Assembly: GCA_021162935.1 (NCBI GenBank)
Contig: JAGGXR010000019.1
Span: 1-43,739 of the forward strand
Direction: 5' to 3'
Source: Deltaproteobacteria bacterium
GTDB lineage: Bacteria > Myxococcota_A > Polyangia > HGW-17 > SLPX01
DNA length: 43,739 nucleotides
The notes under the pieces are model-generated. The model was given only the letters and a program-made list of their open reading frames with translations. It was not told the DNA's origin and did not search any database. Of this stretch, positions 1-43,739 are shown in pieces (the stretch's first letter is position 1; every line of letters begins with the position of its first letter). The translations under genes and the position numbers were made by a program.

Positions 1-415
1 AAGCGCTCGCCGCTTCCTGCGCCGTCACCTCGGCGGCCACCTCGGTCCAGGTTCGATCCACCTGGGCTCCATCGTCATCGGTGGGCGCCACGAAGGAAAT
101 CGACAGGTTCTGGCCCTGCTCCACGCAAACCCCGTTGACACAGGAGCCACTGACACAATCCGACGCGCCGACACAAGCCTTCCCGTTGTCACAAGGATCG
201 CAGTCAGAACCACCGCAATCCACATCCGTCTCCGTGCCATCCTTCACGCCATTCGAACAGGTGGAGTTGTTCGTGTTGTTCGTATTATTCGTGTTGTCGC
301 CCCCCCCCGTACCGCTGTCACCGCACCCGGCCGCCATGACGAGCAAAACGACCGACCAGCCAACTCCCCAATGCTTCAACCACAAAATCATCGCCCCTTC
401 GATACCGGTACGCAT
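1..415 (-). CDS. Cys-rich putative lipoprotein, 3' part outside window
   Basis: The gene runs leftward from ATG at 413-415 and leaves the window at its left edge, so only about the first 138 residues are seen. The start is supported by AAGGAGGG at 423-430, seven bases upstream. The N-terminus is a signal peptide ending in a lipobox-like VMAAGC, which predicts lipidation at that Cys and export. It is followed by a Gly/Asn/Thr linker (NTNNTNNTNNS) and a Cys-rich module beginning CSNGVKDGTETDVDCGG, with further paired Cys. That motif is a recurrent disulfide module of secreted myxobacterial proteins. A nine-base C run at 300-308 (poly-G in the coding strand) lies at the start of the linker; the frame is intact with nine, but the run is a candidate for length variation. 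The function is unknown because the main domain is not in view. Confidence 0.75.
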   Translation of the reverse strand, partial: MRTGIEGAMILWLKHWGVGWSVVLLVMAAGCGDSGTGGGDNTNNTNNTNNSTCSNGVKDGTETDVDCGGSDCDPCDNGKACVGASDCVSGSCVNGVCVEQGQNLSISFVAPTDDDGAQVDRTWTEVAAEVTAQEAASA

Positions 416-858
416 TTCAGCACCCTCCTTGCAACGGACGTCCGTGATGGGCACCCCGTTTTCCTCTCAACTCCCAAAGTTTCGCATTTTTCATTCCACA
501 TGTCCATGACAGCAACCGGTCTCGAAACTGTCAATGACGCCCAAGGAAAACCGGCTTCGATCCATAGCGACACCCGATGAGACGGGCTACGGTGATAACG
601 TGGCCGGGCCAGAGGACCTACGGCTTGGGGGAGGGACCGTGGCGAATAGAGGGGTCGGTTTCTTCGGTGAATTCGATGTTGTCGGCAAAAAACGTGGGGG
701 CAATCCACAAAGCCTCCGAGAACTTTCTTTCATGTCATGCGTCAGACCTCCCCATGGCGTCAGGAAAAAAGACACAGGACAGGAACGACTTGCAGTGACA
801 CGGAGATCCATGGTCTCATGTGGCCTTCTTCATGGGACGCAATCCGGAGGTTGACGAG
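416..858. other. Divergent intergenic region
   Basis: This 443-base stretch separates the leftward lipoprotein gene from the rightward macroglobulin gene. It holds the candidate minus-strand promoter at 506-534 and the two ribosome-binding sites. I found no convincing plus-strand promoter. The open frames inside it have no signal, domain or ribosome-binding site that would support a gene. Confidence 0.5.
506..534 (-). promoter_or_regulatory. Candidate sigma70 promoter for the lipoprotein gene
   Basis: On the minus strand, TTGACA (529-534) is followed after exactly 17 bases by TGTCAT (506-511, four of six matches to TATAAT). Transcription would begin near 499, giving a leader of about 85 bases before the ATG at 415. 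The consensus -35 box and ideal spacing are seen directly; activity is inferred. Confidence 0.45.
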
Positions 859-3800
859 ATGATGCGACAATCATGGTCAAGGGCGGCAATGGGACAGCGG
901 CGGGCTGAACGTTTCAGCACAGGCCTGCTGTTGGCACTCGTGGTCGGCGTGCTGACGGCGATGGGAGGCATCCTTTCGTCCTGTCGGCCCACGAAGCCGG
1001 CGCAGACGCAAACAGGACCTGGCGGCGCTTCGACGGCGATCGCACAACAGCGCACGAGTCCGTTCTCAGCGCTCGGGCTGATGACTGCAAAGCCAAGCGA
1101 TGCGGCGTTCCGGTTCCAGGCAGGGCCCAAGCCACCGGCCCGGGTGACGGAGTCGATTCGGGCAGAGTTTCCGCCTCCAGCCAAGCCTGTGGCCCGGCCG
1201 AAGTACGGCGCGCTGAAGGTGCTCCGCAACCAGCCATCCGGCCATGTGCGGACCGTGGCGTCGATGACGGTGACGTTCAACCAGCCCATGGTTCCGCTCA
1301 CGTCGTTGGACCTGCAGCGCAAGACACCGGTGCCGTTCGTGATCACACCGAAGCCGCCGGGAAAGGTCCGATGGCTCGGCACCATGACAGCTTCCTATGA
1401 GAGCAAATCGCGCTTTCCCTATTCGACCAGGTACGAGGTGAGCATCCCGGCGGGCGTCAAATCCGCGGTGGGCCGTACGTTGAAACGCGCGACCCACTTC
1501 TGGTTCGAGACGCCCCGGGTGAAGCTAACGGGGTTCTTGCCGTCGCACACGACCCACGCGCTTCCAGAAACGCCCATCGTGCTCTTCTTCAACCAGGCGG
1601 TTCGGCCCAACGAGGTTTTGGCAAAGACTCGTCTCATCCGGAAACAACACGGTGACGTTCCGCTGGAACTCGTGCCATTCGACGAATGGAAGCACGTGAA
1701 GATCTATGGAAAACAAGCCAAGACATGGGACAAAAAACGTACGGTGGTCTTGAGGCCGAAGCAAAACCTCAAACTTGCGTCGTCCTACCAAATCCGGATC
1801 GACCAGGGCCTTGGCAGCGCAGAGGGGCCGCTCAAGACACCGTCTACTCTGACGGCTCACTTTGTGACCTACGGCGCGATGAAGGCCTATTCGGTGCGCT
1901 GTTGGAACATGAGGAGCGGCCGCTGTCGACCATCCAGCCGACCATTTGTCGAATTCACGAACAACATCAAATCGAGTAACGAGGAACTCGCATCGCGCAT
2001 TCTCGTGAGGCCCAAGGTGGTGGACCTGACGGTACGCGCAGGGGGCAACAAGGTTTATCTCTCTGGAAGCTTCGAGCCAGCGACGGCCTACCGGGTCACG
2101 GTGCTGCCAGGGGTGGGTGATATCTACGGTCAACACTCGGCCCGCAGGTGGGTTGGGCATGTCCGATTCACCGACGCCAGGGCGGCGCTCACCTTTCCAA
2201 CGTATGGAGGTCGCGGCATACTGGAAGGCCACGGAAACCGGAGGCTCGCGGTCCGCACCATCAACATCATGCGTGCTACCGTGACCATGGTGGCCATCCC
2301 AGCGGCACGACAGGCCGAGGCGCTCTCCATTTTGAGCCACGCCAGTTGGCGGCAACGACGATCGGGTGTGGCCACCAAGTTGCCAGGCCGCAGGGTGCGA
2401 TTCTCCTACCGGTTCAACAAAAGGAAAAACCGGCTCCACACGAGTTACCTGAATCTGGACCGTGCCCTGCGCCATCAAGGCGGTGCCGTATACGTGGAGG
2501 TCTACAGCCCGAACCTCAAGTTCAGGCGATGGTCGAACCCCAGGCGCAGATTTATGGTACAGGTGACGAACCTGGGCCTGGCGGCCCGCTACGACCCGGA
2601 CCGGATCCTGGCCCTGGCGACGGCCGTCGACTCGTCGCGCCGTCTACCCGGAATCACGCTGCGTCTGTATTCGTTGCAGCGTCACAAATCCGGCATCAAG
2701 GCTCGCACGCCCCTTTGGACCGGCAAGACGGACCAGCGAGGCGTGGCCGTGGTTCCGGGCCCGAGACGACTCAGGGCAAAAGGCCCTCTGCTTCTGGTGG
2801 CCGAATCGGAAAAGGACCATTCGTTCGTCATTCTGGATGGACGCGGCCAAGACGGCTACGTATCGGGTTACGGCTCACACCAGGTTCCCGACTATCGCGT
2901 CGAGGTCTTTCTGACCACGGACCGCAACCCATACCGAGCAGGAGAGAAAGTCCACCTGACCGGCGTCTTGCGTCGCAGGCACCTGGCGCCGGACAACAGG
3001 CTGGACCGAATCGCCGGGGCGCTGTCGGTGTCGTACAGCATCAAGGATCCGCGTGGTGAAAAGATGGCAACGGGCACGGCCAAGGTGGACCGAGACGGCA
3101 CCTTCCACATCACCTTCACCTCCAAACCCGACACGAGACTGGGCCCCTACCAGTTCGACGGTCGTGTCAAGGGCGCCACGAACGTGCACGATGGATTGAA
3201 ACTGTACCACTCGTTCAAGATCCTGGCCTACCGGGCTCCCGAATACGAAGTGAAGGTCACGACCTCGCCAGAGCCCAAGTACTTCGGAACCAAGACCGAC
3301 CTCCACGTCCACGGCAACTACCTGTTCGGCGCGCCCATGGGCGGTGCCAAGGCCCGCTGGACCCTGACCCGAACGCCATCTTCCTACCGGCCGCCCAAGC
3401 ACGACACCTTCACCTTCGGCGTGGCACCCCACCGGCCCTGGGCCTGGATCCTGCGCGCTGGCACCCGTGGCGGCCGCTGGGGTTGGTACCTGGAATCAGG
3501 CTGGTCACACGGCACCTTAGTCGCCAAGGGCACGGGGCGCCTCGACGATCACGGAGCCCTCGATCTGTCGATCCTGCTGGACCGGGGAAAGGGCAAAAAG
3601 CGTCTCCCTTCGACGGGCAGCTTCACCCTGGAATCCCAGGTCTTCGACGTGAACCGCCAATCCATCGCTGGCCGCAAGACCATCGTGGTCCACCCTGCAT
3701 CGCTCTACGTGGGCAGCCGTTGGCACAAATCCGTGGTCAAGGTGGGCAAGCCGGCCAGGCTCGACTTGGTCGCCGTGACCCTGAACGGCAAGCGTCTGTC

Positions 3801-6800
3801 CGGAGTGCCCATCACAGTCCGAGCCATGCGCACGATCTGGAAGCGCAAGATGGTCCGGTCGGGCCGTTACTGGAAGACCAACTATTCACCGGTCCAGATC
3901 GAAGGAGGCCGCTGCCAAGTGACGTCTTCTTCGACGGTCAAAACCTGCGTCCTGACCCTGACCAAAGCCGGCGAGTATGAAGTACTCGCCGAGGTGTCCG
4001 ATGCATCGGGGCGCAAAACCGTCACGTCGTCTATTTTGTACGTGGCGGGCAAGGGCTACGTGCCCTGGCGCATCAACAACCGCAACCACATAGACCTCGT
4101 TGCGGACCGATCGAGCTACAAACCGGGCCAGAAGGCGACAATTCTGATCAAAAATCCGTATCGACACGCCACGGGCCTTCTGACCATCGAGCACCGAGGG
4201 ATCGTGTCCTACCGGGTCCTGGACATCTCCGATTCGAGTCACGTGGAGACCATTCCCATCACCGCAGATGAACTGCCCGATCTGCACGTCTCGGTGGTCC
4301 TGGTCCGCGGCAGAGTGCGAGCGCCGAAGGGCCAATCCTCCGACCGCAGCGAAGACCTGGGACGGCCGATGTACGCCACAGGCCACGTCAGATTGGCCAT
4401 CTCCAAGGCGAGTCGGACCATCCGCCTCGCGGTGCGACCGGACCGCACCGACATCCGACCAGGACAGACCTTCCACGTCGCGGTGCACGCTGCGGATCAA
4501 CACCACCATCCCGTCCAGGCTCGGCTGGCCGTATTCGTGGTCGACGAAGGGGTGCTCAGCCTCCTTGGCTTCAAGACGCCTGACCCGAAATTGATCTTCT
4601 TGCGGGACGCTGGACGCGGCACCGCTCTCCATTCGCTACGCGCCCTGCTGCTCAAAAAAACGTTTCCAAAAATGCGGCTCACCTTCACAAGGGAACGTCA
4701 GAAGTCTAGAGGGGTCAGAAACAGCAGGGCCGCGATAAAAACGCCAATGGCGGCCCCGCTGCGGGAAACCACGTCGTCCTTTGATGCAGGCACCGTAGAT
4801 GGGAGGTTCGCCTCCGGTTCCAACGCTGAGCGTACCTTGGACGAAATAGGCGGCGGCAAACTCGTCTTCAAGACCAGGACCAAGTTCGCCACCACGGCCT
4901 TCGTGGACACGAACGTGGTCACGGACGCAGCGGGAAACGCACGCGTGGCCATCCCGATGCCCGAAAACCTCACAGCCTTCCGGATCATGGTCGTGGCTCT
5001 GGACCGCAAACGTCCCGACCGGTTCGGGTCGGGCCAGGCAAGAATCCGGGTGAACAAGAAATTGCTGCTGCGCCCGGCGCTGCCCCGCTTCGCAAACTTC
5101 GGCGATCGATTCGAGGCCGCCGTGGTGGTGAACAACCAGACCGGCCATGCGGGCATGGCCACGGTCCACATCGACGCAACTGGCGTGCGATTCCTGGGCG
5201 CAAAGACCCAAAAGGTCCACGTGGCGGCCGGCAAGGCGGCCGAGGTGCGGTTCGCCGTGGCGACCACGAGGCCCGGCCTCGTCCGGTTCCGCTTCTCGGC
5301 ATTCCTGGGCAGAGACACCGACTCGGTGCAGCCGCCTGCCCTGCGGGTGAACCTACCAGCCACGGCAGAGGCCACCGCAACCTACGGCGTGACCGTATCG
5401 TCCATCGCCCAGCCCGTTCTTGCGCCGGCAAACGTGCTGCCTCAGTTCGGCGCCATCGAGGTGAGCCTGTCCTCCACGGCTCTGACCGGGCTTCAGGATG
5501 CGGCCTCGTACCTGGTGGACTACCCATTTCAATGCGCCGAACAGACGGCGAGCCGACTCGTACCCATTTTCGTGCTGGGCAACATTCTGGCTAAGTTTCA
5601 CATCGGCAAGGTGTCGGACCAGGCCAAGCAGCGCGCCCTAGCCAAAGCGGGTATCAAGAAACTCCTCGGCCTCCAGCGATGGAACGGCGGGTTCACCTTC
5701 TGGCCCGGCAGTTATCGCCCCTCGCCCTATGCAAGCGTGTACGTGGCGTGGAGCCTGACCCAAGGCATCAAGGCGGGCTTCCACGTCCCGAAGAATGCAA
5801 TGCGCAAGGCGGCCCGGTACGTACAAAGCTGTATGAACGGACGCATCGGCTGGCCCTGGAACATCTGGTGGTCCTTTCGGGCCATGGCAGCCTGGGTCCT
5901 GACGGACATGCAGACCCTGCCCGACATCAAAAAATACACGAGGACCTGGCCGGTGGCTCGATCGCTCGTGGCCATCTATCGACACGACAAGTCCCTGGCC
6001 CTCTTCGCCAAGGCCATGCTCATGGCGGCGGCCAAACGGGTCAACAGCACCCGAAGCAGAGCCATGGTGGCGCCCCTCAAACACGAGTTGGACAACGCGG
6101 CCATCCAGACCGCCTCGTCGGCCCACTTCGCTGAGCACGTCACCGAGAGTCTGCGCGTCCTGCTCCATTCGAGCTCTCGCACCGACGCCATCGTGCTCGC
6201 CGCTTTCATGGAGGTGGCTCCCAAGGACCCGATCACGACCAAGGTGGTCCGAGGCCTCGTTGCCGCCAGGATCAAGGGCCGCTGGGAAACCACCCAGGCA
6301 AACGCCTTTGCCATGTACGCCCTGTCCGCCTACTTCAAAAAATATGAAAAGCAGGTGCCAAACTTCGTGGCCCAACTCTGGCTCGGCACCGGCTATGTGG
6401 GCTCGAAGCAGTTCCAGGGCCGCTCCATGGCGGTGTCCGAAACCAAGGTCCCCATGCGCGTGCTCCTGGACCAGAGCAAGGCTTCGAATGGAAAGACCTC
6501 CATCATCCTCGCAAAGAAGGGGCCCGGCCGACTCTACTACCGGCTCGGCATGCGCTACGCGCCCACCTCGTTGCGCCTCAAAGCCGAAGAACAGGGTTTT
6601 GCCGTGAGCCGCGTCTATGAACCGGTCGACGGGCCGAAAACCCTGCACCGGGATCGCAAGGGCTTGTGGCACGTCAAGGCAGGCACCTACGTCCGCGTGC
6701 GACTCACCGTGGTCGTGCCAGACCGGCGGTACTACACCGCCGTGGTGGACCCGCTGCCTGCTGGTTTCGAAATCGTGGACATGAACCTGAAGACCTCGGC

Positions 6801-7068
6801 GTCCTCCGCCCTGGCCGGCAAGGCAAAGAACAAGATCTACGACTTCTGGTCCTGGTACGCCCTGCGATCGCCGGACCACAAAGAAATGCGCGACGACGCC
6901 TACCAGCTCTTCTGGGATAGGCTGCCCGCCGGGGTCTACGAGTACACGTACCTGGCCAGGGCCACCACCATCGGAACCTTCGTGGTGCCCCCGCTCAAGG
7001 CCGAAGAAATGTATCATCCCGAAACCTTCGGCCGAAACGCCACCCAAATCGTGGTCGTCGAACCGTAG
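859..7068 (+). CDS. Bacterial alpha-2-macroglobulin family lipoprotein with thioester motif
   Basis: A 2069-residue protein. The frame opens at GTG 820, but ATG 859 is preferred because GGAGG (846-850) lies eight bases before it. A signal peptide ends in the lipobox LSSC, so a lipid-anchored periplasmic or surface protein is expected. Domains in order: Ig-like N-terminal domains (from about residue 117, GALKVLRNQPSGHV), an MG2-like domain near 686 (TTDRNPYRAGEKVHLTGVLR), a bait-region-like segment from about 1076, the conserved A2M domain near 1343 (FATTAFVDTNVVTDAAGN), and the thioester YPFQCAEQ with its Cys near 1559, followed by the helical thioester domain and C-terminal domains. In this family, protease cleavage of the bait exposes the Cys-Gln thioester, which traps the attacker covalently. 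The family's frequent partner, the penicillin-binding protein PbpC, is not adjacent. Confidence 0.9.
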   Translation: MMRQSWSRAAMGQRRAERFSTGLLLALVVGVLTAMGGILSSCRPTKPAQTQTGPGGASTAIAQQRTSPFSALGLMTAKPSDAAFRFQAGPKPPARVTESIRAEFPPPAKPVARPKYGALKVLRNQPSGHVRTVASMTVTFNQPMVPLTSLDLQRKTPVPFVITPKPPGKVRWLGTMTASYESKSRFPYSTRYEVSIPAGVKSAVGRTLKRATHFWFETPRVKLTGFLPSHTTHALPETPIVLFFNQAVRPNEVLAKTRLIRKQHGDVPLELVPFDEWKHVKIYGKQAKTWDKKRTVVLRPKQNLKLASSYQIRIDQGLGSAEGPLKTPSTLTAHFVTYGAMKAYSVRCWNMRSGRCRPSSRPFVEFTNNIKSSNEELASRILVRPKVVDLTVRAGGNKVYLSGSFEPATAYRVTVLPGVGDIYGQHSARRWVGHVRFTDARAALTFPTYGGRGILEGHGNRRLAVRTINIMRATVTMVAIPAARQAEALSILSHASWRQRRSGVATKLPGRRVRFSYRFNKRKNRLHTSYLNLDRALRHQGGAVYVEVYSPNLKFRRWSNPRRRFMVQVTNLGLAARYDPDRILALATAVDSSRRLPGITLRLYSLQRHKSGIKARTPLWTGKTDQRGVAVVPGPRRLRAKGPLLLVAESEKDHSFVILDGRGQDGYVSGYGSHQVPDYRVEVFLTTDRNPYRAGEKVHLTGVLRRRHLAPDNRLDRIAGALSVSYSIKDPRGEKMATGTAKVDRDGTFHITFTSKPDTRLGPYQFDGRVKGATNVHDGLKLYHSFKILAYRAPEYEVKVTTSPEPKYFGTKTDLHVHGNYLFGAPMGGAKARWTLTRTPSSYRPPKHDTFTFGVAPHRPWAWILRAGTRGGRWGWYLESGWSHGTLVAKGTGRLDDHGALDLSILLDRGKGKKRLPSTGSFTLESQVFDVNRQSIAGRKTIVVHPASLYVGSRWHKSVVKVGKPARLDLVAVTLNGKRLSGVPITVRAMRTIWKRKMVRSGRYWKTNYSPVQIEGGRCQVTSSSTVKTCVLTLTKAGEYEVLAEVSDASGRKTVTSSILYVAGKGYVPWRINNRNHIDLVADRSSYKPGQKATILIKNPYRHATGLLTIEHRGIVSYRVLDISDSSHVETIPITADELPDLHVSVVLVRGRVRAPKGQSSDRSEDLGRPMYATGHVRLAISKASRTIRLAVRPDRTDIRPGQTFHVAVHAADQHHHPVQARLAVFVVDEGVLSLLGFKTPDPKLIFLRDAGRGTALHSLRALLLKKTFPKMRLTFTRERQKSRGVRNSRAAIKTPMAAPLRETTSSFDAGTVDGRFASGSNAERTLDEIGGGKLVFKTRTKFATTAFVDTNVVTDAAGNARVAIPMPENLTAFRIMVVALDRKRPDRFGSGQARIRVNKKLLLRPALPRFANFGDRFEAAVVVNNQTGHAGMATVHIDATGVRFLGAKTQKVHVAAGKAAEVRFAVATTRPGLVRFRFSAFLGRDTDSVQPPALRVNLPATAEATATYGVTVSSIAQPVLAPANVLPQFGAIEVSLSSTALTGLQDAASYLVDYPFQCAEQTASRLVPIFVLGNILAKFHIGKVSDQAKQRALAKAGIKKLLGLQRWNGGFTFWPGSYRPSPYASVYVAWSLTQGIKAGFHVPKNAMRKAARYVQSCMNGRIGWPWNIWWSFRAMAAWVLTDMQTLPDIKKYTRTWPVARSLVAIYRHDKSLALFAKAMLMAAAKRVNSTRSRAMVAPLKHELDNAAIQTASSAHFAEHVTESLRVLLHSSSRTDAIVLAAFMEVAPKDPITTKVVRGLVAARIKGRWETTQANAFAMYALSAYFKKYEKQVPNFVAQLWLGTGYVGSKQFQGRSMAVSETKVPMRVLLDQSKASNGKTSIILAKKGPGRLYYRLGMRYAPTSLRLKAEEQGFAVSRVYEPVDGPKTLHRDRKGLWHVKAGTYVRVRLTVVVPDRRYYTAVVDPLPAGFEIVDMNLKTSASSALAGKAKNKIYDFWSWYALRSPDHKEMRDDAYQLFWDRLPAGVYEYTYLARATTIGTFVVPPLKAEEMYHPETFGRNATQIVVVEP

Positions 7069-7135
7069 CTCGCCCTCTCGACTTGGCTGAACGCACCCAC
7101 CCTGAATCCGAGTTCTCCGGGCATCTTGTTGCCAG

Positions 7136-7164
7136 TGGGCAAAAATCCGGTCTGTTGCTATGAT
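7136..7164 (+). promoter_or_regulatory. Candidate sigma70 promoter for the beta-helix gene
   Basis: TGGGCA (7136-7141, four of six matches) and TATGAT (7159-7164, five of six) are separated by 17 bases. The predicted start is near 7171, leaving a leader of about 29 bases that contains AAGGGAG eight bases before ATG 7200. This suggests the beta-helix gene is transcribed separately from the macroglobulin gene. Confidence 0.45.
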
Positions 7165-7199
7165 GACCCGGTCATCAATGAATAAAGGGAGCATGGGAC

Positions 7200-8831
7200 A
7201 TGAGACCATCGAAAAGGCCAAGCAGTGATCACGTCACTTTCCTGTTGCGCGGAACCGTTTCTTTCACCCTGCTCCTCGTCGCATCATGGTTCGGCACGCC
7301 AGGCACACAACGCGCCTGGGCGGCCACGATCCACGTGACGCCATCGGATGACTACTCGCTCATCGAAGCGGCCCGACCTGGAGACGAGGTGGTCATCGCG
7401 CCGGGCACCTACCAGTACCGCCTCTATCTCGACCAGCAGGCGACTGAAACCCAGCCCATCGTGATCCGCGCCGAAGATCCGGACAACAAGCCAGTATGGG
7501 ATCTCGGCGGCCAACCAGTGGGCGACTGGCCGGGTTCCTATTCGGCCGGAGACAAAGGCCGCGGAGCCTGGCAGATCACCGGCTCCCACTACGTCATCTC
7601 GGGTATCGTGTTCCAAAACTGCCAAGATGCCAGTTCCTCGGGCATCCGGATCCTTGGAGGAAGCGACATCACGATCCGAGACTGTCTCTTCCGCCACAAT
7701 ACGAATGGATTGATCGGCTCGGGCGAAAACATCCTGGTGGAGTTTTGCGAATTCGACTCAAATGGCAAGACCGCGTCTTCGGGCAACATGACCCACAACA
7801 TCTACATCTACGGCGGAACCATCACGATCCGATACAGCTACCTCCACGACTCCACCGAGGGACAAAACTTCCACATCCGCGCCAGGGACGCCACCATCGA
7901 ATATAACTGGATCACGCGACCTGGGAGCTATCCAGGCGACGTGATGTCGTGCGGCTCCCTCTGCGGCGGAACCGGCAGTGATCCCATCACGCAAAATCTG
8001 ACCCTGAGGGGCAACGTCATCATCCAAGGCCATCCCGAGAACCAGAGTCAGATCATCGCCCTTCTCAACGACGATCAAGGAGGCTCGAACGACGGCACAG
8101 GCGCCGTGGGAACCATGCACCTGACCATGATCAACAACACGATCATCGGCACGCCGCGCAACCAGGGCCAGACCCACGTCCTGGTCAACATGCGCAACGA
8201 CACGGTGCAAACCTATGCCACCCTGCACAACAACATCATCGTGGACATCGCCACCCTGGCGGCTGCACGGCAGCCGGACCTGAAGAACTGGGGTGTCGAT
8301 GGCTCGACCAACTGGGTCACCACCGGAACCGATTGCTCCTCCGCCGACGTCTGCCTTCCGGGCAGCGACCCGGGCTTCAACGACCCGACGAATCTGGACT
8401 TCACCCTGCGCGCCGACAGCGCCTGCGTGGACCAGGCGGACGACAGCATCCAGGGCATCCCACAATGGGAGTACTATCAAAACGAAACAGTGACCCGAAT
8501 GCGCAGGCCACGGAACGATGCCCATGACCTGGGTGCCTTCGAGCAGGGAAACGACAGCCAGGCCGAGGGACCTTACGGCGGCGGGCCGAATCCGAATCCA
8601 GACGGAGGCCTGTCGGACGGCTCAGCGAGCAACGATGGGAGCACGTCCGACGGTTCGGTTTCCGCGGACGCCGCCCAGGGCGATGGAGCCGCCTCGGCCG
8701 ATGGGGGAACCTCGTCGGACCGATCGTCGTCCGGGTGCAACTGCCGATCCGAATCGTCCGGCTCAGGGCTGGCCTGGTTTCTGATCATCTTGGGATTGGT
8801 CGGTCTGATCCGGAGGCGTCGCCAGAAGTGA
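7200..8831 (+). CDS. Right-handed beta-helix protein with MYXO-CTERM anchor
   Basis: A 543-residue exported protein. ATG 7200 has AAGGGAG eight bases upstream. A basic, then hydrophobic signal peptide ends near WAATIHVTP. The body has the periodic Asn/Ile/Val-rich turns of a parallel beta-helix (for example SGIRILGGSDITIRDCLF), with the entry motif GDEVVIAPGTY that is common in pectate-lyase-like and chondroitinase-B-like folds. The last 100 or so residues are an Asp/Gly/Ser linker followed by GCNCRS, a hydrophobic helix and IRRRRQK, a MYXO-CTERM-like sorting tail that predicts cell-surface retention. No catalytic residues can be assigned, so polysaccharide binding or cleavage is only a possibility. 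The next gene starts 69 bases downstream on the same strand. Confidence 0.85.
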   Translation: MRPSKRPSSDHVTFLLRGTVSFTLLLVASWFGTPGTQRAWAATIHVTPSDDYSLIEAARPGDEVVIAPGTYQYRLYLDQQATETQPIVIRAEDPDNKPVWDLGGQPVGDWPGSYSAGDKGRGAWQITGSHYVISGIVFQNCQDASSSGIRILGGSDITIRDCLFRHNTNGLIGSGENILVEFCEFDSNGKTASSGNMTHNIYIYGGTITIRYSYLHDSTEGQNFHIRARDATIEYNWITRPGSYPGDVMSCGSLCGGTGSDPITQNLTLRGNVIIQGHPENQSQIIALLNDDQGGSNDGTGAVGTMHLTMINNTIIGTPRNQGQTHVLVNMRNDTVQTYATLHNNIIVDIATLAAARQPDLKNWGVDGSTNWVTTGTDCSSADVCLPGSDPGFNDPTNLDFTLRADSACVDQADDSIQGIPQWEYYQNETVTRMRRPRNDAHDLGAFEQGNDSQAEGPYGGGPNPNPDGGLSDGSASNDGSTSDGSVSADAAQGDGAASADGGTSSDRSSSGCNCRSESSGSGLAWFLIILGLVGLIRRRRQK

Positions 8832-8900
8832 CGTGACCCAAAAGAGAAGGCCAGCCATCTGAACGAAACAGCCCGAAGCACGCAGCACAAGGAGAGCCCC

Positions 8901-9656
8901 ATGCCCTATCGCACCATCGGCATCCTGTCCGGCCTGGCCGGTCTGGCCCTCATTCTTTTCCTGATCCTGCTACGCCGAGATCTGGAACGACACGCGATCA
9001 GCGGCCCCAGATGGAAACGACGCCTGGTGACCGCGGGGCTCGTCGTGCTGGCCGCGCTCGGGTTCAAGCCATCGGCTCAGGCAGGACCGGCGCGGCATAT
9101 GCACAAGGCCACGACCCGCCGGCTCGCCTCAAGCGCCGATTGGATGTGGCTGACGACCCTCTATCGACGAACCGAATCCACGATCAACGGGTCCCAGGGC
9201 GCCTATCCCTTCACTCGGAAGGGAAAGGCAAAACTTCTGGCCGACCTGCAACGTGGACACAAAATCCTAACCGGACTCGTGCAACGAAGGCTCATGACCA
9301 AGGCCGAGGCGGCCCTGGTTGGTCGCGAGTTGGACCAAATGACGAAGAAAGTGTCCCGGATGCGGCCGACCGGGATGAGGCACGCCACCTGCTACAAGCC
9401 GGCCATCATCAGGCATCAGGTCTCCCCGCAGCAGATCAAGAAACTCACGCGCATGCTCGAACGGGTGGAACGTCAGCATCACGTTTCGGACGAGGTCATC
9501 CAACTGGTCCGCAACCGACTGCGCAACGAGGTGGCCCGTCTGACCCAAACGAGGCCGATCGCCCCATCGCAAAACGCACAGCCACGACGGACGCCAAGAC
9601 TCAGGCGACTTTGGAACAAGCTGCTGCGTCGCGTGCGCCGACGGCACAGACCGTAA
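8901..9656 (+). CDS. Unrecognised membrane protein, 251 aa
   Basis: ATG 8901 is preceded by AAGGAGAG five bases upstream, a strong site. Residues about 5-24 form a hydrophobic helix, and a second hydrophobic stretch near 43-60 ends in AQA, which could be a signal-peptidase-like site. The rest is soluble, very Lys/Arg-rich and mostly helical, with a single Cys and a strongly basic C-terminus (LRRVRRRHRP) that may bind nucleic acid or acidic surfaces. I do not recognise the family. It lies 69 bases after the beta-helix gene and is probably co-transcribed with it. Its stop is seven bases from the stop of the convergent FGE-like gene, so the two 3' ends nearly touch. Confidence 0.7.
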   Translation: MPYRTIGILSGLAGLALILFLILLRRDLERHAISGPRWKRRLVTAGLVVLAALGFKPSAQAGPARHMHKATTRRLASSADWMWLTTLYRRTESTINGSQGAYPFTRKGKAKLLADLQRGHKILTGLVQRRLMTKAEAALVGRELDQMTKKVSRMRPTGMRHATCYKPAIIRHQVSPQQIKKLTRMLERVERQHHVSDEVIQLVRNRLRNEVARLTQTRPIAPSQNAQPRRTPRLRRLWNKLLRRVRRRHRP

Positions 9657-9663
9657 TCCCGGC

Positions 9664-11046
9664 CTATTTATGTGGAGAAGATGGACCCGCGCGGGCGGGT
9701 CGTGGGCGCGCCGCGGGTCGTGGGCGCGCCGCAGGTCGTGGGCGCGCCGCGGGTCGTGGGCGCGCTGCAGGTCGTGGACGCGCTGCAGGTCGTGGACGCG
9801 CCGCGGGTCGTGGGCGCGCCGCGGGTCGTGGGCGCGCTGCAGGTCGTGGACGCGCTGCAGGACGTGGACGCGCCGCAGGTCGTGGACGAACCCTAGGCTT
9901 GAGCCTTGCCAGACTCGGAGCGGCGCAGCCCTTGGTCGTCCGATCGTAGCCACGCCCCAGACGCCGACACCAGGCCTTGACCGCCCTCACGCTCCAGCGC
10001 ACCCGCTTGGTCGATGCACAGCGAAACCCCGTGGAGGACGCGCGAGCCGATGGCGCTGAACCAGTGCGAAGGTACGTGGACAGGTAGGTATGCGGAAACC
10101 CTGAATCGTACGCGCCGCCGCGCATGACCCTACTCCTGGAGGTCTGACATCGATTGACCACATTCCGACACCTCCCATGGCAGGTCCGATAGAACTTCCG
10201 GTCGTAGCAGTCGGCGACCCACTCCCAGACATTGCCCACCATGTCGAAGAGACCGAATGGGCTGACTCCGTTGGGTTTACTGCCCACCGGCATGGTCCCA
10301 CGCGGGCCGCAAAGCGGATAGTACCGACGCCTCGCAACCACGAGGTCACAGGTGGGATTTCCATTGCCCCACGGATACAATCTCCGGTCCTTGCCCCTGG
10401 CGCCGTACTCCCATTCGGCCTCGGTGGGCAGACGCCGCCCAGCCCACTGGCAAAACTGGTCGGCCTGATACCAGGACACGCAGTTGATTGGATGGTCCCT
10501 TCTGCCCTTTCGGCCCCAGTTGCAGTAGTTGCGACGGGAACTGGACGGGAAATAGATGCCCGCAGGCAGGCAACGACCTGCTTTGACGCACTTTGCATAG
10601 TCGGCCACCGTCACCTCGTACCGGTCCATGGAAAAGGCCGACAGGCACACCTGATGAGCAGGCCGCACGTTTCTCGCCGCTCCATTCATGCCCATCGTGA
10701 AACAGCCCGCCGGGACGAACACCATGGGACCATCGCGCCGAACCGACGAACGATGGTTCCTGGGCCGACACATGCAGGTCCAACGCCTCGCATCGAAATG
10801 GCAGCCCTTGCGACACCTCGGACGAGTCCGCGCTGAAGCGATGGACGGCATTGTGAGCAGGGTCAACAGGCCCACCAGCCCCATGCCAAAGGCCACCAAC
10901 AGCACCGACCCCATGGACCGGGACGATGCCTTCGACCGAAGCCCCCCGTTGGACCGGAACCCCCACATGGGCAGCGCCGCCCCTATCGACCACTTCGATT
11001 TTGACCAGAACCGATCTTTGTTCAGTACGCCTTCTTCTCTCACCAT
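9664..11046 (-). CDS. FGE-sulfatase (SUMF1-fold) domain protein with RPRPAA tail
   Basis: About 460 residues from ATG 11046, which has GGAGG only three bases upstream; GTG 11043 would be spaced six bases, so the exact start is uncertain. A hydrophobic segment at about 45-72 (ending PSIASA) exports the rest. The FGE-sulfatase fold covers about 106-345: DRYEVTVADY, CVSWYQADQFCQWAGRRLP, TEAEWEY, FDMVGNVWEW and TGFRCA are all present. The two catalytic Cys of true formylglycine-generating enzymes, expected just after the RGG motif, are absent (RGGAYDSGFPHTYLSTYLR), so it is unlikely to oxidise sulfatases. Many other Cys suggest disulfides outside the cytoplasm. Residues from 382 are an RPRPAA repeat tail, basic and proline-rich, perhaps a cell-wall or polysaccharide spacer. 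Function unknown. Confidence 0.82.
   Translation of the reverse strand: MVREEGVLNKDRFWSKSKWSIGAALPMWGFRSNGGLRSKASSRSMGSVLLVAFGMGLVGLLTLLTMPSIASARTRPRCRKGCHFDARRWTCMCRPRNHRSSVRRDGPMVFVPAGCFTMGMNGAARNVRPAHQVCLSAFSMDRYEVTVADYAKCVKAGRCLPAGIYFPSSSRRNYCNWGRKGRRDHPINCVSWYQADQFCQWAGRRLPTEAEWEYGARGKDRRLYPWGNGNPTCDLVVARRRYYPLCGPRGTMPVGSKPNGVSPFGLFDMVGNVWEWVADCYDRKFYRTCHGRCRNVVNRCQTSRSRVMRGGAYDSGFPHTYLSTYLRTGSAPSARASSTGFRCASTKRVRWSVRAVKAWCRRLGRGYDRTTKGCAAPSLARLKPRVRPRPAARPRPAARPRPAARPRPAARPRPAARPRPAARPRPAARPRPAARPRPAARPRPAARPRPARAGPSSPHK
9690..9897. repeat. Eleven-copy 18-bp tandem repeat coding for RPRPAA
   Basis: Eleven tandem 18-base units (the last incomplete) with the core GTCGTGGGCGCGCC lie within the 3' end of the FGE-like gene. 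Units differ at a few positions (for example GGGCGC against GGACGC). Read in the minus-strand gene frame, every difference I could trace is silent: CGT/CGC/CGA for Arg, CCT/CCC for Pro and GCA/GCG for Ala. There are no unique spacers, so this is not a CRISPR array. Copy number is likely to vary between strains. Confidence 0.9.
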
Positions 11047-11532
11047 GAGCCTCCAGATCATCTCATCGTGGTCCACGCCGCCGTTCGTTCAAGGCCAACA
11101 CCGGAACCGCAGCGTTGTCCTTGAGACGACGCGCGGCACCCACCGATTCAATCCCAGCCAGTGCTGTTCACGGAAAGCCCGACCGACCGGCAAAACCCAT
11201 CCAGACACGAAAAGTATCCGCTCAATACCGCCCAGCGCAAGAGAAAACACAGGAAGTCGTGGATACCTCAGGAGGCTGTTCAGAAGATCGATGTCATCAG
11301 CCAGGACGGAAACAAGAGAGTCGTCTTCAATCTGGTAGGAATTTTTGGACGTGACCTATTGCCGGAGATCAGCCGAGAACTGTTTGACAAATGTTGCTTG
11401 CATCTTGCTGTGAATCGGGCATACACAGGCGCCGTTTATGGGTTGACGTCTTGAAACCAAAAAAAGGGGTTTCGAAATCCACCGTCGCCAGGCGGCTTGA
11501 ACCATCGATGACCCTAGAAACGTTCGAAGACG
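11047..11532. other. Divergent intergenic region with no assured gene
   Basis: This stretch lies between the leftward FGE-like gene and the rightward transporter gene. It includes an open frame at 11161-11454 (listed separately with low confidence). Around 11450-11475 there is a small inverted repeat, GAAACC and GGTTTC, around an A-rich loop, about 60 bases before the transporter start. I see no consensus promoter. Base composition is visibly less G+C-rich than in the flanking genes. Confidence 0.4.
11161..11454 (+). CDS. Doubtful small ORF, 97 aa
   Basis: A plus-strand frame opening at GTG 11161, with no ribosome-binding site. Its C-terminal half (VQKIDVISQDGNKRVVFNLV onward) reads like folded protein, with alternating hydrophobic and charged residues, whereas the N-terminal third does not. 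Codon use and G+C content differ from the neighbours. It could be a small accessory gene, a decayed remnant or chance. No family recognised. Confidence 0.2.
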   Translation: MLFTESPTDRQNPSRHEKYPLNTAQRKRKHRKSWIPQEAVQKIDVISQDGNKRVVFNLVGIFGRDLLPEISRELFDKCCLHLAVNRAYTGAVYGLTS

Positions 11533-13125
11533 ATGCGTGAACTTCTCCAACAACCATTGCTCCTACTGCTTCTCGTGGCGGCGGCAGGATCCGCCCTGGG
11601 ATCGACCAGGATCGGCACGTTCCGACTCAAAAGCATCGGCCTGCTCCTGGTGGGGCTCGTGGCCGGCTGGAAGGGCCTGGTCCTGCCCCCGCTCGTCATG
11701 AATCTGGGACTCGCTCTGTTCGTCTACGCAGTCGGTCTCCAATCGGGTCCCGGATTCTTCGAGGCATTCAGAAAAGATGGTCTCAAATTCCTGACCATCA
11801 TCCTGAGTGTGACCGCCACAGCCACCGTTGCCGTGGTTGTCATCGGGTGGCTCGTCGGGCTGCGACCTTCTGTGATCGTGGGCATCCTATGCGGCACCTT
11901 CAACTCTCCCGTCGCATTGGCTTCGGTCGCGGAACGCACCGCGGACCCGGGGCTCACCCTCGGATTCGGCATGGTCTTTCCCCTGGCCCTCCTCGCCATC
12001 ATCCTGTTCGCCCAGTCCATCCCGAAAATCCTACGCTCCACGCCAAAAGCGGCCAGACAGGCGCACCAGGACAAGGTGCAGGCTCAAGAGCCCAAGGTCA
12101 TCACCAAGATCTTTCGCGTCACGAATCCGGCCTGCGATGGAAAAAAGCTCTCGGATCTGCCCATCGAATCCATGACCGGTGCGATCCTCTCCACGGTGCA
12201 CGACGGCGACCGGCCCAGGCCCGCCACGGATAGTGAGGTCCTGCATCTCGAGACCCTGGTGCGAGGGGTGGGGACCCCCGAGGCTCTGGAGCGTTGCCGC
12301 ATCGCCCTGGGTGAAGAAACCGAAAAAACGATTCCCAAAAGCAGGAGCCTGACGGTCCGTCGATTCATGGTGACCCGAAAGCACGTGGTGGGCAAGACCC
12401 TGAACCAACTCGCCATCCAGGCCCGATTCGAGGCAATCGTGACCAAAGTCCGCCGCGGCGGTATTTCTCTGACCCCGAGGCCGAACATGACCCTGCGCTA
12501 TGGCGACCGCCTCACCGTCGTCGTACGGCCGGGCGAGGTCAAGGGCTTGGCCAAATTCCTGGGAAACGATATCGAGGCCTACCGCACTGCCGATCTGGCG
12601 CCCGCATTCTTGGCCATGGCTGCAGGTGCACTGGTGGGGCTCATCCCCATTCCCCTGCCTGGAGGTCTCAGCATCAAGTTCGGCGCATCGGGAGGCATCC
12701 TGGCGGTCGCCCTGACCGTGGGCCGACTGGGCAAACTGGGCCCCGTTCTGTTCACCATGCCATCCGAATCGCTGAGCATTCTGCGCAAACTCGGAGGCCT
12801 CATGCTCATGGCCTCTCTTGGATCCATGGCGGGACACGGCCTGTCCGGTCAACTCCTCAGCCAGAGCGCGATCCTGCTCGTCCCCGGCCTGGCCGCCGGC
12901 CTGGCCGCCCTGACCGTCGGTCTCTTGCTGGCCCGCCGCCTGCTTCACGCAGACGTGGTGGAATCCGTCGGCCTGGTCACCGGCGCCATCGCCAACACGC
13001 CGGCCATGGAGGCGGGCAGTGCCGCCCTGGACACGGATGCTCCGGCCTCCACCTATGCCCTCCTCTATCCCATGGCCATCGTCGCCCAGGTCCTGGCAGC
13101 CCAGATCGTCACCGCCCTGCTGTGA
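11533..13125 (+). CDS. YidE/YbjL-type (aspartate-alanine exchanger family) transporter with two RCK_C domains
   Basis: A 530-residue inner-membrane protein starting at ATG 11533; the ribosome-binding site is weak (GAAGACG). It has the duplicated AAE architecture: an N-terminal membrane half (about 5-165), two cytoplasmic TrkA-C/RCK_C regulatory domains (about 187-262 and 268-345; the second contains GKTLNQLAIQARF and RYGDRLTVVV), then a C-terminal membrane half (about 352-530). The paired signature loops are visible as GTFNSPVALASVAER and GAIANTPAMEAGSAA. Family members such as AspT exchange aspartate and alanine, while YidE and YbjL are largely uncharacterised, so the substrate is open. The gene stands alone; its 3' end faces the IPT/beta-helix gene 131 bases away. 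Confidence 0.9.
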   Translation: MRELLQQPLLLLLLVAAAGSALGSTRIGTFRLKSIGLLLVGLVAGWKGLVLPPLVMNLGLALFVYAVGLQSGPGFFEAFRKDGLKFLTIILSVTATATVAVVVIGWLVGLRPSVIVGILCGTFNSPVALASVAERTADPGLTLGFGMVFPLALLAIILFAQSIPKILRSTPKAARQAHQDKVQAQEPKVITKIFRVTNPACDGKKLSDLPIESMTGAILSTVHDGDRPRPATDSEVLHLETLVRGVGTPEALERCRIALGEETEKTIPKSRSLTVRRFMVTRKHVVGKTLNQLAIQARFEAIVTKVRRGGISLTPRPNMTLRYGDRLTVVVRPGEVKGLAKFLGNDIEAYRTADLAPAFLAMAAGALVGLIPIPLPGGLSIKFGASGGILAVALTVGRLGKLGPVLFTMPSESLSILRKLGGLMLMASLGSMAGHGLSGQLLSQSAILLVPGLAAGLAALTVGLLLARRLLHADVVESVGLVTGAIANTPAMEAGSAALDTDAPASTYALLYPMAIVAQVLAAQIVTALL

Positions 13126-13256
13126 CCTTGAATGGCGAATCGTCGCGCATGGTCCCGAAGGACAAGATTTTTCCATGTTCCAATTTGTGCCTCAACGACA
13201 AACCGAACGGAGAGGCCCCAAAAGAAATCGTATCGAAACCGAGAGCAGCCGAGTTC

Positions 13257-15044
13257 CTACTGGGGAGGCACAAATTCGTAGGCGCCCAGGTCGAATCCAT
13301 CGCCCTGCGGACGAAGGATGCCGTCCATGTCCACGTTGAGGCCTGCGTCCACTCCTGAGTCGATGGCTGGACTGCCTGCCTGAAGATGGTAGTCATGGGA
13401 TGAGGCGTCCTGGAACAACGGGTCCCCCTCGACCGGAGCGCTGTCCTCGGTGGGCAGGGCATCACCGCCGAAGTAGCCATTGTGGTCGAAGGTATAATCC
13501 CCCGGCCCCAGGTCTGCATGGATGTACGTACCCCCGCTCTGGACGAAAAGGTTGTCCTGGACCAGCGCCGTCTTGCAGGCGCTGATTTCGACGGCATGCG
13601 TGCAGTCCACCACGGTGTTGTGGACGATGGTCACGTCCAACTCGGTTTCGTCCACGCCGGAATTGCCGATGCGGATGCCCGAAGACCACTGGCCCTGCGT
13701 CTTCCACACCACGTTGTTTTCGATGCGCGCATCGTAGACCCAGGGCACATGGCCGTCGGATCCGCCGACCAAAATAGCCGCTGCCTGGGTGTTGTAGACC
13801 ACGTTATGATGGATCCACAGGCCGGTCAGATGGTCATTTTCCGTGTGGCCGTATGCCTTGATCCCAAAGGCCTCGTCACCAAGGTCGTGTACGCGGTTCC
13901 AGGCCACCTCCACGTCGGAACTGTCACCCCAACCGCCATGGTAGATGGCCGAATGGGGTGTATCGTGGACATGGTTACCGAGCACCCGGCATTCCTGCAC
14001 GATGGACAGGGTGATTCCGTAGTAGCCGCCGGTGACGTCGTTTGCCACGAACCGCTGCCCGTGACTGGGAGGCTCGCTGCCTGCCTTTTCGATGCTGGCG
14101 GCGGCCGCATACGTCTCGGCGCTGCCCACGATGAACAGGCCGGCGATGGTCCAGTAGGGTGCGTAGATTCGGATGCCGTTTTGGGGGCAACCCGACTCCT
14201 GACACCCAACCGTAACATGGGCCCCCGGATAGGCGACGATGGCGATGGGCGCATCAGCAGTCCCCCACTGGGCCTCACAGCCATAGTGTTTCGAGATGCA
14301 CAACGACGTATTCGGGCCGTCGCTGTCGGTCTGGACCACGCCATCCATGGGATAAACGATGTCGCCCGGCTGGAGTTGCCGCTTGGCGGCGGCCAGACTC
14401 TGCCATGGATGAGCAAAGCTCCCGTCGTCCCCGTCGTTACCACTGGTGGAGACGAAGAAGATTCCGCCGGCCCGCACCGTAAACGCAACGCCATTGCTGT
14501 CCGTCTTGCCCGAAACGTGCACCACGATGTCGCCGGTCTGGGCGTTTGGCCCGAGTTGGACCGTGACCTTCGTGTCCGACCAAATCGGGTAGCCTGCCAC
14601 CTCGCCGCCTCCCACGGTCACCGTGGAGTCAGCCTGCGAGGATCCGAACCCTCTGCCGTATATCGAAACAAAGGCGCCCTTTCCGTCCTGGCCACCTGTT
14701 TGCGGCCCACTGGTCAAATCCGTGTAGAAAATGCGGGGACCGTACGGATCGGCAGGCGGCATCCAGGCATCCGGTCGGTTGCTCGCATCGCCAGGTTGGG
14801 CGTCGTCGATCACGGTCCCATCCTGTCCCACCGCCCCATCCAAGGAGGCATCCGGTCTCGACCGCGACCCAGAATCGCCGCAGGCCCAGGACGAAAAGGC
14901 AAACGCCAGAATCACGAACAGAGCCCCGACAAGGGACAAAGGCCGCACCAGTGCGGCGCCCAAGGCCCACGTCTCAACGATACCCGTCCATTGGAATCGC
15001 ATCGTTCCTTGCCAACGACCATGGTCTGATTGGGTCTGCATCAT
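13257..15044 (-). CDS. IPT/TIG plus right-handed beta-helix secreted protein
   Basis: 595 residues from ATG 15044, chosen because GGAGG (15052-15056) lies seven bases upstream; the frame is open further upstream without such a site. A hydrophobic export segment ends FAFSSWACGD, a lipoprotein-like but not ideal lipobox. An Asp/Gly/Pro linker is followed by an IPT/TIG Ig-like domain (about 95-190, with SIYGRGFGSS and GDIVVHVSG), then a beta-helix with the entry motif GDIVYPMDGV and many coil turns (IENNVVWKTQ, IVHNTVVDC, LVQDNLFVQS). The ending DLGAYEFVPPQ is typical of this class (parallel beta-helix with a DxGAYE tail). It lacks a MYXO-CTERM anchor, so N-terminal lipidation is its likely attachment. 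Role probably surface carbohydrate binding or processing; no active site assigned. Confidence 0.85.
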   Translation of the reverse strand: MMQTQSDHGRWQGTMRFQWTGIVETWALGAALVRPLSLVGALFVILAFAFSSWACGDSGSRSRPDASLDGAVGQDGTVIDDAQPGDASNRPDAWMPPADPYGPRIFYTDLTSGPQTGGQDGKGAFVSIYGRGFGSSQADSTVTVGGGEVAGYPIWSDTKVTVQLGPNAQTGDIVVHVSGKTDSNGVAFTVRAGGIFFVSTSGNDGDDGSFAHPWQSLAAAKRQLQPGDIVYPMDGVVQTDSDGPNTSLCISKHYGCEAQWGTADAPIAIVAYPGAHVTVGCQESGCPQNGIRIYAPYWTIAGLFIVGSAETYAAAASIEKAGSEPPSHGQRFVANDVTGGYYGITLSIVQECRVLGNHVHDTPHSAIYHGGWGDSSDVEVAWNRVHDLGDEAFGIKAYGHTENDHLTGLWIHHNVVYNTQAAAILVGGSDGHVPWVYDARIENNVVWKTQGQWSSGIRIGNSGVDETELDVTIVHNTVVDCTHAVEISACKTALVQDNLFVQSGGTYIHADLGPGDYTFDHNGYFGGDALPTEDSAPVEGDPLFQDASSHDYHLQAGSPAIDSGVDAGLNVDMDGILRPQGDGFDLGAYEFVPPQ

Positions 15045-15107
15045 GAAGAGGCCTCCACAAAAAAACGAAGGACCACCGCACCCCTCGTCAGAACGAAATG
15101 CATGACC

Positions 15108-15136
15108 ATAATATCGTGAGGAGGCCACGAGCCCAA
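15108..15136 (-). promoter_or_regulatory. Candidate sigma70 promoter for the IPT/beta-helix gene
   Basis: On the minus strand, TTGGGC (15131-15136) and TATTAT (15108-15113, five of six matches) are 17 bases apart. Transcription would start near 15101, about 57 bases before ATG 15044. This makes the IPT/beta-helix gene independent of the antiporter gene upstream. Confidence 0.45.
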
Positions 15137-15183
15137 AGAAAAAAGGAAAGCCTTTGAATCACCGCGATGCGACCGGAAAGCGG

Positions 15184-16965
15184 TCAGGCGGGCTCGCCGT
15201 CCGAGTCTGGAACGGGGGCTGCTGCGCCCGACGCCTCGGCTGCTGCGCCCGACCGATCATCGGCGCGCCGATTGCCTCCATGTCTCCCACCCGAATCGTC
15301 GCCCTGACCTTTGGGCTGTTGACGCCGCAGGAGTTCTTCGGCGATCCGACGGCGCACCCGAGGCAGATAGAGCACGCCCACCGGTTTCTTCTCGTCGTCG
15401 TCGGCCACCACGGCCATCTGCTCGATCCGCAGCTTGGACATGTCCACCAAAACTTCGGCCAATTCCGCCTTGGCCGTGGTCTTGTCCTGGATCGGCTCCA
15501 TCACGTCGGCCACCACGAGCCACTGCCAGGCGCTCTGATCCGCCATGACCGAACGCATGCCCTCCATGGACAGGGTGCCGGCGAACTTTCCCTGCTTGTC
15601 CACCACTGGAAAGACCACGTAATCCTGATCGGCGACCACCTGCATGGCTTCGGCCAAGGTCATGCCCTCACGCACCGGTACGATCTGGTCGTCCATCACG
15701 TCCGCCACGTGGAACGAGTCCACCACGTCCTGCTCGGTGACATTCTTGCCCACCTCGCCAGCGAGTTGGATGGCGAGCTTGGTGAGTGGGGGGCCGGCGA
15801 GCTGCACGATGAGCGTGGTCGCCGTGATGGCGAAGATGATCGCCTGCCCGAGGGTCAAACCTCCGTCGATATCGATATTGCCCATACGAGCGCTCGCCAT
15901 GATCGAGAGGCCCACGGCCACGCCACCCTGCGCAAAGAGCGCGAGCCCGAGATAGCGACGGACCGGCCGTTCGCTGTGGGTTACCTTCGCCCCGAACCAG
16001 GCGCCTGCCATCTTCCCAACGCTGCGGCCCACCACGTACACCCCCACCACGGCCCAGAGCCAGGTCGGCATGTTGGCCACACCCAGCCGCGCGCCCACGA
16101 GCACGAAGAAGATGACGTAGATGGGCACCGAGAATCCGCGCATGACCCGAAACAGGGACTCGCTCCGCCTGGGAACGATGTTGATCAAAACGAATCCCAG
16201 AGTCATAGACGCCAAAATGACATCCATACCTGTGTTCATGGACACGCTGATGAGCAGTAAGATGAGCCCGATGGACAGGGCGACACCACGTTCCGGATCC
16301 CGAATCCAATGGATCATGAACCGAAGCGCATAGGCGAACACCAAACCGAGCAGGCCAGCGCCCAACAGTTCCACCCCGATCTTGCCCAGCTCATGCAGGA
16401 TGGATCCCGAATGGGAGGTGAGCATCTCTGCAGCGCTCGTTCCCAATCCATACAGGGTCATGGCCAGGGCATCGTCCAGGGTCACGATGGCCGTCACCGA
16501 CGTGGTGAGGATCCCCTTGGATCGATACTCCCAAAGCACGTCGATGGTGGATGCCGGATCCGTGGCCGAGGCAATGGCCCCGAACACGATCCCCGTGGCG
16601 AGCGCCGCCGGCCCATTGTGGATGACCGCATAGGTGATGAGCCCGGACGACACACCCACCAAAGCAAAGGCGCCAAGCCCTTCCCCCAGGAGTATGGCAG
16701 TAAACTGCTTGCCGTATTTGCGGAACATCTCGATCCGCAACTCGCCGCCCACCAGGAAGCCGATGATCCCAAGGGCGAAAATGGAAAAGGGTTCGAGCGC
16801 CTGGACATCCGCCGCCTGGATCAGGTTGAAGCCGCTCCTGCCCAACAGGATGCCGATCACGATGTAGCCCACGACCTGTGGAATCCGCGCTCGTTGGGAT
16901 AACCAAGCTCCGATCAATCCCCCAAGCAATCCCAGCCCCAGGACGAAGATCAATCCGTAGTCCAT
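15184..16965 (-). CDS. CPA2-type cation/proton antiporter with C-terminal CBS pair
   Basis: 593 residues from ATG 16965, with GGGAGAGG six bases upstream. The first 400 or so residues are a Kef/NhaP-like sodium/proton exchanger domain of about 12-13 helices. It contains ASATDPASTID and VTLDDALAMTLYG, the two positions where antiporters carry their ion-binding acidic residues. A pair of CBS domains follows (about 410-540, VADVMDDQIVPVREG and VADVMEPIQDKTTAK); CBS pairs usually bind adenine nucleotides and gate the transporter. The C-terminal tail is Gly/Ala/Arg-rich and disordered. It starts 57 bases after the stop of the EIIA/HTH gene and is very likely in one transcript with it. The transported ion (sodium or potassium) cannot be told from sequence. 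Confidence 0.9.
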   Translation of the reverse strand: MDYGLIFVLGLGLLGGLIGAWLSQRARIPQVVGYIVIGILLGRSGFNLIQAADVQALEPFSIFALGIIGFLVGGELRIEMFRKYGKQFTAILLGEGLGAFALVGVSSGLITYAVIHNGPAALATGIVFGAIASATDPASTIDVLWEYRSKGILTTSVTAIVTLDDALAMTLYGLGTSAAEMLTSHSGSILHELGKIGVELLGAGLLGLVFAYALRFMIHWIRDPERGVALSIGLILLLISVSMNTGMDVILASMTLGFVLINIVPRRSESLFRVMRGFSVPIYVIFFVLVGARLGVANMPTWLWAVVGVYVVGRSVGKMAGAWFGAKVTHSERPVRRYLGLALFAQGGVAVGLSIMASARMGNIDIDGGLTLGQAIIFAITATTLIVQLAGPPLTKLAIQLAGEVGKNVTEQDVVDSFHVADVMDDQIVPVREGMTLAEAMQVVADQDYVVFPVVDKQGKFAGTLSMEGMRSVMADQSAWQWLVVADVMEPIQDKTTAKAELAEVLVDMSKLRIEQMAVVADDDEKKPVGVLYLPRVRRRIAEELLRRQQPKGQGDDSGGRHGGNRRADDRSGAAAEASGAAAPVPDSDGEPA

Positions 16966-17022
16966 GACGAACCTCTCCCGTCGGCCGTGCAGGCCCCGAC
17001 GGCGCACAGTCTGTGGCAGGTA

Positions 17023-17718
17023 TCAGCGAACGGCGAACGCACTTTGGCCCGACACCGCCCCGAAGATGTGGCAGACATCCTCCGGGCTGGTGGCGGCGCG
17101 GAGTCTGCTGCGCAGACTCTCGTCCTTGACAAGGGAACTGAGACGGGCGACGAGCTTGAGGTGATCGGCCTGCTGATCCAGGCCAGCCACGATCATGAAC
17201 AGGAGCCAGACCGGCTCTCCATCGATACTCTCGTAGTCGGACAGAGGCTGTTTGCAGACCCCGACCACCATGGCGAGCCGACGCACGGACGAAAGGCGGA
17301 TGTGCGGCACTCCGACACCCAAACCAATTCCCGTGCTCATCAGATCCTCGCGGTGGTAGATGCCAGAGGCGATCTCGTCCCGCGACGGCATCCCATCGGC
17401 CTCGGCCATCCGATCGATGAGGGCGTCGAGCGCCTCCTTCTTGCTGTGCACATCGAGCAGGAGCACGTGCTCGGGCACGAGCAGACTCCGGAACTGCCCC
17501 GTCACGTCTGCCCCACGGGTCAGCCGCAGCTTGAGCTGACGTTCCAGCCACTCGTCCACCATCTGGCGGTCGAATCGCCACTGGCCGCCCACCTTGACCG
17601 CGGGCAGCACCCCGTCCTGGGCCATCTGGTAGACCTTGGTCCGACCCAACTTGAGATGGGCGGCAATCTCGTCCACCGTCATCCATCGAGCATCAGCAGC
17701 ATGGACAGAAGGTCCCAT
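17023..17718 (-). CDS. PTS EIIA (fructose/Ntr type) protein with N-terminal excisionase-type HTH
   Basis: 231 residues from ATG 17718, with AAGGAG seven bases upstream. Residues about 13-60 are a helix-turn-helix of the excisionase/MerR-like type (MTVDEIAAHLKLGRTKVYQM). Residues about 75-225 are a PTS EIIA type-2 domain with the phospho-accepting His near 139 in GVGVPHIRL. In the nitrogen PTS, EIIA relays phosphorylation state to potassium transporters and kinases. The fused DNA-binding head implies that phosphorylation may directly control transcription. It directly precedes the antiporter gene, so autoregulation of that ion transporter is the simplest inference. No EIIB or EIIC is nearby, supporting a regulatory rather than sugar-transport role. 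Confidence 0.88.
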   Translation of the reverse strand: MGPSVHAADARWMTVDEIAAHLKLGRTKVYQMAQDGVLPAVKVGGQWRFDRQMVDEWLERQLKLRLTRGADVTGQFRSLLVPEHVLLLDVHSKKEALDALIDRMAEADGMPSRDEIASGIYHREDLMSTGIGLGVGVPHIRLSSVRRLAMVVGVCKQPLSDYESIDGEPVWLLFMIVAGLDQQADHLKLVARLSSLVKDESLRSRLRAATSPEDVCHIFGAVSGQSAFAVR

Positions 17719-18139
17719 CACACATCTCCTTCACTGTACCGGCCGCCCAGAATGACGCCGGATTCGGCATTGAAAAAACATCATGTCTTCGCGACCTCCA
17801 CGTCGCGAACAGCGGACTGAGAGTGACTCACGGCGCCACCACTACCACGCAAGCGGACAGATGCAACAAGTTTTTATCCAATCTCATACGAGAAACTTCA
17901 ACAACACCCGATATTATGTAATAAACACAGAGGCATCCCTGGCAAGGACTGATGGTCAGAAACTCCACCTCAAAATGATATTTTCTGATAAGATTTAATA
18001 CTATCTGATATTTTGAGGCAGCATCGAAAATGAGAACAGCATCAAGAAATGAAAAGCGATTGGAGAAGCGGGCGTCCCCCCCCAACAATGGAGGGCCCCC
18101 GTTCCTCAACCAGTCCCCGACGAAGGGGCCAACTGCACC
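17719..18139. other. A+T-rich intergenic island
   Basis: This 421-base gap separates the response regulator stop from the EIIA gene; both genes run leftward. From about 17870 to 18065 the sequence turns strikingly A+T-rich against its surroundings. It contains a nine-base perfect inverted repeat, CCTCAAAAT (17968-17976) and ATTTTGAGG (18010-18018), and two copies of TGATATTTT (17976-17984, 18006-18014). This is the pattern of a regulated promoter or nucleoid-protein site. The open frame across it lacks support as a gene. Confidence 0.55.
17788..17809. promoter_or_regulatory. Eight-bp perfect inverted repeat upstream of the EIIA/HTH gene
   Basis: TTCGCGAC (17788-17795) and GTCGCGAA (17802-17809) are perfect inverted copies around a six-base loop, 70 bases before the EIIA start. 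In the direction of transcription a run of six T follows, but nine bases later, so it is a poor intrinsic terminator. An operator, possibly for the adjacent HTH protein, or a leader hairpin are both possible. Confidence 0.45.
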
Positions 18140-18964
18140 CTAGGGCCGCTCCGTTCCGTCCGTGGGCGTCGTGCCGTCCGTCGTGGCCGTCGTGTCCTTC
18201 GTGGGCGTCGTTCCGTCCGTGGGCGTCGTTCCGTCCGTCGCAGCGCCGTCGTCGTCCTGCTCGAATCGGTAGCCCATGCCATGAACCGTCACCAAGTAAC
18301 GGGGATGGGGCGGGTCCGGCTCGAGCTTGCGGCGCAGATTCCGCACGAAGTTGTCCACGGTCCGGGCCGTTCCCTCATAGTCGTAGCCCCAGACCTTCCG
18401 GAGCAGGTCCTCGCGGGTCAGCACCCGCCCCGGCCGTCTGACCAGTTCCGCAAGCAGGTCGAACTCACGCGGAGTCACGTGCAGGCTCCGCCCGGAGCGC
18501 GTCACGGACCGACGGTCCATGTCCATGACCACGTCCCCAAAGGATACGGACGGAATCAAACCTCCACGCGAGCCGTTCATCATTCGATTCCGACGCATGG
18601 CCGCGCCCACCCGAGCCAGGAGTTCTTCCAGGCTGAAGGGTTTGGGCACATAGTCGTCCGCGCCGAGTCTCAGCCCGCGGATGCGATCCTGCTCCCTGCC
18701 AAGGGCTGACAGGATGATCACCTGCGTGGCGAGTCCCTCGTCCCGGAGCGCCTCGAGGACGTCCAATCCGCTCAGCCCCGGCAGCATGAGATCCAGAATC
18801 ATCACGTCGGGCCGCATGGCCAGGACGCGCTCGAGGGCCTTGTCCCCATCCTGGGCCAGTTCCACTTCGTAGCCCTCGTACAGAAGATTTCGAACGAGCC
18901 CCCGGGCGAGGCCCACGTCGTCTTCAACCACCAAGATGATTTCTCTCTTGCCGTCCTGGCGCAC
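18140..18964 (-). CDS. OmpR/PhoB-type response regulator with DGTTPT-repeat tail
   Basis: 274 residues starting at GTG 18964, chosen because AGGAGG (18973-18978) lies eight bases upstream and the receiver begins right after. The receiver (about 8-125) has the acidic pocket Glu14-Asp15-Asp16, the phosphorylation site Asp58 in MILDLMLPG, Ser86 and Lys108 (VPKPF). A winged-helix domain follows (about 135-235, VTPREFDLLAELV and RTVDNFVRNLRRKLEPD). The last 35 or so residues are an unusual low-complexity tail of DGTTPT units encoded by a DNA repeat, absent from ordinary family members. No histidine kinase gene is next to it, so its partner is elsewhere. It starts 68 bases after the disulfide-repeat gene and may be co-transcribed with it. 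Confidence 0.9.
   Translation of the reverse strand: MRQDGKREIILVVEDDVGLARGLVRNLLYEGYEVELAQDGDKALERVLAMRPDVMILDLMLPGLSGLDVLEALRDEGLATQVIILSALGREQDRIRGLRLGADDYVPKPFSLEELLARVGAAMRRNRMMNGSRGGLIPSVSFGDVVMDMDRRSVTRSGRSLHVTPREFDLLAELVRRPGRVLTREDLLRKVWGYDYEGTARTVDNFVRNLRRKLEPDPPHPRYLVTVHGMGYRFEQDDDGAATDGTTPTDGTTPTKDTTATTDGTTPTDGTERP
18146..18243. repeat. Imperfect tandem repeat coding for DGTTPT tail
   Basis: Repeated units close to CCGTCCGTGGGCGTCGTT, about 18 bases each, with some shortened or altered copies, make up the 3' end of the response regulator gene. They encode Asp-Gly-Thr-Thr-Pro-Thr units. Slippage here would alter only the tail, in frame. Confidence 0.75.
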
Positions 18965-19032
18965 GCCTCCAACCTCCTCGCCGCGGCAGGCATCATCTAT
19001 GGGCTCGCGCCGCCGCTGCCGCCCGGCACGCT

Positions 19033-22000
19033 TTATCTCTGGCCCCGCCGTCTCCTGCCGAAGCTGAACATGGCCAGCCCCGCCAGGATCAAGAGCCAAC
19101 TTGGCAGGCCTCCCGACGGCCCGCCACCGCCTGCCTCGGTGCGACAACCACATCCACTGTCGGCTGCCGTCCGGCTGCCGTTGTCCATGCAGGTGTCCGA
19201 GCAGCCGTCGTCGTCGGTCTGGTTGCCGTCGTCGCACTCCTCGTGACCCGCCCACACGACCCCGTCTCCACAGGATGCCGCCACACAGTTCGAAAGGCAA
19301 CCATCCGTATCGTCGCTGTTTCCGTCGTCACAATCCTCGTGGCCCGCCCAGACGAATCCGTCCCCGCAGGTGGCCACCCGGCAGGTCGCAAGACAATCGT
19401 CCGTGTCGTCGCCGTTACCATCGTCGCATTCTTCTCCCTGCTGCACGATCCCGTCGCCGCAGGTGCCCATGCTGCATGAGTTCGAGCATCCGTCGCCATC
19501 GGTTTGGTTGCCGTCATCGCAGTCCTCGTGGCCCGCCCAGACGAATCCGTCCCCGCAGGTGGCCCCCCGACAGGTCGTAAGACAGTCGTCCGTGTCGTCG
19601 CCGTTGCCATCGTCGCACTCCTCGTGCCCAGCCCACACGACGCCGTCGCCGCAGGTCGCCGCCCGGCAGGTGGCAAGACAGTCATCCGTATCGTCGCTAT
19701 TTCCGTCATCGCAGTCCTCGTGCCCGACCCACCGGAACCCGTCCCCGCAGGAGGCATGCACGCAGGTGTTCAGACAATCGTCCGTGTTCGAAGCGTTCCC
19801 GTCATCACAGGCCTCACCCTGCTGCACCTCACCATCTCCGCAGGTGGACAGCCGACAGGCGTTCGTGCAGTCGTCCGTATCCACCTGGTTCCCGTCGTCG
19901 CAGCCTTCGGCCGTATCCACGACCCCGTCGCCGCAATGGGCACGACGGCAATTGGTTCGACAGGCATTCGGCAGGCTATCCGAATTCGCCGTCCCATCGT
20001 CGCATTCTTCACCCTGCTGCACCACACCATCACCGCATCGAGGAAGGGTGCAGGCATTCGAGCACCCGTCCGTATCCACCTGATTCCCGTCGTCACAGTC
20101 CTCGTGGCCCGCCCACACGAAACCATCCCCGCAGGTGGCCGCCACGCATGTGGACAAACAGGCGTCCGTATCGTCGCTGTTTGCGTCGTCACAGTCCTCG
20201 TGCCCCATATCCAGGTGACCATCACCGCACCGTGGCCCAGATCCGGAACAATCAACGGCGCAATGGCCGTAGGTGCCGTTGGCCACACCATCGTCGCAGG
20301 CCTCGCCCTGATCCAGGACGCCGTCGCCGCAAAAGGAGGAAGCACGATACTCGTATGCCCCCATGTCATACTCGGAGCCATTGATCCCGTCGCCGTCCAA
20401 GGGTCTGGTCGTTCCCTCCATGTCATGGTCGGGCGCTCCCTGCGCGGTTCCCGCGTCGATACAGACACTCGAGGACTGGAGGTGGTAGTCGGATGACGAC
20501 ACGAACTGCGGATTCGCCGAAATGCAGCCGGTCCCCGACGATGCGTAGCTATAGTCAGCCGTCGAGTTGCCCCACACGTTCGAGTAGGTCGTGGTGATCT
20601 GACCGTAGTAGGCACGGATGCCGTACGCATTGTTCACCACGATGCAGTTTGCCACCGACACCCGAGACGCGGAATTGTACGTGTAGACTCCACGACTGTT
20701 GCTCGACACCGTCGAGTTGACGATCCGACTACCCTGGGAGTTGGTCGAGGTAACGTAGAAGGCGGTCTTGCCGGGATTTTCGTGCAAAAGGGCGTTCGTG
20801 ATGTCGGTCCTGGCCGTTCCTTCGACAGCAACTGCCGAATCACCGGTCCCATGCACGTCCAGGCCATCCACGACCAACACTCCCTGTTGGACGAGCAGGC
20901 CATTGCTCGACGTATCCGAGATGGCCAAGTGGCTGGCCGCGGTCTGACCGTCTGCGCCGTACACGAAACCGCGCACCGCGTGGCGCACCGCAATCCACGA
21001 AATCTGCGACGATTCCGACCCGGTAAGCATGTGGATACCGTACCAATACCCCGTGGCGTTGGCATCGGCCCGAAACACCACGGGCGAGCCCGGCGTGCCT
21101 GCCGTGATGAGGGTGCCCTTGACGATCAACTCGGGTCGGGCCGTATCCACGTTGGCCGCCATGATGTCCGAACTCGTGAAGCCGAGTTCCACCCCGGCGT
21201 CGATAGTCAGGTTCACACCCGGTGCCACGGTCAGGTCTCCCTCGATCCGATAGGGGCTGTGCGCCGCTGTCATGTGGGTGTCGACCCACAGGACACCGTA
21301 CCAGCCCGGCGTTTCATCACCGTCGTAGGGCAGTGGGCCCAAATCGCCGTTCACATCCGATGCGAATCGAGACGGGGACCGCGACGTGAGGCGACGATTC
21401 GAAACCGACACGTACAGTGGATTCGAAGACAAACAACCGGCCCCCGACGACGCGTAGCTGTAGTTGGCCGTCGAGTTCCCCCACACGTTCGAATAGGTCG
21501 TGGTGATTTGACCATAATAGGCGCGAATTCCATACGCATTATTCGTCACGTTCGAATTTTTGACGGCCACCCTGGCGGACGAATTGTACGTGTAGACTCC
21601 GCGACCGTTCCGGTCGATGGTGCAGCCATCCACGAGGGTCCCGGTCGCATCCGTCGAGGTCACGTACAGGGCAGTCACACCGAGATTGTCCACGATGAGA
21701 CAGCGGGTCAAGTCCGCCCGGCCAGTCCCTGAAATTTCAATGGCCGAGGACGAACAGTCCGTAGCCGTCACGCCGTCCAGGGTCGCGTGGCCCTTGGTCA
21801 CGTAGATGCACGAAGACGAGGTCGTCTGGACCAACACGTCGGACATGGATAGGACCGTTCCATCTGCAAGACTTGCCACGCCGTGGACGGCATGCTCGAT
21901 CACCGCGTGATCGATGGAGGCAGTGGTGGCGCTGTCCGTCACCACGATACCGTACCAGGTGCCCTTACTCTGACCACTGTGCGCCTCGAACTGCACGGGC

Positions 22001-22314
22001 GCGGTCTCGGTTCCCGCCACGTCCAGGGTGCCGTTGACCGTCAACTCCACGCGATTCGTGTCCAGGCCGGTCCCCATGGCATCGCTCGATTCGAGCTGGA
22101 CCACCACGCCCGCCTCGATCCGCAAAAATGCGCCCGAAGGCACGATGATGTCGCCCTGCACGATGTATGGGCTGCCCGCCGTGGTCCAGGTCTGATTGAT
22201 CACGTTCCCACCCGGTACGGTCGTGTCCGCCCTGGCCCGAGACCCGACTCCCAACGCCAGCAACGAACATCCCAATACGGCCAATCCATGCCCAGTCCAT
22301 CCCATGTATCCCAT
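19033..22314 (-). CDS. Giant beta-helix / disulfide-repeat surface protein with MYXO-CTERM
   Basis: 1093 residues from ATG 22314, with AAAGGAG seven bases upstream. A signal peptide ends SRARA. Two homologous beta-helix halves of about 300 residues follow (about 33-345 and 355-680); both carry GVYTYNS and [20 protein letters not shown], so the protein arose by internal duplication. Next come 12 tandem Cys-rich repeats of the form CGDG...GE.CDDGN...D.C...C (the myxobacterial disulfide repeat, DUF4215-like). The end [12 protein letters not shown], a hydrophobic helix and FGRRRRGQR form a MYXO-CTERM anchor. Such proteins are displayed on the cell surface; adhesion or carbohydrate interaction is likely but unproven. 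The repeats may serve as a rigid stalk holding the helices away from the membrane. Confidence 0.9.
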
Positions 22315-22410
22315 CGTTGCACTCCTTTCGACTCAATCCATGCTGCCAACGAAGTCGATCGTCGACAACACCAATCATACTGCACGCGCGTCGAGGTCTT
22401 CCCAAAATCG

Positions 22411-22476
22411 CAGGGCCATTGCAACGGACCCCCTGCCCCCAAATGGACCGATTCACAGGACCGTTGCATGGCCCTG
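22411..22476. repeat. Long inverted repeat in divergent promoter region
   Basis: CAGGGCCATTGCAACGG (22411-22427) is matched by the inverted copy CCGTTGCATGGCCCTG (22461-22476). The arms are identical apart from one extra T, and pairing continues for a few more bases past one mismatch. The 33-base loop has no gene. The element sits between two divergent genes and its right arm overlaps the candidate -35 box at 22464, so a repressor operator or cruciform is plausible. Confidence 0.7.
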
Positions 22477-22492
22477 TCGCCTGGTCTATATT
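22464..22492 (+). promoter_or_regulatory. Candidate promoter giving a leaderless mRNA
   Basis: TTGCAT (22464-22469) and TATATT (22487-22492, five of six matches) are 17 bases apart. Transcription would begin at about 22499-22500, exactly at the ATG of the next gene, which has no ribosome-binding site. The coincidence suggests a leaderless transcript. Confidence 0.45.
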
Positions 22493-22499
22493 TCTTGGC

Positions 22500-23528
22500 A
22501 TGACTTCCCTCGGCAACCGACAGGAGCACGAATCAACGCGCCGTCGACGACCAGGCCCGCGCGCCCGCCTGGGCCTACACCTCGCGCTTGCGGCCACCGG
22601 CGTCGTCACGCTCGGCCCCGGCCCCCTGTCGCCCACGGCAGCCGCCCTCCCCAGAATCAAAGACGACGACGTCCAGGCCACAAACGCGGCGGTCTCGCGG
22701 CACCACATGCGACGAACCCCCAGACTCAGTCGCAAAATCGAATCCATTTACCGGGTCCACCGATTGAAGAACGGCACCATCAAGTTCTCGCATCCTGGAT
22801 TCGACGCCTACGTGCGCCAGGACGGCAGCGTTCGCTTTTCCGGCCACTCGGTCCACTGGCTCGACCTCGGCTTCACCTTCGACCTGACCGATGCCCTCAT
22901 GCGAGCCAAAGGCCAAGCCCCCTACGTCGCAGACAAAATCACGTTCATGAAGGACACGAGACCCTGGCGGCTGGGCCTGCGCCATGCCTGGTTCTTGCGT
23001 CGCGCCAGAGCCTTCATCGAAGGGCTACCCCAGCGCCTCCGACGCGTCTGGTACGACCAAAAAACGACGGTTCGGCACAAAAAGCAGGCTCTCTTCGACC
23101 TGTGGGACGAATGCCTCGACCGAGACGGTACGAACCTGGCGGACATGGCGCAGATCGCCCGCCGCATCATCGTCTCGTTCATCCGTCGGCATCTGCCCAA
23201 AAACTCGGCGAACGCCTACCGGTCCATGGAACTCTCCCTGCTCAATCGCCACAGGAACAGTAAACCGGTCTTTTCGCCCTACGAGCATCGTTCGGTCCTG
23301 CGCAAATCGCGAAGCTACCGATCCCGGGCCGACGCAATCGGCCATGGGGATCCAAATCGTCCCGATCATGCAACCCGAACGCCAGGCACGCCTGCTGGAA
23401 CAGCAGGGCTCTCCGCCTCGTCAGCGGCTCGTACGAATCCCGACCTGCCCGCCTCCAAGGGCATCGACATGAGAGTTCCCGTTCCACGGTCCACACCGAG
23501 ACCGCGCCCGAGACCATCGAACCAGTAG
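22500..23528 (+). CDS. Unrecognised exported protein, 342 aa
   Basis: The frame is open from 22317, but ATG 22500 is the best start because an export signal follows (Arg-rich stretch, then LGLHLALAATGVV, ending SPTAAA), even though no ribosome-binding site is visible. The core (about 80-260) is well composed, with GTIKFSHPGFDAYVRQDGSV, LDLGFTFDLTDALMR, LFDLWDECLDRDGTN and IVSFIRRHLPKNSANAY. Similar architectures occur in uncharacterised myxobacterial proteins as far as I recall; I cannot name a function. The C-terminal 70 residues are Pro/Arg/Thr-rich and probably disordered. It is divergent from the disulfide-repeat gene and followed after 72 bases by the propeller lipoprotein gene. Confidence 0.7.
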   Translation: MTSLGNRQEHESTRRRRPGPRARLGLHLALAATGVVTLGPGPLSPTAAALPRIKDDDVQATNAAVSRHHMRRTPRLSRKIESIYRVHRLKNGTIKFSHPGFDAYVRQDGSVRFSGHSVHWLDLGFTFDLTDALMRAKGQAPYVADKITFMKDTRPWRLGLRHAWFLRRARAFIEGLPQRLRRVWYDQKTTVRHKKQALFDLWDECLDRDGTNLADMAQIARRIIVSFIRRHLPKNSANAYRSMELSLLNRHRNSKPVFSPYEHRSVLRKSRSYRSRADAIGHGDPNRPDHATRTPGTPAGTAGLSASSAARTNPDLPASKGIDMRVPVPRSTPRPRPRPSNQ

Positions 23529-23600
23529 ACCGAAACCCAACGCACAAGGATAAACAACGACGGACATCAACGTCCGACAGACCAGGAGGACAGCGAACCC

Positions 23601-25214
23601 ATGGCACCCAGCCCAACGAGGACACAAGACGAATCCACCCAGCAACACCTCCCGAGGCAGCGACGCCTCCCGATGCATCGGCCGGCCGTCACCCGAATCC
23701 CACTCTCCAGGCGCGTCATCGCCTCGTTCGCCGTTGTCGCTTGCGCCGCGGGCACTGTGACCGTCATCACGACCTCGGGCTGCGACCAGAACGGTGCTCC
23801 CGTCCCGGAATGGGTCCCCCGCCCCGTGGACCACATTCCCTATCCGCAGCACCCGTTCCTGTCCCCGAACGGAACGAACAACATGCACGACGATGCATAC
23901 ATGAGCGACACATACGAGGTGTCCGGTCCGCTCCCCGACGGCGCCGAGGTGACCCTCAAAAAGTTTGCGGACAACATCAACACCTGCGTGACCATCACCT
24001 TCGACCGACAGGGACGCATGCTGACCACCAACGTCTCCATCCTCGACGTCTCCCTGCTCCTCCTGGACCCGGAGACCCTCGACGTGCTGGCGACCTATCC
24101 CCTACCGCCCAGGGATCCGAGCGACCCGCTCTTTCCCTACAACGACACGTCCGGCGCCACCTACTTCGTCATGGACAACCTGGATCGGGTCATCCTGACC
24201 GACTCGAACAACGCCATCCAGGTCGTGGCCTACTCGGACGACAAGAACGCCTTCGAATTGGTCCAGCGTTACGACCTGTCCGACGTGGTCGTGCCCATGG
24301 ATGCGCCGGCGCGCGACCACGTACAGATGGCCATCCCGGACTGGAAGGGCCAGTATTTGTGGTTCACCACCCGCTACGGCGTGGTGGGCACGCTGTGCAT
24401 CGCGTCGGGCAACGTACAGAGCACCGTTTTGGCCGGCGAAGAAATCGAAAACTCTTTCGCCGTGGCCGAAGACGGTGCCTACATCCTCACCGACCATGCC
24501 ATGTACCGATTCGAGGTGAACGGCGACGGCGCCCCGGTCCAAGTATGGGCCCATCCCTACGACCGAGGCAGCCACGTCAAGCCGTCAAACTTCAACCAGG
24601 GTTCGGGTACCACGCCCCAGATTTTTGGTGACCTCGTGGCCATATCCAACAACGCAGACCCGCGCATGGACATCCTGTTCCTGAAACGATCCACCGGCGA
24701 AACCGTCTCTTCCATCCCGGTGTTCGACGACGGCCGTAGCACCACGGAAAACGCCCTGCCAGGCCTGGTACGAGAGGGACCAAACGGCAAGGAATACTCA
24801 GTCATCGTGGATAACAACTACGGCATCGAACGGAACAAACTCCTGACCACCGAGGGCTGCTGGACGGACCACGCCGGCACCCTCGTCCGCATCGACCTCG
24901 TGCCGGACGCTCGGGGCGACTACCATGCCACGCAGGTCTGGCGCAGCCCGGAAAAGTCATCCCAGCTCCTGCCAAAAATCTCCCTGACCGACGGCATCCT
25001 GTACGTCTACACGTACAAGTGGCTGACAGACGAAGAAACATACGATTGGTATCTGACCGGCATCGACTTCTTCACGGGCAAAACTCTGTTCAGCATCCCA
25101 ACGGGCAAAGGCCTCGACTACACGAACTTCGGCCAGCCTCTCATCCTGGGCCCAGACGGCCACACCGCCTACCTGGGCACCATGGCCGGATTGGTCCGCG
25201 TCCGCAATCCATAG
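23601..25214 (+). CDS. Beta-propeller-like lipoprotein, 537 aa
   Basis: ATG 23601 has AGGAGG 11 bases upstream; an internal Met at residue 25 is an alternative. A hydrophobic segment leads to the lipobox-like ITTSGC, so lipid attachment is likely. The body is rich in repeated beta strands of the kind seen in propellers (YILTDHAMYRFEVNGDG, AYLGTMAGLVRVRNP), with a strand-turn pattern like WD or PQQ-type sheets but no strict repeat motif. No catalytic residues are evident, so a binding or scaffolding role outside the cytoplasm is more likely than catalysis. It follows the unknown exported protein by 72 bases, and its 3' end faces the C39 peptidase gene. Confidence 0.75.
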   Translation: MAPSPTRTQDESTQQHLPRQRRLPMHRPAVTRIPLSRRVIASFAVVACAAGTVTVITTSGCDQNGAPVPEWVPRPVDHIPYPQHPFLSPNGTNNMHDDAYMSDTYEVSGPLPDGAEVTLKKFADNINTCVTITFDRQGRMLTTNVSILDVSLLLLDPETLDVLATYPLPPRDPSDPLFPYNDTSGATYFVMDNLDRVILTDSNNAIQVVAYSDDKNAFELVQRYDLSDVVVPMDAPARDHVQMAIPDWKGQYLWFTTRYGVVGTLCIASGNVQSTVLAGEEIENSFAVAEDGAYILTDHAMYRFEVNGDGAPVQVWAHPYDRGSHVKPSNFNQGSGTTPQIFGDLVAISNNADPRMDILFLKRSTGETVSSIPVFDDGRSTTENALPGLVREGPNGKEYSVIVDNNYGIERNKLLTTEGCWTDHAGTLVRIDLVPDARGDYHATQVWRSPEKSSQLLPKISLTDGILYVYTYKWLTDEETYDWYLTGIDFFTGKTLFSIPTGKGLDYTNFGQPLILGPDGHTAYLGTMAGLVRVRNP

Positions 25215-25276
25215 CCGCAATCCACGGCATCGATTCGGTTCACGCCCCACAAATTCTCAGGTTCTCGATGATTCGC

Positions 25277-25366
25277 GTTCACGATTCTGGACGAGTCGGT
25301 CTCACTGCCCCGACATTTCGAGTTCACGATTTCGGGCAAATCCGTCTCACTGCCCCGATGATTCTT
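25277..25366. repeat. Two-copy 45-bp tandem repeat
   Basis: Two adjacent 45-base units begin GTTCACGATT at 25277 and 25322 and share GTCTCACTGCCCCGA near their ends; the middle has diverged. The repeat fills the gap between the convergent propeller and peptidase genes and touches the peptidase stop codon. Confidence 0.75.
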
Positions 25367-26645
25367 ATCCAGTCTTCTGGGCGTCACGGCCGGACCTGCG
25401 CTGTGCTCTACGCCGCCTCGACCGGAAAAAGACCGCCAGAACGAACAGCACGAACATCGTCTGCGGCCCCCCTCCAGTCCCGGTGGACCGGCAGTCACAA
25501 CCGCCCGAACTCCTGGCCCCAGACCCTGCATCTCCCGTCGTGGAGCCATCCTGTCCCGATCCACCCGAATCCTGGTCACCAGCCCCGTCCCGGTCCAGAC
25601 CTGCATCGGCATTCAGATTTCCATCTGCGGTAACGCCCCCGTCCGGGCCCCCGGAGGAAACCGGACTGAGGCGGACGGCATCGAATCGGACCGGGATGCG
25701 CTGAGACACCGGCTCACCGGTGTTGTCGTTCAATGCCACGTACTGGTCCGAACCGGATGCAAAGGTGAACTGGCCCAGGGACACCCACCCGCTACCTGAC
25801 GCCTGATCCACGATCACCTGGTCCGATCCGCCATTGTGGACGACCACGAAAGGCGCATGCACCGAACTATTCGACTCATCGGGTAGGTAGACCTCCACGT
25901 CGTAGTCCTGGGCGTCGATCACATCGAAGCGCCATTGCGCCCAGCAGTCGTGGTCGGCTGCATCGATGGCGTACGTGTAATAGTGATGCCCGTCATAGCC
26001 ACTCGCTTCGTCCCACCAATAGGAACCATGGCGCAAGAAACACGGATCCTGATCGTCGATGATCGTGGGGCCGTCCGCGGTGAGCACCTGCTCGCAGGTC
26101 ATTGCCGCGGTTCCGTTGTACAGACGGGTCTCCTCGATCGTGTACCCACCTGCGCTTATCGTGTGGTAATCCCAGTATGGATCATTGATCTGATACTCTC
26201 CATTTTCGTTGCCCACGATCACCACGAAGTGCATGGAGGTGGAACCATTGCTGACCCAGGTAATGACAGGATATCCTGCAGCCAGTTCTCCATCGATATC
26301 GTCCGCCGTACCAGTACGGTCAAACGAAACCCCTTGCGGCATACAGGCATTCTGCCAATAGATCAGGCATCCGTTTGCATAGCCTGCGTTGTTCGTCAAA
26401 CAATCGTTGAGCTGGCCTGGATCCCGAGTGCCCCCGTAGTAGGTGTAGAGCATGGACGAGGACGTCACCGCACAACCCGCCCGACACATGGTCGTGTTGC
26501 AGGTCCCCAGGGTATCGTCTCCCCATGCTGGATCGCACTGCTTGTAGATCGGAACGTTGAGCAGCACGGCGTCTGCCGGCGACGCGGCCAGCATGCTCCC
26601 CAATGCAACGAGCAACGTCGCAACGACCTGGCCCAACTTCGTCAT
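25365..26645 (-). CDS. C39-like cysteine peptidase with golvesin domain and MYXO-CTERM
   Basis: 426 residues from ATG 26645, with GAGGGAGGG seven bases upstream, directly before a good signal peptide ending SPADA. The same ribosome-binding site and start occur again 51 bases upstream in frame (see repeat entry). The peptidase domain (about 27-190) has a papain-like triad: Cys58 in RAGCAVTSSSM, His139 in STSMHFVVIVG and Asp155 in INDPYWD. A golvesin C-terminal-like domain (about 192-327, CWAQWRFDV and FDAVRLSP) probably binds carbohydrate or mucin-like ligands. An Asp/Gly linker precedes GCDCRS, a hydrophobic helix and RSRRRRAQRR, the surface anchor. Likely a surface peptidase; the substrate is unknown. 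Confidence 0.87.
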   Translation of the reverse strand: MTKLGQVVATLLVALGSMLAASPADAVLLNVPIYKQCDPAWGDDTLGTCNTTMCRAGCAVTSSSMLYTYYGGTRDPGQLNDCLTNNAGYANGCLIYWQNACMPQGVSFDRTGTADDIDGELAAGYPVITWVSNGSTSMHFVVIVGNENGEYQINDPYWDYHTISAGGYTIEETRLYNGTAAMTCEQVLTADGPTIIDDQDPCFLRHGSYWWDEASGYDGHHYYTYAIDAADHDCWAQWRFDVIDAQDYDVEVYLPDESNSSVHAPFVVVHNGGSDQVIVDQASGSGWVSLGQFTFASGSDQYVALNDNTGEPVSQRIPVRFDAVRLSPVSSGGPDGGVTADGNLNADAGLDRDGAGDQDSGGSGQDGSTTGDAGSGARSSGGCDCRSTGTGGGPQTMFVLFVLAVFFRSRRRRAQRRSGRDAQKTG

Positions 26646-26764
26646 CGATACACCCTCCCTCATCTCATCGTTCGTCGTCCTCACACCCTTCGTCATCGAT
26701 ACACCCTCCCTCATCTCATCGTTCGTCGTCCTCACACCCTTCGTCATCGACACACCGTTCGTCG
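26641..26764. repeat. 51-bp tandem repeat duplicating RBS and start codon
   Basis: A 51-base unit (17 codons) is present in two full copies plus a partial third. Each full copy carries GAGGGAGGG (26653-26661, 26704-26712) seven bases before an in-frame ATG (26645, 26696). The third ATG (26747) has lost its ribosome-binding site. In-frame translation of one unit gives GVRTTNDEMREGVSMTK. Confidence 0.85.
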
Positions 26765-26782
26765 TCCTCACCAATCGATGCA

Positions 26783-27010
26783 TCAGCCAGGATCCCTTCT
26801 CCCTGTCCAATCATCACTCCTATCCGAATACATGATAGCCCACGCATCGAGCATGAGAAAAGCAATCCCGCCATGGAACTCAAGAACCACCATGGAGCCG
26901 CTGCGCTGCATGCTCTCGGGCACCCTCGCCTGCAGGCACTCACGGACCAGATTCAGATTATGCCTTGGATCGTCCGCTCTGCCGACCAACTCGTGCAGTA
27001 CGTCCTTCAT
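26783..27010 (-). pseudogene. Truncated AbiEii-type nucleotidyltransferase toxin
   Basis: This 75-residue frame starts at ATG 27010, eight bases after the AbiEi stop, exactly where the toxin gene of an AbiE operon sits. Its first 50 or so residues match the toxin N-terminus in pattern (MKDVLHELVGRADDP, NLVRECLQARVPESM, VVLEFHGG). The expected continuation (GGTAL with a following DxD-type catalytic motif such as SEDLDF) is missing: after FHGGIAF the sequence becomes unrelated and stops. I see no continuation in the other frames. It is read as a decayed or recombined toxin without nucleotidyltransferase activity. The break lies about 40 bases upstream of the C39 gene's repeat region. Confidence 0.65.
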
Positions 27011-27018
27011 CGCGTTTC

Positions 27019-27660
27019 TTACTCATCTGCCTCGATCCGCGCAAGAGCTGCGATCACCGCGGCGGCACGCTCCATCTTCGGGCTCTGCCAACGATCCGCA
27101 TAGGCCTGGAGCAGCCCCAGATCCAGCGAGTCGAGCGCCTGGAGAGGCAACGATTCCAGAAACACCGGCCGATCCCCCCGAGGCGTCAGGTACACGAGAT
27201 CCAGCAGCGCTTTTTCGGGCCGTGCGATGAGCGCCTGCTGGCCGGGTAGCACGTCGATTTCCACCATACCGAAAAACAGACGACGGCTGAGATGCCGAAA
27301 CTGGAACGCGCCCCGTGGCGTTTCCAGAGACTCGGGCCGCCTCGTGGTCACTGCCGTGGTCACTGCAGCGGTCACGGAGAGGGATTCAGGAATGAGCCCA
27401 TGAAACGCGAGGGCAGACCGGAAGCTCACGTACGAAGGTCGAGCCAGCACGTTCGACATCACGAAGGCATGTGGGGTCTGTTTGCGATAGACGGAAGCAA
27501 GGACATAGACGCCGCGCCTCAGCTGCACGACCTTGCCCGTTGCGACCCAGCGCGAAAGCTGCCGTCGCACGTCGGAAGGGTCCACGTCATCCGACAACAG
27601 CAAACCGGTTTCGAAAAGCGGTTCCTTACCAACGATTTGCAGAAAATCATCAAATTTCAT
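27019..27660 (-). CDS. AbiEi-type antitoxin / transcriptional regulator
   Basis: 213 residues from ATG 27660, the position where family members begin (MKFDDFLQIVGKEPLFETGL). The N-terminal winged helix (about 1-60, DVRRQLSRWVATGKVVQLRR) binds DNA; the remainder (FRSALAFHGLIPESL, ARPEKALLDLVYLTPRG) is the antitoxin domain of type IV abortive-infection systems. In characterised AbiE loci this protein represses its own operon through inverted repeats and counteracts the AbiEii toxin. Here the operator-like palindrome is at 27656-27685 and the toxin downstream is truncated, so the antitoxin may persist as an orphan regulator. Size matches the family; no internal damage is visible. Confidence 0.85.
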   Translation of the reverse strand: MKFDDFLQIVGKEPLFETGLLLSDDVDPSDVRRQLSRWVATGKVVQLRRGVYVLASVYRKQTPHAFVMSNVLARPSYVSFRSALAFHGLIPESLSVTAAVTTAVTTRRPESLETPRGAFQFRHLSRRLFFGMVEIDVLPGQQALIARPEKALLDLVYLTPRGDRPVFLESLPLQALDSLDLGLLQAYADRWQSPKMERAAAVIAALARIEADE

Positions 27661-27685
27661 GGCAATAACTTGCCATTCATGGCAA
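27656..27685. promoter_or_regulatory. Putative AbiEi operator over its own start codon
   Basis: A seven-base perfect palindrome, TTGCCAT-TC-ATGGCAA (27670-27685), is joined by a second copy of its right half: TTCATGGCAA occurs at 27656-27665 and 27676-27685, exactly 20 bases apart, two helical turns. The element overlaps the antitoxin ATG at 27658-27660. Characterised AbiEi proteins bind repeats upstream of their own gene, so autoregulation fits. Confidence 0.6.
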
Positions 27686-27811
27686 CTTTTCGCAACAGTC
27701 ACGATCCAAATCGGACTTTGGTGGCCTCTGGCCAAAAACTTTCGACAGGACTTCGTTCCGTCGTACAGTGGTCCAAAGCCCGCTGACTATAAGCAACCGG
27801 AGCCTACGACC

Positions 27812-28096
27812 ATGTTCGAAGTGAGCATCGCCCTCCTGGCCATCGCCTCAGCCCTGATCGTCCTAGGCGTCGCAGGCATCCCTCCCTGGTGGGGAATCTC
27901 CGCCGGACTCGCCGCCGCGATCATGGGCTGGTTCCGAATGAAGCGTCATCACAGAACAGGGGACGAACAGGGAGCACAGGAAAAAGACGGAAATTGGAGG
28001 CGCACTGTGACCTGGTCCGCCATGGTCCTGGGCATGGTCGCCTCGGCCGCGGGCATCGCCCTCTACCTCGTTGCCTGGTTCTGGGCCGCGTCGTAG
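27812..28096 (+). CDS. Small integral membrane protein, 94 aa
   Basis: ATG 27812 has CGGAG nine bases upstream. The protein has a hydrophobic segment near residues 4-25 (ALLAIASALIVLGVAGIP), a second near 25-42 (WWGISAGLAAAIMGW), a basic, charged loop, and a third near 68-92 (MVLGMVASAAGIALYLVAW). Three membrane helices with a cytoplasmic loop are predicted. It resembles small DUF-type membrane proteins of Myxococcota and other phyla, but I cannot name a family. It is divergent from the AbiEi gene, 151 bases away, and stands alone on its strand. Confidence 0.65.
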   Translation: MFEVSIALLAIASALIVLGVAGIPPWWGISAGLAAAIMGWFRMKRHHRTGDEQGAQEKDGNWRRTVTWSAMVLGMVASAAGIALYLVAWFWAAS

Positions 28097-28134
28097 GCCA
28101 CAGGCCGCCGCCGAGACGCCAGTCCCCGCCGATC

Positions 28135-28353
28135 CTAGATCTCCGACGCCTCGTGCACGACGGTGACATGACCCGCCTGCCACTGGGGGATCACGGGAAG
28201 CGTGTCCGTGGCATCCACCGAGTCGACCACCCAAGGACCACCTCGATAGCCGTGATTCGCAATCACCGCATGTGTCTCCACAGCCACCGCGTTCGCCACG
28301 AAATCCGTATCCCCCACGTCCTTGTCGGATTCGACCACCCAATACACCGTCAC
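28135..28353 (-). CDS. Possible small protein, 72 aa
   Basis: The frame begins at GTG 28353 and ends at TAG 28135. It reads as a soluble, balanced protein (VYWVVESDKDVGDTDFVANA, VVDSVDATDTLPVIP) with third-position G+C preference like that of real genes here. No ribosome-binding site is evident and no family is recognised. It lies 31 bases after the stop of the HAMP gene on the same strand and could be its last partner. The alternative is a chance open frame. Confidence 0.4.
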   Translation of the reverse strand: MTVYWVVESDKDVGDTDFVANAVAVETHAVIANHGYRGGPWVVDSVDATDTLPVIPQWQAGHVTVVHEASEI

Positions 28354-28384
28354 GTCAGAGTATGCGAATCGAGGACGGACGGGC

Positions 28385-29272
28385 CTAGGACGACGCCTTA
28401 TCTTTGTCTTTGTCCTCGGCCAGGGCCCGCTGCTTCTCTTCGAGGGCCTTGGTCACGTCGGCGAGCAGGTCCTTGTCGTCGCCGGATTCGAGCGCCTTGG
28501 CCACACGCTCCAGGAGGTCGGCATCCTTGCCGGTGCGCTCCTTGATGGTGTCGTACATTTCGTGGAACAGGTTGAAGAAATCCACGAGTTGGTCGCCCTT
28601 GCGCAGGCCCCAAAGCGGGTCCAGCTTTCCTTCGATGACCTTTTCCATGTACCGGCTCATTTTAAACAGAGGGCCGGCCACCTTGTGGGTGAGCACGATG
28701 CCGTACAAGAAGACCACCACGAGAAAGACGACGGAAAACCCCACCATGGATGCAATGAGGATGTGTTGCGTGCGCTGCTGCTTGGCGGCCAATTCCCGAT
28801 CTTCTTTCTCGCGCTGCCGTTGGAGCTGCTGATCCTCGCTCTCGCGACGCTTACGCATCTCCTCGTCCTGCCGCTTTCGCATGTTGACGGTCTGCAGGTC
28901 CCGCTTCTCGATCTCTTTCTTGGTCTGTTCGACCACTTCCTTGAGATCCGGGTCGTGCTTCATCACGTCGAGCATGTCCGTGGCCACTTTCACCTGCTTC
29001 CGAAACATCTCGGTGGCCTTCTTGCGTTGCTTGACGAACAACTGCGTGGACTCGCTCCGCAGACGCGAAAACGTTGCCGTCGCATCCCGACGCTGCCGAG
29101 AGAACGTCTTGGTCGCCTGATTCGTCTCGTACACGATCACCGCAACCAGAACGGCGGTCAACGCTGCCGCCACACTGACGATGAACAGGGTGAATCCGAG
29201 CTGCAGCTTCTTGTCCAGGAGGAAGTTTCTCAGCTTCCGTCCTTTGTGCCTACCAGATGCCTGACCGGTCAT
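28385..29272 (-). CDS. HAMP-domain membrane protein without output domain
   Basis: 295 residues from ATG 29272. Transmembrane helix 1 is about 24-48. Residues about 52-168 are a long, highly charged coiled coil (QTKKEIEKRDLQTVNMRKRQ) that would lie outside the cytoplasm. Helix 2 is about 171-194, followed by a HAMP-like linker (about 195-245, THKVAGPLFKMSRYMEKVIE) and an acidic/Lys-rich tail. No kinase, methyl-acceptor or cyclase domain is present. It resembles stand-alone HAMP proteins annotated as signal proteins in myxobacteria. It might sense or transmit mechanical or envelope signals through the coiled coil, or act as a scaffold. It lies 87 bases after the HEAT-repeat gene. Confidence 0.8.
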   Translation of the reverse strand: MTGQASGRHKGRKLRNFLLDKKLQLGFTLFIVSVAAALTAVLVAVIVYETNQATKTFSRQRRDATATFSRLRSESTQLFVKQRKKATEMFRKQVKVATDMLDVMKHDPDLKEVVEQTKKEIEKRDLQTVNMRKRQDEEMRKRRESEDQQLQRQREKEDRELAAKQQRTQHILIASMVGFSVVFLVVVFLYGIVLTHKVAGPLFKMSRYMEKVIEGKLDPLWGLRKGDQLVDFFNLFHEMYDTIKERTGKDADLLERVAKALESGDDKDLLADVTKALEEKQRALAEDKDKDKASS

Positions 29273-29359
29273 TTCAAAACCCCCGTCTCCTTCTCCTCAC
29301 GGCCTGCAGATTTCCTGCTCCTGCAGGCCGGGATCCAACGGCTTGTGCGACCCATGCCC

Positions 29360-30220
29360 TCACAGTCTGTGCAGGGTCTGCACCACATCCGACTTGATAG
29401 CCTTCACCGCATAGTCGAGACACGTCCCGATCGTATCCGCATTCAGACTTCCCGACACCTTGACCCGTGCGCCCCCTCCCGTAGTCAGGAGCTTGGCTCT
29501 CGGATACGAAAAGAAAGTCGGTGTCAGTTTGCACGAAACCATTCCGTGCTTTTCGCGGATCTTGACCACGACGTCCAGATAATATCCCTTGATGTGCCGT
29601 CTCGCCAGTTCTCGCCGAGACGGCCTCTTGCATCGACGCCAACGCACCGTCACATCGCCCGACCGGGTCAGGGCCCCCGCCAGACGACAACGAGCCAGGG
29701 CCACGGCGATCTTGCCCGCGGCCGGCCCATGATATATCATGCGATCCAGGTTCACGTATCGCGTTATTCCCGACAGCTTCGAAGGACACAGCCGGCCCAG
29801 CGCCCGCTTCACCTGGCTCTTCACCAGAGAATTGTGGGTCCGCAGCGCCGCCTTGAGCGCGCCTGCCGCCTGGGGCAGGCCCATCCTGGCCAAGGAGTTC
29901 GCCGCTGCCCCGCGCACCAAAGGATTGGCATCTGACTTGAGGGCGAACACGAGCGCATCAAAGGCTCTCGGATCACACTTCTTGCCGAGCACCAGGGCCG
30001 CCGTGAGACGCACCTTGTAATTGGGATGGTTTTTCAGTTTGGACACGAGCCCCGACACACTCCCCGCCCGGGCGGACACCGAAAGCAGGACCACCCAGGT
30101 TGCCACCAACAGGGCAACCAAGACATGGCGCCTCCCCGAAATTCGCCAAGCATCGCCTCCAAACGCCGCGGTCCGCAATGCTCCAATCCTCCTGTTCGAA
30201 TCACGTTCCGTCCTGTCCAT
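29360..30220 (-). CDS. Secreted HEAT-repeat protein
   Basis: 286 residues from ATG 30220 (GGAAG upstream); an earlier ATG at 30250 is possible. A signal segment (HVLVALLVATWVVLLSVSARA) is followed by two to three HEAT-like repeats (about 60-135), for example YKVRLTAALVLGKKCDPRAF and PLVRGAAANSLARMGLP, which form a protein-binding helical stack. The C-terminal half (about 150-286) is a separate beta-rich domain that I do not recognise (VTVRWRRCKRPSRRE, GYYLDVVVKIREKHG). Likely a periplasmic scaffold. It lies between the bifunctional nuclease and HAMP genes on the same strand. Confidence 0.78.
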   Translation of the reverse strand: MDRTERDSNRRIGALRTAAFGGDAWRISGRRHVLVALLVATWVVLLSVSARAGSVSGLVSKLKNHPNYKVRLTAALVLGKKCDPRAFDALVFALKSDANPLVRGAAANSLARMGLPQAAGALKAALRTHNSLVKSQVKRALGRLCPSKLSGITRYVNLDRMIYHGPAAGKIAVALARCRLAGALTRSGDVTVRWRRCKRPSRRELARRHIKGYYLDVVVKIREKHGMVSCKLTPTFFSYPRAKLLTTGGGARVKVSGSLNADTIGTCLDYAVKAIKSDVVQTLHRL

Positions 30221-30319
30221 GTGTCCACTTCCAGCGCGAGAGGTCAACATCCATCCACATGAACGTTGGACGCCAACGAAGCCGCATCATTCACTGACGC
30301 CGCCACCTGCCGCCGCCCG

Positions 30320-30826
30320 TCACATCTTGTACTTCCCGAACACCTCGTCGGGGAGGCTCGCCAAGACCTCCTGCAATTCTTCCTGAGCCGCCCCATCATC
30401 TAGGGAAGCCTCCACCACGATCCCGGCAGTCTCAATCACCTCCTCGGCCACCATGACCGGGGCCCCCGTCCTGAGGGCAAGCGCCACCGCGTCCGACGGC
30501 CGAGCGTCCAGCACCAGGGATCGACCGCCCTGATCCAGATGGATCGAGGCATAGAAAATGTCGTTTTCGATGCGAGTCACCTCCACGGATACCATCCGAG
30601 CACCCAAATCGGCAAGCATGGATGCCATCAGGTCATGCGTCATGGGCCGCGGCGGGACCACCTCTTCGAGAACCGCCGCCACGGCGCCTGCCTCCATGAT
30701 CCCGACCCAAACAGGCAATAAATGGCGACCATCACCGCTCTTGAGCACGAGGACCGGATTCTTGGACCTGGGCTCCATGACCACGCCAGACACGAACATC
30801 TCGATCATCGCGTCCAATCCGCTCAC
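30320..30826 (-). CDS. Bifunctional nuclease family protein (DUF151)
   Basis: 168 residues starting at GTG 30826, with GGGAGG six bases upstream; its start overlaps the miaB stop as GTGA, indicating translational coupling. The full-length BFN/DUF151 fold is evident: HLLPVWVGIMEAGAVAAVLE, RPMTHDLMASMLADLG, FYASIHLDQGG and the family signature DARPSDAVALALRTGAPV. Members from plants have RNase and DNase activity, while bacterial ones are thought to act in nucleic acid metabolism. The acidic C-terminus (SLDDGAAQEELQEVL) is an extension commonly seen in myxobacterial and thermophile members. Confidence 0.9.
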   Translation of the reverse strand: MSGLDAMIEMFVSGVVMEPRSKNPVLVLKSGDGRHLLPVWVGIMEAGAVAAVLEEVVPPRPMTHDLMASMLADLGARMVSVEVTRIENDIFYASIHLDQGGRSLVLDARPSDAVALALRTGAPVMVAEEVIETAGIVVEASLDDGAAQEELQEVLASLPDEVFGKYKM

Positions 30827-32175
30827 AGGCCACCTCCCATCGATTCGGCTCGCTTCTGCAGGATGCGGCCTTCAAGGCTGTGGCCCCGATCCGCCACGAT
30901 CTCCATCTCGACGGATCGACCCGTCAGCTCCCTGGGCTGGTCCAAACAGGCCTCGAAATTGACGATCTCGAAGGTCTCGGTCCGGCCCATCCACTGCCCG
31001 CCGCCGCGACGCGACGGCCCCTCCACGAGCACGGTTGCCGTCCTACCCACCCAAGCGTGGAGGTTGCGCCCCATGAAGTGGGCCTGCTTGTCCTGGAGGC
31101 GCGCCAGCCGATCCGATTTGACCGACTCGGAAACGTCGTCCTCCATGTCGAAGGCCCTCGTGTCGGGACGAGGCGAGTACTTGAACGAATAGCTGAAAGT
31201 GAACCCGACTTCGTCAATCAGACTCATGGTCTCGGCGAAATCCTGCTTGGTCTCGCCGGGAAACCCCACGATGAGGTCCGTGCTGATGGCTGCATCAGGA
31301 ATGAGCCGACGGATCTTCTCCACCTTTTCCAGATACGTTTTCCGCGAGTACCCGCGCCCCATCTTTCTCAGGATCCGGTCGGATCCAGACTGGACCGGGA
31401 GATGGAAGTGTGGGCACAACACGGGCAGGTCGGCCACGGCCTGGACCGTGGCAACGTCCAGGTCCCGAGGATGACTCGTGGTGAACCGGACCCTGGACAG
31501 GCCGGGCCGGGCAGCCACCTCACGCAGCAAAGCGGCGAACCGATTCGTCGCCAGCCTGCCCCGCCCCACCTTGCCATACGCATTGACGTTCTGGCCGATG
31601 AGCACCACTTCCTTGGCTCCTGCCAAAACCATCCGGTCCACTTCAGCAAGAATCTCGGCGGCAGGCCGATCGATTTGTGGGCCCCGCGCCGCCGGCACCA
31701 CACAGTAGGCGCAAAAATTGTCGCAGCCCTTCTGCACGGTCACGGGCACGCTCACCGGAACCCGGGCAGGACGGCCCTCCAAAAATCGATACGACTCCGC
31801 ATCCGCTCTGGCCACGCGCGTCTCACGCGGCATCCCGGCACGGATCCAATCGTCCAGTTCCGCCACCCGGTCCGTACCCAAAAATAGATCCACGGCAGAA
31901 AATCGTCCCGCCAGCGCACGACTCCGCAACTGGGCCGTGCATCCCATGACCACGAGGCGTCGATCCCGATGGCGTTTCAGACCCGAATACCGACCCAAGG
32001 CCGAAGCCAACTTCTGCTCCGCCTTGTCGCGGATGGAGCAGGTGTTCACGACGATCACGTCCGCCTGTTTCGGGTCGTCCGTGGGCATGTAGCCCCGACG
32101 GCCGAAGATCTCAGCCGCCCTGGCCGAGTCGTACTCGTTCATCTGACAGCCGAACGTGTGGACGAAAACCTTCAT
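30823..32175 (-). CDS. miaB: MiaB, tRNA ms2i6A37 methylthiotransferase
   Basis: 450 residues, the usual length. MiaB is a cytoplasmic radical-SAM enzyme that adds a methylthio group to i6A37 of tRNAs reading UNN codons. The N-terminal UPF0004 domain holds three cluster-binding Cys (Cys10 in FGCQMNEYDS, Cys46 in NTCSIRDKA, Cys79 in MGCTAQ). The radical-SAM triad CDNFCAYC (Cys151, 155, 158) binds the second cluster. LIGQNVNAYG, RFTTSHPRD, HFHLPVQSGS and STDLIVGFPGET are typical MiaB motifs, which separate it from RimO and MtaB. A TRAM domain closes the protein (about 375-440). The start ATG 32175 has only a weak AGG upstream. The stop is coupled to the bifunctional nuclease gene. Confidence 0.95.
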   Translation of the reverse strand: MKVFVHTFGCQMNEYDSARAAEIFGRRGYMPTDDPKQADVIVVNTCSIRDKAEQKLASALGRYSGLKRHRDRRLVVMGCTAQLRSRALAGRFSAVDLFLGTDRVAELDDWIRAGMPRETRVARADAESYRFLEGRPARVPVSVPVTVQKGCDNFCAYCVVPAARGPQIDRPAAEILAEVDRMVLAGAKEVVLIGQNVNAYGKVGRGRLATNRFAALLREVAARPGLSRVRFTTSHPRDLDVATVQAVADLPVLCPHFHLPVQSGSDRILRKMGRGYSRKTYLEKVEKIRRLIPDAAISTDLIVGFPGETKQDFAETMSLIDEVGFTFSYSFKYSPRPDTRAFDMEDDVSESVKSDRLARLQDKQAHFMGRNLHAWVGRTATVLVEGPSRRGGGQWMGRTETFEIVNFEACLDQPRELTGRSVEMEIVADRGHSLEGRILQKRAESMGGGL

Positions 32176-32513
32176 GAATCGAACCTGTCATCCTTCTTTG
32201 GTCCTGCGAGAAAACCAATCTTCTCACCGAACCAGCATGCAACGAAACAGCCGCATCCCGGATCGAACCAGCGTTCAGATCGCCTCGAACGAAATCGACG
32301 AATCCGACTCGACCAAGGCATCTCGACCGAGAAGCTTTTACCGAATCGAGAAGCCTTTACCTAATAAGGAGAGCCACCTCGCGTCAAGCATGGAATCCTT
32401 GGTCACCCACGATCATCACACCATCAACGCCAATCCCAACCTGCATTGGTATCCCGGACTCATCCCAACACGACATGCTGTGCTGCCCTGGACTCTGTGA
32501 TGGGCCTACCTGG
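32176..32513. other. Intergenic region upstream of miaB
   Basis: The 338 bases between the glmU stop and the miaB start contain a two-copy 19-base tandem repeat (32328-32365) and an A/T-richer stretch around it. A TTGACG hexamer occurs on the minus strand near 32390, but no convincing -10 box is correctly spaced. The open frames here show no gene-like features. Confidence 0.4.
32328..32365. repeat. Two-copy 19-bp tandem repeat
   Basis: CGAGAAGCTTTTACCGAAT (32328-32346) is followed directly by CGAGAAGCCTTTACCTAAT (32347-32365), with two differences. It lies about 165 bases upstream of miaB. A tandem operator or simple slippage product are both possible. Confidence 0.75.
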
Positions 32514-33953
32514 TCACCGTTTCGCTTTCCCTTTGCCCGAAGCGCGGCGGTTGGCCTTTCGCTCCCGCTGCTTCGTCGGCCAGGTCTTCTGGTCCTTCGG
32601 GTTCACCACGGTCATCTGGGCAGGCACGTCCCGCATCACCGTGGTGCCCGCGCCAATGACCACGTCGTCGCCCACGGTCACGGGCGCCACGAACTGCGTG
32701 TCCGAGCCCACGAAAACCCTCTCTCCGAGAACAGTCCTGTGCTTGTGGGTCCCGTCGTAGTTGCAGGTGATGGTGCCGGCCCCGACGTTCGTGGCCTCGC
32801 CGATCTCGCAATCGCCCAGGTACGACAGATGGTTCGCCTTGACTCCGGGACCGAGCAGCGCCTTCTTGCCCTCGACGAAGTTGCCCATCTTGGCGCCCGG
32901 CCCAAGCTCCACGCCGGGCCTCAGATGCGAAAACGGACCCACCTGGGCACCCTTCTTCACGCGACTTCGGGTCAGGACCGAGTAGGGTTTGACCCACACA
33001 TCCCGGTCCAGGATGCAGTCCCGGATCACCGAGCCCACCTCGATACGGCAGCCGGTCCCGATCCTGGTGCGGCCCAGGAGATGCACGCCGAACCCGATGA
33101 CCGTGTCGCGGCCCACCTTCACATCGGGATGCACAACCACGGACTCGGGATGGGTGATGGTCACGCCGCCCGCCATGAGACGACGCACCGTCCGCTCATT
33201 GAGCACCCGCCCCACCTCGGCCAAATCGAAACGATCGTTGACCCCGTGGGCCTCGTCCGCATCACAGGGCACAGCCACCACGCCTGACCCCGACCGAGCC
33301 GCCAGGGCCACCGTGTCGGTCAGATAGAACTCGCCCTGGGCGTTGTCCCGACCGAGACGCCGCGATGCCTTACGCAAGAAATCCAGGTCGAAGCAGTAGA
33401 TCCCGGCGTTCGCCTCCCGAATCGCAAGGATGTCGTCCGAAGCGTCGGCAGCCTCGACCACCGCCTCCACCACCGAACGCCGCCCACGAACCACCCGTCC
33501 GTAGGCACCCGCATCTTCGAGTTGCATGGTGAGCATGGCCAGGGCCGCCTTACGTCGCCGCCTGGCGGACAGAAGTCGGCGCACCGTGGCCCGTTCGAGC
33601 AACGGTACGTCCCCGTAAAGCACGAGCACGTCACCCCGGTGCCCACGGAGCTTCGCAAGAGCGCAAACCACCGCATGCCCCGTGCCGAGCTGCGGCTCCT
33701 GGAGCGCCACCGCTAGGCCCGAAAGGCCTGCGTACTTCGACCGCAGATGCGCCTCGACCTGCTCGATTCCATGCCCCGCAACCACCACGATTCGGCTCGC
33801 GCCGAGCGAAACGGCCAGATCGATGCCGTGGTCCACCATGGGCGTTCCTGCCAGCTCCAAAAGCACTTTGGGCCGGGCGCTCTTCATCCTGGTTCCCTGA
33901 CCGGCGGCCAGAATCACACAAGCCAAACTGTTTTTCTTATCGCTCGTTGCCAT
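32514..33953 (-). CDS. glmU: GlmU, bifunctional UDP-GlcNAc synthesis enzyme
   Basis: 479 residues from ATG 33953 (AGGGAG three to four bases upstream; GTG 33965 is an alternative). The enzyme acetylates glucosamine-1-phosphate and then uridylylates it to UDP-GlcNAc, the precursor of peptidoglycan and lipid A. The N-terminal uridylyltransferase has the signature LAAGQGTRMKSARPK, the UTP/sugar-binding QLGTGHAV, and YGDVPL. The C-terminal left-handed beta-helix acetyltransferase has hexapeptide repeats, with HLSYLGDCEIG carrying the catalytic His, followed by NVGAGTITCNYDG and VFVGSDTQFVAPV. The Lys/Arg-rich tail is disordered. It sits 45 bases after the phosphatase gene in an envelope-related run. 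Confidence 0.95.
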   Translation of the reverse strand: MATSDKKNSLACVILAAGQGTRMKSARPKVLLELAGTPMVDHGIDLAVSLGASRIVVVAGHGIEQVEAHLRSKYAGLSGLAVALQEPQLGTGHAVVCALAKLRGHRGDVLVLYGDVPLLERATVRRLLSARRRRKAALAMLTMQLEDAGAYGRVVRGRRSVVEAVVEAADASDDILAIREANAGIYCFDLDFLRKASRRLGRDNAQGEFYLTDTVALAARSGSGVVAVPCDADEAHGVNDRFDLAEVGRVLNERTVRRLMAGGVTITHPESVVVHPDVKVGRDTVIGFGVHLLGRTRIGTGCRIEVGSVIRDCILDRDVWVKPYSVLTRSRVKKGAQVGPFSHLRPGVELGPGAKMGNFVEGKKALLGPGVKANHLSYLGDCEIGEATNVGAGTITCNYDGTHKHRTVLGERVFVGSDTQFVAPVTVGDDVVIGAGTTVMRDVPAQMTVVNPKDQKTWPTKQRERKANRRASGKGKAKR

Positions 33954-33998
33954 GCGCTCCCTCACTGCTGGTTTGCACGCGCTCGGCGTGGACCACGA

Positions 33999-34847
33999 TC
34001 AGCCATCGCCTGGTGCCGTCGATGCCCCGCCTCCGGGCAGGGACTCGCCCACGGTCATCTCGGCCAAAACGCCGAGCAGGTCTTCGTGCAGCCTGCCGTT
34101 CGACGCAGCGACCTGGCCGGAAAACAGCGCCGACGACGCAGGTCCGCCCTTCCAGTCGGTCACCGCGCCCCCCGCCTCTTCACAGATCACGATACCCGCG
34201 GCCAGATCCCACGGTTTCAGCTCAGACTCCCAGTACACGTCGATCCAGCCGCGCGCCACGAAACACAGGTCCAAAGCCGCCGCACCGAGGCGCCGCAGGC
34301 CCTGGGCCCGCGTCAGGAAGTGGGACACGAACCGCCCCAACCGGTCGGCCTGGCTCCTCCTGCTGTAAGGAAACCCCGTCACCGACAGGGCGGAATCCAT
34401 CTCGTCCACGGCCGAAGCCCGCATGGGCCGACCGTTCCAGGTCGCCCCGCCGCCCCGTCTGGCCGCAAAGGTCCAGCCCAGAGCCGGCACCTGGACCACG
34501 CCTACCTGAGGGACATCGTCCAGCACGAGCCCCACCGAGACCCCGAACAGGGGCAGGCCGTGAACGAAGTTCGTGGTGCCGTCCAATGGGTCCACGTACC
34601 AGACCCGCGTCCCGGTCCGCTTCGTCGGACCGCCCTCTTCGGCCACCACACCGTCATCGGGAAACCGCTCTGCCAGGAACCCCACGATGGCCCGTTCCGA
34701 CTCGCGATCGAATCGGGTCACCAGATCCACGACCCCCTTCTTGTGAAACTCGAAGCTGTGATCCCAGCCGGCCATGACCCGATCGGATCCGAGGCGTGCC
34801 GCCTCCAGTGCCCCAGCCAGCGCTTGTTCCAGTTCCTGTTCGTTCAT
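33999..34847 (-). CDS. Inositol monophosphatase family protein (SuhB-like)
   Basis: 282 residues starting at ATG 34847 (MNEQELEQ). Motifs for metal-dependent phosphatases are complete: GVVAEEGG, WYVDPLDGTTNFVHGLP and LKPWDLAAG. These bind magnesium and the phosphate. Substrates in the family include inositol phosphates, sugar phosphates and PAP; SuhB also acts in ribosomal RNA processing. The length is close to family norms. No clear ribosome-binding site lies before the ATG, but the stop of mpl is only 23 bases upstream, so translational re-initiation is likely. It precedes glmU by 45 bases. The physiological substrate cannot be told from sequence. Confidence 0.9.
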   Translation of the reverse strand: MNEQELEQALAGALEAARLGSDRVMAGWDHSFEFHKKGVVDLVTRFDRESERAIVGFLAERFPDDGVVAEEGGPTKRTGTRVWYVDPLDGTTNFVHGLPLFGVSVGLVLDDVPQVGVVQVPALGWTFAARRGGGATWNGRPMRASAVDEMDSALSVTGFPYSRRSQADRLGRFVSHFLTRAQGLRRLGAAALDLCFVARGWIDVYWESELKPWDLAAGIVICEEAGGAVTDWKGGPASSALFSGQVAASNGRLHEDLLGVLAEMTVGESLPGGGASTAPGDG

Positions 34848-34870
34848 GGAAAGATTTCGACAATCTGCTG

Positions 34871-36862
34871 TCAGCGGTCCTCGTACAGCTTGATGCACAT
34901 GTGCTCGGCATTCCGGTGCACGGCCCGAGCAAATTGCGGCGAATCACGCAGGAACCCGGGGACCTCGTCCTTGTCACATACCTTGAACCCGAGCACCTGA
35001 CCAATGCCCTTGGTGCTCCTGGTGCCGAACATGAAGACCCGCTCCAAACCGAGGCGGCTGGCACGCTGGAGCGCGCTCTGTCCAAGCATCCAGCCCCAAC
35101 CCTCTCCCTGGCGGCTCGGGGCCACGGCCATGTCCTTAACCAGACCGTAAGGCCCGTGGATCTCCATCCCGATACAGCCAGCCAGGCCGTCCTGGACCCG
35201 AAGCACGAGATAGTCGTCGAAATTCGCGGCCAGGTCGTCGCCATCCAGGTGGAGCTTGTCCAAGAGCTGCGCCAGCTCTTCGATGTCCTCGGAACCGGCA
35301 GGAAAAATCGCGTCTCCGATGCGCAACAGCAGCTTGCGATGGATCCCGCCGAAGGAACCGCTGCTCATGGTGACCACTGTGTCGCCCGGCCTCGTGGTGG
35401 CTGCCAAGTGCTCCACGATGGCATCCACATCGCCCAATGCCCGAGCAGGAGCCCCGAGGGCACGAATCTCGTCGGCCAGGGCATCGACGTCCAACCGCTG
35501 ATCCTCGGGCAGCTTCTCCACCCCGTAGGGCGGGGCGATCACGACCCGGTCGGCGCCGGACAGGGCCTCGGCGAACTTGCGCTGAAAAATGTTACGCCGG
35601 GCCGTGTTGCTCCTGGGCTCGAACACCGCAATGAGGGCCCCATCACCGAAACGCCCCTTGAGGGCGGCCAGCGTCTCGCGCACCGCCGTGGGATGATGGG
35701 CGAAATCGTCGAGCACCACCACGCCCTGGGCCACGCCCTTGAACTCCTGACGTCGCCGCACGCCCTGGAACGAGGCCAGGGCTCGAGACATTTCGGGCCG
35801 GTCGAGCCCAAGTTTGTATGCAATGAGCAGACAGCCGAGCGCGTTCGCCACGTTGTGACGCCCGGGAATGGGGACCCGAAACGTCCCGACGAACTCGCCC
35901 TCGGGCGTGTGGATCTGAAACACCGACTCGGTGGCCGAACTCCGTTCCGGCACCACCGTGGCCACCCAGGCTCCCGTGGCCAGGAAGGCATCGCTGTCCT
36001 CGCGCTGCCGGGTCGCGGAAACGGACGCCGCATCCCGATTCCAAACCAACCCGGACTCGGACCGGGCCGCCCCGCCCCCCCGAAGGCCCACCTTGCCATA
36101 GATTCCACTGCCGTGGCCCGACCGACCCTCATTGATACCGGACACGTCGTAGCGCCATACCGGACAGCGGGCCCGATCCACGACGCTGCCGGGCACCGAA
36201 CTGTGCGCCACGAGCAGACCGTCCTCGGGAATCATCGCCACGAAGTCGCCGAACGTCTCCACGATGACTTCGTATGAATCATAGATATCGGCGTGGTCGA
36301 ACTCCACGCTCGTGAGCAGCACGTAACGAGGCCGGTAATGAAAAAACTTGGCCTTCTTGTCGAAGAACGCCGTGTCGTATTCGTCGCCCTCCACCACGAA
36401 CTCGGGACCGGTCCCGACGCGAAAGCTCCTGCCGAAGTTCCTGGCAACCCCTCCGATGAAGAAGCCGGGATCCCGTCCCGCCGAATCCAGGACATGGGCC
36501 AGAAGCGACGAACTCGTGGTCTTGCCGTGCGTCCCAGCCACCACCACCGATGCGCGGTCCACCAGAAACTCGTCTTCGAGGACCTGGGCCATGGAGACGA
36601 GCGTGAGCCCCAGTTCCTGGGCACGCAGCACCTCCACGTGATCCTTGTGGCACACGTTGCCCACCACCACGACATCCGGTTTCCAGTCCAAATTCTGTGG
36701 AGCAAACGGCTCCATCACTGGAATTTCGAGTGAACGGAGCAGGTCGCTCATGGGTGGATAGATGCCCGAGTCCGACCCACGAACCTCATGCCCAGCATCC
36801 CTGAGGAGCCCGGCCACCGCGCCCATTCCCGTGCCACAAATCCCGATCAGATGATACTTCAA
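34871..36862 (-). CDS. mpl: Mpl murein peptide ligase fused to a GNAT acetyltransferase
   Basis: About 663 residues from TTG 36862 (GGAG eight bases upstream, directly before the expected first strand HLIGICGTGMG); GTG 36880 is an alternative start. Residues about 1-515 are a Mur-ligase-type Mpl, which joins UDP-MurNAc to the recycled tripeptide L-Ala-gamma-D-Glu-meso-DAP. It shows the Gly-rich N-domain, the ATP loop AGTHGKTTSSS (about 109-119), VEGDEYDTAFFDKKAKF, and DDFAHHPTAVRETL. E. coli Mpl has 457 residues, so there is an insertion around 240-315 (GSGIYGKVGLRGGGAARSES). Residues about 525-663 form a complete GNAT domain: GLVKDMAVAPSRQGEGWGWM holds the acetyl-CoA-binding RQGEGWG. A fused acetyltransferase is unusual for Mpl; its acceptor is unknown. 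It precedes the phosphatase gene by 23 bases. Confidence 0.9.
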   Translation of the reverse strand: MKYHLIGICGTGMGAVAGLLRDAGHEVRGSDSGIYPPMSDLLRSLEIPVMEPFAPQNLDWKPDVVVVGNVCHKDHVEVLRAQELGLTLVSMAQVLEDEFLVDRASVVVAGTHGKTTSSSLLAHVLDSAGRDPGFFIGGVARNFGRSFRVGTGPEFVVEGDEYDTAFFDKKAKFFHYRPRYVLLTSVEFDHADIYDSYEVIVETFGDFVAMIPEDGLLVAHSSVPGSVVDRARCPVWRYDVSGINEGRSGHGSGIYGKVGLRGGGAARSESGLVWNRDAASVSATRQREDSDAFLATGAWVATVVPERSSATESVFQIHTPEGEFVGTFRVPIPGRHNVANALGCLLIAYKLGLDRPEMSRALASFQGVRRRQEFKGVAQGVVVLDDFAHHPTAVRETLAALKGRFGDGALIAVFEPRSNTARRNIFQRKFAEALSGADRVVIAPPYGVEKLPEDQRLDVDALADEIRALGAPARALGDVDAIVEHLAATTRPGDTVVTMSSGSFGGIHRKLLLRIGDAIFPAGSEDIEELAQLLDKLHLDGDDLAANFDDYLVLRVQDGLAGCIGMEIHGPYGLVKDMAVAPSRQGEGWGWMLGQSALQRASRLGLERVFMFGTRSTKGIGQVLGFKVCDKDEVPGFLRDSPQFARAVHRNAEHMCIKLYEDR

Positions 36863-36932
36863 CGGCCCATCTCCAACCACGCGCCCGAAAGTCCCGCCTC
36901 CGGGCCACCGTCACCCTCCGGCCTCGGCCGGA

Positions 36933-37658
36933 CTACAACACGTCCTTGCGGGCGGTCACCAAGAGAAAACCAGCGAAACGCCAGGTCACCGGATTGCGGC
37001 CAGCCCAGCGCTCCAACCGGGTCATGACGCCCGTCACGCCAGGCACCTTGAGCAACCCGGCCCAGGGCGTCAGCACCCGCACGCCCTCGAACCCGACAAC
37101 CTTGAGATCCTCGGGCAGGTACCCACGCACGTCCTCGGGAGAATCGAACCTCGTAAAAACGTGACGGTCCGTGGTCCCAGGTGCGACCGGGCTTGCAGGC
37201 TTTACCATTTTTATGAGTCCACGCAAGCTCAATGGATTATAAAAATCAGCCACCAGGTAGCCCCCAGGTCGCAGGACCCGCGCCGCCTCGGCGAGGGTCT
37301 CTTCGATCCGTTCCACGTGCGCGAGCACCTTGAAAGAAAAGACCAAATCGAAGCTCTCGTCCGCAAAGGGCAGTGCCTCCACCCGCGCCTGGCCCACCTG
37401 GTGTCCCCGACGCATGGCTCCCGAAAGCATCCCACCGGACAGGTCCACGCCGGTCAGGCTCGCGCAGCGCCCCTTGAGACGGTCCATGATGAGCCCCGTG
37501 CCGCAACCCAGCTCCAGCACGTCCTTGCCCTCTGCCAGGGGCAGCAACATCTCCGACTGGAGCGTATCGATCATCCAGTGATAGCCCCGATCCCGAGGGC
37601 GATCGTAGCCCTGCGAAAACCGGTCGTAATAGCCCTTCGTGTCCAACCGCTCACTCAT
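36933..37658 (-). CDS. Class I SAM-dependent methyltransferase
   Basis: 241 residues from ATG 37658 (MSERLDTKGYYDRFS), with GAGG six bases upstream. The Rossmann-fold SAM site is evident: motif I VLELGCGTGLIMD, the acidic loop LTGVDLSGGML, VEALPFADESFDLVFSF (motif II region) and AARVLRPGGYLVADFYNP. The protein resembles UbiE/BioC-type small-molecule methyltransferases. The gene lies in a run of envelope-related genes between the GT4 glycosyltransferase and mpl, so a glycan, lipid or quinone substrate is conceivable, but no substrate can be assigned. The spacing is 70 bases to mpl and 85 bases from the glycosyltransferase stop. Confidence 0.88.
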   Translation of the reverse strand: MSERLDTKGYYDRFSQGYDRPRDRGYHWMIDTLQSEMLLPLAEGKDVLELGCGTGLIMDRLKGRCASLTGVDLSGGMLSGAMRRGHQVGQARVEALPFADESFDLVFSFKVLAHVERIEETLAEAARVLRPGGYLVADFYNPLSLRGLIKMVKPASPVAPGTTDRHVFTRFDSPEDVRGYLPEDLKVVGFEGVRVLTPWAGLLKVPGVTGVMTRLERWAGRNPVTWRFAGFLLVTARKDVL

Positions 37659-37705
37659 TGGTCGCCTCGTTGTCTCGTTCACTCGTCGTCTCGTTGCTCA
37701 TCGCC

Positions 37706-37751
37706 CGCGGCCTGCGCGTTTCAACGCTCGCGGCCTGCGCGTTTCAGCGCT
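37706..37751. repeat. Two-copy 23-bp tandem repeat at the glycosyltransferase 3' end
   Basis: Two adjacent 23-base units start at 37706 and 37729 and share CGCGGCCTGCGCGTTTCA; they differ at one position. The second copy includes the stop codon of the GT4 gene, so the first copy duplicates its 3' end into the gap before the methyltransferase gene. Confidence 0.8.
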
Positions 37752-38922
37752 CGCGTCGGCTTCTGCCTCCATCGAGCAGCTCCCCATAGAGATCCTCGTA
37801 CTCCTCTGCCATCCGCTCGACGGAGAACCGCTCCCGGACCAACTGGCGCGCCTGGTCGCCCATGACACGCAGCGCCCGCTCGTCGCGCAGCAGACCGAGC
37901 ACGGTGCGGGCCAGTTCGTCTGCATCCTGAGCCCGCACGAGCCGGCCCACGTCGCCTACCACGAGTTCGGGAAGCGGCCCAGAATCCGCCACCACCACGG
38001 GTGTGGCGCGCGCCATGGCCTCCAGCAGAGTCAGAGGAAGGTCCACCTTGGCATAGACCGACTCGGCAGGCAGCACGGTCAGGTCCACGGTATCGAGCAG
38101 ATCCAAAAAATCGGGCAGCCAGTTGTAGAATCGGATCCGATCCGTGAGCCCCGCTTGGGCCACCCGCGCCTTGAGCTGCTGCTCCACGTTCGCCGAGGTC
38201 TCGTTCTTGATCCGACCGGCGAAGAGGAACCGCACGCCCGTCTGCTGGCGACAGACTTGCAACGCCGCCTCCAGGCTCGTCCTGGCCGCCTGGGAAAAAT
38301 CATAGTCCCCGGCGTAGAGGACCAGCCGGTCCTGCCCAAGACCGTAGCGCTTGCGCACCTCGGATCCTGCACGGTCCACCGTCTCTGGCACGGTCACCCC
38401 GGGATAGATGACCCGCAGCCGCCAGGCCGGCACCCCGGCCGACAGGAAGCCGTCCCTCGTATCCCGGCTCAGCACCACCACCTTGTCGGCAAAGGTCAGC
38501 CACTTCACCCTCGAATAGCTCTTGGGCGCTGAACTGACCGTCTGCACCACGGGCCTGGACCCGATCATGCCGGCGAGACGGCCCGCCATGGAACTGACAA
38601 GATTGGGAGCAAAGAAAAAATGCACCAGGTCCGATCGAGGCGCCCGCACGAGCCCCGCCATGAGCCAGGCTTTTTGCCCGAACCCCGGCGACTTGCCCGG
38701 GTCGGTGCGGTACACGGCCCAAGGCTCCACCCGACCCGCCTCTTGCTTCGCTGCGACGATACCGTCTCGAACCGGGTCCCAGGCAAGGCCTCTGTGCACC
38801 GGCACCACGAACTCGGTGCCAAGCGCCCCGGAAACGAGTTCGCGCACCAGGGTCTTCGACCCGTCGTCCCAAGGAGGAACCACGGGCTTGGAAACCACCA
38901 GCACTCTCGTTGTCGTTCCCAT
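37744..38922 (-). CDS. GT4-family glycosyltransferase
   Basis: 392 residues from ATG 38922 (MGTTTRVLVVSKPVVPPWDD), with GGGAG 11 bases upstream. The upstream open frame adds 50 residues without export or fold features and is not favoured. The GT-B fold is seen: N-terminal Rossmann domain with DLVHFFFAPNLVSSMAG, C-terminal domain with VLYAGDYDFSQAA, FLFAGRIKNETSANVE and the nucleotide-sugar-binding LPLTLLEAMARATPVVVADS, followed by GDVGRLVRAQDADELA. GT4 enzymes build lipopolysaccharide, capsular or cell-wall glycans using NDP sugars with retention of configuration. It begins the leftward run with the methyltransferase, mpl, phosphatase and glmU genes. Sugar donor and acceptor are unknown. Confidence 0.9.
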   Translation of the reverse strand: MGTTTRVLVVSKPVVPPWDDGSKTLVRELVSGALGTEFVVPVHRGLAWDPVRDGIVAAKQEAGRVEPWAVYRTDPGKSPGFGQKAWLMAGLVRAPRSDLVHFFFAPNLVSSMAGRLAGMIGSRPVVQTVSSAPKSYSRVKWLTFADKVVVLSRDTRDGFLSAGVPAWRLRVIYPGVTVPETVDRAGSEVRKRYGLGQDRLVLYAGDYDFSQAARTSLEAALQVCRQQTGVRFLFAGRIKNETSANVEQQLKARVAQAGLTDRIRFYNWLPDFLDLLDTVDLTVLPAESVYAKVDLPLTLLEAMARATPVVVADSGPLPELVVGDVGRLVRAQDADELARTVLGLLRDERALRVMGDQARQLVRERFSVERMAEEYEDLYGELLDGGRSRRER

Positions 38923-39095
38923 CGACGCTGACACTCCCAGCCATTTCCCGAACCAGGGCCTGCCCAAACCGAAAGGGGCCGACAGGGCCACAGGCACAGC
39001 CACAGAAGGCACTGCTTTCGCGAAGCCACCTATCCGGTTTGGGTTGGTACCAGAGCAGGGCGTTTCCGTCAACAGCCCCCACCGATCAGCTCACG

Positions 39096-39171
39096 GATCC
39101 CAAACGTGTTCCTCAGCCTGGATCATGGATCCGAAGCGTAAGCCCCCACCCATCATCGATCCAAAACGTGA
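39096..39171. repeat. Three spaced GATCC-AAACGTG sites
   Basis: GATCCCAAACGTG (39096), GATCCGAAGCGTA (39128) and GATCCAAAACGTGA (39158) recur at intervals of 32 and 30 bases, about three helical turns. They lie between the CAP gene stop and the GT4 gene start, both leftward. Possible operator sites or degenerate tandem repeat. Confidence 0.45.
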
Positions 39172-39187
39172 ACTCCCGAATCGAGTC

Positions 39188-39925
39188 TCACCGGAAGTTC
39201 AGGGCGATCCAGCCTCCGCCGAATCCACAGGCCACCTTGGTGAATCCTTTGGCGCTCAGATTCTCGTAATGACCACAAACGTGTCCGGTGATGTTCCCAT
39301 AGAAGTCGCAGCCGTCACAACCGTGATCCCCTGAGCAGTTGTCACAGTTCGCACATGCGTCCTGGTTGCTCTCCCCCCACATGGCCGGGATGCAGGAACT
39401 CACCGAGCCGCCCAGGCACTCGTTCTGGTTCCTGGCCGAACTGCAGTCGAACACCCCGCCCTTCCATGCCGAATGCGGCGAGTTGTGCTCCGCATCGTAC
39501 GCCGCCTGCTTATCCGCACAGGGCTCCTCCTCCCGCCAACGCTCGTAAGGCGGAAGGTCTTTCGTCGCCCTCAGCTCATTAATCTTGTCCACGCAGAGCT
39601 GTCGCTGCGATTCATACGGATCCGAACTCGCATCGCCAGGGGCGCCCCCGTCCTTTTGGGTCATCGCTCCATCCCCCTGGGCCACGGCCCCATCCCCGCC
39701 GCCCGGACCCGCAGCATCTGGGTGCTGCCGGCCGTTGTCGTCACAGCCAACCTGCATCCCGGCCAATGCGAACAGGCCCATCGCCGCCAACGCGGCCGAC
39801 AGAGCCAACACACGCGACGCAGCCAATGCCCCCAACTCAACGGTCCGGCCCGGACGCCTCGTGCTGTACGCCATTCCGTCGCCCGCCCCTCGACATTCCA
39901 CCGGCTGATGTCTCTTCATCTCCAT
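39188..39925 (-). CDS. CAP/SCP-superfamily secreted protein
   Basis: About 245 residues from ATG 39925 (GGGAG close upstream; nearby ATG codons make the start uncertain). A hydrophobic segment (LALSAALAAMGLFALAGMQVGC) ends in Cys, so export and perhaps lipidation are expected, although the lipobox is imperfect. An Asp/Gly linker precedes a CAP-like domain (about 105-245): LCVDKINELRATKDLPPY at the start and GHYENLSAKGFTKVACGFG at the end match the conserved helix and the GHYxN...ACG motif. At least eight Cys suggest disulfides. CAP proteins bind lipids, sterols or ions outside the cell; enzymatic activity is rare. It follows the PrsW-type gene by 173 bases on the same strand. Confidence 0.8.
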   Translation of the reverse strand: MEMKRHQPVECRGAGDGMAYSTRRPGRTVELGALAASRVLALSAALAAMGLFALAGMQVGCDDNGRQHPDAAGPGGGDGAVAQGDGAMTQKDGGAPGDASSDPYESQRQLCVDKINELRATKDLPPYERWREEEPCADKQAAYDAEHNSPHSAWKGGVFDCSSARNQNECLGGSVSSCIPAMWGESNQDACANCDNCSGDHGCDGCDFYGNITGHVCGHYENLSAKGFTKVACGFGGGWIALNFR

Positions 39926-40098
39926 CCGACTCCCTACTCCCTGCTCCATCGCAGGACTCTTGAATTCCTTGGAACCACGCCCGAACATGACTCCAAAACA
40001 CTGCCTTCATGTTACCAAACCACCGCCCCACAATCCATCCTAAGATCACATCGTCCCGATCCACCGCCCCACTGTCCTTCGCCGAATCGTGGACTCCA

Positions 40099-40884
40099 TC
40101 ACCCGACATCTGGCTCTTCGTGTGGCTCTTCGTGATTCCCATCCGCATCGGGCACCAGCACGGACCGAACCGCTCCCGGTTTGAAGGGCGAGGCAGCCAA
40201 TGAATGTGGGACGAACCAGAGCACGAAGCCCCACATGACCAGGCTCACCACGATGAGCACGGTCCAGCCCCAGGACCGCCCCACGAAAAGGCAAAACAGG
40301 TCGTACGTGCCGTGGAATCCCCACGGCACCAGGACAGCGGCCAGTGCAAAAAGCCACTTGGCCCAACGCGCCGACTCGAACTTCATCTTGCCGAGCAGAG
40401 CGCCCATCGAAGCACCGTAAAGAGCATGAGCAGGCACGGACAGGATGCCGCGAAGCAGGGCCACGTGCAGCGCATTGCCGCCCATCATGTGCGTGCGAAG
40501 CACATAGACCACATTTTCCACGCAGGCGAATCCAAGGGCCAGGGCCGAGCCGTACACGATCCCGTCGAAGGGCTCGTCGAACTCGGTCCAGGGAACCACC
40601 ACGGCCATCATCAATAAGAACTTCACCCCTTCTTCAGGCAGACCAGCCGTCAGAAACGAAGACACCAAGTCCGCTCTCAGCCCCCCCAGAAGCAAAAACT
40701 CCCAACCAGCCACGCCACGGGCCCAACGCTCCACGAACAGCGCGGGCACCACCAGCAACGTACCGTACAAAAAGGCCCTGAGCACCCTGGCTCTCGGTTC
40801 CGGTTCGTAGCGATCCAGGAGGTAGAAAAGAACCACGAGCGCAATGGAAGGAATCACCGCCAGAACCAACAGCCACAGCACCAT
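40099..40884 (-). CDS. PrsW-family intramembrane metalloprotease
   Basis: 261 residues from ATG 40884 (MVLWLLVLAV), with GGGAG nine bases upstream. About eight membrane helices are predicted. The PrsW motifs are present: Glu84-Glu85 in GLPEEGVKFL, DGIVYGSALALGFACVENVV, SVPAHALYGASMGALLG and WGFHGTYD, which supply the Glu/His residues thought to bind zinc. In Bacillus PrsW cleaves an anti-sigma factor, and related CPBP/PrsW proteins cut membrane substrates. No anti-sigma factor gene is in view, so the substrate here is unknown. The C-terminal tail (GNHEEPHEEPDVG) is acidic and carries a short direct repeat HEEP. Confidence 0.9.
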   Translation of the reverse strand: MVLWLLVLAVIPSIALVVLFYLLDRYEPEPRARVLRAFLYGTLLVVPALFVERWARGVAGWEFLLLGGLRADLVSSFLTAGLPEEGVKFLLMMAVVVPWTEFDEPFDGIVYGSALALGFACVENVVYVLRTHMMGGNALHVALLRGILSVPAHALYGASMGALLGKMKFESARWAKWLFALAAVLVPWGFHGTYDLFCLFVGRSWGWTVLIVVSLVMWGFVLWFVPHSLAASPFKPGAVRSVLVPDADGNHEEPHEEPDVG

Positions 40885-40963
40885 CAAATGAATCTCCCAT
40901 TCGTCATTCAAACAGGCCCGAACGCCGGTCACGATCCCGACCGACTGCACACACCATATTGCT

Positions 40964-41035
40964 CTCTCTCACCTGCTCACCAACCATTTTTCAGCCCACA
41001 CACTCTCTCACCTGCTCACCAACCATTTTTCAGCC
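40964..41035. repeat. Two-copy direct repeat, 33 bp identical, 39-bp period
   Basis: The stretches 40964-40996 and 41003-41035 are identical over 33 bases and include CTGCTCACCAACCATTTTTC. The arrangement suggests a recent tandem duplication in the intergenic region about 190 bases upstream of the GHKL-PEGA promoter. Confidence 0.85.
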
Positions 41036-41227
41036 GCCCACCCACTCGCACATCTCTCGCTCGTCCAAGGTCCGCAGTCTCTGGCTGCCTGTCTCCCGAC
41101 TCCCACCCACTCGCGCACATCTGGCCCGACCGACCACCCGCCGGACGGGAACGAGGCACCGATCCCATCGCGCCAAATTCCGGGAAAACAGCACCTGAAC
41201 ACATGTCCAGGTCTTCTTCGCCTGTTT

Positions 41228-41256
41228 TTGACAACCCGCATCAAAGCAACTAAACT
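41228..41256 (+). promoter_or_regulatory. Sigma70-type promoter for the GHKL-PEGA gene
   Basis: A consensus TTGACA (41228-41233) is followed after 17 bases by TAAACT (41251-41256, four of six matches). Transcription would start near 41263, about 30 bases before ATG 41293. It is the best-matching promoter I found in the window. Confidence 0.6.
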
Positions 41257-41292
41257 GAGCGAGATAACTCACAAAAGGGGTCCTGGTGCTTC

Positions 41293-43446
41293 ATGTTGAC
41301 CAAGCGAATCGCAGTCATTTCCCCGAGTCGATCCTTTCAACGACAGGCCCTTCCAGGTCTGATGGCCGCCGGTGCATCGGTGGACATGGCCAATTCGACG
41401 GCCGAATACCTCTCCGCGAAATGGCAGCCACATCTGGTGATCTACCACTTCCAACAGGATGCGTTCAAGGATCTCGTCGATTTCAAAAAAATCCTGGCGA
41501 GTCTCACCGGCTCGACTGCAGCCGTGGCCGTCATCCCAAAGCCGAACCTGGAACTAACCGTCGAACTCATGACCCAGGACCGCTGCCACAACGTCGTGGC
41601 TGAAGAGGCGCTCGACGCAGCCACTCTGGCCGGCATCGCGGCACGCCACCTGCACGGTGACATCTTCGGAATGGAAAAGTTCATTCCATGGGGTGTACGG
41701 GTCTACTCCATGCTCGTGGGAGACTACCAGGAAAAATCCGTGGCCATTGCGACGATCAGCGAATTCGCTTCGGCCATGGGCGTCCGCCGCAAGTACCTCG
41801 ACAACATCGAACGTGTGGTGGACGAACTGCTGATGAACGCCCTGTACGATGCGCCGGTGGACGACGCCGGAGACTCCGTGTTCGCCGAGGTGTCCACCAG
41901 GGACCGCATCTCCATCAAACTCGAACAGAAGGCCATCCTCCAGTACGCCTGCGACGGCGAACGCTTCGCTGTCTCCGTCCGAGACCACTATGGCACCCTG
42001 GAAAAGGGCGTCATCCTCCAGTACCTGGACAAATGCCTCCACGCCGAGGAGCAAATCGACCGCAAAGAAGGCGGGGCAGGTCTTGGCCTGTACCTGGTCA
42101 CGAACTCGGTGAGCCAGTACTTCGTCAACCTGCATGCAGGTGTGGCCACCGAAGCAGTGGCCACCTTCGACCTGAAGTCACCCAAGGTCGTGCTCCACAA
42201 CTTTGGTGTGTTCACCGAAAAAATCGATGCAATGGGCCGACTGGGCAGATCGGGCCAGACCAAATCGATTCGAGGCCGATCGGCTGCCGCGAGCCGCGCC
42301 GCCCCACCCCTGCCCACCACCCTCAAGGTGGCCCTGGCTGGAGCCGTCATTCTCCTGTTGGTCGCCGCAGGCGCTCTGGTGTGGACCCAGTTCAAGAAGC
42401 CGACCACTGGCGTGTTGACCGTGACCTCGCAGCCTGCCGGCGCTGAAATCAGCATCGACGGCACCGTGCGCGGCACCACCACTGAGGCAGGTCTGCGCCT
42501 GTCGGACCTGCGAGTGGACCGACCGCACGTCATCCGCGCCGAACTCAAAGGCTACAAAGCCGAAGAAGTCATGATCCGGGTTTCCCACAGCAAATCCACG
42601 ATCCAGCGATTCCTACTCGAACCCCTTAAGGCTCGCATCCTGGTGCGGTCGAAGCCGTCCGGCGCTCGCGTCTTGCTGGCCGGCAAGGACACTGGAAAGC
42701 TCACTCCAGCCGCCCTGGACCTGACCCCGAACAGCAAGGTCGTCGTCACCATCCACATGGACGACTATGAGGACGTGACCAGAACCGTCACCACTCCGGC
42801 GCCAGGTAAAAGCAACGAGGTCCCTCTCTTCAAGCTGAAGCCATCGACCGACTGGGCCAACGTCCGCATCCTGTCGCAACCGCCCGGCGCCCGAATCTTC
42901 GTCAACGGCGTCATGCAACGGGGCAAGACCCCGATCGAAGACCTGGCCATTCCGTCAGGCCGCACGATCACCATCGAACTCCGGATCGACGGCTACGTCC
43001 CCTGGAGCAAAACCATGAGCCTGCAGCCACAGACCCAGACCACCATTCGGGCTCCCCTGGTCCGGGCTGGCTACCTCACCCTGTCTACCACACCCAGGTG
43101 TCAGGTCCGTATCGACGGCAAAACCGTCGACAAGCTGCCCATCAAAAAGCTCCCCCTGTCCGTGGGCCGACACGTCATCGTGCTCCGTTCCCGTGGCCCC
43201 TACATCAACGATACGTTCACCGTCCAGATCAAGCAGGACAAACTCGTCAACCGACGCATCGCCTTCGCCATTGCCGAAGTTCCGCCGAGAGCCTCGTTCC
43301 GCATCCGCATCGACGGCCGCCTCGTACGGCGGGCCGGCCTGCGCGCCGGAACCAGGACGATCGTCCTCCTGGACAAGACGAGCAAGGAAACCAAAACAAA
43401 ACACGTCACCCTCAAGGCCGGCCACACCACCACTCTCAACTGGTAG
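41293..43446 (+). CDS. GHKL ATPase - transmembrane - PEGA repeat signalling protein
   Basis: 717 residues from ATG 41293 (AAGGGG 12 bases upstream). Residues about 1-120 look like a degenerate receiver fold (VISPSRSFQRQALPGL, LVIYHFQ), lacking the normal phospho-Asp. Residues about 135-300 are a GHKL ATPase: N-box ERVVDELLMNALYDA, G1 box VRDHYGTL and G2 box GGAGLGLYLVTNSV. This resembles anti-sigma-type kinases (RsbW-like) rather than histidine kinases, because there is no phospho-His dimerisation domain. A transmembrane helix is at about 345-364, followed by four PEGA repeats (from about 373, with SQPAGAEISIDG, SKPSGARVLLAG, SQPPGARIFVNG, TTPRCQVRIDG), which lie outside the cytoplasm and likely contact the wall. 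It probably passes envelope signals to cytoplasmic partners; the partners are unknown. Confidence 0.88.
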   Translation: MLTKRIAVISPSRSFQRQALPGLMAAGASVDMANSTAEYLSAKWQPHLVIYHFQQDAFKDLVDFKKILASLTGSTAAVAVIPKPNLELTVELMTQDRCHNVVAEEALDAATLAGIAARHLHGDIFGMEKFIPWGVRVYSMLVGDYQEKSVAIATISEFASAMGVRRKYLDNIERVVDELLMNALYDAPVDDAGDSVFAEVSTRDRISIKLEQKAILQYACDGERFAVSVRDHYGTLEKGVILQYLDKCLHAEEQIDRKEGGAGLGLYLVTNSVSQYFVNLHAGVATEAVATFDLKSPKVVLHNFGVFTEKIDAMGRLGRSGQTKSIRGRSAAASRAAPPLPTTLKVALAGAVILLLVAAGALVWTQFKKPTTGVLTVTSQPAGAEISIDGTVRGTTTEAGLRLSDLRVDRPHVIRAELKGYKAEEVMIRVSHSKSTIQRFLLEPLKARILVRSKPSGARVLLAGKDTGKLTPAALDLTPNSKVVVTIHMDDYEDVTRTVTTPAPGKSNEVPLFKLKPSTDWANVRILSQPPGARIFVNGVMQRGKTPIEDLAIPSGRTITIELRIDGYVPWSKTMSLQPQTQTTIRAPLVRAGYLTLSTTPRCQVRIDGKTVDKLPIKKLPLSVGRHVIVLRSRGPYINDTFTVQIKQDKLVNRRIAFAIAEVPPRASFRIRIDGRLVRRAGLRAGTRTIVLLDKTSKETKTKHVTLKAGHTTTLNW

Positions 43447-43523
43447 CCCCCCCCTCAAGGCCAGCCACACCACCACCCTCAACGGCTCGTCACTCTCAAC
43501 TGGTAGCCCCCCCTCAACGGCTC
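43411..43523. repeat. Partial duplication of the GHKL-PEGA gene's 3' end
   Basis: CACTCTCAACTGGTAGCCCC, which contains the stop codon, occurs at 43431 and again at 43491. CTCAAGGCC(G/A)GCCACACCAC is repeated at 43411 and 43454, and CCCTCAACGGCTC at 43477 and 43511. Nested tandem duplication has therefore copied the last codons beyond the gene's own stop. Confidence 0.8.
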
Positions 43524-43592
43524 ACCTGTGGACAACGCAACGACAAACGGAAAAGCAGGGCCTCACCCCGTCTTCCGATACCTTGATGAACC

Positions 43593-43739
43593 TCAGCCCA
43601 CCTTCCGGCGGAAGAACCACAGCCCCGCCAACAGCGAGGCCAGCAGCCACAACCGCGACCGACCGTCCTGATCCGACGACCCACCACCACCATCCGAGCG
43701 GCAGGAACAGCCACCCTGTACCCCGCCGCCACCCAGCCC
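43593..43739 (-). CDS. MYXO-CTERM protein, C-terminal end only
   Basis: The last 48 codons of a leftward gene that begins outside the right edge; the stop is TGA at 43593-43595. The readable end is GGCSCRSDGGGGSSD, then a hydrophobic helix (LWLLASLLAGLWFF) and RRKVG. This matches the MYXO-CTERM-like tail of the other surface proteins in this window: paired Cys, Gly/Ser linker, one helix and basic end. The bulk of the protein and its function are not visible. It is convergent with the GHKL-PEGA gene. Confidence 0.7.
   Translation of the reverse strand, partial: GLGGGGVQGGCSCRSDGGGGSSDQDGRSRLWLLASLLAGLWFFRRKVG

Follow-up and report, generated by a model that had tools for sequence, protein, structure and literature searches.

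The window, i.e., the whole stretch of 43,739 nucleotides that was analysed, encodes on its minus strand a surface protein whose translation-initiation region is part of a short tandem array. The protein has 426 residues and is composed of a signal peptide, a Peptidase_C39_2 domain (PF13529, E 1.7e-14), a Golvesin_C domain (PF25275, E 8.5e-20) and a MYXO-CTERM region (TIGR03901, E 2.6e-7, 30.9 bits against a cut-off of 20, residues 380-413). Its C-terminus has the Cys-containing signature, the transmembrane segment and the Arg-rich tail by which MYXO-CTERM proteins are recognized. The gene, its leader and the region upstream contain the following features:

25365..26645, minus strand: surface protein gene, 426 aa counted from the proximal start (Pfam, TIGR03901)
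26640..26690, minus strand: proximal 51-nt repeat copy (Tandem Repeats Finder and copy alignment)
26643..26645, minus strand: proximal ATG, probably the main start and the ancestral one (it corresponds to the start of the ortholog)
26654..26658, minus strand: proximal Shine-Dalgarno (SD) core GGAGG, 8 nt before ATG 26645
26691..26741, minus strand: distal 51-nt repeat copy, identical to the proximal one (Tandem Repeats Finder and copy alignment)
26694..26696, minus strand: distal ATG, in frame, which adds MTKGVRTTNDEMREGVS
26705..26709, minus strand: distal SD core GGAGG, 8 nt before ATG 26696
26742..26775, minus strand: shortened third copy, lacking the 18-nt SD segment and with one substitution
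26745..26747, minus strand: third ATG, in frame, without a good SD
26808..26810, minus strand: TTG, the farthest-upstream in-frame start, with AGGAG at 26817-26821 (6-nt spacing)
26832..26859, minus strand: weak sigma-70-like promoter match, TTCTCA-16-TATCAT (9/12, consensus match only)
26849-27010, minus strand: AbiEii-like toxin gene, first 54 codons only, followed by unrelated sequence
27019-27735, minus strand: AbiEi-like antitoxin gene, below the NCBIfam cut-off

Tandem Repeats Finder describes the array (26637-26756) as 2.4 copies of period 51, with 98% matches and no indels. The two full copies, 26640-26690 and 26691-26741, differ at 0 of 51 nt, an identity that excludes chance similarity, and in its exact or near-exact tandem copies the array resembles a minisatellite or VNTR. 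The third copy stands upstream of both full ones, so that the leader, read 5' to 3' on the minus strand, is ...GGTGAGGACGACGAACG-GTGTGTCGATGACGAAGG, twice GTGTGAGGACGACGAACGATGAGATGAGGGAGGGTGTATCGATGACGAAG(G), then TTGGGCCAGG... The first-pass annotation had reported a 51-base tandem unit that repeats a strong SD and the ATG seven bases later; the copies are indeed identical, and GAGGGAGGG occurs twice, at 26653-26661 and 26704-26712 on the minus strand, 7 nt from each ATG. Its statements that the starts at 26645 and 26696 are in frame with the C39 peptidase, and that the frame would survive changes in the number of units, are also correct, since both ATGs lie in the frame of the 25365-26645 gene and 51 nt is a multiple of three. 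The unit contains, in addition, an in-frame ATG (NDE-M-REG) without a strong SD ahead of it. A 25-nt core block, GAGGGAGGGTGTATCGATGACGAAG, was found only at these two sites of the 5.13-Mb assembly with up to three mismatches allowed, and the unit as a dispersed element is thus ruled out. The SD-ATG block was not found in a genome contig collection of 84,980 species, and an Rfam search at the locus gave no match.

The canonical 3' end of the 16S rRNA, GGATCACCTCCTTT, is found in the genome, and its anti-SD is predicted to pair with -12.3 kcal/mol at 26645 and equally at 26696. At the third ATG, 26747, described earlier as having lost its site, the predicted pairing is indeed just -5.5 to -5.8 kcal/mol. 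In the predicted fold, the SD region is unpaired with a probability of 0.83 at the proximal start, 0.65 at the distal one and 0.38 at the third ATG. The locus therefore has two in-frame starts with a ribosome-binding context, as do genes that give rise to N-terminal proteoform pairs. Regarding their usage, initiation probably takes place mainly at the proximal start, and the distal ATG is probably used as well.

The only clear ortholog among 96 relatives (G002:C163, 55% identical) starts with AGGAG-TGGTC-ATG, followed by a 29-residue signal peptide. An in-frame stop lies nine codons upstream of this start and the repeat is absent from the 84 nt of upstream DNA that are covered; the extension is thus not conserved. 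Because this ortholog has one SD-ATG and no repeat, ATG 26645 is probably the ancestral start. The other genomes of the order have no clear ortholog of the C39 surface protein, and no relatives of it were found in the genome contig collection.

The peptide encoded by one unit, MTKGVRTTNDEMREGVS, has three basic and three acidic residues and hence a net charge of 0, and the n-region has a charge of +1 in the long and the short isoform alike. Behind the extension, the signal peptide is otherwise intact, with an AxA site and a cleavage point at ADA|V. As the units are charge-neutral and precede an intact AxA signal peptide, the same mature protein is expected from both starts, following the general rule for signal peptidase I, and initiation at the distal start may contribute a preprotein that matures to this product. 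The earlier suggestion that the protein could be made with or without 17 extra residues is thus plausible, given two equivalent in-frame sites that are predicted to be accessible; its second part, a change of export through the extension, finds no support in view of the zero net charge and the intact AxA signal peptide. The N-terminal proteomics proposed as a check would be a poor test for a secreted protein because cleaved leaders escape detection, this method being mostly blind to cleaved signal peptides (PMC13245402).

Directly upstream of the C39 leader lies a remnant AbiEi/AbiEii region (26783-27735, minus strand). The AbiEii-like fragment is 52% identical to a complete 271-residue protein that adjoins an AbiEi gene in another genome (G019); a complete AbiEi/AbiEii pair is present in a relative (L025). 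The AbiEii-like gene is truncated immediately ahead of the C39 leader, and the sigma-70-like promoter match, a weak one, falls on this junction. The C39 gene may be transcribed from the old abiE promoter or from one of its own.

We favor, with a probability of about 0.7, the reading that a translation-initiation region has here undergone an ordinary tandem duplication, which has been tolerated and whose net effect would be neutral or would amount to a modest shift in expression. The initiation region of this secreted MYXO-CTERM protein would have been copied in tandem by slippage during replication or by unequal recombination, first as an older, shorter repeat and then as the recent exact 51-nt duplication. 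The ancestral start, 26645, would have remained the main one, and 26696 would also be used, giving a preprotein with a leader longer by 17 residues and the same mature protein. Such a duplication would be tolerated because the frame is kept, a complete SD-ATG is carried along and only the n-region of a cleaved leader is lengthened. Counting against neutrality, both the length of the unit and the 18 nt by which the third copy differs are divisible by three; in a leader that is untranslated and evolves in a purely neutral way, each would have a chance of about one third.

Across about 1.2 Mb of the same genome, 29 near-perfect tandem arrays have a period of at least 24, and the period is divisible by three in 23 of them; young tandem duplications are therefore common, and an array on a start is by itself no sign of a device. 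An open unit does not require selection, since the 51 nt upstream of 44% of the SD-ATG genes are open in frame anyway. The in-frame codon score of the unit is -0.002, to be compared with a mean of -0.175 for the 51 nt upstream of SD-ATG starts (5th to 95th percentile, -0.417 to 0.104) and of 0.006 for first 17 codons. This neutral score is not diagnostic and neither proves nor excludes translation. An open, in-frame 51-nt duplication that lands on a start is, overall, a modest coincidence.

The genome was further surveyed, in sampled stretches covering 2.16 of its 5.13 Mb, for in-frame start pairs with a strong and near-identical SD context. Nine pairs were found, of which two besides that of the window were judged, after reading, to be real starts; the pairs at L059, L081 and L111 were discarded as spurious or internal reading frames. 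The two loci retained are:

L074, contig C43, 1235-2954, minus strand: array of 27-nt in-frame units
L042, contig C10, 6139-7260, minus strand: older duplication, AGGGAGGCTGACCATG twice, 42 nt apart

At L074, each unit carries GAGGA(A/G)G-ACGACG-ATG and the array lies ahead of a signal peptide; the secreted product is a beta-helix protein (PF13229) whose C-terminus is, by eye, of the MYXO-CTERM type. The five in-frame starts read M-ARQTRKTT, M-ARQTRKTT, M-ARQTRRTT, M-VRRTRRTT and M-ERRTCQGW..., and all three differences between copies change the residue, so that again there is no sign of a conserved extension peptide. Its SDs are predicted to pair with -2.8, -5.9 and -5.9 kcal/mol at the distal positions and -11.6 kcal/mol nearest the gene, strong SDs being confined to the copies closest to it. 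The L042 protein has a lipoprotein-like N-terminus (LATGC by eye) and no Pfam match, and its distal SD equals the proximal one in strength; the first copy overlaps the apparent stop codon of an upstream frame. Weak distal and strong proximal SDs are thus present at two of the three loci, namely the window (-5.5 versus -12.3 kcal/mol) and L074, a pattern that selection on the proximal start, with drift of the remaining ones, would be expected to leave. The N-termini resemble signal peptides at all three loci, versus about 48% of the SD-ATG genes by the same crude test, and for this reason an enrichment for secreted genes was not accepted. An 11-mer, GAGGACGACGA, is common to the window array (26671-26771) and L074 (2783-2896), where five of its eight occurrences in the 2.16 Mb fall; this hints weakly at a shared leader motif, which may be due to common origin or convergence.

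On a larger scale, two SD-ATG blocks with equal spacing are present in 77 of 317 genomes of the class for a spacing of 8 and in 61 of 317 for a spacing of 7. Inspection by eye gave 57 near-exact loci for the two spacings in these 317 genomes, with a period divisible by three in 39. Because many of these SD-ATG repeats plainly lie within coding sequence, and the counts were made without regard to the downstream frames, the scan shows only that SD-ATG duplications recur and carries no argument on selection.

A functional dual start, in which both ATGs are used and either the long and short preproteins differ in their export or ribosome loading and output are raised by the second SD, seems to us unlikely. 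In its favor, the SDs at 26645 and 26696 are equally strong and similarly accessible by prediction, and bacteria do use alternative in-frame starts, which alter the N-terminus of a protein and can alter its localization (PMC11005335). The distal start may be of importance also because neither full copy has lost its perfect SD, and because the distal SD of L042 is equally strong. However, a charge-neutral unit before an intact signal peptide should leave the mature protein as it is, the unit has a neutral coding signal, and the G002 ortholog manages without a second start. The role of a contingency locus, where the number of units would vary among cells or strains and set the expression of the surface protein, is quite improbable. 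The units are exact tandem copies of frame-preserving length, and the genome has, at L074, another array of several copies built in the same way, but there are only two full copies here, the block was not found in the 84,980-species collection, and G002 lacks the array. The tuning switch by copy number proposed in the first-pass annotation is, accordingly, not borne out, there being a clear ortholog without the repeat. We would likewise give little credence to the wider idea that repeat-number-variable initiation modules precede several exported surface proteins of the lineage, slippage setting expression or leader length; if true, it would represent a graded, frame-safe form of phase variation.

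Translation might also begin at TTG 26810, which would make the array a coding repeat inside an N-terminal extension of 55 residues. The frame is open from 26810, a properly spaced AGGAG with a predicted pairing of -7.4 kcal/mol precedes the codon, and the weak promoter match would put the start of transcription just upstream. We hold this to be very improbable, as the codon is a TTG with a weaker SD than either ATG, the ortholog begins at the signal peptide, and the codon score of 26757-26810 in the TTG frame is -0.066, below that of another frame. The window is a contig from a draft assembly of 168 contigs with 97.1% completeness, and an assembly artefact or a wrong copy number could lie behind the repeat. 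This has the slimmest chance of all, since ordinary reads can span an array of about 120-140 nt and other parts of the genome contain comparable arrays; the deviating third copy also makes a simple loop artefact unlikely.

Several known systems resemble a tolerated duplication of this kind in part. The N-terminal proteoform pairs of Salmonella and E. coli (PMC11005335) also have two in-frame starts with SD context, and the products of the C39 gene would likewise differ at the N-terminus only. They differ from this gene in that its two starts lie in exact tandem repeats of one another; moreover, their extensions are conserved, whereas that of the C39 gene is absent from the ortholog and the use of its starts is a prediction. 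Minisatellites in or near genes (PMC3899988) share with the array exact, frame-preserving tandem units at the edge of a gene, but here the unit covers a complete initiation region and the array is known from one genome. Dual-start phage holin genes (PMC4749879) have two close in-frame starts in one gene; those of the C39 gene are separated by 17 codons, and its products are not expected to oppose each other once the signal peptide has been cleaved. A holin proper was rejected, as the gene encodes a Peptidase_C39_2/Golvesin_C protein. Finally, the longer isoform, with a 43-residue leader in which 17 residues extend the signal peptide at its front, recalls the long signal sequences of autotransporters (PMC2805444); unlike their extended n-region, the sequence here is unrelated, charge-neutral and recently duplicated, and the protein is no autotransporter. 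A phrase search of the literature for duplicated SD or start sites found no paper, and a wider one returned nothing clearly alike, judging by titles and abstracts.

The locus thus provides a clear natural example of the in-frame duplication of an entire translation-initiation region, with two parallels in the same genome. It illustrates one simple route to longer leaders and multiplied start codons, and why automatic start annotation, which could pick 26810 or 26696, may be wrong. Two further tandem arrays are present in the window, one with an 18-nt unit in about 10 copies (9698-9885, 91% matches) and one, degenerate, with a 96-nt unit in about 6 copies (19222-19785).
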